From: Candidatus Poseidoniaceae archaeon | GTDB taxonomy: Archaea; Thermoplasmatota; Poseidoniia; Poseidoniales; Poseidoniaceae | Length of the DNA: 40,824 bases | NCBI GenBank assembly: GCA_949373075.1 | Contig: CASIBX010000020.1 | Location: 1-40,824 of the forward strand | Reading direction: 5' to 3' | In this document: positions 1-40,824 of the stretch, one piece after another | How the letters are laid out: each line of letters begins with the position of its first letter | How positions within the stretch are numbered: the first letter of the stretch is position 1 | The notes under the pieces: model-generated | Told to the model about the DNA's origin: nothing | The model's database searches: none | What the model saw: the letters and a program-made list of their open reading frames with translations, nothing else | Position numbers and translations under genes: made by a program

Positions 1-91
1 GGACCATTCGGTCTTGACGCTGTTGATGAGACTGAGTTGCTTTTGGATTGTTCCATGTTGCACGTACGTGCTGGTATAGACCCTTTACCAT
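1..91 (-). CDS. rpl15e: Large-subunit ribosomal protein eL15 (partial, runs off the left edge)
   Basis: Only the first 30 codons are present; the gene continues leftward out of the window. The minus-strand reading begins MVKGLYQHVRATWNNPKA, which resembles the start of archaeal L15e (a short K-G-[LM]-Y opening, then an R-x-x-W-x-x-P segment). The ATG at 91 is preceded by GGTGA five bases upstream, the ribosome binding site type used across this window. An ATG two codons upstream (97) is in frame but overlaps that site. A strong archaeal promoter lies just upstream at 113-156. The assignment rests on a short stretch of similarity plus the ribosomal-type promoter. Confidence 0.6.
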   Translation of the reverse strand, partial: MVKGLYQHVRATWNNPKATQSHQQRQDRMV

Positions 92-112
92 TGACATCAC
101 CTACTCGTTACG

Positions 113-156
113 AGCATTTTGCCGACTTGCCTCCCCTATTTGAAGACCGCGACGCG
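113..156 (-). promoter_or_regulatory. Archaeal promoter for eL15, ribosomal-type architecture
   Basis: On the minus strand a TATA box (TTCAAATAGGGG, about 133-144) is followed at fixed spacing by AAGTCGGCAA (118-127) and then a short leader to the eL15 start at 91. The same two elements at the same spacing occur upstream of rpl11, secE and rpl21e in this window. TATA-to-initiation spacing of about 25 bases puts initiation near 115-118. Confidence 0.7.
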
Positions 157-211
157 TATTTGCTGGGTCCGAGAGGGATTGACTCATGTGCAAGTTGAGT
201 ATCGCAGGTAT

Positions 212-901
212 ATGTCCCTTCAAATTACCGGAGCTAATGAGGTTCTAAAAGCACTGGAAAATGGAGGCGAAATAAAACTAGTCTTAGTAGATAGGGAAGA
301 AGATTGTAAAGAGATTATTCACCTCTGTGAAAAGAAAAATATTCCTGTTGTTGAAGGGTCTTCTACTGACCTTTGGAGAATGAGTGCAGACGGGCAACAG
401 AAAGCCCTTGCACTGATTGGAAGAGAGCCTAAAGGAACCCTTGAAGAGGTGTTCGAAAGAGAAGGTGTAATTTGGTTATTTGATGGAGTAGAGTACGCCC
501 CAAATCTTGGTTTTGGAGTAAGAACTGCAGAGGTTAGTGGAGCTACTGCTGTTATCATAAATGTCAAAAAAACACACGAAGAAAGAAGAACGATTCGTAG
601 AGCAGCAATGAGAGCAACTAGATTCATTCCGGTAGTTTATGCTACTACTGAAGAAATCCTAGCCGCATGCAATAGAAGGATAGTCGTGGCAGAGGATGTG
701 GGAGAGAAAGCGCCTTGGAATGCTGACCTAACTGGAGACGTTCTCCTAGTAGTCGGAGCAGAAAATGCTGGAGTTTCAAAAGAAGTCTTAGATGCGGCTG
801 ATGAAATCGTTAGATTACCTATGCCTGGCTTCGTGCCTTCATACAATCTACAGGTCGCTGTAAGCGCCCTCGCAATCGAAAGATTGCGTCAATCAGAGTG
901 A
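212..901 (+). CDS. SpoU/TrmH-family RNA 2'-O-ribose methyltransferase
   Basis: SAM-dependent ribose methyltransferase of the SPOUT (trefoil-knot) class, acting on rRNA or tRNA. The three SpoU motifs are visible: LFDGVEYAPNLGFGVRTAE, then VVGAENAGVSKEVL, then LPMPGFVPSYNLQVAVSAL near the C-terminus. About 75 N-terminal residues resemble the L30e-like substrate-binding domain of RlmB/TrmH-type enzymes. I chose the ATG at 212 because it gives a protein that starts directly in that domain (MSLQITGANEV); the in-frame extension back to 119 runs through the eL15 promoter and has no family similarity. The protein is 229 residues. The gene ends two bases before the stop of the convergent surface-protein gene. 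Whether the target is tRNA or rRNA cannot be told from sequence. Confidence 0.9.
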   Translation: MSLQITGANEVLKALENGGEIKLVLVDREEDCKEIIHLCEKKNIPVVEGSSTDLWRMSADGQQKALALIGREPKGTLEEVFEREGVIWLFDGVEYAPNLGFGVRTAEVSGATAVIINVKKTHEERRTIRRAAMRATRFIPVVYATTEEILAACNRRIVVAEDVGEKAPWNADLTGDVLLVVGAENAGVSKEVLDAADEIVRLPMPGFVPSYNLQVAVSALAIERLRQSE

Positions 902-903
902 GT

Positions 904-3450
904 TCACTCTTCTTGTTCACGACGAATAACTGCTACGAAACTCAGGCCAATTGCAGCAAGGGTTCCAATCACACCAATCGAAGGCAGGCCATCTGTCGAG
1001 TCTTCTTCCGAAACTACTTGACAATCCCAAACCTCAATCTCGTTTCCATCTGCGTCAAGCATAATTTCACCCGTGGTTTCGTCAATTGCAGGGATTGCAA
1101 CCTTCTCTTTGTCGTCTGGGCATGCAAACTCTTCATTGCAATCTGCATTATTCCAAGGTACACAATCGGTAGACCCTGTGTTGTTGTCACCTGAGTATTC
1201 TATATTATCACAATCAGTCGCCATTCCGTTAACATCAAAGTATTGTTGATCTGAATTAGGAGTCAATGGACAATTGTCGGTCATATCCATAATACCGTCT
1301 CCATCATCATCGGCATCCTGATTATTACCAACACCATCTCCATCAGTATCCACTTGTTCATTTGGATTTTCTGGGAATGTGTCATCATTGTTTCCGGCAC
1401 CGTCTCCATCTATATCTGAGTCACATAAATCTCCGGAACCATCATTGTCAAGGTCCGCTTGATCACTGTTGAACATATTTGGACAATTGTCTACTAAATC
1501 GTCAATTCCGTCCATGTCGACATCGTTTCCAGTATTGTTACCGCCTGTGTTATTTCCACCTGTGTTGTTTCCACCTGTATTGTTGCCACCAGTATTGTTA
1601 CTACAATCCATGCCCATGGCATAATCAAATCCATAATTGGCGAAATGCACCATATCGTTGTCGAATAAATCGATTGACACGTAATAACAACCAATTGGAA
1701 CCCATGAACTCGCCCACCAACCTCCAGCTGTTGAATTATAAGTATCATAAGCAAAATAAGAGTTGGATAATGATGATGAGTTAAATTCGGTATAATTCAT
1801 AAGAGCCGTTGTGAGATTATTTGAGGCATTATCGTATTCCCAGAGGTCGAATGTGACTATGTAATTTGTATTATTTACTAGGTTGTATGCTTCCCAAGAT
1901 ATTTGTGAGTATGAGCCATTTTGAGTTGAAAATGATTCCCCCCATACCGATTCCATAGTACCGTTGTTGTTTCCACCAGTGTTGTTTCCTCCAGTGTTAT
2001 TTCCACCGGTATTGTTTCCACCTGTGTTATTCCCTCCAGTGTTGTTACCACCGGTATTATTGCCACCAGTGTTGTTACCACCGGTATTATTCCCACCTGT
2101 GTTGTTTCCTCCAGTGTTGTTTCCACCAGTGTTGTTTCCTCCAGTGTTATTTCCACCGGTATTATTCCCACCTGTGTTGTTTCCTCCAGTGTTATTTCCA
2201 CCAGTATTATTCCCTCCAGTGTTGTTACTAATTACACCGAATGAACTTTCATTACTGTCAACCCATGCACCGTTAACGTAGAGATCTGCATGCAAGGTAT
2301 AATTTCCAGCAGATAGCCCAGCTGTATACCAAGTTGTGTTGAAATTATTCGAACCAACCCATGTATGGTTATTTGCAGCAACAGTGTAGTTACTAGAATC
2401 ATAAATCCAATAATTTAGGAACATGGAGGCGTTTAGTACCTCGCAAGAAACCCACAGAGTTGAACTGATTGATTGATTTACGTAGTATTGAGAACTCCAT
2501 AAATTAGTATAAACCCCTGAATAATTTGCATCATATCCACAACCAGTGTTGTTTCCTCCAGTGTTATTTCCACCAGTATTATTCCCTCCAGTATTGTTCA
2601 TAAATGTGAATTGGTATAACAGAGTAGAATCATTAGAATCTGGGCAATCATGCCATGTTCCATTGGTTCCACAATTTAGAATCGTAGCCTCAAAATCAAG
2701 TGTAATATTAGTGCCATCGAGAACTGATGAGTCGAATTGTAATTGCGCACTCAGATTGTAAGTGCCATTTGCTCCAATCATGTACCACCAACTTGTTTGG
2801 TTATAGAATCCAGAGACTCCCGAATGGTCAGCACTAGCATTTATGCCTGGGTAATTTATAGCAAAACTACAGGTATTGATCAAATCAATTGTGACATTAT
2901 AAGTCGTCATATTAATGGAAAAATTGCCGACTGTTAGGCAATGAGAATCATTATTCCCAGTGTTATTGTTTCCACCAGTGTTGTTGCCACCTGTGTTGTT
3001 GCCACCAGTGTTGTTACCTCCGGTGTTGTTGCCTCCAGTGTTGTTGCCTCCAGTGTTATTTCCACCAGTGTTGTTGCCACCTGTATTGTTACCACCAGTG
3101 TTGTTGCCACCTGTATTGTTGCCACCAGTGTTGTTTCCACCTGTGTTGTTGCCACCAGTGTTATTTCCACCAGTGTTGTTACCACCAGTGTTGTTTCCAC
3201 CAGTGTTGTTTCCACCAGTGTTATTTCCGCCAGTGTTGTTTCCACCAGTGTTATTTCCGCCGGAATTGTTACCCCCTGAATTATTGCCTCCTGAGTTATT
3301 TCCAGTATTATTTCTACCAGAAGTTTCCCAAGAGTCATCATCCATGAAAATCTCACCTTTCTCGATTTCAACAGGAACTTCTTCAAGAGCGAAAGATGCG
3401 ACTTGAGTCAGCATCAACATAGCCAAAAATAGAGAGATTTTCTTATCCAT
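904..3450 (-). CDS. Surface protein with massive NNTGG sequon repeats, TSP3 repeats and C-terminal anchor
   Basis: An 848-residue exported protein. It has an N-terminal signal peptide (MDKKISLFLAMLMLTQ, residues 1-21). Four blocks of a five-residue repeat Asn-Asn-Thr/Ser-Gly-Gly lie at about residues 45-162, 283-302, 408-494 and 617-638, separated by roughly 100-residue segments rich in aromatic residues and Asn that look like beta-sandwich domains. Residues about 640-760 carry thrombospondin type 3-like calcium-binding repeats (DLDNDGSGDLCDSDIDGDG). The C-terminus is a hydrophobic segment starting LPSIGVIGTLAAIG and ending in RREQEE, a single membrane anchor that may be an archaeosortase-type signal. 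Each repeat holds one N-x-T/S glycosylation sequon, so the linkers are probably glycosylated stalks. Function is unknown; adhesion or an envelope role is inferred. A TATA box 20-28 bases upstream implies a nearly leaderless message. Confidence 0.85.
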   Translation of the reverse strand: MDKKISLFLAMLMLTQVASFALEEVPVEIEKGEIFMDDDSWETSGRNNTGNNSGGNNSGGNNSGGNNTGGNNTGGNNTGGNNTGGNNTGGNNTGGNNTGGNNTGGNNTGGNNTGGNNTGGNNTGGNNTGGNNTGGNNTGGNNTGGNNTGGNNTGGNNTGGNNNTGNNDSHCLTVGNFSINMTTYNVTIDLINTCSFAINYPGINASADHSGVSGFYNQTSWWYMIGANGTYNLSAQLQFDSSVLDGTNITLDFEATILNCGTNGTWHDCPDSNDSTLLYQFTFMNNTGGNNTGGNNTGGNNTGCGYDANYSGVYTNLWSSQYYVNQSISSTLWVSCEVLNASMFLNYWIYDSSNYTVAANNHTWVGSNNFNTTWYTAGLSAGNYTLHADLYVNGAWVDSNESSFGVISNNTGGNNTGGNNTGGNNTGGNNTGGNNTGGNNTGGNNTGGNNTGGNNTGGNNTGGNNTGGNNTGGNNTGGNNTGGNNTGGNNTGGNNNGTMESVWGESFSTQNGSYSQISWEAYNLVNNTNYIVTFDLWEYDNASNNLTTALMNYTEFNSSSLSNSYFAYDTYNSTAGGWWASSWVPIGCYYVSIDLFDNDMVHFANYGFDYAMGMDCSNNTGGNNTGGNNTGGNNTGGNNTGNDVDMDGIDDLVDNCPNMFNSDQADLDNDGSGDLCDSDIDGDGAGNNDDTFPENPNEQVDTDGDGVGNNQDADDDGDGIMDMTDNCPLTPNSDQQYFDVNGMATDCDNIEYSGDNNTGSTDCVPWNNADCNEEFACPDDKEKVAIPAIDETTGEIMLDADGNEIEVWDCQVVSEEDSTDGLPSIGVIGTLAAIGLSFVAVIRREQEE
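1535..1600 (-). repeat. Tandem 15-bp coding repeat, block 4 (about 5 units)
   Basis: About five Asn-Asn-Thr-Gly-Gly units link the last beta-rich segment to the calcium-binding TSP3 region. Confidence 0.9.
1968..2226 (-). repeat. Tandem 15-bp coding repeat, block 3 (17 units)
   Basis: Seventeen consecutive 15-base units encode Asn-Asn-Thr-Gly-Gly, again with synonymous variation between units. Higher-order copies of three to five units recur within the block, which suggests growth by unequal crossing-over or slippage. Confidence 0.95.
2543..2602 (-). repeat. Tandem 15-bp coding repeat, block 2 (about 4 units)
   Basis: About four Asn-Asn-Thr-Gly-Gly units join two beta-rich segments of the surface protein; the last unit runs into a Cys (NNTGCGY). 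Confidence 0.9.
2965..3305 (-). repeat. Tandem 15-bp coding repeat, block 1 (22 NNT/SGG units)
   Basis: About 22 consecutive 15-base units encode Asn-Asn-Thr-Gly-Gly (19 units) or Asn-Asn-Ser-Gly-Gly (3 units at the protein N-terminal end of the block). The units differ at synonymous third positions, so the array is old enough to have drifted or has been shuffled while the protein sequence stayed fixed. Confidence 0.95.
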
Positions 3451-3467
3451 GAACCATTGTAGGTCGG

Positions 3468-3479
3468 GTGTGTTATATT
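3468..3479. promoter_or_regulatory. Shared TATA element between divergent genes
   Basis: The nearly symmetrical sequence GTTATATTAG sits between the surface-protein gene (minus, start 3450) and the CoA-binding-domain gene (plus). On the minus strand it lies about 20-28 bases upstream of the start codon, which predicts a leaderless or near-leaderless transcript. On the plus strand it predicts initiation near 3500, favouring the GTG at 3533 as the start of the rightward gene. Confidence 0.5.
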
Positions 3480-3532
3480 AGTATCTATGATTGATTACAA
3501 GTTTTCATAAAAGAAATCACAGAGAGAATCAT

Positions 3533-4204
3533 GTGCGACTAAGTGATGGAGAGGTTTTGACATCTAGAATAGTCTCTAGTTTGACCGTTCACATCTATGG
3601 GGCGGGCCTCAACAAAGAGCGCCCAGCACACACTGCAGTCAAGGAATTGTCAGATAGAGGATGGGCAATCGCTCCAATTCACCCTAAGGATGGAGGAGCT
3701 ACGATTGATGGATTTCCAATTAGACCTGGCCTCGATGAAGGGATAATTCCTGAAATTGTAGTTTTGTTCTTGGCTCCTGAAAGAGCCAGAGCGGTGGTCA
3801 GAAATTTGATTATAAGGCTTGATAAAGACAATTTTCCTCTAATTTGGTTCCAACTAGGTGCGGAAGATGATGATGCAATCTCAGCATTGGAAGACATGGG
3901 AGTCGACTATGTGTTTGATGATTGCTTAGTGCGATACTGTGACAGATATGACCTGATGTGTTCGGACTCGATTTTACCCCAAAAATGGTGTTTGCAAACC
4001 GCATCAGAGGATGGCGATGGTTGTTCAATTTGGTCAGTCCATTCAACGGACTCTGCAAATTTAGAACGTCCGAAAGAAGCACTAGAATGGGTTGGATCAA
4101 TCGATGACTTGACTAATTCAGAACACACCATACCAAGATACATCAGATCTCTTTCACAAACAGACGAGACTCTCTCTGAATTATCATCGAGGCTGTCTAA
4201 CTAA
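3533..4204 (+). CDS. CoA-binding (Rossmann-fold) domain protein
   Basis: Residues following the start form a CoA_binding_2-type Rossmann domain of the YccU kind: a first strand with a glycine turn (VHIYGAGLNKERPAH), a strand-helix block with GWAIAPIHPKDGG, the strand EIVVLFLAPERAR, then PLIWFQLGAEDDDAI and GVDYVFDDCLV. The C-terminal 80 residues are low in recognisable features. The start is uncertain: TTG at 3491 is in frame, but a TATA box at 3468-3479 predicts initiation near 3500, so I prefer GTG at 3533. Small proteins of this fold bind CoA or nucleotides; the substrate here is unknown. The gene stands alone, 73 bases before the CDP-alcohol phosphatidyltransferase gene on the same strand. 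Confidence 0.8.
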   Translation: MRLSDGEVLTSRIVSSLTVHIYGAGLNKERPAHTAVKELSDRGWAIAPIHPKDGGATIDGFPIRPGLDEGIIPEIVVLFLAPERARAVVRNLIIRLDKDNFPLIWFQLGAEDDDAISALEDMGVDYVFDDCLVRYCDRYDLMCSDSILPQKWCLQTASEDGDGCSIWSVHSTDSANLERPKEALEWVGSIDDLTNSEHTIPRYIRSLSQTDETLSELSSRLSN

Positions 4205-4277
4205 TTATCCAATAGTAACACCGAGAAACGAGGTTGCTTTGATACTCCATACTATGAGTAAGAGGATTTAGGAAGGG

Positions 4278-5045
4278 TTGGGCGTGCCAGTGGGAATCGG
4301 AAAATACGGAGACAAAAAAGTCGTCGATTTGTCTGAATGGGGCAGGCCGCTTGCTCGTGTAATAACACGATTCCTCAAAGATAAACCAGTATCTGTAATT
4401 CAAGTAACCAATTTTCATTTGTTGCTCTCCCTATACAGCGCTTGGTTGATTTATGAAGGGAGCACAATATTGGCTTGTTTCTTGTTGATTGTTAAGGGAG
4501 TTATTGATGCAGTAGATGGCGAATTAGCTCGTACTCGTGAGAGGCCCTCCCATGTAGGCCGGTATTGGGACACCGTAGTCGATACGATTAGTTTGATTGC
4601 CGTCATGTGTGCATTTGGAAGCCTTTACGATTGGGGAATCGCATTCACATTTGGCATGATTTTCGCAATCTTGTTTCAGTATTCATTGTTCAATCATTAT
4701 TCTATACTGATGAGAGCATTGGGCTCAGGTGATGCTACGAGCCGAATTGATGAGCGTGTGCGCCCAATTGCGCATCCCTGGGAGAAACAACGAAACGTCA
4801 ATATTTTACATTTCATATATCTCTGCTTTTTCAATTGGCAAGACCGTATAATATCCGCTTTATCTGGAAAGGGTTCGAAGACTTTGGTGTTTGAGTTAAC
4901 CGTATCTTCAACACTAGGGTTTGGCATGCAATCACTGCTAATCTTTGGTTTGGCTTTAACACAGAATTTGGAATATCTACCTCACCTAGTTTTGGGTGTC
5001 AATATGTTCTTGATGGCTTCGGTACTACTTCGAAGTCGATTGTAA
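4278..5045 (+). CDS. CDP-alcohol phosphatidyltransferase family membrane enzyme
   Basis: Transfers a CDP-activated lipid (or headgroup) to an alcohol in phospholipid synthesis at the membrane. The family signature D-x2-DG-x2-AR-x8-G-x3-D-x3-D is complete: DAVDGELARTRE, then the glycine and two aspartates in GRYWDTVVD. Several hydrophobic helices surround the site, including ones near residues 50-70 and a hydrophobic pair at the C-terminus. The length (255 residues) suits the family. The TTG at 4278 follows a GGAAGG site; GTG codons at 4284 and 4290 are alternatives. The PAP2-family gene follows 77 bases downstream on the same strand, so the two may act in one lipid head-group pathway. The specific alcohol (inositol phosphate, glycerol phosphate, serine) cannot be read from sequence. 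Confidence 0.88.
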   Translation: MGVPVGIGKYGDKKVVDLSEWGRPLARVITRFLKDKPVSVIQVTNFHLLLSLYSAWLIYEGSTILACFLLIVKGVIDAVDGELARTRERPSHVGRYWDTVVDTISLIAVMCAFGSLYDWGIAFTFGMIFAILFQYSLFNHYSILMRALGSGDATSRIDERVRPIAHPWEKQRNVNILHFIYLCFFNWQDRIISALSGKGSKTLVFELTVSSTLGFGMQSLLIFGLALTQNLEYLPHLVLGVNMFLMASVLLRSRL

Positions 5046-5122
5046 GACAAACTTCACGATATCCAAACTAGTAGGCTATTGCCGGAGTAAAATTGAAGGC
5101 GGATTAAATCCAGCCGAGAATT

Positions 5123-5731
5123 ATGATGCCCATTCGTGATTTAGTCGTAGCAATCATAATGACTGTTTTTTTGATAGTGGGAGTGTATCAATTCTACTTC
5201 TTTACTCAAAATCATATGATTAAGAAGCCAAAGCAAATCGATATGAAAATCGACCGTTTATTCAAATTTACAGGATGGTGGGTATGGCTTTATTCAGGAT
5301 TATATTACCCAATGATTGTTCTGATCGTACTAACTTTAGACGATATGAAACATTACAATTACACCGCTATGTCTTTCTTCTTACTATTATTCATGCAGAT
5401 GGTTTTCTTCAGATATTACCCTGTAGAAACTCCTCCTGAATGGAGAGACTTTGGAGAATCTAATACTCTGAGTGTTCGCTTCATGAAGTTCGTTCAATCT
5501 TATGATGACAATACAAATTGTTTCCCTAGCATGCACGTTTCTGTTGCGACATTAGTTGCCCTACATATGTGGTCTAATGTTGGAGATGTAGTCGGATATT
5601 ATCCATTTGCATTCCCGGTAATCATAGCATTAAGCGCTCTGTGGACAAAGCAACACTATGTTGTTGATGTCATAGCAGGAGTGCCTTTAGGTTGGCTAGC
5701 ATGGAAGGCTTACGAGATTGGAATTAACTAA
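5123..5731 (+). CDS. PAP2/Aur1-like membrane phosphatase or phosphotransferase
   Basis: A 202-residue integral membrane protein with about five hydrophobic helices. Two of the PAP2 active-site motifs are clear: CFPSMHVSVATL (the PSGH-like motif) and WTKQHYVVDVIAGVPLG (the S-R-x5-H-x3-D region, with His and Asp kept). The usual first motif (K-x6-RP) is not obvious, which fits the Aur1/inositol-phosphorylceramide-synthase-like PAP2 subgroup rather than classic phosphatidate phosphatases. It follows the CDP-alcohol phosphatidyltransferase gene, so transfer or removal of a lipid head group is the likely role. Assignment to the superfamily is firm; the substrate is not known. Confidence 0.82.
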   Translation: MMPIRDLVVAIIMTVFLIVGVYQFYFFTQNHMIKKPKQIDMKIDRLFKFTGWWVWLYSGLYYPMIVLIVLTLDDMKHYNYTAMSFFLLLFMQMVFFRYYPVETPPEWRDFGESNTLSVRFMKFVQSYDDNTNCFPSMHVSVATLVALHMWSNVGDVVGYYPFAFPVIIALSALWTKQHYVVDVIAGVPLGWLAWKAYEIGIN

Positions 5732-5951
5732 TCTGTTTCTCAAAGAATTGCTGATTACTGGGTGAATAATTAAGAGATATAGACATAAGTCAAAATTATG
5801 ACGAAGTCTGATTTGGAGCCTATTCAGAACTTTGGGAGAATATTAACGAAGATACAGCAGATAAAACTGTAACTCATGTCGAAGGAAATCCAACTGCTGC
5901 TGGCGAGTTGATATACACGAGGTGAAACCAAGCATGACTAACGCAACGTAA

Positions 5952-6055
5952 TGGTCCCCGCTCCCAGACTTGAACTGGGGACACCCTGGTGTCTGCTGAG
6001 ACGTTTGGAATTTTCCAACTACAGCCAGGTGCTCTACCAACTGAGCTAAGCGAGG
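5952..6055 (-). tRNA. tRNA-Tyr (GTA) with a 28-nt intron after position 37
   Basis: Read on the minus strand the cloverleaf is complete. The acceptor stem CCTCGCT pairs with AGCGGGG and has the C1-G72 pair typical of archaeal tRNA-Tyr. The D arm is GCTC/GAGC, the T arm CCCAG-TTCAAGT-CTGGG, and a 3' CCA is encoded. The anticodon stem CCTGG/CCAGG is interrupted by about 28 bases inserted after CTGTAG, the canonical archaeal intron position 37/38. The intron contains a TTGGAA/TTCCAA inverted repeat. Removal needs the archaeal splicing endonuclease. Without the intron the tRNA is 76 nt including CCA. Confidence 0.93.
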
Positions 6056-6076
6056 TAGTCTGTGCGACAAACCTCG

Positions 6077-6086
6077 CGTATATCAA
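6077..6086 (-). promoter_or_regulatory. TATA box of tRNA-Tyr
   Basis: GTTGATATA on the minus strand is centred about 27 bases upstream of the mature tRNA 5' end, the normal archaeal TATA-to-start distance. Transcription would therefore begin at or within a few bases of tRNA position 1. Confidence 0.55.
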
Positions 6087-6204
6087 CTATTCAGGCAAAA
6101 CTGGCCTTGAAATTAGGGTAGCGAAATAGGCTCGCGAGTATGAGTTGCGAGCATCACCATTAATAGTGAAATGGACAGCCTTGTTATTCTTGGAGGCGTA
6201 AGGG

Positions 6205-7365
6205 ATGGGACCCAATGCAGCACGCACAACTAGGCCAGCAGACCAATCTTTGAACGACATGGTGGCATCACTTGCCCAAGAGGCAATGGGAAAAGGCTCT
6301 ACTACGCTATTGGATGATGAGATGGGCTCATTCGGAGTACCAAATCCGCGTATCCTAATCGTTGGCTGTGGTGGTTCAGGAAATAACACTCTGAACCGAA
6401 TTACTCATCTTGGTGTTGAAGGTGCAATTACTGTTGCAATCAATACCGATAAGCAGCATCTAGATCACACTCGAGCTCTTCAGAAGTTATTGGTAGGCCG
6501 CCATATTACCCGTGGTCTTGGAGCAGGGGGCGACCCTAGCACTGGAAGGCGCTGTGCAGAAGCAGGGCGCGAGATGATTCGCAGAATCGTTACAGGTGCT
6601 GATTTAGTATTCATCGCTAGCGGATTAGGTGGAGGTTCCGGTACTGGAATCTGTCCAATCGTAGCAGAGGAAGCAAAGGCTGCTGGTGCATTGGTTGTAG
6701 GAATTGTTACAACACCATTCCACGTTGAGAGAAGACAGAGGATGAAGCGTGCTCTAGAGGGACTTGAGAGTCTAAGGCAAGTTGCAGATGCAGTTCTTGT
6801 TCTCGACAATAACAGGCTCCTTCACTTCGTACCTAACTTGCCTTTGGATGAAGCATTCTCAATCATGGACCAATTGGTCGCTGAAATTGTCAAAGGAATT
6901 GTTGAGACAATTACCTTGCCTTCACTAATCAATCTTGATTTCGCAGATGTAAGAGCCATCATGGCAAATGGTGGAGTAACTATGATGCTGTATGGAGAGA
7001 GTGACCGTGGCCCTGAAGAGGTAGTTCATGAAGCTCTAAACCATCCACTACTCGATGTAGATGTTTCAGGAGCGACTGGAGTGCTAATCCACGTAACTGG
7101 TGGTAAATTTATGACTTTAGAAAATGCTTCACAGGTTGTTGATTTGATGACTGCTAATGTTAGTGATGAGGCGAATGTCATCTGGGGTGCAAGACAAGAC
7201 CCTGGGTTTGGTGATACGATTAAGGTCATGGCAATCATTACCGGAGTCGGTGGAATTGAGATGAACCAAGCACGTATGGAGCCTGACCAACTTGGAGACA
7301 TGCTCAAACTAACTCGTGCAAAGACAAAGACTGGTGGTTCTGTAGGATTCCAGCGTTTTGATTGA
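6205..7365 (+). CDS. ftsZ: Cell division GTPase FtsZ
   Basis: Tubulin-like GTPase that assembles the division ring. The protein is 386 residues. The GTPase domain begins with RILIVGCGGSGNNTLNR, has an N-T-D-K segment (AINTDKQHLDH), the tubulin signature GLGGGSGTGICP, and the T5-T7 region with VLDNNRLL and LINLDFADVRAIM (synergy-loop aspartate). About 50 residues precede the domain; the short tail after it (KLTRAKTKTGG) lacks an obvious bacterial-type FtsA/ZipA-binding peptide. The ATG at 6205 follows GGAGG ten bases upstream. It is divergent from tRNA-Tyr and is followed 49 bases later by a secreted-protein gene. Which archaeal FtsZ paralogue (FtsZ1 or FtsZ2) it is needs a tree. Confidence 0.95.
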   Translation: MGPNAARTTRPADQSLNDMVASLAQEAMGKGSTTLLDDEMGSFGVPNPRILIVGCGGSGNNTLNRITHLGVEGAITVAINTDKQHLDHTRALQKLLVGRHITRGLGAGGDPSTGRRCAEAGREMIRRIVTGADLVFIASGLGGGSGTGICPIVAEEAKAAGALVVGIVTTPFHVERRQRMKRALEGLESLRQVADAVLVLDNNRLLHFVPNLPLDEAFSIMDQLVAEIVKGIVETITLPSLINLDFADVRAIMANGGVTMMLYGESDRGPEEVVHEALNHPLLDVDVSGATGVLIHVTGGKFMTLENASQVVDLMTANVSDEANVIWGARQDPGFGDTIKVMAIITGVGGIEMNQARMEPDQLGDMLKLTRAKTKTGGSVGFQRFD

Positions 7366-7414
7366 TTGTCAAGAGATAGCAAGGTCCAAATCCTCGCGGT
7401 GTTAACGATACACT

Positions 7415-8284
7415 ATGCGAGGACGTAGCGCGTTGGCAATTTTGTTGGCGGTTTTACTCAGTGTGCCGGTTGTAGGAGGCACTAACAATACCACCACCAT
7501 GCAAGATGAAGAAGTCATGGACCCTTGTATGGAAGACCCTGAACAGCCTTGTGTCAATCAGACTTCTCTCTACCTTTGGTCAAACGGACAATCTACATTC
7601 TGGTCTCACTTCAATGCAAATGAAACCGATAATGCAGCAGATAACAATTATTCTCAACAAAAGGACAATGGTGCGATAAATATCGACCAAAGGATTTCAA
7701 TGAATCCTTCTCTTAATAAGCGTCTAAACATGACACTTGACGGGGAAATTAGAGTTACCCTGAACCTGACTGTCACAGGGGATTGGACAAATGATAATGA
7801 TGCTGATTCCGCTTGTGGACAGAATGATTGTGAGGAACTTAATGTAACTCTGTGGGCCGGTGCAACTCAAATCTTTAAGCAACACGTACCTCAATTATCA
7901 CAGGGAGAGAACACAGTAATCTTCTCATACCGTATAACTGAGGAGCAGACTCTGTGGGATTCATCTACTGCAAATCCGTCTCTTCAAATTCAAATGAAGT
8001 TGAAAGGTAATTACCAAGAATCAAACGTCATTTTTGCAAGTGGGGAACCTGCTGAATTCACATTGGGATTATCTGGAGATGGCGGCTCTAAAGTCGAGAT
8101 GCCAATAGACCCTGCTTCATGGGATGAAGCATTCCAAGCAGGAGGAGATGATGATATGCTACCTGCGGATGATGGAGGAATACTACCTGGATTCTTATTC
8201 ACATCAGCACTTGCAACAATGACGCTCGCTGCAGTCTACCTGCCTAGCAGGAAAGACTCAGAGGACATTCGAGATAGAACTTGA
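7415..8284 (+). CDS. Secreted, C-terminally anchored protein with LPGF-type tail
   Basis: An exported protein of 289 residues. The N-terminal signal peptide is MRGRSALAILLAVLLSVPVVGG. The body is Asn/Asp/Thr-rich with several N-x-T/S sequons (NNTT, NETD, NMTL, NVTL) and probably beta-rich. The C-terminus has an acidic linker, then LPGF, one hydrophobic helix (LFTSALATMTLAAVYL) and a short basic/acidic tail. This three-part ending resembles PGF-CTERM archaeosortase signals. Function is unknown. The last 27 bases overlap the 3' end of the convergent hisS gene. It follows ftsZ by 49 bases on the same strand; a shared transcript is possible but there is no direct evidence of a division role. Confidence 0.75.
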   Translation: MRGRSALAILLAVLLSVPVVGGTNNTTTMQDEEVMDPCMEDPEQPCVNQTSLYLWSNGQSTFWSHFNANETDNAADNNYSQQKDNGAINIDQRISMNPSLNKRLNMTLDGEIRVTLNLTVTGDWTNDNDADSACGQNDCEELNVTLWAGATQIFKQHVPQLSQGENTVIFSYRITEEQTLWDSSTANPSLQIQMKLKGNYQESNVIFASGEPAEFTLGLSGDGGSKVEMPIDPASWDEAFQAGGDDDMLPADDGGILPGFLFTSALATMTLAAVYLPSRKDSEDIRDRT

Positions 8285-9577
8285 ATCTAGGCCTACAACG
8301 CTCTGTTCTCCAGAGACCAAGTTCTTGACGCTACATTGACCGTTTTCAAGGTCTTGTGGTCCAACGATTACTACGTTGCTAAATCCGTTCTTCGAAGCCC
8401 AATCAAGAGACTTGCCGATGTTCTTGCCTCGCAGATCTAACTCGACATTATTACCAGCATCTCGCAATTCTTTCACTATAGAAAGAACTGCATTAGTATC
8501 GATTCTAAATGGTAGCATTAGAGTTGTAGTTGCTGGAGTCTCACCTGGTACTACTTCGCTTCGACCTGCCCTTTCGGCTTGTGCTTCGAGTGCTAATAGA
8601 ACTCTATCAAAACCTAGCCCGAAGCCACATGACGGGTCTAAATCTTCCAGTCCAAATAGGTGTAGAAGGCGATATGAACCGCCCCCTAGAACTTGTCCTT
8701 CTCCACCAAGTTCGGCTACATTGACTTCGAAAACCATACCGGTGTAGTAATCCAACCCTCTTGCTACACAGAGATTTACTTTGAGAGATGGTGGAGTTGG
8801 AGCTAATGATTCAAGAGCAGTAAGCAATTGTTTCAATTCATCTAGAGATTCAAGTGGTACACCCATTGTTGTCAATATTTCTCGAGCCGATTCAAGTGTC
8901 TCTATTCCGCCATCTAACTCCGAAAGGCTTCGAAGGCTTTGTGTTGCAGATGAATCTATACCATTCTTAACAAATAATTCAGAAAGGCCATCCCAATCCC
9001 CTTTGTCAAGAAGACGCATAGCACTGGCTACTGGTGCTTCTGGCTCACCTTCTTGTGAAAGACCCAGTCCAGTCAAAATATCACGTAAGACTCCAACATG
9101 ACCGATTCTTACCTCATAGTCTTCTAAACCGCAACCATCGAGCATGTTGATTGCTAGAGCAACTACTTCGGCTTCAGCGAATGGACCATTGGCACCGATA
9201 AGTTCGGCACCGTACTGGAAAAACTCACGATATCTTCCTTTCTTAGACTCCTCATATCGGAAACATTGCCCAAAGTAAGACAAGCGAAGTGGTTTGGGAG
9301 AACCTCTCATTTCTTCACTAACCATTCTCATTACGGGAGCGGTTAGTTCAGGACGCAAAGTCAAGGCTCTGTCAGATTTATCCTGAAATGCATACAATTG
9401 TTTGACAACACCAGGTCCTGACTTGGCAGTAAACAAATCCAGAGTTTCAAAAATAGGAGTCTGGACACGCTTGAAACCATGAGATAGCGCCTTAGATTCG
9501 AGTAGATTCTCGAAGGCTAATCGCCTGCTCATAACTTCCGGGGTGAAGTCCCGGGTTCCGCGTGGTCTCTGTACCAT
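8258..9577 (-). CDS. hisS: Histidyl-tRNA synthetase
   Basis: Charges tRNA-His with histidine. Class II core: the N-terminus RPRGTRDFTPE, motif 1 region with HGFKRVQTPIFE and TLRPELTAPVMR, motif 2 FRYEESKKGRYREFFQYGAE, the His-specific ARGLDYYTGMVFEV, and motif 3 with SCGFGLGFDRVLLALE. The C-terminal 90 residues form the anticodon-binding domain (DLRGKNIGKSLDWASKNG). The ATG at 9577 is chosen over the adjacent upstream GTG at 9580. Length (439 residues) is typical. The 3' end overlaps the convergent secreted-protein gene by 27 bases. Confidence 0.96.
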   Translation of the reverse strand: MVQRPRGTRDFTPEVMSRRLAFENLLESKALSHGFKRVQTPIFETLDLFTAKSGPGVVKQLYAFQDKSDRALTLRPELTAPVMRMVSEEMRGSPKPLRLSYFGQCFRYEESKKGRYREFFQYGAELIGANGPFAEAEVVALAINMLDGCGLEDYEVRIGHVGVLRDILTGLGLSQEGEPEAPVASAMRLLDKGDWDGLSELFVKNGIDSSATQSLRSLSELDGGIETLESAREILTTMGVPLESLDELKQLLTALESLAPTPPSLKVNLCVARGLDYYTGMVFEVNVAELGGEGQVLGGGSYRLLHLFGLEDLDPSCGFGLGFDRVLLALEAQAERAGRSEVVPGETPATTTLMLPFRIDTNAVLSIVKELRDAGNNVELDLRGKNIGKSLDWASKNGFSNVVIVGPQDLENGQCSVKNLVSGEQSVVGLDSSSISNVL

Positions 9578-9670
9578 CACTCTGTGGGGAGCACATCGAG
9601 CATTTCAGATGAACGGCTAACCTTAGGGCTAATGTGGCGGTATTAGAGGCTGAATAAATGATTCGCACAC

Positions 9671-10171
9671 TCATTCGTATTCAGAAATACCGCCTGATAA
9701 TTGGTCTAAGTCTGGAGCTTCAGGAACCCCTTCTAACGGTGCATCAAGTTTCGACATTTTTTCGACTAACTCCCAATCAGGCTCACTTGGAGAATCTGTA
9801 ACTATTGCAGATTTGTTTTCTAATTTAATGGGCGGAGCTTCTTCTCTTTCAACTGGTTTAATCGGTACATCTACACCTAATTTGGTCCATAAGTCTGCAG
9901 ACGTTTCTTCATCTAACGACTTGCCAGAGCGCTCTTGCTTTTCCTTTCTTTTCATTTCCATCTCTCGTTTGAGAGTTGTTTCTATTTCGACTTGGGCCTC
10001 GATTCCTGCCCAAACTCTTGCTTCTTCAACATCATCTTCTTGCTGTTTCAAAATCTCTAAAGCACGTTTGCTTGGTTTATCGAATAATAACCAAAACCAT
10101 CGAACGATTGGAATTAGAATTAGGGCTATTGCTAAACCTAGGCCTATCCATTGGAACAGGCTAAGTGACAA
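9671..10171 (-). CDS. Small membrane protein with cytosolic coiled coil (unknown function)
   Basis: A 166-residue protein with one N-terminal transmembrane helix (WIGLGLAIALILIPIVRWFW). A charged, Glu/Lys-rich helical segment at about residues 40-90 is likely coiled coil, followed by an acidic tail without recognisable domains. It starts with TTG at 10171, preceded by a GAGGTGG site that overlaps the stop codon of the symporter gene 8 bases upstream, so it is almost certainly translated from the same message. It could be an accessory subunit of the symporter, but nothing in the sequence proves it. Confidence 0.7.
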   Translation of the reverse strand: MSLSLFQWIGLGLAIALILIPIVRWFWLLFDKPSKRALEILKQQEDDVEEARVWAGIEAQVEIETTLKREMEMKRKEKQERSGKSLDEETSADLWTKLGVDVPIKPVEREEAPPIKLENKSAIVTDSPSEPDWELVEKMSKLDAPLEGVPEAPDLDQLSGGISEYE

Positions 10172-10181
10172 TTAATCCACC

Positions 10182-11874
10182 TCAAGCATCAGTTGCATCG
10201 GCTAGGTGTTCCCAGCCAGGAGGGTACTCTCCTACTTCAACGACTAATTCGTCGGCTCCACCCGGTAGCATCGAAATATCTACGTCAGCACCTTCAGGTA
10301 CATTTCTGAATAGAGGACGCTGAATCAATTTCTTGTTTAGCAGCATGAATCCACCAGCAACCACTCCCCAGAAGAGTAGAATGATTGTAATCCCGTTAGG
10401 GTTAGATGGGTTCCAAACATCAGGAGTGTTTGCGATCATATCTCCAAAGTAGGATACGATAAGAATGGTGAACAAGAATGGGAATGCAAGATACATCAGA
10501 ATATCCCACCATCTGCCAATCCAGATATCGTTGTCGCCAGTGTTGATGAAATCGTCACGGAATGCAGAAACACCTACCCCTAGGTACCCAGATAGTCCAG
10601 GTGCTGATTCACCAGATTCGACTTGTGTACGCCACTTTTGGTACCCATATTTCCAAATTGTGAAAGCGATGAATAGACCGCTAAACATCAAACCGTATCC
10701 CCAAATGTGGTCTTGGACCTCAAGGAATTGTGGGAATGCAGTACCATCAGGAGCGATTGTGATCCACAACATCGCAGAGGGCAATCCAAAGATTAGGATT
10801 GCAATCGAAGTCAAAAGAACTGATTTCTCACGCTCATAGCCGTGGTCGACGAAGTTACGAACACACAATTCAACTGTAGAAATCATCGATGTCAGCGCTG
10901 CGAAAGATAACGCAAGGAAGAAACCACTCATCATCACCCATGCTCCAATCGGCCCTCCTGGAGCTTGTGCGAATACTTCTGGCAATGCAAGGAATGTGAT
11001 TGCCGAAGAACCATTGGTAACGGTATCAAGTGGGTTGTCTGAAACTGCGAAGATTGCAGAAAGTACAGTTAATCCAGCGATGATAGAAATCGAATTGTTT
11101 GCTAATCCCATTGTGAATGCGTTTAGAGTTGTATCCTCATCCTTGCGCATGTAAACAGAGTAAGTAATTGCCATTCCCATTCCGGCAGAACACGACCATG
11201 CTGATTGCGATCAGTCCGTTAATCCAGATTGCATGGGTCGCTGAGAGAACTCCACTTCACGGTGAACATGAATAGGAATCCGTCTAAGGCTACCATCCGC
11301 CATGTCCATCCAAAGTGATAGCCCTAAGGACATGAACAGTAAGAACGAATAGCGAAATCATCAGAATTACATTGACTTTCTCAATCGCCTTTGCTCCCTT
11401 CCAAATCGCTAACAATGTAATTGCAATAACAATGAATTGATAGAAAATCACATTTCCTGATGATTGCAAGAATTCATTCCACACAAGTTGTGTGTCGACA
11501 TTTTCTCCAACCAAACCATTGGTAATACCTAACTCGAAGTACTTCAGGCACCATCCTGCAACAACAGCATAGTAGAATCCAATCGCTGTAGAAATCCAAG
11601 CGGTCCAAAGTCCCATCCACGCGAAATGTTTACCGGCGAAAATTCGGAATGTTCCGATTGTTCCTGTACGGCTTCGCTTACCTAGTGCGAATTCTGCAAT
11701 TACCAGAGGTATCGACCAAGCGAACAAGAAGATTAGCCACGGAATAAGGAAAGTTCCTCCTTCATTTGCACCGACCATTCGCGGGAAGCGCCAAATGTTA
11801 CCAGTTCCTATTGCTGCACCGATTGCTGCGAAGATGAGTCCCATCCTGCCGCTGAATTGATCTGATTGGCTCAT
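10182..11874 (-). CDS. Neurotransmitter:sodium symporter (NSS/SNF) family transporter, split by frameshifts
   Basis: Na+-coupled uptake of amino acids or related solutes. The N-terminal part (11874-11290) begins with the NSS helix-1 signature GTGNIWRFPRMVGANEGG and spans the first helices. The C-terminal part (11180-10182) begins near MGMAITYSVYMRKDED and covers the rest, with later helices and a cytosolic tail. Between them the coding sense continues in other frames: VALDGFLFMFTVKWSSLSD, then AIWINGLIAISMVVF. Three small indels (near 11290, 11235 and 11188) equal to five missing bases would restore a single frame of about 565 codons. The ATG at 11874 overlaps the stop of the M14 carboxypeptidase gene by four bases. 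Together they look like extracellular peptide breakdown coupled to amino-acid import. Confidence 0.85.
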
Positions 11875-14066
11875 GCTGAGCCCTCCTCCACAAACTGTGC
11901 ATCAAGTATGCCTTCCTTGATTGTATCACTCATCATCATTCGAAGACAGACACCAAGTCCACCCCAAACAAAGACTGCAACAGTCATGAATAACATTAAC
12001 TGAGCCCAAGACAATGAGCCAAATGGTGCTCTATATTCTAAATTCAGCTCATAGTATTGTGAATTCGTAGGATATTCAATTTTCTGAGTTCCACCGAGTG
12101 TAGAGATCATAGCTTTGACATGCAAGACTCCATTTTCATCATCACCTACTGGTAGATTTGCAACTACCTTGTAGCCTTGACCTGAATCGTTGAGTAAATC
12201 ACAAGTTTCTCCTTTAAGCACAGAGAAACCAGTCATTGACCACGGCTCTGTGAACCACTCCTTAGGACCATAATCAGATTGCTGACGACTTGGTTTTACC
12301 ATGCGATACATCATGTGAGAATTTTGTTTATTCAAATCGATTGCAAAAGCATTGTCTAGGCACATCTCTACCGGTATGTCGCCTGACTCAGGGACTACAG
12401 GTTCAATGATAACTTGATTTCGAACGATATTACTCATTTCCAAATCCGCTCTTTCTCTTGGGTTATCTGCAATCTTGATCATGTAGAATGCGACTCCATT
12501 ATTTCTTACAGCGATGTGGTCCACATCATCTTCATGCTGGTGGAATGCAGTTCCAATTTCCATTGTGTAGCAATAAGAGCCGTGAACGCCATAATGCCAA
12601 TCACAGAAATCTCCAGTTGTAGGATACAAATCCGAGGATTGCATGTTTGTGTAATCTGTCATAGTTGCCATTTGGTCACCGTGATAGACCAATTGGTCGT
12701 GGTCTGTTGTCTCACAACCTGTGCAGTGACCCCACGGGTACAGCACTAATTCGGAGTAGGAATGGTAAGTTAAGGTAGCCTTGAACTCTGAAGCTCCATC
12801 GTTGTTATCATCATTCATTTCAGTCATATCTTGAATGAACTTTGTCTCTGGTTCCGAGTTTCCTCCAGCCCAATCTTCATCGGTTTGACCATCGTTATCA
12901 TCGTCTTCACCGTCAACATTGTCTTCATTGATTAGGCCGTCTCCATCGTTATCTGTTGTATCAAAAGGTCCGGTGTAAACGTCATTATTGGCAACCCCTG
13001 CTTGTTCATCTTCAGCAGGAGTGCAGGTTCCTGGAATAAGTGGAATTGTTGCTCCTAAAGGCCATCCCCATTCGTATTGATAATTACGATTCAAGTCAAC
13101 TCCGTCACAATCTTCGTCAACCTGTTCGTTAGGGTCAGGTAGTGGCTCAATTCCATTGTTACGTAGATTCTTTCTCCATCCACCGCTAGGGCATGATTCC
13201 CATGCTGGTGCAGGACAGAACTCTTCTCTGTCGTATTTGTTACCATCAACATTCAACATTGGAATAAGATAGATTTCACGATTGTTAATCAAGTTGGTTA
13301 ACTCGACTTCACTGAAATCTTCGTCAACGCCAAAGTCACCAGGGTTGCAAGCCTTGCCATCTCCGTTACTGTCTTGGATAGCAGGGTCAAGTGCTAAGCA
13401 ATCACCATCGTCATCAACTTGGCCGTCGCCATCTGCATCGCCCCATGGGTCTTCATCGATTAGGCCGTCTCCATCATTATCTACCGGGCCACCACCATAG
13501 TAGTGAGCGACGGTTTCCATGAATAGGATTGGAGTTTCATAACTCATCCACTCTCGAGCGTGATGGTTTCCAACAATCATAACATCTGGTCGGTCAGGGT
13601 AGTTTCCATTATCGCCGTTAAAAGCATTGTATTCTCCGCCCTGTACATCACCAGTTATTTTCAACCATGGTGATGAATATCCGTAATACCAGCCTTCGTA
13701 TGTATCCGCAGTGGTTTCTTCACCTCTAGCGTTCAAACCACCATTAAGTCCTTCATGGAACTCAAAGATATCTGGATTCTCTTGAGCGAGGACCATCATT
13801 CTAGACTTCATGGTCTCATAGCTGTGGTACTCTTTGAATTGCATCATTTCGTCACCACCCCAAGGGAATACGTATTCGCACTCAGAGTCTCCTTCGCCAG
13901 TGACTTCACAGGAAACATAGTCGGCATCTTCCCAGTCCTCCCAAATATCTGCTGCGCTTGGTCCTATATCTTGGGCTGCAGATGAAATCACAACTGGAGA
14001 AAGTAGCGATAGCAAAAAGGGTAGAAGAAGAATCGTAAGAGATGTCTTTCTGGATTGGAAAAGCAT
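11871..14066 (-). CDS. Secreted M14-family zinc carboxypeptidase with membrane anchor
   Basis: Releases amino acids from peptide C-termini outside the cell. The signal peptide follows MLFQSRKTSLTILLLPFL. The M14 zinc site is visible: GNHHAREWMS (HxxE ligands) around residue 170, the substrate-binding arginine region WRKNLRNNG and DLNRNYQYEWG, the third ligand in LTYHSYSELVLYPWG, and the catalytic Glu in CYTMEIGTAFHQHED. Two acidic insertions (for example DNDGDGLIDEDPWGDADGDG) look like calcium-binding EF-hand/TSP3-like loops. A C-terminal helix (LMLFMTVAVFVWGGLGVCL) with a short acidic tail anchors it. A TTG at 14084 is in frame, but ATG 14066 places the basic residues directly before the hydrophobic core. 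The stop overlaps the symporter start, so the two are translationally coupled. Confidence 0.92.
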   Translation of the reverse strand: MLFQSRKTSLTILLLPFLLSLLSPVVISSAAQDIGPSAADIWEDWEDADYVSCEVTGEGDSECEYVFPWGGDEMMQFKEYHSYETMKSRMMVLAQENPDIFEFHEGLNGGLNARGEETTADTYEGWYYGYSSPWLKITGDVQGGEYNAFNGDNGNYPDRPDVMIVGNHHAREWMSYETPILFMETVAHYYGGGPVDNDGDGLIDEDPWGDADGDGQVDDDGDCLALDPAIQDSNGDGKACNPGDFGVDEDFSEVELTNLINNREIYLIPMLNVDGNKYDREEFCPAPAWESCPSGGWRKNLRNNGIEPLPDPNEQVDEDCDGVDLNRNYQYEWGWPLGATIPLIPGTCTPAEDEQAGVANNDVYTGPFDTTDNDGDGLINEDNVDGEDDDNDGQTDEDWAGGNSEPETKFIQDMTEMNDDNNDGASEFKATLTYHSYSELVLYPWGHCTGCETTDHDQLVYHGDQMATMTDYTNMQSSDLYPTTGDFCDWHYGVHGSYCYTMEIGTAFHQHEDDVDHIAVRNNGVAFYMIKIADNPRERADLEMSNIVRNQVIIEPVVPESGDIPVEMCLDNAFAIDLNKQNSHMMYRMVKPSRQQSDYGPKEWFTEPWSMTGFSVLKGETCDLLNDSGQGYKVVANLPVGDDENGVLHVKAMISTLGGTQKIEYPTNSQYYELNLEYRAPFGSLSWAQLMLFMTVAVFVWGGLGVCLRMMMSDTIKEGILDAQFVEEGSA

Positions 14067-14121
14067 GGCTATCAACTTGGCCAAAGCCTACCCCCTCTTC
14101 AAAGCGTCGTGTCTATGAATT

Positions 14122-14139
14122 AGCCCCCCATAGGGGGCT
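14122..14139. promoter_or_regulatory. Perfect GC-rich palindrome in the peptidase/MscS divergent region
   Basis: AGCCCCC and GGGGGCT are separated by four bases (CATA). The element lies in the 127-base divergent region between the carboxypeptidase gene and mscS. Since both genes start here, a transcription terminator is unlikely; an operator for a dimeric regulator or a 5'-leader hairpin on the peptidase transcript fit better. No regulator is identified. Confidence 0.4.
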
Positions 14140-14193
14140 GTCTAGAAAAACACAAGGGAAAACAACATCATCTGTAGAGGTTTGCCGATTACC

Positions 14194-15243
14194 ATGCAGA
14201 TGATAATAGAAGCAATCCCCGGTCACGACAAAGAGATTTATGGATTAAGCATAGAGAGTATTCTTACAGTAACTTTGTTGGCGATTTTACTTCTAATTAC
14301 CAAGGAAATTAGCGGTTATATTATCCCGCGCGCTTTTGGCAACCTTAGAAAGGTCAGTGAAGTTGCAAGTGACGCTTTAACTAGCTCTGGTAAAGCACTT
14401 GGAGTCGCAGCAGGCTGTTGGGCTAGTTTGTATTTGATTGAAGATATGGATTGGCTAGTCTCGTTAATGACTCTAATAATGGTGGTTGCAATAGTTGTGA
14501 CTGCATTTAGGTTTGTAGGCATAATTCATGCATTTGTATTATGGACAGATGATGATGGAGAATTGGATGGTTCGCAGAAAACTGTAGTTTCAGCAGCAGA
14601 AAGTATCATGAGATTTTTAATCGTTATTTTTGGCATGGTCTTCATCGCAGATGCATTAGGTTTCGACCTTACAACTATGGTGGCAGGATTAGGAATTACT
14701 GGGCTTGCATTAGCGCTTGCAGCCCAAGACACAATTTCCAACATCTTTGGAGCAACCACTGTACTACTGGACCGTCCATTTCAAGTTGGAGACTGGGTTA
14801 TCATCGGTTCTGTCGAAGGAGAAGTTATACAAATCGGGCTACGAACTACACTGATTCGTACTAGCCTAGATACCGTGGTAACAATGCCGAATGCAAACCT
14901 GTCAAATACACCCATAGAGAACTGGGGTAAGCGAAGGTTCCGTCGCTGGCAACCTATTTTCAAATTAGATATCAATTCAGACCCTACTAAGGTTTCTGAA
15001 TTCTGCGACGGTGTTGCTAACCTAATTGCTAACCATGAAAAGACAATGAAAGAAGACAGTTCATTCGCAAGAGTTTCTACTCTAGGACCAGATGCTATCG
15101 ATGTAGGATGCAATATTTACTGGGACATTGCAAGTGGAAAGGTAGAGAGAGAGGCTAGAGATGGGTTCCTAATCTCGGTCATGGAAATAGCAAAAACTCA
15201 CAACTTGAATTTCCACGATAACAGAAGGCGTCACAGTGCTTGA
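14194..15243 (+). CDS. mscS: MscS-type small-conductance mechanosensitive channel
   Basis: Opens under membrane tension to release solutes during hypo-osmotic shock. About four N-terminal hydrophobic helices precede the pore helix, which has the Gly/Ala-rich pattern TTMVAGLGITGLALALAAQD. The MscS beta domain follows: RPFQVGDWVIIGSVEGEV, then VTMPNANLSNTPIENW, and a C-terminal alpha-beta domain to the end (about 350 residues). Start choice is open: TTG at 14182 sits two bases after GAGGT, ATG at 14194 is fourteen bases after it, and ATG at 14200 is also in frame. The 3' end overlaps the convergent unknown membrane protein gene by 13 bases. Confidence 0.93.
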   Translation: MQMIIEAIPGHDKEIYGLSIESILTVTLLAILLLITKEISGYIIPRAFGNLRKVSEVASDALTSSGKALGVAAGCWASLYLIEDMDWLVSLMTLIMVVAIVVTAFRFVGIIHAFVLWTDDDGELDGSQKTVVSAAESIMRFLIVIFGMVFIADALGFDLTTMVAGLGITGLALALAAQDTISNIFGATTVLLDRPFQVGDWVIIGSVEGEVIQIGLRTTLIRTSLDTVVTMPNANLSNTPIENWGKRRFRRWQPIFKLDINSDPTKVSEFCDGVANLIANHEKTMKEDSSFARVSTLGPDAIDVGCNIYWDIASGKVEREARDGFLISVMEIAKTHNLNFHDNRRRHSA

Positions 15244-16265
15244 CGCCAATCTGGTTCATTGTAAGAATACAATAACGATGAAATTATCCAGATTAGTACG
15301 AAGGTGAAGTAACCAATTGAAGGTTCATCAAATTCGCCTGCTCGGTCTAGCCAAAAAGTACCAATGAGTCCGAATATGGCGAGCGGTATACCCATTTGCA
15401 TTAATCGCATTATACCCAATTTAGCCTGAATACGGTCCACCGTATTGAGGTATTCATCAATTTCAGGATTGACTAATCCAAAGGCTACGGCTTCAGCTTT
15501 GGAAAGGATATTCAGATCGTATCTGAAATGCGCAACGCCACCAGTAGCGATTCGCATAACATCATCGCCCCAATATTTTGATGGAACGAATTCTCTCCAT
15601 TTCAACATGACATCGTGTTTAATCGCCTGCCTTAACATTGCAAGGTTGGTGTCATCCTTCCAAAGAAGTGCATCACATAAGGGCAGAGGTACTGGTCGCA
15701 TTTCATTCAATTCGATACGAGGAATTCCAACAGTATTGTGACTGTGTGGCGCTCTCCATAAAGTACTAGTTTTGAGAGTGTCTTCAACCTTCTTCAATCG
15801 GTCATTCCAACCATATTCATCATTAGGCGTACTCCACCCTCCATCGATTAATGCTAAATGTAATCCAGATAGTGATTTTGCAGTAATCTTTTCTGGGCTT
15901 TCTTTGGGATATATTAGAACATGGTCTCCATCTTTATCACAGCCCGCAATCGGTAATTGGAGGTGCTCTTTCAAGGCAGATTTCAACTGAGGGTTTCTAC
16001 TAAGTCTTGATGCATGCTTTCCCGTTGGAATTGGAATAACCAATGCTTTGTATTCACCAATATCGTACCAAATGCCACTACGGTCTTCATCCATCTGTTC
16101 GAATACTTCAACCTCCGGCCAATCCCCCCATGTGTTCTCTAGACCATTCCACCAGTCAAGAGTAATTTCAGGAACGTGAAGAGGCCGGGTTCCCCAAGAT
16201 GTCGAAATCGAGGACTCATCGTGACTTTGGGCGATGCCTTTTGGCCACCACGGTCTCTCCTCCAT
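15231..16265 (-). CDS. Conserved-looking membrane protein of unknown function
   Basis: I do not recognise this 344-residue protein. The N-terminal 280 residues are soluble in character and Trp-rich (MEERPWWPKG, LDWWNGLENTWGDW, GWSTPNDEYGWND). The C-terminus has two hydrophobic helices (MQMGIPLAIFGLIGTFWL and FTFVLIWIISSLLYSY). That layout suggests a cytosolic domain held at the membrane by a C-terminal hairpin. The ATG at 16265 has no clear ribosome binding site. It is convergent with mscS (13-base overlap) and divergent from the prenyltransferase gene. Confidence 0.7.
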   Translation of the reverse strand: MEERPWWPKGIAQSHDESSISTSWGTRPLHVPEITLDWWNGLENTWGDWPEVEVFEQMDEDRSGIWYDIGEYKALVIPIPTGKHASRLSRNPQLKSALKEHLQLPIAGCDKDGDHVLIYPKESPEKITAKSLSGLHLALIDGGWSTPNDEYGWNDRLKKVEDTLKTSTLWRAPHSHNTVGIPRIELNEMRPVPLPLCDALLWKDDTNLAMLRQAIKHDVMLKWREFVPSKYWGDDVMRIATGGVAHFRYDLNILSKAEAVAFGLVNPEIDEYLNTVDRIQAKLGIMRLMQMGIPLAIFGLIGTFWLDRAGEFDEPSIGYFTFVLIWIISSLLYSYNEPDWRQAL

Positions 16266-16338
16266 GAAGAGGCCGAAGGGTCGGTGGGGATTAACTCAAA
16301 CGGTTGAAGCGAATGGGTGGGGCAGAGGGGGCGATGTT

Positions 16339-17118
16339 ATGGGTATCAGTAACCGCCTTGGTGATGTTCTTGGTAATGCTGTCGAAGCAAAACTGCTACG
16401 TCAAGTAAAGAAGCACCCTGACAAAATAAACCATCTTGCTATCATCATGGATGGCAACAGGAGGTTCGCTTGGTCCAAAGCCCTAGAAACTGATATTGGG
16501 CACAAAATGGGCAAGATGAAACTGGAACAGGTTCTTGACTGGGTATTGGAATTGGAAATTCACTATTTTACAGTCTACGCATTATCTACTGAAAATCTAA
16601 ACCGTCCAGCAGGAGAATTGGACGGGCTCTTCAATCTCTACATTGAAGGGCTAAAGGATATTGCTGACGACCCTAGAATTCATGAGAATAAAGTGAAAGT
16701 ACAGATTATTGGAAGAAGAGAATTACTTCCTGATTCTGTCAATGAAGCAATTAGATATGCAGAAGAAAAAACTGCACATTATGATGAATTTACATTCACA
16801 GTTTGTCTGGCATATGGGAGTCGAGAAGAAATGCTTGATGCGATAAAAAGCATTGCTGAAGACCACAGTTCAGGTGAACTCGCAATCGATGCAATCGATG
16901 AAGGTGAAGTTAGTCGCAGGCTTTACACTGCCGAGATGCCAGACCCTGATTTGGTAATCCGCACATCTGGAGAAGAAAGAATCTCTAACTTCCTACTATG
17001 GCAAATGGCTTATTCAGAATTATATTTCACCGATGTATTTTGGCCATCATTCTCTAAGAAAGAGTTGCTCAAAGCTATTCAAACATACCAAGCACGAAAG
17101 CGTAGGTTTGGTGAATGA
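16339..17118 (+). CDS. uppS: Cis-prenyltransferase (polyprenyl diphosphate synthase, UppS/DPPS family)
   Basis: Condenses isopentenyl diphosphate units in cis to make the long polyprenyl carrier lipid used for glycan assembly; in archaea this feeds dolichyl-phosphate-dependent N-glycosylation. All family motifs are present: AIIMDGNRRFAW (catalytic Asp, diphosphate-binding Arg), TVYALSTENLNRPAGELDGL, VIRTSGEERISNFLLWQ and YSELYFTDVFWPSF. The ATG at 16339 gives 259 residues, normal for the family; the open frame upstream to 16234 has no similarity. Its stop overlaps the Nudix gene start by 8 bases. Confidence 0.94.
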   Translation: MGISNRLGDVLGNAVEAKLLRQVKKHPDKINHLAIIMDGNRRFAWSKALETDIGHKMGKMKLEQVLDWVLELEIHYFTVYALSTENLNRPAGELDGLFNLYIEGLKDIADDPRIHENKVKVQIIGRRELLPDSVNEAIRYAEEKTAHYDEFTFTVCLAYGSREEMLDAIKSIAEDHSSGELAIDAIDEGEVSRRLYTAEMPDPDLVIRTSGEERISNFLLWQMAYSELYFTDVFWPSFSKKELLKAIQTYQARKRRFGE

Positions 17119-17533
17119 ATTGCCTGCATGCGATGAATGTGGCGAATGGGAAAAGCCGTCATTAGCGGTAGACGCAGTAGCCATTAGAGGCAATGAAATC
17201 CTATTGATTAGGCGAGGGAAAGAGCCTTGGAAAGGTATGCTTGCCCTACCTGGTGGGTTTGTCGACTCAGGTGAGGACCCAGAAGTGGCTGTTATTCGTG
17301 AATTGAAAGAGGAATGTGGGATTGATGGAAAGGTCGTTAGATTACTCTGTGTCAAAGGAGACCCTAACAGGGACCCAAGAGGACATGTTGTCTCGATTGC
17401 ATATCTAGTGGCTGCTTTTGATGAGCCTACTGCAGGAGATGATGCAGCAAGTGCTGCTTGGCATCGCATTTCTGAAGTCGAGGAAATGGCAGGCGACCAT
17501 ATGTCAATCCTTGAGAAGATCAAGCATTTCTGA
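17111..17533 (+). CDS. Nudix hydrolase
   Basis: Hydrolyses a nucleoside-diphosphate-linked substrate. The Nudix box is intact: GGFVDSGEDPEVAVIRELKE followed by ECGI, matching G-x5-E-x7-R-E-U-x-E-E-x-G-U. A short N-terminal Cys pair (CDECGEW) precedes the fold. The overall pattern resembles the ADP-ribose pyrophosphatase/COG1051 group. I chose the GTG at 17111, which overlaps the uppS stop by 8 bases, giving 140 residues and translational coupling; TTG 17120 is an alternative. The 3' end overlaps the convergent DUF354 gene by 30 bases. The substrate is not predictable. Confidence 0.88.
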   Translation: MNELPACDECGEWEKPSLAVDAVAIRGNEILLIRRGKEPWKGMLALPGGFVDSGEDPEVAVIRELKEECGIDGKVVRLLCVKGDPNRDPRGHVVSIAYLVAAFDEPTAGDDAASAAWHRISEVEEMAGDHMSILEKIKHF

Positions 17534-18430
17534 TTTGGTATTTGGCCAATCAGGAATATCTAGGGCGTCCGTCAAATGTATCCCTGCTAGCCATGAGGCT
17601 AGTATTGTTTCATCATAATCACGAGCAACAAATATTGGATATCCGTCTTCGGCTAATCTCTCAACAAATCCTCGTAATGCCTTGGTTACCAGAAGGGTTG
17701 GAACTCCCAATAACACCGCTTCACTGGCTAGTGTTACCGATTGAGTAATCACTCCATCCATACCTGCAATCGTTTTGTCCAAGTCCCAGGGGTTTCCTTC
17801 AACTGAGTTTTCATCTGCTGAATAAATAGACAAGCCGTCTAGCCAACTATCTGGGATTGGAAGAATTTCATTTTCATCATGAACTCCGTTACCGATTAAC
17901 CGCCTAACCAGAACTTTAGGTGGGTTGGATACATCTTGAGGTCTAAGACGAGGCTGAAGGTGTATGTGCCCGTGTAAGCCGTCTATACGATGGAAGTTTG
18001 CTTTCTTTTTCATTAGTGAGCCCGATAATGATTCAATAAAATGTGTTGGAATAATGACGTCAGTAGGTCTTGCTAAACTGTGCGCTATGCGATTGACTTC
18101 TGTGTCAGTAATGTAGATTCTTTTCGCTTTACGAGGAGCCGCTCTCAACTCAATCGGCGCACCTATACTGATGACTTTGGAAACTCCTTTGAGGGCTTTA
18201 CCAGAGATTCTTGTACGCTTCCAAGCTTTTCGCCATCGGCCTTTACCAACTGGACGAGGAACCCACACCGTTCTTCTTCTAGGCATGAATCCATCACAAT
18301 TGTCTATCATCGCTCTGACTTCAAATCTATCACAAGCAATGATGACATCTTCGGGGGAAGATAACTCACGCATAATGGGTGCTAACAGGCGTGCATGAGC
18401 GGGATGATCGATTACCCAGCCAGTCGCCAT
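17504..18430 (-). CDS. DUF354-family protein, glycosyltransferase/UDP-GlcNAc epimerase-like fold
   Basis: The protein opens MATGWVIDHPAHARLLAPIM, matching the start of archaeal DUF354 proteins (an x-D-x-x-H-P-A-H signature, GT-B-like). The C-terminal half has features expected of that fold: IAGMDGVITQSVTLASEAVL and GVPTLLVTKALRGFVERLAE, resembling the UDP-sugar-binding region of UDP-GlcNAc 2-epimerase and MurG-type enzymes. The central part is unusually basic (RRRTVWVPRPVGKGRWRKAW). The ATG at 18430 starts directly in the fold; the frame is open to 18484 but without similarity. It is divergent from ridA. A sugar-transfer or sugar-modifying role is inferred from the family only. Confidence 0.72.
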   Translation of the reverse strand: MATGWVIDHPAHARLLAPIMRELSSPEDVIIACDRFEVRAMIDNCDGFMPRRRTVWVPRPVGKGRWRKAWKRTRISGKALKGVSKVISIGAPIELRAAPRKAKRIYITDTEVNRIAHSLARPTDVIIPTHFIESLSGSLMKKKANFHRIDGLHGHIHLQPRLRPQDVSNPPKVLVRRLIGNGVHDENEILPIPDSWLDGLSIYSADENSVEGNPWDLDKTIAGMDGVITQSVTLASEAVLLGVPTLLVTKALRGFVERLAEDGYPIFVARDYDETILASWLAGIHLTDALDIPDWPNTKSEMLDLLKD

Positions 18431-18485
18431 GTTTAGTCGAGAATGACGGGCTATTTTGATGTGCCACCATGTGGTGCCCCTCAAT

Positions 18486-18863
18486 ATGCAGAAGAAAGCG
18501 ATTAGTGTGGATGGCGATAAATTGTACGGCCCCTATACTCCCGGAGTAAAGGCGGGTGGGGTGATTTGGCTATCTGGCCAAATAGACGTGGACAACGGTG
18601 ATGACATCAAAAGACAGACTGCTGGCGCTCTTGCAAAAATTGATGCATTGCTAAAAGCCGCGGGTGTAAATCGTGAAGCGATTTGCTTCGCACAAGTTTT
18701 GCTAGATGACATAAATGACTTCGCTGCAATGAATGAAGTGTATGGAGCATGGGTCGAAGACATGACAATCAAACCTGCTCGAGCTGCTTTTGAAGCAGGC
18801 GCTCTTCCAGCAGGAGCAAAAGTCGAGATTGTAGTTCAAGCGATTGATTCCAACAATGAGTGA
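18486..18863 (+). CDS. ridA: RidA/YjgF family enamine/imine deaminase
   Basis: Small (125-residue) trimeric-fold protein that hydrolyses reactive enamine/imine intermediates released by PLP enzymes. Family landmarks are GPYTPGVKAGGVIWLSGQID, FAQVLLDDINDFAAMNEVYG, and the C-terminal signature PARAAFEAGALPAGAKVEI, which includes the substrate-binding arginine. The ATG at 18486 is preferred over upstream in-frame codons because the fold starts immediately after it. Its stop overlaps the start of the next small gene by four bases. Confidence 0.93.
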   Translation: MQKKAISVDGDKLYGPYTPGVKAGGVIWLSGQIDVDNGDDIKRQTAGALAKIDALLKAAGVNREAICFAQVLLDDINDFAAMNEVYGAWVEDMTIKPARAAFEAGALPAGAKVEIVVQAIDSNNE

Positions 18864-19051
18864 TTCAAATGCCTGGTTCCCCTTACCTTGAGGAGCCCCC
18901 TAGTGGCCTTGTTACATGGCCCAAAATATTGATGATTGGAGTTCCTTCAATTTCAGCCTTAAGTCTTGTAGCATGGTGGAATGACGTTATTCTTGAGTGG
19001 GCCATATTCCTCACTATTGGATTGACTATTTCCTTTCTCATGAGGCGATGA
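18860..19051 (+). CDS. Small two-helix membrane protein
   Basis: A 63-residue protein with two hydrophobic stretches (WPKILMIGVPSISALSLVAW and LEWAIFLTIGLTISFLM) and a basic end (RR). It begins with GTG overlapping the ridA stop (GTGA); ATG 18869 is an alternative. Its stop overlaps the start of the phosphohexomutase gene (ATGA). Being linked at both ends by stop-start overlaps supports a real coding gene in a ridA-x-manB transcript. Function is unknown. Confidence 0.65.
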   Translation: MIQMPGSPYLEEPPSGLVTWPKILMIGVPSISALSLVAWWNDVILEWAIFLTIGLTISFLMRR

Positions 19052-20475
19052 AATACATACGAGAAGACTTGTACGCCTACAATATGGGAGAATGGCCAAC
19101 TCACTGTTTCAAAGCCTATGACATCCGAGGATTGTCAGGCGAAGAATTGTCTGATGAGTTCGCTTATCGCTTAGGGCGTGCTATGGCAACATACCTCGAC
19201 TGTTCATCCTTCGCAGTTGGAAGGGATATTCGTGAATCTAGCCCTGGTTATGCTTCAAACCTAATTCAGGGAATGGTTGATTCTGGTGTTAAAGTCCTAG
19301 ATTTGGGAATCGTTTCGACCGGTTGCTTGTACCACGCATGCTGGACATTGCCAGTTGATGGAGGAGTTATGGTAACCGCATCACACCTTCCAATGCCTAC
19401 GCACAATGGATTCAAGATGTGCAGAGGAACTTTACCGCTCGCAGGTGAAGAGATTCAAGAATTGAAGGAAGTATTCCTGACAGGAGAATTCCAGGATGGG
19501 ACTGGAGAACATATTGACCACCCTCACGAAGATGATTATCTCGAAGCAATCGTTGCTTCAACCGGTAAACTTGCTAGACCAGTCAAGGTTGCAGTCGACT
19601 GTGGTAACGCAGTTCCCGGACCTGCTATGACTAGATTATTGGACATGATTGGAGCAGACCATATCGACCTATACTGCGATTGGGACAATACTGAGCCAAA
19701 TCACGGAGCAGACCCAACTCGTGAATACAACATGGTAGACTTGGCCAAGGCTGTTGTTGACAATGGTTGTGAACTAGGACTGGGTGCTGATGGCGATGGA
19801 GACAGAATTGGAGCTGTTGATGAGAACGGTGATTTCGTTTATCCTGACCGCTTGATTGCTTTGATGGCGGACGATGTTGTTGGAACTGAAGAAGGCAAGG
19901 ATTTACTGATTTATGACGTGAAGTGTTCAATGAATGTTGAGAAGGCAATTATTGAAGCAGGTGGAAAGCCGATGATGGCCAAAACTGGTCATTCTTTCAT
20001 GAAGAGAGTTCTAGCCGAGCATCCTAATTCCCTGATGGCTGGCGAAATGAGTGGTCACATATTCATGTCAGACCGTGGATGGTATGGTTTTGATTGTTCA
20101 CTTTACAACGCTGCTAGAATTCTGGAACTCTGGTCCAGAAGAGATGCATTATTCAGTGCTGAACTAAATCGCTTAGCACCTAACTTACCAACTACTGGTG
20201 AAGTGAAAGTGCCGTGTGCTGAAGAGGATAAGTTAGCAACAGTTGCAGCCATTACCAGTGCTTTTGATGACCATGAATCTTCGACTATTGACGGAGTAAG
20301 AGTACGCTTCGAAAAGGATGGTCAACAGTCAGGTTGGTACTTGGCTCGCAAATCAAACACTGAAGCGATTCTTGTAATGAGAGTTGAAGCAAACGATCAA
20401 GAAACTCTAGATGAGATTCTTGCAATGATAGATGAGAGAGTATCTCCAATAATTGACATCAGCAAATTGCTGTGA
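19048..20475 (+). CDS. manB: Phosphomannomutase/phosphoglucomutase
   Basis: Interconverts hexose 6-phosphate and hexose 1-phosphate, supplying GDP-mannose or UDP-glucose type precursors. The alpha-D-phosphohexomutase landmarks are in order: FKAYDIRG near the N-terminus, the phosphoserine loop VTASHLPMPTHNGFK, the magnesium site GLGADGDGDRIGAVDENGD, the sugar loop AGEMSGHIFM, and the phosphate-binding RKSNTEAILVMR (usually R-x-S-G-T-E-P). The P of the canonical TASHNP loop is displaced here. Length is 475 residues from the ATG at 19048, which overlaps the preceding stop; the longer frame from 18997 is not supported. It abuts the convergent gene with no spacer. Confidence 0.94.
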   Translation: MKYIREDLYAYNMGEWPTHCFKAYDIRGLSGEELSDEFAYRLGRAMATYLDCSSFAVGRDIRESSPGYASNLIQGMVDSGVKVLDLGIVSTGCLYHACWTLPVDGGVMVTASHLPMPTHNGFKMCRGTLPLAGEEIQELKEVFLTGEFQDGTGEHIDHPHEDDYLEAIVASTGKLARPVKVAVDCGNAVPGPAMTRLLDMIGADHIDLYCDWDNTEPNHGADPTREYNMVDLAKAVVDNGCELGLGADGDGDRIGAVDENGDFVYPDRLIALMADDVVGTEEGKDLLIYDVKCSMNVEKAIIEAGGKPMMAKTGHSFMKRVLAEHPNSLMAGEMSGHIFMSDRGWYGFDCSLYNAARILELWSRRDALFSAELNRLAPNLPTTGEVKVPCAEEDKLATVAAITSAFDDHESSTIDGVRVRFEKDGQQSGWYLARKSNTEAILVMRVEANDQETLDEILAMIDERVSPIIDISKLL

Positions 20476-21171
20476 TTATTCTTCGGATTCTTCTTCCTCT
20501 TCTTCAACCATCTCGATTGTATAATCATCTAATGATATTAATTCAATTTTCCAATCAACTGTTTCTCCGTCGTCCTGCTTGTTGCATCCCAGCCTTTCGC
20601 CCTTGTTCACAGATACGCTGATTTCAAATGAATACTCTCCGAAACCAATTGTCCCGCCATCCAATAGTTGCTCGATTTCTCCGGGAGTTGTTTCATCGAA
20701 TGTTGTGCCTAGCAATTCAGTAGGTATGAAGAAAAGAGTGGTCTCCATTGGTGATTCGGTTCCTGAAACTAGAGTGGAGTTTTCTCCAATGCCACCTGCC
20801 ACAGTAATTTCATCATCTTCGTTTGCAACTCCTGTGCATGAAGGACCACCTCCTCCTTCATCATCAGTATGTGTTGTTGTAACTCTGAAACCTACAATAT
20901 TCAAGTCATCAACATCGCCTGCATCTGAATTTGCAGCAAGTTCTACTGAAGATTGGTCGGCCATGTCTTGAGCTGTTCCGGAGCCGATTTCATGGTAAGA
21001 GTAAGTTCCGTTTAGTTCGTAAGTTCCTACTGGGCCACTTACACTGAAGTCTGAATCTGCTTGGCCTGCTGCATAGTAGAAATATGCTGGGAAAGCGAGT
21101 GCAAAGACTACCATGCCTGCTACAAGCATCTGTGTTCTTTGGTCGGTTTTGATATCTTCAATCAATGACAT
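20476..21171 (-). CDS. Membrane-anchored extracellular protein of unknown function
   Basis: A 231-residue protein with a short cytosolic start (MSLIEDIKTDQRTQ), one transmembrane helix (MLVAGMVVFALAFPAYFYYA), and a Gly/Asp/Thr-rich outer domain ending in a run of glutamates (EMVEEEEEESEE). Two cysteines lie in the outer domain (SCTG and GCNK), and there are N-x-T/S sequons. I recognise no family. It ends immediately next to the stop of the convergent phosphohexomutase gene. Confidence 0.7.
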   Translation of the reverse strand: MSLIEDIKTDQRTQMLVAGMVVFALAFPAYFYYAAGQADSDFSVSGPVGTYELNGTYSYHEIGSGTAQDMADQSSVELAANSDAGDVDDLNIVGFRVTTTHTDDEGGGGPSCTGVANEDDEITVAGGIGENSTLVSGTESPMETTLFFIPTELLGTTFDETTPGEIEQLLDGGTIGFGEYSFEISVSVNKGERLGCNKQDDGETVDWKIELISLDDYTIEMVEEEEEESEE

Positions 21172-21225
21172 ATTTCGCCCTCCGGTATTGTAGTGTAATC
21201 TGTTTTGGTTTCCAAGTGTTTTGGT

Positions 21226-21684
21226 TCACTGTTTTTCCCATTTTGTTAGCCCAAGCTTAGCAAACGTCTTGCGAGAGCGACGGAAAACCGGTAACAGATA
21301 GCCGATTTTACTACGCTCTCCAAAAGACCACTTCCATGGACACCTAGGTAAGGATGTTGCCCATTCCCTAATTATCTCTCTAGCCTGTTCATTTCCTTTA
21401 CCACCAGGTATTGTCCAAGCAGCCATATTGATTGCTCCGGCACTACCCTTGGTTTCAGCCCAAGAATGCATCTCTAATCCTTGCAGAGGGCCGTCAAGAA
21501 GTTCCAGCCCTAGTGTTCTGGCGCTTTGTGCCATTGGCATAATGATTGCAAACCGATCTACTAATCGGCTTCCTTCGTGACTTGTAATAGTCCATTCATT
21601 TGATTCTGCAATTTTACGAAAGGCCTTGATGTTCTCAATAGGCGAGGTCGAAACCTCGAGAGCCATCTCTTTTCGTTTGAGCAT
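21226..21684 (-). CDS. Uncharacterised protein
   Basis: A 152-residue soluble, basic protein with no family I can name. It contains a Gly-rich central part (LLDGPLQGLEMHSWAETKG) and a basic end rich in Trp and Lys (PRCPWKWSFGERSKIG). The start may be the ATG at 21666 (MALEVSTSP) rather than 21684. It lies downstream of the L12 gene on the same strand, separated by a 268-base region with strong RNA-like secondary structure. Confidence 0.6.
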   Translation of the reverse strand: MLKRKEMALEVSTSPIENIKAFRKIAESNEWTITSHEGSRLVDRFAIIMPMAQSARTLGLELLDGPLQGLEMHSWAETKGSAGAINMAAWTIPGGKGNEQAREIIREWATSLPRCPWKWSFGERSKIGYLLPVFRRSRKTFAKLGLTKWEKQ

Positions 21685-21725
21685 TAACTAAACCCAAATG
21701 GTAGGATATGAAGAAGATAGGGGGT

Positions 21726-21886
21726 GCATTCCTCAATCGAATGCTGTAAAAGCCACATTTCTCCTCCCTCCGAATGGAAGGAGGAGATGTGGATGGTCCA
21801 TTCACGGTCTGTCCCGCAATCCTCAGCCCAAAAACGGGCGAGGTTGACCACGGACTGTGGACCGCTTGGGTAACCGTAACTGGACC
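21726..21886. other. Dense inverted repeats in a gene-free interval: candidate structured RNA, leader or terminator region
   Basis: The 268 bases between the L12 gene and the next minus-strand gene hold nested inverted repeats. GCATTC/GAATGC is at 21726-21744. A long stem CCACAT..CTCCTCC/GGAGGAGATGTGG is at 21753-21792. A terminal stem GGTCCA (21795-21800) pairs with TGGACC (21858-21863) and encloses GTCC/GGAC (21811/21852) and a nearly perfect hairpin CCTCaGCCC/GGGCGAGG (21821-21843, six-base loop). A second TGGACC lies at 21881. I could not match it to SRP RNA, RNase P RNA or a tRNA by eye, and the strand cannot be decided from the stems. Confidence 0.5.
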
Positions 21887-21952
21887 TTGTTTACACTAAG
21901 ACTCTTAAGAGCCTCATGTGTTCTATTAGATCAGTTTCGATTCCGTCTGACT

Positions 21953-22258
21953 TCAGCCAAACAACGAGCCAAGACCTTCGAAGCCTCCGCCGTCGTCTTC
22001 GTCCTCTTCCTCTTCTTCTGCAGCAGGTGCAGCGTCGGAAGAACCAGCAGCCGCAGCAACAGGTGCAGCAGCAGCAGGGGCGGCAACAGCGGTTGCCATA
22101 GCTTCAGCAATGTCAACACCGCTCAGTGAAGCAACTAGTGCCTTCACACGGGCAGAGTCAGCACTTACACCAGCAGCCTTTAGGACAGCAGTGACAGCTT
22201 TTTCGTCGATCTCAGTTTCAGCAGAATGCAGAAGCATTGCAGCGTATACGTACTCCAT
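21953..22258 (-). CDS. rpl12: Ribosomal stalk protein P1/L12 (archaeal type)
   Basis: Forms the flexible lateral stalk that recruits translation factors. The N-terminal dimerisation helix region [18 protein letters not shown], the Ala-rich hinge and the acidic tail ending [12 protein letters not shown] are typical of archaeal L12/P1 proteins (101 residues). The gene follows rpl10 by 20 bases in the same transcript. The C-terminal peptide is nearly identical to that of L10 next door, the shared factor-binding tail. Confidence 0.96.
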
Positions 22259-22278
22259 AATTTTTCACCTCAAATTTA

Positions 22279-23292
22279 TCAACCGAATAAGGACCCAAGG
22301 CCGTCGAAACCGCCCTCTTCCTCTTCTTCTTCATCTTCCTCTTCCGCCTCGGTAGGGGCGTCTTCGGAGCTCGGTGCTGCTGCTGCAGTTTCTGCAGCAG
22401 AAGCGGCTGCGCCAAGAAGTTGGCTCAGTTCTTCGTCGAGTGCGTCAGCGGACAGAGAACCTGCAACGCCCATGGCGCCACGGTTTGCTCGTCCGATTAG
22501 ATGCGGCAAAGTGTCTGCTGTGACGATTGCCGCCTCCAGTGCCACTGCGAGCGCTTCTCCGCTCGCCTTGGACAGGAGTGTTGGGGTTGTCTCGCTGGTA
22601 AACCAGCGGATATTACAAGCCAAGTTGAATGCACCAGCACCAAAGCTGATGAGGTCAGACTCGAACTTCTCATAATCGATATCAAGTGTTTCTGGCTTGA
22701 AACTGGTTCCATCTTCGATAGTACCACAAAGTCTCAATCCTGTAACGATTGGTTCTATACCAATCTTAGAAAGCATCATTCCAAGTTCTCCCTCAAACAC
22801 TTCACCTTCTTTCAAGATGGTAACTTGCTTTTGGATTTGAACGGACCCCTTGACAATCTTAGCAGGAATTCCTACGGAGTTCAAGTCTCCGACGATTGGA
22901 CCAGGAGGCATTCCAGTATCCATCTTCTCAACGATTATATCGTGAGGTGCAATATCTCCTGGCTTTGCTGCTCTTCCTGCTTCTGTCTTCTTTAATTCGG
23001 TAAATACCTCAAAAGAATTCATGTCAGATTGAATAAGAGCAGGTTGGATGGCAGATGAATATATTTCTTCAAGGTCTGCAAAATCGTTACCTGCTGCTTC
23101 CCAAGCGATCTTCATCAAACGCTTCTTAGCAACTTGAACCGCCATCTTACCACGAAGGCCAGCACGCATTCCTAGCATTGCTCCTGCTGGAACACCATGA
23201 ATGTCAATAATAGCAAATGTTCCACCATTATTGAGCATATCAGTCATTGTAGCGACTGTGTTTTTCTTCCATGGAGAGACCTTAGGAATCAA
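22279..23292 (-). CDS. rpl10: Ribosomal protein uL10 (P0), stalk base
   Basis: Binds 23S rRNA at the GTPase-associated centre next to uL11 and carries L12 dimers on C-terminal helices. Landmarks are the opening PKVSPWKKNTVATMTDML, the RNA-binding part (RGKMAVQVAKKRLMKIAW), the inserted domain around PPGPIVGDLNSVGIPAKI, an Ala-rich spine-helix region, and the acidic tail EEGGFDGLGSLFG. It is 337 residues, normal for archaeal P0. It starts with TTG at 23292 overlapping the rpl1 stop (TTGA), with GAGGTG six bases upstream inside the end of rpl1. Confidence 0.96.
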   Translation of the reverse strand: MIPKVSPWKKNTVATMTDMLNNGGTFAIIDIHGVPAGAMLGMRAGLRGKMAVQVAKKRLMKIAWEAAGNDFADLEEIYSSAIQPALIQSDMNSFEVFTELKKTEAGRAAKPGDIAPHDIIVEKMDTGMPPGPIVGDLNSVGIPAKIVKGSVQIQKQVTILKEGEVFEGELGMMLSKIGIEPIVTGLRLCGTIEDGTSFKPETLDIDYEKFESDLISFGAGAFNLACNIRWFTSETTPTLLSKASGEALAVALEAAIVTADTLPHLIGRANRGAMGVAGSLSADALDEELSQLLGAAASAAETAAAAPSSEDAPTEAEEEDEEEEEEGGFDGLGSLFG

Positions 23293-23933
23293 TTAATCAC
23301 CTCGATCTTGTTTGCAGGACCCATTGAGGTCTTGACGTAAAGTGAACGAATGTTACCAATTCCACGTTCTAACCTGGATGTTACACGGGTGTAAACTTCT
23401 AGAGCATTCTTCAGAAGTTCTTCATGAGATTGAGCAAGGGTACCAAATGATGCTTGGAAGGTTACCTTGTCACGGGATTTGATTACTGTAGTAGATTGAA
23501 GACCTGCTGCGATAACTGCAGGGTCGACTACTGGAGGTACTGGGCGAGGCATTTTGCCACGAGGACCGAGGACTACACCGAGGTAGCGACCAACCAATCC
23601 CATGTGTGGGACTTCAGAAAGGAAGAAATCGTATGAGTTTGCTAGTTTCTTAGCCTTACCCTTGTTCTTTCCTAATTCTTCAATTTCGGATGGGTCGATT
23701 ACTACTATTCCAGCTTCTCTTGCTTTCTTTGCAGCATCAGAGGCTGCAAACATTGCAACCTTGATTGCTTTTCCACGACCAGCAGGGAGACGAATCTCTT
23801 CCTGGATACGGTTGTTAGGATTCTTCAAGTCGACGTCCTTGATTGTAAACGATATATCTACCGCTTCTACAAATTTACGTTCGGGAGCGCCTTCGATGGC
23901 GTTCTTGATTGCTTCTGATAATTTTTCTTCCAT
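23289..23933 (-). CDS. rpl1: Ribosomal protein uL1
   Basis: Binds 23S rRNA in the L1 stalk near the E site; in many archaea it also represses its own operon. It is 214 residues. Typical segments are RKFVEAVDISFTIKDVDLKN, the second domain LGVVLGPRGKMPRPVPP, and the C-terminal strand region IRSLYVKTSMGPANKIEV. ATG at 23933 follows a GGTGA site. The 61-base spacer before it, the longest in the rpl11-rpl1-rpl10-rpl12 transcript, contains a hairpin that could be a regulatory site. Confidence 0.97.
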   Translation of the reverse strand: MEEKLSEAIKNAIEGAPERKFVEAVDISFTIKDVDLKNPNNRIQEEIRLPAGRGKAIKVAMFAASDAAKKAREAGIVVIDPSEIEELGKNKGKAKKLANSYDFFLSEVPHMGLVGRYLGVVLGPRGKMPRPVPPVVDPAVIAAGLQSTTVIKSRDKVTFQASFGTLAQSHEELLKNALEVYTRVTSRLERGIGNIRSLYVKTSMGPANKIEVIN

Positions 23934-23948
23934 TTCTGTTCACCACTT

Positions 23949-23979
23949 CGGTCTGCGAAGGGAGTTACCCCTTCTACCG
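23949..23979 (-). promoter_or_regulatory. Hairpin in the rpl1 leader, candidate autoregulatory site
   Basis: On the minus strand GAAGGG and CCCTTC flank a six-base loop (GTAACT). A further CGGT/ACCG pairing lies outside an asymmetric internal loop (one or two bases on the 5' side, four on the 3' side). Two helices separated by an asymmetric loop is the general form of L1-binding sites, and archaeal L1 is known to repress its own operon. The link to L1 here is inference from shape and position only. Confidence 0.4.
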
Positions 23980-23994
23980 CGGTCCGTGTTCAGT

Positions 23995-24276
23995 TTAAGC
24001 AAAACGTTCGTCCCATTCTCCATTTGCAATTGTGGTCAGAGCGTCCTTAGCCCAGAGACCATCGATCTTTACACGCATTGACACACATGTGCCGATGACC
24101 TCGCGGGTCTGCGCTTTCAGATCTGCTCCAGTAAGGTGGCCGTCGTTTTGCTTTTGGCGAGCGACGTCCATCGCTTTTTCGAGGCTCAAGTCCTCAACAG
24201 CTGCTTCCAAACTTCCATTGCACTTCTTTACACCTAATGCTTTGATGATAAGATGGCTTGTCCAAGGCTTTGGCAT
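23995..24276 (-). CDS. rpl11: Ribosomal protein uL11 lacking the N-terminal domain
   Basis: The 93 residues correspond only to the C-terminal, 23S rRNA-binding domain of uL11: PWTSHLIIKALGVKKCNG matches the linker into that domain, and DLKAQTREVIGTCVSMRVKI is the uL11 signature region. Normal archaeal uL11 is about 140-165 residues with an N-terminal domain containing a proline-rich PPIGQALGP-type motif; none of it is here. The truncation is not a start-calling error: an in-frame TAA lies 18 bases upstream (24292-24294), the ATG has GAGGTG eight bases upstream, and a promoter lies just beyond. It is the first gene of the rpl11-rpl1-rpl10-rpl12 unit. Confidence 0.9.
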   Translation of the reverse strand: MPKPWTSHLIIKALGVKKCNGSLEAAVEDLSLEKAMDVARQKQNDGHLTGADLKAQTREVIGTCVSMRVKIDGLWAKDALTTIANGEWDERFA

Positions 24277-24306
24277 GTTTGTACACCTCTGTTACTCACA
24301 CGGACG

Positions 24307-24345
24307 TGAGCAAGTTGCCGACTTGACTCCCCTATTTAACCGCGC
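24307..24345 (-). promoter_or_regulatory. Promoter of the rpl11-rpl1-rpl10-rpl12 unit
   Basis: The TATA box GGTTAAATAGGGG (about 24329-24341, minus strand) is followed at fixed spacing by AAGTCGGCAA (24314-24323). The two core elements are almost identical in sequence and spacing to those upstream of eL15. The promoter lies in the 78-base gap between spt5 and rpl11, so the ribosomal genes can be transcribed separately from secE-spt5. The leader is about 35 bases. Confidence 0.75.
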
Positions 24346-24354
24346 CGTGCGCAA

Positions 24355-25293
24355 TCATTCGACTCTTTCGACGACACGAACGTGATCTCCGCGCATCTTG
24401 AGTGTCATTGGAATAGGCTGTTCGTACAACTCCATGCTGACTTCTTCCTTGGTTTCTGCGACACTAGTAACACGTGCCTTTTCTCCCTTGAATGCGCCAG
24501 TAACAATCTCTACGATACATCCGACTTCGATACCGCTGGTCACTGCCTTTGGTTCTAGGTATGGAAGGATATCTGCAAGAGGTGCTTCACCCGGAAGAAC
24601 GGTTTTAGCGTTCTTTAGTGGTGTTTGGTTTAGACCACGGCGAGCCTTAGGGTCACGGCCACCAGAGCGGCCAATCAACTTCTCTACATGGTGTAGAGCG
24701 CTTGATTCAACCATAACGTATCCTCTCATCCCTGTCGGGTGAAGAATGCCATAGACCTCATCTAAAATTGCTGACAAAGAACCTGAACCCATTAAGCGAG
24801 CTTGCATCTCATCAGCGACTCTCTTCTCTGAACCGATAGCGGTCTTTACGATGAATAGGTATGCTCCTACAGATCCGTACATGTCACGGAATAACTTCTC
24901 ACTGTTTTCCATATCTATATCGGAGAATACACACCAGCGAGGCTTGTTTGCTTCTCTGTCTTCCCATCCAATATTTCCTGGGTCAACCCAAGTTGATTCT
25001 GTGTAACGGCCTGAAGGGGTTACTTCCTTACTTGTGGAAACAACCAAACAAGGTGCGATGTCCTGTAAACGGCCACCAATATCAATTCCCAGAGCAGGTC
25101 CTGCACGGACATATTCTAAGTCTTCCAAAGGAATACCCGTACATTCTGCAACTCGGTTGAGAACATCTTCTTCACTATCCCCAATTCCATAAACTCCGTC
25201 CCAAAGGCCAGGAGAGTCAGAATCAGACTTAGAGCGGCGGAGTAGTAGTAATTCCTCTTCATGGCGAACAAATGCGATAAATGCGTCAGTCAT
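24355..25293 (-). CDS. spt5: Transcription elongation factor Spt5/NusG with an N-terminal degenerate Nudix domain
   Basis: Spt5 binds the RNA polymerase clamp and promotes processivity. The C-terminal part is standard: an NGN domain (about residues 143-250, starting AYLFIVKTAIGSEKRVADEM and including GYVMVESSALHHVEKLI) and a KOW domain (about 255-311, GIEVGCIVEIVTGAFKGEKA). Archaeal Spt5 normally ends there at about 150 residues; this protein has 312. The extra N-terminal 110 residues look like a Nudix fold: FIAFVRHEEELLLLRRSKSD, PGLWDGVYGIGDSEEDVLNR, then VAECTGI, and later TESTWVDPGNIG. The Nudix box has lost its metal-binding glutamates (R-V-A-E-C-T-G where R-E-U-x-E-E-x-G is expected), so it is probably not catalytic. 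ATG 25293 follows GGAGG, 16 bases after the secE stop. Confidence 0.92.
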   Translation of the reverse strand: MTDAFIAFVRHEEELLLLRRSKSDSDSPGLWDGVYGIGDSEEDVLNRVAECTGIPLEDLEYVRAGPALGIDIGGRLQDIAPCLVVSTSKEVTPSGRYTESTWVDPGNIGWEDREANKPRWCVFSDIDMENSEKLFRDMYGSVGAYLFIVKTAIGSEKRVADEMQARLMGSGSLSAILDEVYGILHPTGMRGYVMVESSALHHVEKLIGRSGGRDPKARRGLNQTPLKNAKTVLPGEAPLADILPYLEPKAVTSGIEVGCIVEIVTGAFKGEKARVTSVAETKEEVSMELYEQPIPMTLKMRGDHVRVVERVE

Positions 25294-25309
25294 ATTAATT
25301 CCTCCAATA

Positions 25310-25576
25310 TCAAATTCCGAATACATCGTGAATGATCCACGGAATGAAGTTGTCCATTAGTACCAGCATTACAAACCCGATGAAACCAAGAACGAATAGT
25401 CCGATTCCACAAATAATTGAAGTTTGTTTGAATTCCTGTGGCGTAGGTTTGCGAGCCATACGAATAATACGAGCCCAACTACCGCGAGATATTTTGCGGA
25501 ATTGCGCTTCAATAGCGTCTTGCTTGTCCTGTACCTTATCCTCAAAAGAGCGGGTCTGGTCATTATCATCTGACAT
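25310..25576 (-). CDS. secE: Preprotein translocase subunit SecE (Sec61 gamma)
   Basis: Clamps the SecY channel halves together. This 88-residue protein has the archaeal SecE layout: a charged amphipathic region with IIRMARKPTPQEFKQTSIIC, then one transmembrane helix (GIGLFVLGFIGFVMLVLM) and a short end. About 25 acidic residues precede the helix. ATG 25576 follows GAGGTG. The secE-spt5-rpl11-rpl1-rpl10-rpl12 order is conserved in archaea, which supports the call. Confidence 0.94.
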   Translation of the reverse strand: MSDDNDQTRSFEDKVQDKQDAIEAQFRKISRGSWARIIRMARKPTPQEFKQTSIICGIGLFVLGFIGFVMLVLMDNFIPWIIHDVFGI

Positions 25577-25592
25577 GGTTTCACCTCAGTAG

Positions 25593-25632
25593 TGTCATGG
25601 CGACTTATGGCCCTCATTTAACCCCAACGGCG
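25593..25632 (-). promoter_or_regulatory. Promoter of secE-spt5
   Basis: A TATA box (GGTTAAATGAGGG on the minus strand, about 25611-25623) is followed at the same spacing as in the ribosomal promoters by AAGTCGCCAT. It is the most divergent of the four similar promoters in this window. The divergent dnaJ-like gene starts at 25688, so both promoters share the interval 25577-25687. Confidence 0.65.
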
Positions 25633-25687
25633 CGAACAGGCCCCGTTTATCGACTGATTCAAAGCAGACCCTTGTCTCGATGGTACC

Positions 25688-26551
25688 ATGGCGGAGCGAG
25701 ACCCATATCAGGTTCTCGGTGTATCACGAGGAGCCAGTGATGCTGAAATCAAGAAGGCTTTTCGCAAACTTGCTCGCCAATATCACCCGGACCGAAATGA
25801 TGGCGCACCCGCCGCAGAGTCCCGTTTCAAAGAAGTTCAAGCCGCATACGATTCCATCGGTACAGCCGAGGCCCGCCGCAAGAATGAGCAAGAGCAAATG
25901 TTCGGAGCCGGAGGAAGAAATCCATTCGGCGGAAGAGGCGGCATGGGCGGCATGGGAGGTATGGAAGATGTCATGTCACAGATGTTCGGCAAAAGTATGG
26001 CCGGCGGACAAAGAAGACAGCCTGGACCTCGCCCCCCTCAAGAAAGGGGACAGAATGCTAACTCTTGGCTAGACCTCACCCGCGAAGAAGCCGCAAAAGG
26101 GGGTTCTTTCAATCTCACATACACCCAACTGATACCGGGCACTCACGGTAGTATCGATAAAAATCGTCGTACATTGAGTGTCAAAGTTACAGCAGGAACT
26201 AACCATGGAAAGGAAATCCGTGTCAAGAATCAGGGCCATGGACACCCACAAGGAACCAACGGAGACTTAATTGTAAATATCCGAATCGACCCTGGAGAAG
26301 GTTGCAGATGGGACGGAAATAGAATTGTGAAAGAAGTGGAAGTCGAATACTCAACATTAGTTCTTGGAGGAAAGGTCACTGTAACTCTACCTTCAGGAGT
26401 AAAGGGGAAAATCACAATCCCTCCACTATCCCAAGTAGGGGACCGTCAAAGGGTCAAAGACTTGGATATTGAATTTATTCTAATGGAAATAGAAAGTCTG
26501 GATGATTCTCAAAAAGATGCTCTTGGAGCATTGAAGGACGTGGGTCTTTGA
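25688..26551 (+). CDS. DnaJ-family co-chaperone (zinc-finger-less type)
   Basis: Stimulates Hsp70 ATPase and binds unfolded clients. The J domain (residues 1-70) contains [20 protein letters not shown] and the essential HPD in [12 protein letters not shown] Gly/Met-rich linker follows ([12 protein letters not shown]). The C-terminal substrate-binding domains include [20 protein letters not shown] and [14 protein letters not shown]. There is no CxxCxGxG zinc-finger region, so this is a type II (CbpA/Hdj1-like) protein of 287 residues. Its stop overlaps the TTG start of the RNB exoribonuclease gene by four bases, so the two are translationally coupled. Confidence 0.93.
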
Positions 26552-28626
26552 AGAAGAGAAAGGGAAGAGAAAGCCCACCTGAAGAACGTCTTTACAGAAG
26601 ACTTCTATCGCATGGCCTAGAAAAAAACCTATCACTAGAATTAGTATTGGAAACAATTCGAGCAAAAGAATCCAATCTAAAGATGAATGAAAAGCAACTA
26701 AAGTCACAAATCCAAGAGACAATCGTTCATGCCTGCCGAAAAGGCGAATTGTTTATTGGAGATTCAAACCAATTTGATTTACGTTCCAAGGAAGAGCGTG
26801 TGCTTATCGAAGAAGCGGTGCGCAAAGCACAACATCAAGTCGACGAAAAGGCGATGCTTGCGATTCTGCGAGGTGAAAATTTACCGGATGAGTTCACATT
26901 ACTTGAGGGTGAAGTTCTGCGTACTTACCTCGGCTTTGAGATGGTAAAGCAACTGGAAAAGACCGCCAAAAAAGAATCTGAGTTACGATTCCCTGACCCT
27001 TTGGTTTCTATGGCCTGGTTAATGCGAGAACATTTCACTCCTGAAGAGCTGCTAGATGCGAGATTAGCATATCGAAGAAAAATGGGAATCAATCCATTCC
27101 CTAGAGAATATAGGGAAGATCTGATTCAATTTGCAGAGAAATTACCTAATCCTGAACTTAGTGACGACAGGGTCGATTTACGGCATATTCCTTTCGTGAC
27201 CATAGACCCCCCAGATGCTAGAGATTTTGACGATGCTGTATGTCTAATCGACAACACGTTATGGGTAGCGATTGCAGATGTTGCACACTACGTTAAACCT
27301 GACACTGCGCTTGACAGGTATGCTAGAGAAAGGGCTACAAGCGTGTACCTTCCACATTGTGTTTTACCGATGTTGCCTCCTAAATTGGCAGATGACCTTT
27401 GCTCGCTAAGAGATGATGCGGACAGATTTGCCATGGTGATGGAAATGAAAATTGAGGAAGACAAAGTAGTATCCTCGAAAGCCCATCAAGCCCTAATTCG
27501 AGTTAAAGAAAACCTGTCCTATAATGACGTAATAGAAGGTAGCCTATTCCCTGAAATGATGAGTTTGTCTAAAAAAATGCGAGCTAGAAGAATCGGTTTA
27601 GATATCGCAGGTGCTGAAAGACGCCCCAGAATAAATGGGAAGGAAATAAGCCTAGAAGTCAAATGGCCAAATGATGCTACGGAAATGATTGAGGCTTTCA
27701 TGGTTGCAACCAATGAAGCGGTGGGCCACCTGCTCGGCTCACTGGATGCTGCACTTCCTTGGAGATGCCATTCACCACCAGATAGCCCTGAAGTAGAGTC
27801 TCTAAATGCAAAATTAGAGTCCTTAGGAATAGAGATTGAATTACCAATGCCATCTCATAGGAAAACAGGAGAGTCAGCCAGTGATGAAACAATGAATCTA
27901 CTTTCGGCTTGGGCTGATGCAGGTTTATCCTTTGATAATGAAATTGAAGAGGAAGAAGATGATGAGAATTACCTTTCAAGCGTCGTAGATTCTGATGCTA
28001 GAGGAGAGATGCTACAAGCCTTAAGAGACGCACAGTCGTCTGCTTCTAATCTATCGGAAGTTAAGCGACGAGTGGTAGACCAAGGTTTGTTTCAGTTGAT
28101 GCAGCGAGCAATATACAGTGAAGAAAACCTCGGGCATTTTGGATTAGATCTAGATGCCTATGTTCACTTTACTTCACCTATTCGAAGATATCCAGATTTG
28201 GTAGTTCACCGCCAACTGAAGTCTCACTTAAGAAATCAAGATTGGAGGCATAATCCTGAAGAGGTCGAAGAAATATCTACTCATTGTTCTATGCGCTCAA
28301 CCCAGGCTAAGAAATTAGAGTGGGAGTTAGTTGCAAGCGTCTGTAATATGCATCTAGCAAATTCTGAAGATTCGTCGACTTGGAAGGCAAGAGTGGTCGG
28401 ACTTAGAAGTCCGTGGATTTACCTCGACCTCGAGGATGATGGTTCATTTGAAGGCCGAATGCACCTAAGTCAATTAGGCGGTAAAGAACGCCTAATGGTG
28501 GACTTATTTGGACTCAAAGTCGAAAGAGAAGACGGTAGTACAGTGCTTGAATTAGGCCAAAGATTTGAATGCAGATTAAGAGGATTAGATATCTGGTCAG
28601 GCACGCTAGACCTTGCGCCTATTTAG
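26548..28626 (+). CDS. RNase II/R-family 3'-5' exoribonuclease (RNB domain)
   Basis: Degrades RNA hydrolytically from the 3' end. The RNB catalytic core begins near residue 215: [14 protein letters not shown] holds the four metal-binding aspartates, followed by [31 protein letters not shown], and later [20 protein letters not shown]. An S1-like RNA-binding domain closes the protein (about 610-692, [17 protein letters not shown]). The N-terminal 200 residues are helical and charged rather than clear cold-shock domains. An Asp/Glu insertion ([12 protein letters not shown]) interrupts the core. It starts with TTG at 26548 within the dnaJ-like stop (TTGA). RNB enzymes are widespread in bacteria and eukaryotes and patchy in archaea. 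Confidence 0.92.
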
Positions 28627-28660
28627 ATAAAATCAGGCGTAGTAATTCGTTTAAGATAGA

Positions 28661-28744
28661 TGCGGGGGGCAGGATTCGAACCTGCGAATCAATAAGAAAT
28701 GGGACCTAAACCCACCGCCGTTGACCAAGCTGGGCGACCCCCGC
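28661..28744 (-). tRNA. tRNA-Leu (TAG)
   Basis: The minus strand folds as a class II tRNA. The acceptor GCGGGGG pairs with CCCCCGC, the D arm contains CCCAGCTTGGTCAACGGC, the anticodon stem GTGGG/CCCAT encloses TTTAGGT with anticodon TAG, a long variable arm follows, and the T arm is GCAGG-TTCGAAT-CCTGC. The discriminator base is A. Unlike tRNA-Tyr in this window, CCA is not encoded. No intron. A TATA-like GTTGTATTCAT about 30 bases upstream (near 28771-28781) may be its promoter. Confidence 0.93.
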
Positions 28745-28813
28745 CCAAACCTGCGTCGCATATCTCCCACATGAATACAACTGTTCAATAACAAGAAGAT
28801 TAGCCCGTAAACA

Positions 28814-31800
28814 ATGGCTGACTTTGACGCGTTCTCAAAGGTCTTGGTCTCAAACCGTAGAAAGGTACACATAGCCGTATTTATTTTGACGATTTTCATG
28901 ATCCCGGGTGCTTTGAAAGCACTTGAGCCAATCGACATGGAATCATACGACATGGAATCTCCTGAATTAACAGCAGAGCGTATGATAAATGAAGAATTCA
29001 CTACTACTGAGATAATTCTAGGGTTCGTTGTGAATGTAAGAGACCCTGCCATGGTAGGTTCTAATCCAGTCCCAGTGCCAACTTTAGAAGATGGTACGCC
29101 CGACTGGTCAGGCTTCGCAAAAGCAGCTGAGGCTATTGATGCAGGGGAAGAATGGGTAGGGATAACTGCGACCTCAGGTGGCATTCTAAATCTCACAATT
29201 TTACGTGAAATCGATGCTAAGCACGACATCATTTACAATCATGAATTAGGCAATTACATGAAGCCCTTCATCAACGATGTAACTGGACTTCAAACTGCAG
29301 GTGTAATGAGTCTAGCAGATATTTTTCGAGGATTCATGGCGAATGAATCAGTCCTTACAAAACCAAAGTTAACGCTATCAGGAAGCGAGCCTGCTCAAAC
29401 AAATTGGTATGATTGCGGATTACTAGATTGTCTGGAGTTTGATGATGAAAATGTTTCACAGGCCCACATAGATCTCGCTGCGGTAAGAATGGCTTCAGCC
29501 AATGGTTCAGCCTTCCTAAGGTGGCTTTCTCTTGACAGAGGGTTTGTCGCAGCAAACGAAAACGCAGGAATTGTTGGTGGCCCAATTGGTGGGGTATTAC
29601 AAGAGGACGGTTCATGGAAAGATGCACGGCCAGGACCTGGCCGTTGGTCTGCTTCCGCTTCATGGCTATTGGTTCAACTCGATAGAGCAGCACTGATAGA
29701 AGCAGGTTGGACCAATGTTTGGAAAGATGCACATTCAGAAAAGAAAATCTCTTACGATGATGAAGGTTTCAAAATCGGAGGATATCGCCTAAGTGGTACT
29801 GAACTAATTCTAAGTCCTCCAAACTATACCTCAGAATACTGTTTAACCCTAGAGTCTCCATGTTCCATTGAATGGTCTGTCATGCACCTTGAAGGTCAAG
29901 TTCGAAGTCATGACAACAATTCCTTGACATTGCTGGTCGGACAAGCGGTAAATGTAGAAGTAAATCGAGAATTACAGAACTCTGGCGGCTTAGTTTTCGG
30001 CATGGGCTTCGTAATCCTAATTCTCCTGTACGCCTCCCTTAGAAGATGGTCTGATGTTGCAATTGTATCGATGGCACTGGGCGGAGCGCTGTTGTGGATG
30101 CAAGGATTCATCGGTCACGCCTCCACGATGTTTGGTTGGCTTGGTTTAGATATCATTTCCCGCTCGCAATTCTCAAATCTCCTCCCTATACTAGTTCTAG
30201 CATTAGGGATTGATGATTCTTTACACGCTCTTCACCGTTACAAAGAAGAGAGAACTTTAGGTCGCTCATCGATTACTTCAGGAGAGATTACTGTCAGAAG
30301 AGTGGGTAGAGCAATCATGCTAACCAGTCTTACTACTATGGCAGCATTTGCAGCAAATCTATTCAGCGATGTTGCCGCTTTGAGGTCATTCGGAATTGAA
30401 GCAGCCCTAGGAGTATTAGCCGCCTTCCTTCTCACCGGATTGTGGGCACCTCTAGTTCGTGTTTCATTCGATGAGTGGATGGCTAAAAGAGGCAAGGATA
30501 CGGTTCCACCCGCTAATGAAAATCTTGCAAGAAAACAGTTACTACAACGGGTGGCTGTTAGTTCTGGAACTGGGAAGCGTCCGATTGTAATCGCTGCACT
30601 GTGTATACTTCTAACCTTACCAGCAGCTTGGGGAATGATGCAACTTGAGGGAGACTTCGCGGTGGATGATTTCTTGGATGAGGATTCTGATTTCGCCATT
30701 GGAGTAGGTATAGTCAACGAAAGATTCTCTGATGAAGGAGAGCCTGCAATGTTACTACTCGAAGGAGATGTCGCAGACCCTGATGTTTTTGCGGCACTAG
30801 ATGAGTTCAGAATGAACGCTGATGAAAAGACAGAAGGGGTCAAAGACAAAATGACTAGACAACCTGATGGAAAGGTAGGTATTCTGGCGATCGATGAGTT
30901 CGTTAAAGCGGCTGTAGCATCCATGATTTCAGAACCTCAGGTATTCTGGGACCATGGATTCAATGAATCAGGATGTTCGACTAAAGGAGTATTAGGTGCT
31001 GCAAATCTAAGCGATAGAGATTGTATTGTTTTCTTCTACGGAGTTCTAACTCTTGATGGAATACCAGGCACTGAAGTGCCTTCATCTTTGATGGATTTGT
31101 ATATTGCACCTAGTGAAAGACCTGACCCTGAAAGAGTCTGGTTGTCGATGGATGGCGAACCAATAACATATGATTTGATGATTATCAGATTTGGAATAAC
31201 TTCACCCGAAGATTTCCCTTCGATGGGACCTGGATTAGAAGAGATGAAGAGAGACCTTGGACCTCTGCTAAATCTTTCATCTGGAACGTGGGAAGTATCA
31301 GGAGATAGTGAAGAAGACAAGCCCCTCACTTGGGTAATGCTAACCGGGAAGCCGATTACAAGATTTGTCGCCAGTGACAAGATGCAATCTGAAATGCAAT
31401 CATCGTTGTTCCTAGGTTCGTTATTTGTTTTGATTACCCTGTCAATCGGATTCCGCTCTGTTAAGCAGGCAATGATCTCACTTGCTCCAATTCTACTGGT
31501 CGTCGTTTGGCTATATGGCCTGATATTTGCCCTTGGGTATTCTCTAAATATCGTCACTGTCACTATTGCTACAATATCTCTGGGAGTTGGTATTGATTAT
31601 TGCATACACGTTACCGAACGGTATCGCGAAGGCAGGGAAAAAGGAGAAAATCATCGCCAAGCATTGCAAGGTGTCGGTGGAGCATGCGCTCTAGCATTGG
31701 TCGGTTCTGCGGTTTCAGATGTCGCTGGATTCTCAATTATTGCAACTTCTTCGATGGGTCTGTTCAATACATTCGGTCTATTCTCCGCCATGATGATCAT

Positions 31801-31885
31801 GCTATCACTAATCGCTTCAATGGTCATTACAACCGCAGCTCTTGGGATGATTGAGCCCAAACCCAAGTCTACTCAAGAAGAGTGA
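28814..31885 (+). CDS. RND superfamily (MMPL-like) membrane exporter
   Basis: A 1023-residue transporter with the RND two-fold repeat. One helix lies near the N-terminus (IAVFILTIFMIPGALKAL), followed by a large extracytoplasmic loop with four Cys. A five- to six-helix block begins near residue 395 (GGLVFGMGFVILILLYAS) and contains LPILVLALGIDDSLHALHRY. A second large loop follows, then a second block near residue 860 (SSLFLGSLFVLITLSIGF) with TIATISLGVGIDYCIHVTER. The paired G-x-G/L-x-x-D motifs in the two helix-4 equivalents are the proton-relay type. It resembles archaeal MMPL/HpnN-like proteins thought to export lipids or large hydrophobic molecules. Substrate unknown. Its stop abuts the convergent corA. 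Confidence 0.9.
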   Translation: MADFDAFSKVLVSNRRKVHIAVFILTIFMIPGALKALEPIDMESYDMESPELTAERMINEEFTTTEIILGFVVNVRDPAMVGSNPVPVPTLEDGTPDWSGFAKAAEAIDAGEEWVGITATSGGILNLTILREIDAKHDIIYNHELGNYMKPFINDVTGLQTAGVMSLADIFRGFMANESVLTKPKLTLSGSEPAQTNWYDCGLLDCLEFDDENVSQAHIDLAAVRMASANGSAFLRWLSLDRGFVAANENAGIVGGPIGGVLQEDGSWKDARPGPGRWSASASWLLVQLDRAALIEAGWTNVWKDAHSEKKISYDDEGFKIGGYRLSGTELILSPPNYTSEYCLTLESPCSIEWSVMHLEGQVRSHDNNSLTLLVGQAVNVEVNRELQNSGGLVFGMGFVILILLYASLRRWSDVAIVSMALGGALLWMQGFIGHASTMFGWLGLDIISRSQFSNLLPILVLALGIDDSLHALHRYKEERTLGRSSITSGEITVRRVGRAIMLTSLTTMAAFAANLFSDVAALRSFGIEAALGVLAAFLLTGLWAPLVRVSFDEWMAKRGKDTVPPANENLARKQLLQRVAVSSGTGKRPIVIAALCILLTLPAAWGMMQLEGDFAVDDFLDEDSDFAIGVGIVNERFSDEGEPAMLLLEGDVADPDVFAALDEFRMNADEKTEGVKDKMTRQPDGKVGILAIDEFVKAAVASMISEPQVFWDHGFNESGCSTKGVLGAANLSDRDCIVFFYGVLTLDGIPGTEVPSSLMDLYIAPSERPDPERVWLSMDGEPITYDLMIIRFGITSPEDFPSMGPGLEEMKRDLGPLLNLSSGTWEVSGDSEEDKPLTWVMLTGKPITRFVASDKMQSEMQSSLFLGSLFVLITLSIGFRSVKQAMISLAPILLVVVWLYGLIFALGYSLNIVTVTIATISLGVGIDYCIHVTERYREGREKGENHRQALQGVGGACALALVGSAVSDVAGFSIIATSSMGLFNTFGLFSAMMIMLSLIASMVITTAALGMIEPKPKSTQEE

Positions 31886-32882
31886 TTAAATCCAACTTTT
31901 CTTACGGAACCAACTCAGCATTGTAATGCTGAAGAGAGACATTCCAGCCATTATAGTCCAGAAACCACCTAACTCATCGAGTTCGGCTGGAAGTTGTGTA
32001 TTCATCCCAAATATCCCTGCTATCAAAGTTAGAGGTAGCATTATTGCACCAATTATTGTTAGAGTAGTCATTACTTCAGTAAGTTTAGCATTGGAACGTG
32101 CTAAATCCATACTCACGTGTGAAAGGTAGGTATCTCTGGTGCTGGTAGCACCTGCTGAATATGCAGAACATCGCTTAACCAGAGCATTTGCAAGTTGTTG
32201 CAAATCGGTAAAGAAAGCAAGTGATGATTCGTTAATCAATCGCTCACCTGGTTTCAACAATCGCAGACATGCAGATTGAAGAGATTCTATCGATTTTGAT
32301 GCTTCACGCAATAGCCTCTTCAAATCGTGAAGCCCTTCCAGTAACCCTTCATAAGATGTAGACGGGTCAAAAACTCTGTACTCTAAATCATCAAGTTTAT
32401 TCGAATACTCTGACAGAATAGGTGTCCAATCATCAGCAATTGAATCCAATAATTCGTACAGTAAGAAATCAACACCAATTGCAACTTCATCGTCATCCGC
32501 CGTCTTCAGACGCCGGCGGAAAACGTCCAGGGCAGGAATCCGAGTTCCCCTAACTGTGATCATCAAATCGCCACTGAAGAATAATAGCAAACCCGGTTCA
32601 GTGTCTAAGCCGGTTATCAGCATCACGAGCACGCACAACGATGAACCGGTGACTCTGGAAATCTCTGAACCGTATCGCGTGCGTGGCCGAAAATATCCTC
32701 GACTGCCAACTCGTCAATCCCGATATTCTCCAAGCCATTGCTTGACCTCATCATCGGGCTTCAGGATGTCGAGCCAGGCTGACTACCTTTGCCCTCCACC
32801 CACTTCGTCGAGGCCGTCAAGAGTGAACTCCGAAGAGGCGATTACGCCCGCAGCCAGTAGTCTGTAATCGGAATTCGGCCAT
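31886..32882 (-). CDS. corA: CorA-type divalent metal transporter, N-terminal part broken by frameshifts
   Basis: Mg2+/Co2+ channel of the CorA/ZntB family. The intact frame (32638-31886) has the long coiled region (LDDLEYRVFDPSTSYEGLLE), helix 1 with LTLIAGIFGMNTQLP including the GMN selectivity motif, and a second helix ending in lysines. The expected N-terminal domain lies upstream but scattered over frames: WVEGKGSQ, then AWLDILKPDDEVKQWL, then ENIGIDELAVEDIFGHARDT, then HRFIVVRA, then the intact TGLDTEPGLLLFF. At least four small indels between about 32640 and 32830 are needed to rebuild it. An ATG at 32882 (MAEFRLQTTG) is the probable start, giving about 330 codons, normal for CorA. Confidence 0.82.
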
Positions 32883-32923
32883 GATACTGCCCTTTACCTG
32901 TCACCCATATGCGGTTTTGGTAA

Positions 32924-33082
32924 CTACTCGGACTCATCCAAACGGTTTCGATGGCGAATACCGCTCATCACATGTCTGTCTTCAACTTCAGCAAGTTTAG
33001 ACTTTAATCGCCATGATAAAAACCGCACTGCTACAACAACTCCAATAATATTCAGAGCCCAAACCCAAATCGGTATCGCCAT
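32924..33082 (-). CDS. Tiny membrane protein (52 residues)
   Basis: The reading frame is MAIPIWVWALNIIGVVVAV followed by RFLSWRLKSKLAEVEDRHVM and a basic end RHRNRLDESE. It has one transmembrane helix and a short charged helical tail. Support for coding: ATG 33082 has a strong GAGGTG site six bases upstream, and that site overlaps the stop of the ferredoxin gene (TTTGAGGTG), as at other gene junctions here. Function unknown. Confidence 0.65.
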   Translation of the reverse strand: MAIPIWVWALNIIGVVVAVRFLSWRLKSKLAEVEDRHVMSGIRHRNRLDESE

Positions 33083-33091
33083 TTTTTCACC

Positions 33092-33379
33092 TCAAAGTGG
33101 CGGTAAGATGTCGATTTCAACATCTCCGGATGGAATTCCTATACATCCAAGTCTCGCACCTTCCTCGACAATCTCCTCGTCTAGGCCGGGTGTAAGAGGT
33201 TCAGGAATTGAGACTTCGCCTGAAATAAGAGTAACCATACAAGAACCGCAATTACCACTAGTGCAATTGGTTGGGATTTCTACATTAGCAGCATACGCAT
33301 GCTCAACAAGTGATTTGCCTTCAATCTCTTTGGTCTGGCCTAATAGTTTGGAGCCGCGAAGGAAACGGATAAGCCCCAT
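33092..33379 (-). CDS. [2Fe-2S] ferredoxin, plant/XylA type
   Basis: Small electron carrier of 95 residues. The cluster ligands are in PTNCTSGNCGSCMVTL and, later, RLGCIG: the C-x4-[CG]-x2-C ... C pattern of plant-type [2Fe-2S] ferredoxins, with four cysteines. ATG 33379 is preferred over GTG 33388, because AGGTG is six bases upstream of it. The ribosome binding site overlaps the stop of the preceding gene (GACAGGTGAGGTG). Redox partner is not visible in the window. Confidence 0.9.
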   Translation of the reverse strand: MGLIRFLRGSKLLGQTKEIEGKSLVEHAYAANVEIPTNCTSGNCGSCMVTLISGEVSIPEPLTPGLDEEIVEEGARLGCIGIPSGDVEIDILPPL

Positions 33380-33389
33380 AGGACACACC

Positions 33390-34478
33390 TCACCTGTCTT
33401 CCCAGCGAGACCAGCGTCCAGTTTGTTTGTTGAAGTAAAGTCCTGCCTTCTTCATCCACTTGTTGAACTTAGTCGCACCTGCGCCTGTGCGCAGAATGAA
33501 GTCTTCACGGTCTTCTTGAGCTTGGATATATCCCTTAGCAGCAAGAGTCTGGTCTATCCAGTCATTGATGCTCATCAATCCGCTAGTCAATGCGGATTCT
33601 TCAGCGGCTTGTGTCATGTTATCTGCGTCAGCACCTGTTTGCACAAGTTCTGCCTTCGCCAATTCATTGATGGTAGCAAAGTCCTGTGAAGCAGGCTTTG
33701 GTGGAACAGGGTTTCTAGGCCTTGCATCTGGGTCTATCTCGATTCTACCGCCATTTTCCATGATAGAATCTACTGTGGTAGAGAGTCCAGGAGCGAATGG
33801 TGTTTCACATTCCCAGCAAATGAATGACCAGTTTTCTGAATCATCAGGATTACGGCTAGTTCTAGGGTCCATTTCTTCATTACATTGGGGGCATGCGTGA
33901 AGAATCAGTTTTGGAACAATCAGTCTGCGGAAGTCTACTATGTCTTGAGGAGTTCCTTCGAGTTCGAGCATCTCATGGTCACGAGCCGCTTCTAAGCCAC
34001 GGGTTTCTAGTTGGTCACGGATCTTGACTTTCTGGTCATCCTTACCTTCATCGTGAAGGTTGTTTTCTAACTTAACAATTAGTTCAACTGTCTTACCAAG
34101 ACGGTTCATAACGAGTTTCTTTGCACGGAATGCTTCGACCTTAGCGAGTTTAAGACGTTCTTTTTGCTCAGCAAGTTCAGTTAGTACATCCTTTTGCTTA
34201 CGCTTGAATTTGAGTTCTTCAATCTTATTCTCAGGCTTACGTTCAGGTGCTAGAACCTTAGAAAGGAAACGCTCTTTACCGTGAGATTGAGGTCCAGCAG
34301 TGATAATATCCAAGACACCATCTGCAATATCTGGCTTCAATCCATAATTTTCAACCAATTGAGATTTATCGATCTTTTTGAGATCTCCAATCTTGATTCC
34401 TGCATCGGCCAATTGCATGGCGGTGGTCTCGTCAATTCCTCGACGTAATAAGGCTAGATATGTGTCCTTCTTTGCCAT
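33390..34478 (-). CDS. Protein with HhH-like N-terminus, coiled coil and zinc ribbon (unknown function)
   Basis: A 362-residue protein I do not recognise as a named family. Residues about 5-55 resemble helix-hairpin-helix repeats (LLRRGIDETTAMQLADAGIK, LVENYGLKPDIADGVLDII). A basic, helical coiled-coil region spans about 75-190. A zinc ribbon follows: ACPQCNEEMDPRT and FICWECETPFAPG (two CxxC knuckles). The C-terminus has a compact helical motif (FILRTGAGATKFNKWMKKAG). Nucleic-acid binding is the likely activity. It lies just after ksgA (42-base gap, start with GGAGGGG) and before the ferredoxin, whose site overlaps its stop, so a link with translation or RNA is plausible but unproven. Confidence 0.75.
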   Translation of the reverse strand: MAKKDTYLALLRRGIDETTAMQLADAGIKIGDLKKIDKSQLVENYGLKPDIADGVLDIITAGPQSHGKERFLSKVLAPERKPENKIEELKFKRKQKDVLTELAEQKERLKLAKVEAFRAKKLVMNRLGKTVELIVKLENNLHDEGKDDQKVKIRDQLETRGLEAARDHEMLELEGTPQDIVDFRRLIVPKLILHACPQCNEEMDPRTSRNPDDSENWSFICWECETPFAPGLSTTVDSIMENGGRIEIDPDARPRNPVPPKPASQDFATINELAKAELVQTGADADNMTQAAEESALTSGLMSINDWIDQTLAAKGYIQAQEDREDFILRTGAGATKFNKWMKKAGLYFNKQTGRWSRWEDR

Positions 34479-34520
34479 GTGAACCCCTCCGACGAGACAG
34501 GCCGAGTGGGCGGTTAGATG

Positions 34521-35354
34521 TCAACCCATCGCCGTTCGAGCATCTTCGAGAAGTCCTGCTAATTCGAGCCAATCTTCAATATCTAAATCCTCGGGGCGTT
34601 CATCAATAAATTCGCAATCGATAGACTGGATTGCATCGCGATACAATTTCGCATGCCACCCATTAACTCTAGCGATCCTTTTTGGAGCTTTTGAGAGAGT
34701 ATTTCTAATTTTTTTGCGTCTTTGCGAAAATGCTTGCCGAATCAACATTTTTGTGAGTTTAGAATTCTCAGGAGACTCGATTCTAGTCATTGTCACCAAG
34801 CGTGAATGAATCTGTGGAGAAGGGGTGAAACAATGTGGACCCACGCGCATTTCAAAGGTGCAATCCCAGTCAAGCATTGTACACATTCCAAGACTTCCAC
34901 GGTCGCTTTCCCATTCCACTACAAGTCGTTCAGCAAATTCCTCTTGGACCAAAATTACAACCTTTTGGATAGAGGGAGTTCTGGTTATCACATCGATTAG
35001 CGGTGACGAAATCTGGTAGGGGATGTTCGCAACTACTTTGTTTGCCTCTGGCCATTCCACCTGCAGTGCATCGCCTTCAATGAGAGTCAGTTTAGGAAAA
35101 TTATCACGCAAGAACTCACATGCTCCTTCGTCGAGCTCGATAGTGGTCAGAGTGCAGCCGGTCTCTAGCAGCCTTTCGGTGAGTACGCCAGGCCCTGGGC
35201 CAACTTCGATGACATTGTCTTCAGGACTTACATCCGCTAACTTCATTGTCTCATCTAACACATCTTCATTATTCAGAAAGTGTTGACCTAGAGATTTGAT
35301 ATTATCCTGACGCATACGCAGGCGGTCAATCAGAACACGGGCACCATGGCCCAT
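34521..35354 (-). CDS. ksgA: 16S rRNA N6,N6-dimethyladenosine transferase KsgA/Dim1
   Basis: Dimethylates two adjacent adenines in the 3'-terminal helix of 16S rRNA during small-subunit maturation. The start has the KsgA substrate motif SLGQHFLNNEDVLDE, the SAM-binding motif VIEVGPGPGVLTERLLE, the acidic loop IELDEGACEFLRD, and the catalytic NIPYQISSPL (N-[IL]-P-Y). The C-terminal domain includes RQAFSQRRKKIRNTL. ATG 35354 is chosen; GTG 35363 in the same frame would overlap the ribosome binding site. Gene order rpl21e-rpoF-DUF655-ksgA is a conserved archaeal cluster. Confidence 0.96.
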   Translation of the reverse strand: MGHGARVLIDRLRMRQDNIKSLGQHFLNNEDVLDETMKLADVSPEDNVIEVGPGPGVLTERLLETGCTLTTIELDEGACEFLRDNFPKLTLIEGDALQVEWPEANKVVANIPYQISSPLIDVITRTPSIQKVVILVQEEFAERLVVEWESDRGSLGMCTMLDWDCTFEMRVGPHCFTPSPQIHSRLVTMTRIESPENSKLTKMLIRQAFSQRRKKIRNTLSKAPKRIARVNGWHAKLYRDAIQSIDCEFIDERPEDLDIEDWLELAGLLEDARTAMG

Positions 35355-35359
35355 AGTAA

Positions 35360-35962
35360 TCACTCCTCCTGACGAAGAAGCAAATCGATTAGACGAGGCT
35401 CAAGGCTTCTGTCTTCGATTTCTGAAACGAAGCGCTTAGCAAGAAGTTCAGGAGCGTTGATACCACAGTCTTCGTTCAGTTGAGCAAAACTTTCCCAACC
35501 TACTCTGCCACGGCTTGCAACCATTTCCAATGCTTTTTTGCTGCCTACACCCGATAATAGTTCGAATGCATGCATCTTCAAAGACAAATTACCTGCACGA
35601 TTGAAAAATTGCTGGACGAATACCTCTGGTGAATCTTCAATCATCTGTTGAATTACGATAGGCAATTCCACTGATGCTGCGTTTGAGATATCACGAATAC
35701 GCGCAAACCCAAGAATGTCTTGGACTACCTCCCTCTTGGAATGGTCTATACCCATGAAAATACGAGAGCCTACAGCTTGTATGCCAGAATTCGCTTTAGG
35801 ACGAAGTCGGATTACGTGAAGTGCTGGCTCTGTCACCACTACTATGGCTCCACCAGCTTCTTGATGTTCGATTACTCGACACCATTCTACCTTCAACAAA
35901 GGATCCGGCTTATCGTTGCGTGGATTATTTCTACGCTGTCCGCCTCTACTATCGTTACGCAT
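35360..35962 (-). CDS. DUF655 family protein
   Basis: An archaeal-specific 200-residue protein found between rpoF and ksgA. The N-terminal 20 residues are basic and disordered (RGGQRRNNPRNDKP). An OB-fold-like beta region follows (CRVIEHQEAGGAIVVVTEPA), then a helix-hairpin-helix-like segment (LLSGVGSKKALEMVASRG) and a helical end. It is likely an RNA-binding protein linked to ribosome assembly or transcription, from its context; its biochemical role is not established. ATG 35962 has GGTGAG upstream. Its stop is six bases before the ksgA start. Confidence 0.88.
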   Translation of the reverse strand: MRNDSRGGQRRNNPRNDKPDPLLKVEWCRVIEHQEAGGAIVVVTEPALHVIRLRPKANSGIQAVGSRIFMGIDHSKREVVQDILGFARIRDISNAASVELPIVIQQMIEDSPEVFVQQFFNRAGNLSLKMHAFELLSGVGSKKALEMVASRGRVGWESFAQLNEDCGINAPELLAKRFVSEIEDRSLEPRLIDLLLRQEE

Positions 35963-35985
35963 GTTTGCTCACCGACCGTAGCGTT

Positions 35986-36342
35986 TCATTTGACATGTTG
36001 ACGAACAATATCGAGAACCTTCTCAACATCATCGCCTTCGATAGAAATACGGCGGCTAGCAATAACTGCGCGTACATCATCTGAGTGCATTGGCATAATC
36101 TCTGCTAATTTGGCAGCCAATTCTGGGTACTTCTGGAATATTTCAATCTCCATGATAGCAGCAAACATGTCTGTGAATACCTTTGGATCAGTAGCGTATC
36201 CATTCCTGTTATCGCTAGCAGCCCATTCTGCGTGCTGTAGGGCCGCTTTCTGCTCATAGGTCAGAAAACCACGGCGTTCTTGAGCGTCATGAAGCATGTC
36301 GCGAACGGAAGAAAAATCTGTAAATGTGCCTTCGTCAGCCAT
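35986..36342 (-). CDS. rpoF: DNA-directed RNA polymerase subunit F (Rpb4)
   Basis: Forms the polymerase stalk with subunit E (Rpb7). The 118-residue protein has the HRDC-like helical fold of archaeal Rpo4: AAWEAALQHA-like helices (LTYEQKAALQHAEWAAS), FAAIMEIEIFQKYPELAAKL, and the characteristic end with IMPMHSDDVRAVIASRRIS and EKVLDIVRQHVK. ATG 36342 follows GGAGTGA that overlaps the end of rpl21e. The neighbours rpl21e and DUF655 confirm it. Confidence 0.93.
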   Translation of the reverse strand: MADEGTFTDFSSVRDMLHDAQERRGFLTYEQKAALQHAEWAASDNRNGYATDPKVFTDMFAAIMEIEIFQKYPELAAKLAEIMPMHSDDVRAVIASRRISIEGDDVEKVLDIVRQHVK

Positions 36343-36347
36343 TGATA

Positions 36348-36638
36348 TCACTCCAGTGGTTTGAGGTGCTCTGGGCGAGCAACTACTGTCTTCTGCATGT
36401 TACCGTCCTTAACAGCAACAACCCATGCTTTACCTTGGCGAGCCTGAATGAATCCGGTCCTTCCTTGGAATCTGCGGTGAGGCATTCCCATTTGCTGACC
36501 GCCATCTAAAATGATAGCAACACGGTCGCCTTCAGCGTACTCGTGCATGATGCGTGCGATGTTTACACGTCCCTTTTGGTGACGTCCTTTACGTAGAATA
36601 CTACGGGTGCCTTGGCGCTGGCCTTTGGATTTCTGCAT
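36348..36638 (-). CDS. rpl21e: Ribosomal protein eL21
   Basis: Large-subunit protein of 96 residues. It opens with the eL21 basic segment QKSKGQRQGTRSILRKG, then a SH3-like barrel with YAEGDRVAIILDGGQQMGMP, HRRFQGRTGFIQARQGKAWV and a conserved end ARPEHLKPL. ATG 36638 is preferred over GTG 36647. First gene of the rpl21e-rpoF-DUF655-ksgA cluster, with its own promoter at 36681-36722. Confidence 0.96.
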   Translation of the reverse strand: MQKSKGQRQGTRSILRKGRHQKGRVNIARIMHEYAEGDRVAIILDGGQQMGMPHRRFQGRTGFIQARQGKAWVVAVKDGNMQKTVVARPEHLKPLE

Positions 36639-36680
36639 GTTAATCACATTCCCGCTTCACGTGTCATAAGACCATTAGGA

Positions 36681-36722
36681 GCAACTTGCCGACCTACCTG
36701 ACCCATATAAGCACCGCGACGC
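36681..36722 (-). promoter_or_regulatory. Promoter of the rpl21e-rpoF-DUF655-ksgA cluster
   Basis: The TATA box GCTTATATGGG (about 36703-36713, minus strand) is followed at the same spacing as in the other ribosomal promoters by TAGGTCGGCAAG. A CGCGTCGCGGT stretch precedes it, as at eL15. It begins right at the pus10 stop (36725), so this cluster can be expressed apart from pus10. Confidence 0.7.
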
Positions 36723-36724
36723 GC

Positions 36725-38416
36725 TTAATCTGCATGAATATCGGCTACATCGAGCCATTCGACTGTGCATTTCGCCTTGATCAGAGATGCTATTGAGGGC
36801 TGAGTTCGCCCGCCATCACCATGAACTGTCTCCTTGACATATGTCCCTGATTCACATCTTAAGCTAAATTCAGCATGCATAATTCCGTCTGAATCTATGC
36901 TAACCGATGGGTCCGAAGTTTCTATGACCTTTCTCTTGCGGATTTTGTCCGCACGGCGGTGAGCAACACGCTCCGGAGTTCGCTGCGCAAGCGTACATCC
37001 TTGCAACTTTTCCATTATTTCGAGAACATAATCTTGGTCAGGCAGAGGTAATTTTTCCTCTTGATTGTTGACTAAGCGTTCCACTAGAACATCCTTGGTG
37101 CCACTTTTTGCTAGACCTCTCTCTTCACACAGAGCTGTTAATTCCACTTTCTTTAATGTAGAATAGTCGATTTCAGGTTCTGCTTCTGGCTTGACCTCTC
37201 TCTTCTTACCTCGATGGTGGTCTCGTCTTCGACGATTCCTGTCTTGGTTATTCTTTGGCACCTCCAGAACCTGAGTCAGCGCATCCAAATCGGTCTGAGT
37301 CAATGGCTCAATTCTGTAAAGAATAGTATAGGATTTCTCAGCAGGAGTGTCCTTAACACGAACTACTTCACTGCGATTAGAAGGACGCATATCACTGACC
37401 TCGAGTTGACCAGCGGATGTTTCGTTGATTAGTTTCATAATCATCTCGCTATCGATTTCTCTCTTCATTGGACGCTTCAGTTCAATTACGAATGGTCGGC
37501 CTCTGCCTAAACATCTGACATCGATGTCTTCCCTACCCATGCCATGGAATGCATGCTCTTTACTGCCAAATATTTCCAATAATGGGTCTCCTATTAAGCC
37601 CTGGACCGAGGATAGGTATTGCAGACCTGTTTGGTCACATTTCTGACAACCTCTGCCCTTGCATGAACGGCATGGCCACTTGGTCTGCGGGATTCCACGA
37701 GCTAGTTTCCGATATCTACCATAGACGTAATGAGAGCGAATATCAAGTTCAACCGTCAAGGTTAGAACATCGATTAGAGTAAGAATCTCTGGTTTATCGA
37801 TAACCAATTTGACTCCAAAATCAATCTCTTTTAATTGGCGAGCAACCTCTTCCACTAGACATGATTTCAGAGGTGCGGATCCTCCTGCGCCAAATCGCTT
37901 ACGCAGATGGTCTTCTGCTTCAGTTTGGTCTTTAGGAATCCTAGCACCCAATTGCAAACGGAAGCATTCTCTTTCTCCTACTGCTTCTTTGATTAATTGC
38001 GCTAATAGTGGAGCCTCATCGAATAAGTTCTCACAGAATGGGCAGAGAGGTTCAACCTCTCTAGCCTGAGCCATAGTAGAGTCCCCTTCGATAACCGAAT
38101 CACGGATTTCAACTCCGGATTCGAGGCTGGATTGGCCGAATCTTTTCTTTCCACCAACACGGCCAAGGCAATGATTACAAGTTCCAATTCGAACCAAATG
38201 CTTCAATCCCGCCGGTCTAGGAGCGGCAGGTATCTCTTCCTCCCCTGTATCGAGTTGAGATTGTTCATCTTCCCAACTTGGTTCAACAGATGATTCAGGT
38301 TCATTTCCGCCTTCATCCCAAAGAGAATAATCGGTAGACCCAAAGCCAGCATTGGCATATGACATCCAATCCTCGTCTCCCTCAGGGTTATCCTTTGAAG
38401 CATCCTTATCTGACAT
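36725..38416 (-). CDS. pus10: tRNA pseudouridine synthase Pus10 with an internal SAP domain
   Basis: Makes pseudouridine 54/55 in archaeal tRNA. The N-terminal THUMP-containing half has zinc knuckles GTCNHCLGRVGG and PLCPFCENLF; a third Cys-rich stretch CRSCKGRGCQKC follows. The catalytic part has HAFHGMGREDIDVRCLGRGR with the catalytic aspartate (about residue 295), FVIELKRP, and later QGCTLAQRTPERVAHRRADK, FSLRCESGTYVKETVHGDGG and PSIASLI. Between them (about residues 395-455) is an insertion: a basic stretch, then a SAP-like helix-turn-helix (TLKKVELTALCEERGLAKSG, then TKDVLVERLV). ATG 38416 follows GGTGAT. At 563 residues it is longer than most archaeal Pus10. Confidence 0.94.
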   Translation of the reverse strand: MSDKDASKDNPEGDEDWMSYANAGFGSTDYSLWDEGGNEPESSVEPSWEDEQSQLDTGEEEIPAAPRPAGLKHLVRIGTCNHCLGRVGGKKRFGQSSLESGVEIRDSVIEGDSTMAQAREVEPLCPFCENLFDEAPLLAQLIKEAVGERECFRLQLGARIPKDQTEAEDHLRKRFGAGGSAPLKSCLVEEVARQLKEIDFGVKLVIDKPEILTLIDVLTLTVELDIRSHYVYGRYRKLARGIPQTKWPCRSCKGRGCQKCDQTGLQYLSSVQGLIGDPLLEIFGSKEHAFHGMGREDIDVRCLGRGRPFVIELKRPMKREIDSEMIMKLINETSAGQLEVSDMRPSNRSEVVRVKDTPAEKSYTILYRIEPLTQTDLDALTQVLEVPKNNQDRNRRRRDHHRGKKREVKPEAEPEIDYSTLKKVELTALCEERGLAKSGTKDVLVERLVNNQEEKLPLPDQDYVLEIMEKLQGCTLAQRTPERVAHRRADKIRKRKVIETSDPSVSIDSDGIMHAEFSLRCESGTYVKETVHGDGGRTQPSIASLIKAKCTVEWLDVADIHAD

Positions 38417-38538
38417 AATATCACCATTCCAAGATGGGGCCAACCCCGAACTGGAACGCTTCGGGGACCGGCCACCCCCTCAAAACCTCTTCCTTGCAAA
38501 TGCGATTATTCAAGAACCACCGACGCAGATTCATCCTT

Positions 38539-39713
38539 ATGGCGGGTGAACCTGTTGAGGTTGGGCAGTATGTTACCCTTGCTCGCAAAGCACTTGTCAA
38601 TGACCCATATCTCGCTAATGCAGCCATAATCGGTGAACTTACCAAACTAACTTTGGCTCGCTCTGGGCATGCATATTTCACACTTACAGACAGCAATGGG
38701 TCGATTGATTGCGTGTTTTTTGGAGGAAATAATTCGTTCATCTCTCAAGAAATTAAAGAAGGCTCGAAATTAGTAGCCCTTGGCGGCATTGATGTCTATG
38801 TGAAAACTGGTAGGATGCAGTTCAAAGCAAGTCGTATTCAGCCGGTCAAAAGCATTGGTGAAATGGAAAGAATCAGGCAGGAACTTATCGTGAAATGGAG
38901 AGAAGATGGAACGATGGATAGAGTTCGTCTCGAAGCCCCCCTCATCCCCAAACGTTTGCACATAATTACTGGAGACGGGAGTGCCGCTCTTGCTGACATG
39001 GAACGTTTGATTGCAGATAGGTGGCCTAATTTTTCATACACAGTCATTCCAGTTCTAGTTCAGGGAAGTCAAGCCCCTGGACAAATTGTTCGTGCACTAA
39101 AAGCCGCAGGAAAGACTGCAGATTTGATTATTTTAGGAAGAGGTGGGGGGCTCACCCGAAGACCTTTGGTCATTTAATCTAGAATCGGTTTGTAAAGCGA
39201 TTATCGATTAGCCCCGTACCAATAGTAAGCGCAGTAGGTCATGAGTCTGATTACCTAGTAAGTGATATGATCGCTGACATTAGAGCGTCGACTCCATCAA
39301 ATGCAATCGAGAGAGTCATTCCGATAAAACAAGAATTACTAGCACTGATTTCACAAGCAGGGGATAGAGTTGATTTCGCCATCGACCGAATATTTGCAAG
39401 ACAAAATGAACGTATGTCGAATCTTGTAATCAGGCTGAGTGCTGCCCCCATGCGTGGCATCTCTAATGCTAGGCTGAAACAGGCACAGATTGGAAACAGA
39501 ATTAATTCTGCAATCGATAAAATGTTCATGCTGCAAAAGAACCGCCTGACCGCATTTGATTCAATTCTAACATCTACCAATCCAACCAGAGTTCTAGACC
39601 GCGGCTATTCTATGGCCATAAATGAGAAAGGAATCCCAGTTACAAGTATCGTGGGATTGAAGTCAGGAGACTCTCTAACTGTGGTATTGAAGGATGGAAG
39701 AAGTACAAACTGA
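38539..39713 (+). CDS. xseA: Exonuclease VII large subunit, broken by two single-base insertions
   Basis: Binds and degrades single-stranded DNA with XseB. The N-terminal OB fold matches XseA (AAIIGELTKLTLARSGHAYF, SIDCVFFGGNN), and the catalytic domain starts with PKRLHIITGDGSAALADMER and VIPVLVQGSQAPGQIVRAL, then DLIILGRGGG. The frame then breaks at a run of six G (39145-39150). The expected SPEDLWSFNLESVCKAIID continues one frame over, a second break at GATTAG (about 39206-39210) returns to VPIVSAVGHESDYLVSDM, and the rest reads cleanly to 39713, ending with LDRGYSMAINEKGIPVT. Removing one G and one T restores about 390 codons. The start at 38539 begins in the OB fold. Ten bases separate it from xseB. 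Confidence 0.9.
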
Positions 39714-39722
39714 GGTGAAGGA

Positions 39723-39908
39723 ATGAGTTATGCAGAATCTATGAAGAGATTAGAAGAAATTGTCGCTGCTTTGGAAGCGGGCGGAACCGAACTAGATGAA
39801 ACTCTCAAGTTATTCGAAGAGGGCTCGAAGCTACTCAAAGAATGTAAGAATGAGTTGACTGAAGCAGAAGGTAATGTCGAGAAATTACGTCTAGAAGATG
39901 TAGAGTGA
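39723..39908 (+). CDS. xseB: Exonuclease VII small subunit
   Basis: A 61-residue helical-hairpin protein that assembles on XseA and is required for exonuclease VII activity. The family pattern is complete: SYAESMKRLEEIVAALEAGG, ELDETLKLFEEGSKLLKECK, then a coiled end with KLRLED. ATG 39723 follows GGTGAAGGA. It sits ten bases after xseA, the usual bacterial arrangement, here in an archaeal context. Confidence 0.94.
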   Translation: MSYAESMKRLEEIVAALEAGGTELDETLKLFEEGSKLLKECKNELTEAEGNVEKLRLEDVE

Positions 39909-39942
39909 CTTACAATATGCCACTCATATCCTAGTACTGATT

Positions 39943-40807
39943 TCAAGCGTTTACTGGACCCATATGGAATTGTGTCATTCCTAGTTCTTGGTAGATTTGT
40001 GGCATTTGCCCGTTCTTCGAATATAGGTATAGTGCAGTGACTGCAACTTGCTCAGCCGCATTACCCCAAGCTAATACCAGTGAAATTCCGAACGCTCCAA
40101 TTGCGACTCCTACAATCCATAGTGGGCCTAGTGCAACAGTAATTACAAATGAGAGTAATGCAACTATAACTACGAAGAATCCAGTAACTAATCCAATACC
40201 CCATACCCGATATGATGTTTTCACCCCAGGATTTGAAGAACATCTGCTTGCTTGATTTCAAACTGTCTCCAAGACCTTTGCCTTCGATGATCATATGTGG
40301 AATCATGAAGAAAGTCATCATCCACCAAATGGCTGCACCGATAGCGTTTAGAATCATTGCAAATATGGCTGCACCGCCTTTTTGTTCTCGGGCTGCTTGG
40401 TTAAGAATCTTCAACAAAAGTCCGACTGTTCCAGCAATAATCCCCCAAATTATGATGATGTGAATTTTACCCATTGCAGCAGAGACTCCGTCCATGAATT
40501 TAGGATCTCCACCAGTTAGTCTAATGTGAGAATTAGCAACTATGGCGCTATTCCAAAAGGTTACGACAATAGAGATTGTCATATATCCTGCAAACACGAA
40601 TCCCATGTATGCTGGCGTCATTTGCCCTGCAGAATCTATTGCCCATGATTGTTCAAGATACTGCGGCATACTGACCCCAATCATCGCCACCAAACTCAAA
40701 AATCCACATATTAACATGTAGACAATCAACTCAGGGTCTTTCTTAACAACAGACATACTCAACTTGCTCATTTTCCATCCGCGACCAATAGTTGCAAAGA
40801 ATCCCAT
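39943..40807 (-). CDS. DUF6159-like multi-pass membrane protein, broken by one frameshift
   Basis: The N-terminal part reads MGFFATIGRGWKMSKLSMSV and VVKKDPELIVYMLICGFLSL, the typical opening of DUF6159 membrane proteins. About six hydrophobic helices follow. The frame breaks within a run of four G on the minus strand (40199-40202): the first frame reads MFFKSWGENIISGMG, and the continuation reads GIGLVTGFFVVIVALLSFVI in the next frame, down to QIYQELGMTQFHMGPVNA at 39943. Removing one G restores a protein of about 287 residues. No catalytic motif is visible and the function is unknown. The gene is convergent with xseB. Confidence 0.75.
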
Positions 40808-40824
40808 ACCTGTGCCAATCTGAT

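Follow-up and report, generated by a model that had tools for sequence, protein, structure and literature searches.

A Nudix-fold domain with a degenerate active site fused to the N-terminus of the elongation factor Spt5 in the Poseidoniales

Overview

The Spt5 protein of a Candidatus Poseidoniaceae archaeon is a genuine in-frame fusion, in which the ordinary NGN and KOW domains are preceded by an N-terminal domain (N-domain) to which independent sequence and modelling methods assign a Nudix fold, the fold of enzymes that process nucleotides or isoprenoids. The gene was analysed within a window of 40,824 nucleotides (contig CASIBX010000020.1, assembly GCA_949373075.1, positions 1 to 40,824), and the fusion was followed through the order to which the organism belongs. 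All assessable Poseidoniales, in both families of the order, carry it, and a fusion on the stem branch of the Poseidoniales is the best explanation of this distribution. The Poseidoniales Spt5 is a new, order-specific domain architecture; no published description of an Spt5–Nudix fusion was found in the open-access literature, and Nudix goes unmentioned in a survey of elongation-factor domains from 2026 (PMC13289920).

The finding bears on a protein that has been regarded, to our knowledge, as the sole transcription factor conserved in all life (NusG/Spt5), and whose archaeal form is treated as a minimal NGN–KOW protein. Among some of the most abundant archaea of the ocean this minimal elongation factor has been rebuilt by an order-wide fusion with what appears to be a retired enzyme domain. 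A catalytically dead Nudix domain would thereby have joined the transcription machinery, of which the former enzyme domain seems to be a fixed, non-enzymatic part.

Organization of the spt5 gene

The spt5 gene lies on the minus strand (25293..24355) and encodes 312 amino acids followed by a stop codon. The protein consists of the pseudo-Nudix N-domain (residues 1–108; 24970..25293, minus strand), a linker of 36 residues that runs into the NGN domain (residues 109–144; 24862..24969, minus strand), and the NGN–KOW core (residues 145–312; 24358..24861, minus strand). The core is that of an ordinary archaeal Spt5, as the first-pass annotation had supposed. The window protein scores 94.9 bits against TIGR00405 (E 4.4e-27; cut-off 69.95), and its NGN domain 37.3 bits against PF03439 (cut-off 22.4). 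The KOW motif alone falls under the cut-off of PF00467 (E 0.0033); NGN–KOW occupies residues 145–310, and the alignment with solved archaeal Spt5 chains runs on to residue 310 (E 5.8e-21). By homology, the protein would be expected to bind Spt4 and RNA polymerase. The linker has a helix predicted with low confidence (residues 131–139), at the end of which, just before the NGN domain, Tyr139-Gly140 is present in 70 of 70 relatives. An AlphaFold2 model of the full-length protein is good for the N-domain and part of the KOW only, and the orientation of the domains is left uninterpreted.

A Shine–Dalgarno sequence, GGAGG (25301..25305, minus strand), is found 7 nt before the ATG at 25293, and similar signals stand at the same start in distant relatives. 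A further in-frame ATG upstream, at 25326, is unsupported by most relatives. No internal stop codon interrupts the frame in any complete relative.

Fold and subfamily of the N-domain

Profiles were built from an alignment of the N-domains of 31 diverse members, and wider column counts were taken from 70 relatives. Pfam NUDIX matches 19 of the 31 N-domains at E ≤ 1 (best E 2.4e-5), the window protein itself scoring 13.6–15.5 bits, under the gathering score of 21.1. A profile search of the PDB with the N-domain finds Nudix proteins, NudC and MutT-like ones among them, and hhalign scores 71% for the alignment with active Nudix proteins from the order, with shuffled controls at most 12%. The AlphaFold2 model of residues 1–145, made with 32 sequences, has a mean pLDDT of 79; the ten-residue blocks between residues 1 and 100 range from 79 to 97, and the C-terminal helix is of low confidence. 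Foldseek aligns the N-domain model to 415 PDB chains at E ≤ 0.001, the best 50 of the 415 all being Nudix proteins, and the highest TM values, of about 0.67–0.73, are to M. mazei MutT and BdRppH. The predicted topology (strand–strand–box helix–strands) is that of the MutT/RppH/NudC-type hydrolases, and the last Nudix strand ends at WVDPG (residues 102–106; 24976..24990, minus strand), of which W102 and D104 are invariant. A Nudix fold closing on W-V-D-P (residues 102–105) had been proposed from the sequence of the window alone, and both the profile searches and the structure prediction bear this relationship out.

The best-supported subfamily for the N-domain, although not proven, is that of the type-1 isopentenyl-diphosphate isomerases (Idi-1), whose profile fits the domain over its whole length and above the other Nudix enzymes tested. 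TIGR02150 (Idi-1) matches 16 of the 31 N-domains, with a best single-domain E of 1.3e-4; the score of about 20 bits for two listed Spt5 N-domains does not reach the cut-off of 105.8. Aligned by hhalign with the Idi-1 proteins of the Poseidoniia, the N-domain scores 90% across 102 of 110 columns (E 1.5e-6), and shuffled controls give at most 1.8%. A NudC-type affiliation was rejected, as NudC, the top PDB sequence match, is weak (E 0.012) and Idi-1 fits better across the whole domain.

At a distance of 7 kb from spt5, on the plus strand (17159..17497), is a gene for a canonical Nudix hydrolase whose box is intact. It was considered as a recent source of the N-domain and discarded, since the match to its ADP-ribose-pyrophosphatase-like group is poorer (84% over 56 columns). 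The Idi-1 of most Poseidoniales itself sits, at L319 (G036:C1:1181946-1182473) and similar loci, in an open frame of about 560–630 amino acids; at L319 it is followed in frame by an apparent polyprenyl (geranylgeranyl) diphosphate synthase.

Catalytic residues

The degenerate Nudix box spans residues 31–54 (WDGVYGIGDSEEDVLNRVAECTGI; 25132..25203, minus strand), and its register is set by the TG turn. The canonical box, GX5EX7REUXEEXGU, is not preserved across the order. Where the MutT/RppH/NudC-type hydrolases have REUxEExGU, the Spt5 N-domains have xR(V/I)x(E/D)(C/S/A/V)TG(I/L), so that the first and last Glu of REUxEE are replaced. Position 47, that of the first catalytic Glu (25153..25155, minus strand), is Arg in 68 of the 70 relatives, Lys in one and Cys in one, and position 51, that of the last Glu of the box, is Cys, Ser, Ala or Val in 31 of the 31 diverse members and is never acidic. 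Residue 50, however, is Glu or Asp in 66 of the 70. The first-pass annotation, which took the glutamates of the box (RVAECTG, residues 47–53) to have been replaced, was thus right as to a box degenerate throughout the order, with the refinement that the acidic residue E50 has mostly been retained.

Catalysis in Idi-1 depends on the Cys of a CxHP motif, on His ligands and on an ExE motif. The N-domain shares with these enzymes an FPxxW before the box and a basic residue at the place of the first box Glu. The position equivalent to Arg47 is already basic in Idi-1 sequences, and R47 may go back to an Idi-like ancestor instead of having arisen by charge reversal within a hydrolase. In contrast to Idi-1, the N-domain is fused to Spt5, and its alignments show neither the CxHP motif nor the His ligands of the N-terminal part; of the Idi-1 catalytic motifs all that remains is D78, an acidic residue close to the ExE position. 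Because the residues of the box and of Idi-1 are both missing, catalysis of either the Nudix-hydrolase or the Idi-1 kind is unlikely, and from these residues the N-domain is very probably no enzyme. A ligand pocket, or weak and unusual catalysis, is nevertheless conceivable, since R10 and R20 never vary, W31 and TG53 are conserved, and most relatives retain E50.

Distribution of the fusion

The fusion of N-domain and Spt5 is present in 102 of 117 genomes of the Poseidoniia. These are 102 of the 107 Poseidoniales, from both families, the second of which (f2) is presumably the Thalassarchaeaceae; the taxon names otherwise follow public records and the NCBI taxonomy. The fusion is absent from all 10 genomes of the sister order, which make up the remaining family in the class (f3) and are taken to be MGIII. 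Of the five Poseidoniales lacking a match, three assemblies (G163, G031 and G215) hold an Spt5 fragment or a partial match, one (G306) has no Spt5 match, and the fifth is G325. As the fusion is order-wide, it is not an artefact of assembly. The survey also found no relative among the Poseidoniales in which Spt5 starts at the NGN domain beside a separate enzyme.

Outside the Poseidoniales, none of the listed matches among 295 Thermoplasmatota genomes includes the N-domain, the matches there covering only the core from about residue 119–146, and no second copy outside Spt5 was found in the Poseidoniia genomes searched. A scan of the DNA of GTDB genomes gave 246 relatives, of which the 80 retained are Poseidoniales or uncultured euryarchaeote records, bar two contigs. 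These two, the Poseidoniales spt5 contigs L164 and L198, lie in one bin labelled as an uncultured Rhodobiaceae bacterium, which is probably a mis-binning. At one locus (L028; G016:C86) the Spt5 frame is broken by an extended stretch of N in the assembled sequence. In genus g7 (L027), an acidic stretch and a motif resembling a C2H2 zinc finger (CSWCG...HKLLH; Pfam E 0.06) precede the pseudo-Nudix domain, and an acidic open stretch likewise precedes it at L099.

Selection and charge

The N-domain is under purifying selection. Within the genus, dN/dS has a median of about 0.06 in the N-domain and of 0.027 in NGN–KOW, rough values given that dS is near saturation, and identity between the two families is 45% for the N-domain and 59% for the core. 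The N-domain has a net charge of about −10 and a pI of 4.3, and the core is near neutral. Such acidity favours the binding of a protein or a small ligand over general RNA binding; the argument is a weak one, however, because active Nudix proteins from the order show a similar acidity.

Proposed role of the N-domain

The loss of catalysis in a fold that is kept under selection suggests a binding role. The first-pass annotation had suggested that the domain might sense nucleotides or RNA ends, or might link polymerase and ribosome. The reading preferred here, which is somewhat favoured overall, is that an Idi-1-like Nudix fold was fused to Spt5 on the stem branch and serves, without catalysis, as a binding module on the elongation complex, its likely function being protein docking. 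In a termination complex of T. kodakarensis the NGN domain contacts the polymerase, Spt4 and the upstream non-template DNA, and the KOW domain contacts FttA (PMC11616081). These contacts would place an N-terminal addition near the NGN side, riding on every elongation complex. The NGN domain would anchor Spt4/5 on the clamp of RNA polymerase, and the linker, in which Tyr-Gly is invariant, would keep the pseudo-Nudix domain at the periphery of the complex. Rigid positioning by the linker is a guess, as its modelled helix is of low confidence. Carried on every Spt5 molecule, the N-domain would most likely dock a protein partner, and a ligand in the old pocket could possibly modulate that docking. 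Among the roles that might be proposed, protein docking ranks first, followed by ligand sensing and then by RNA binding.

A tentative but plausible second reading is that a ligand, either a nucleotide or an isoprenoid diphosphate, still binds in the dead pocket and that the domain thereby reports metabolic state to the elongation complex. R10, R20, W31 and the TG turn vary little or not at all, and active proteins of the MutT-like and Idi-1 kinds share these positions; these residues may, however, be purely structural, and those that bind metal are partly lost. Other catalytically dead Nudix domains serve as sensors, and CFIm25 provides a precedent for an inactive Nudix protein able to bind nucleotides, two of its box glutamates being missing while nucleotide binding is still possible (PMC3695940).

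CFIm25 (NUDT21) is also the model for a rather unlikely reading, in which the N-domain is an RNA-binding module near the RNA exit that helps FttA, the homologue of CPSF73, to choose 3′ ends. Like the N-domain, CFIm25 is a catalytically dead Nudix protein tied to the transcription and processing apparatus, and it binds RNA in the 3′-end processing of eukaryotic mRNA (PMC3695940). It differs in being a separate eukaryotic protein with demonstrated RNA binding, and its likeness to the N-domain was compared at the level of the superfamily only. FttA is bridged to the elongation complex by Spt5 (PMC11616081) and is found across the order. It is usually of full length, including its KH region, which leaves no gap for the N-domain to fill; loss of that region as the reason for a new RNA-binding domain was rejected, FttA being full length in most of the genomes that were compared. 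The strongly acidic character of the N-domain also speaks against RNA binding. Nor is UGUA over-represented behind stop codons, where it occurs at 0.45–0.49 of the expected frequency in the Poseidoniales and at 0.52 in the sister order, which lacks the domain; from these crude gene calls, enrichment of UGUA or U-tracts at 3′ ends shows nothing distinctive between the two orders.

It is improbable that the N-domain has remained an enzyme whose active site has shifted and whose substrates are nucleotides or the ends of nascent RNA. An acidic residue at position 50 in most relatives, a position 39 that is mostly Asp, and a D78 that is always acidic and lies near the catalytic Glu of Idi-1 in the profile alignment are consistent with such a site, but the first Glu of the box is basic, the last is non-acidic throughout, and the Cys and His positions of Idi-1 are absent. 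Finally, the idea that Spt5 begins at the NGN domain, the upstream region being a mis-annotated start or chance read-through, is scarcely credible, for although Met138 stands just before the NGN domain and is Met in 64 of 70 relatives, it is Leu in the other 6, the frame is open in every complete relative, and a chance or mis-called start is ruled out by order-wide conservation, by the Shine–Dalgarno signals that precede the distal ATG even in remote relatives, and by selection on the N-domain.

The Poseidoniales protein provides a compact construct for the question of how Spt5 accessory domains alter pausing, FttA-dependent termination and ribosome coupling.

Neighbouring genes and comparison with other Spt5 proteins

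Upstream of spt5 in the cluster is secE (Sec61 gamma; 25310..25576, minus strand), which matches Pfam SecE just under the cut-off (E 1.6e-4). Downstream is the gene for uL11 (23995..24276, minus strand), which encodes 93 amino acids comprising the RNA-binding domain only (PF00298, E 4.2e-12); the uL11 directly following spt5 had already been described as altered, and it does lack its N-terminal domain. None of 52 Poseidoniales genomes has that domain (PF03946), whereas all of 8 genomes of the sister order do. The adjacent spt5 and uL11 genes were thus both altered at their N-terminal ends along a single branch, a correlation that may or may not reflect a functional link between the loss in uL11 and the fusion to Spt5. 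It would be highly speculative to suppose that an Idi-1-derived pseudo-enzyme was installed on Spt5 on the branch of the uL11 loss as an isoprenoid or nucleotide sensor tuning elongation or ribosome coupling.

With other archaeal Spt5 proteins (TIGR00405; T. kodakarensis 9bct, M. jannaschii 4zn1) the Poseidoniales protein shares the NGN and KOW domains and the gene order secE–spt5–uL11. It differs in its approximately 144 extra N-terminal residues with the Nudix fold, the solved full-length chains that were matched having about 147–163 amino acids and starting at the NGN domain. Within the same phylum, many other Thermoplasmatota Spt5 proteins also have an extra domain N-terminal to the NGN domain. 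In a group of these (L105–L116, for example L106, L114 and L116) it has about 115 amino acids and appears β-sandwich-like, with weak Ig/NEW3-like matches (E 0.004–0.012) and, unlike that of the Poseidoniales, no Nudix match; judged by these matches, it is evidently a separate acquisition.
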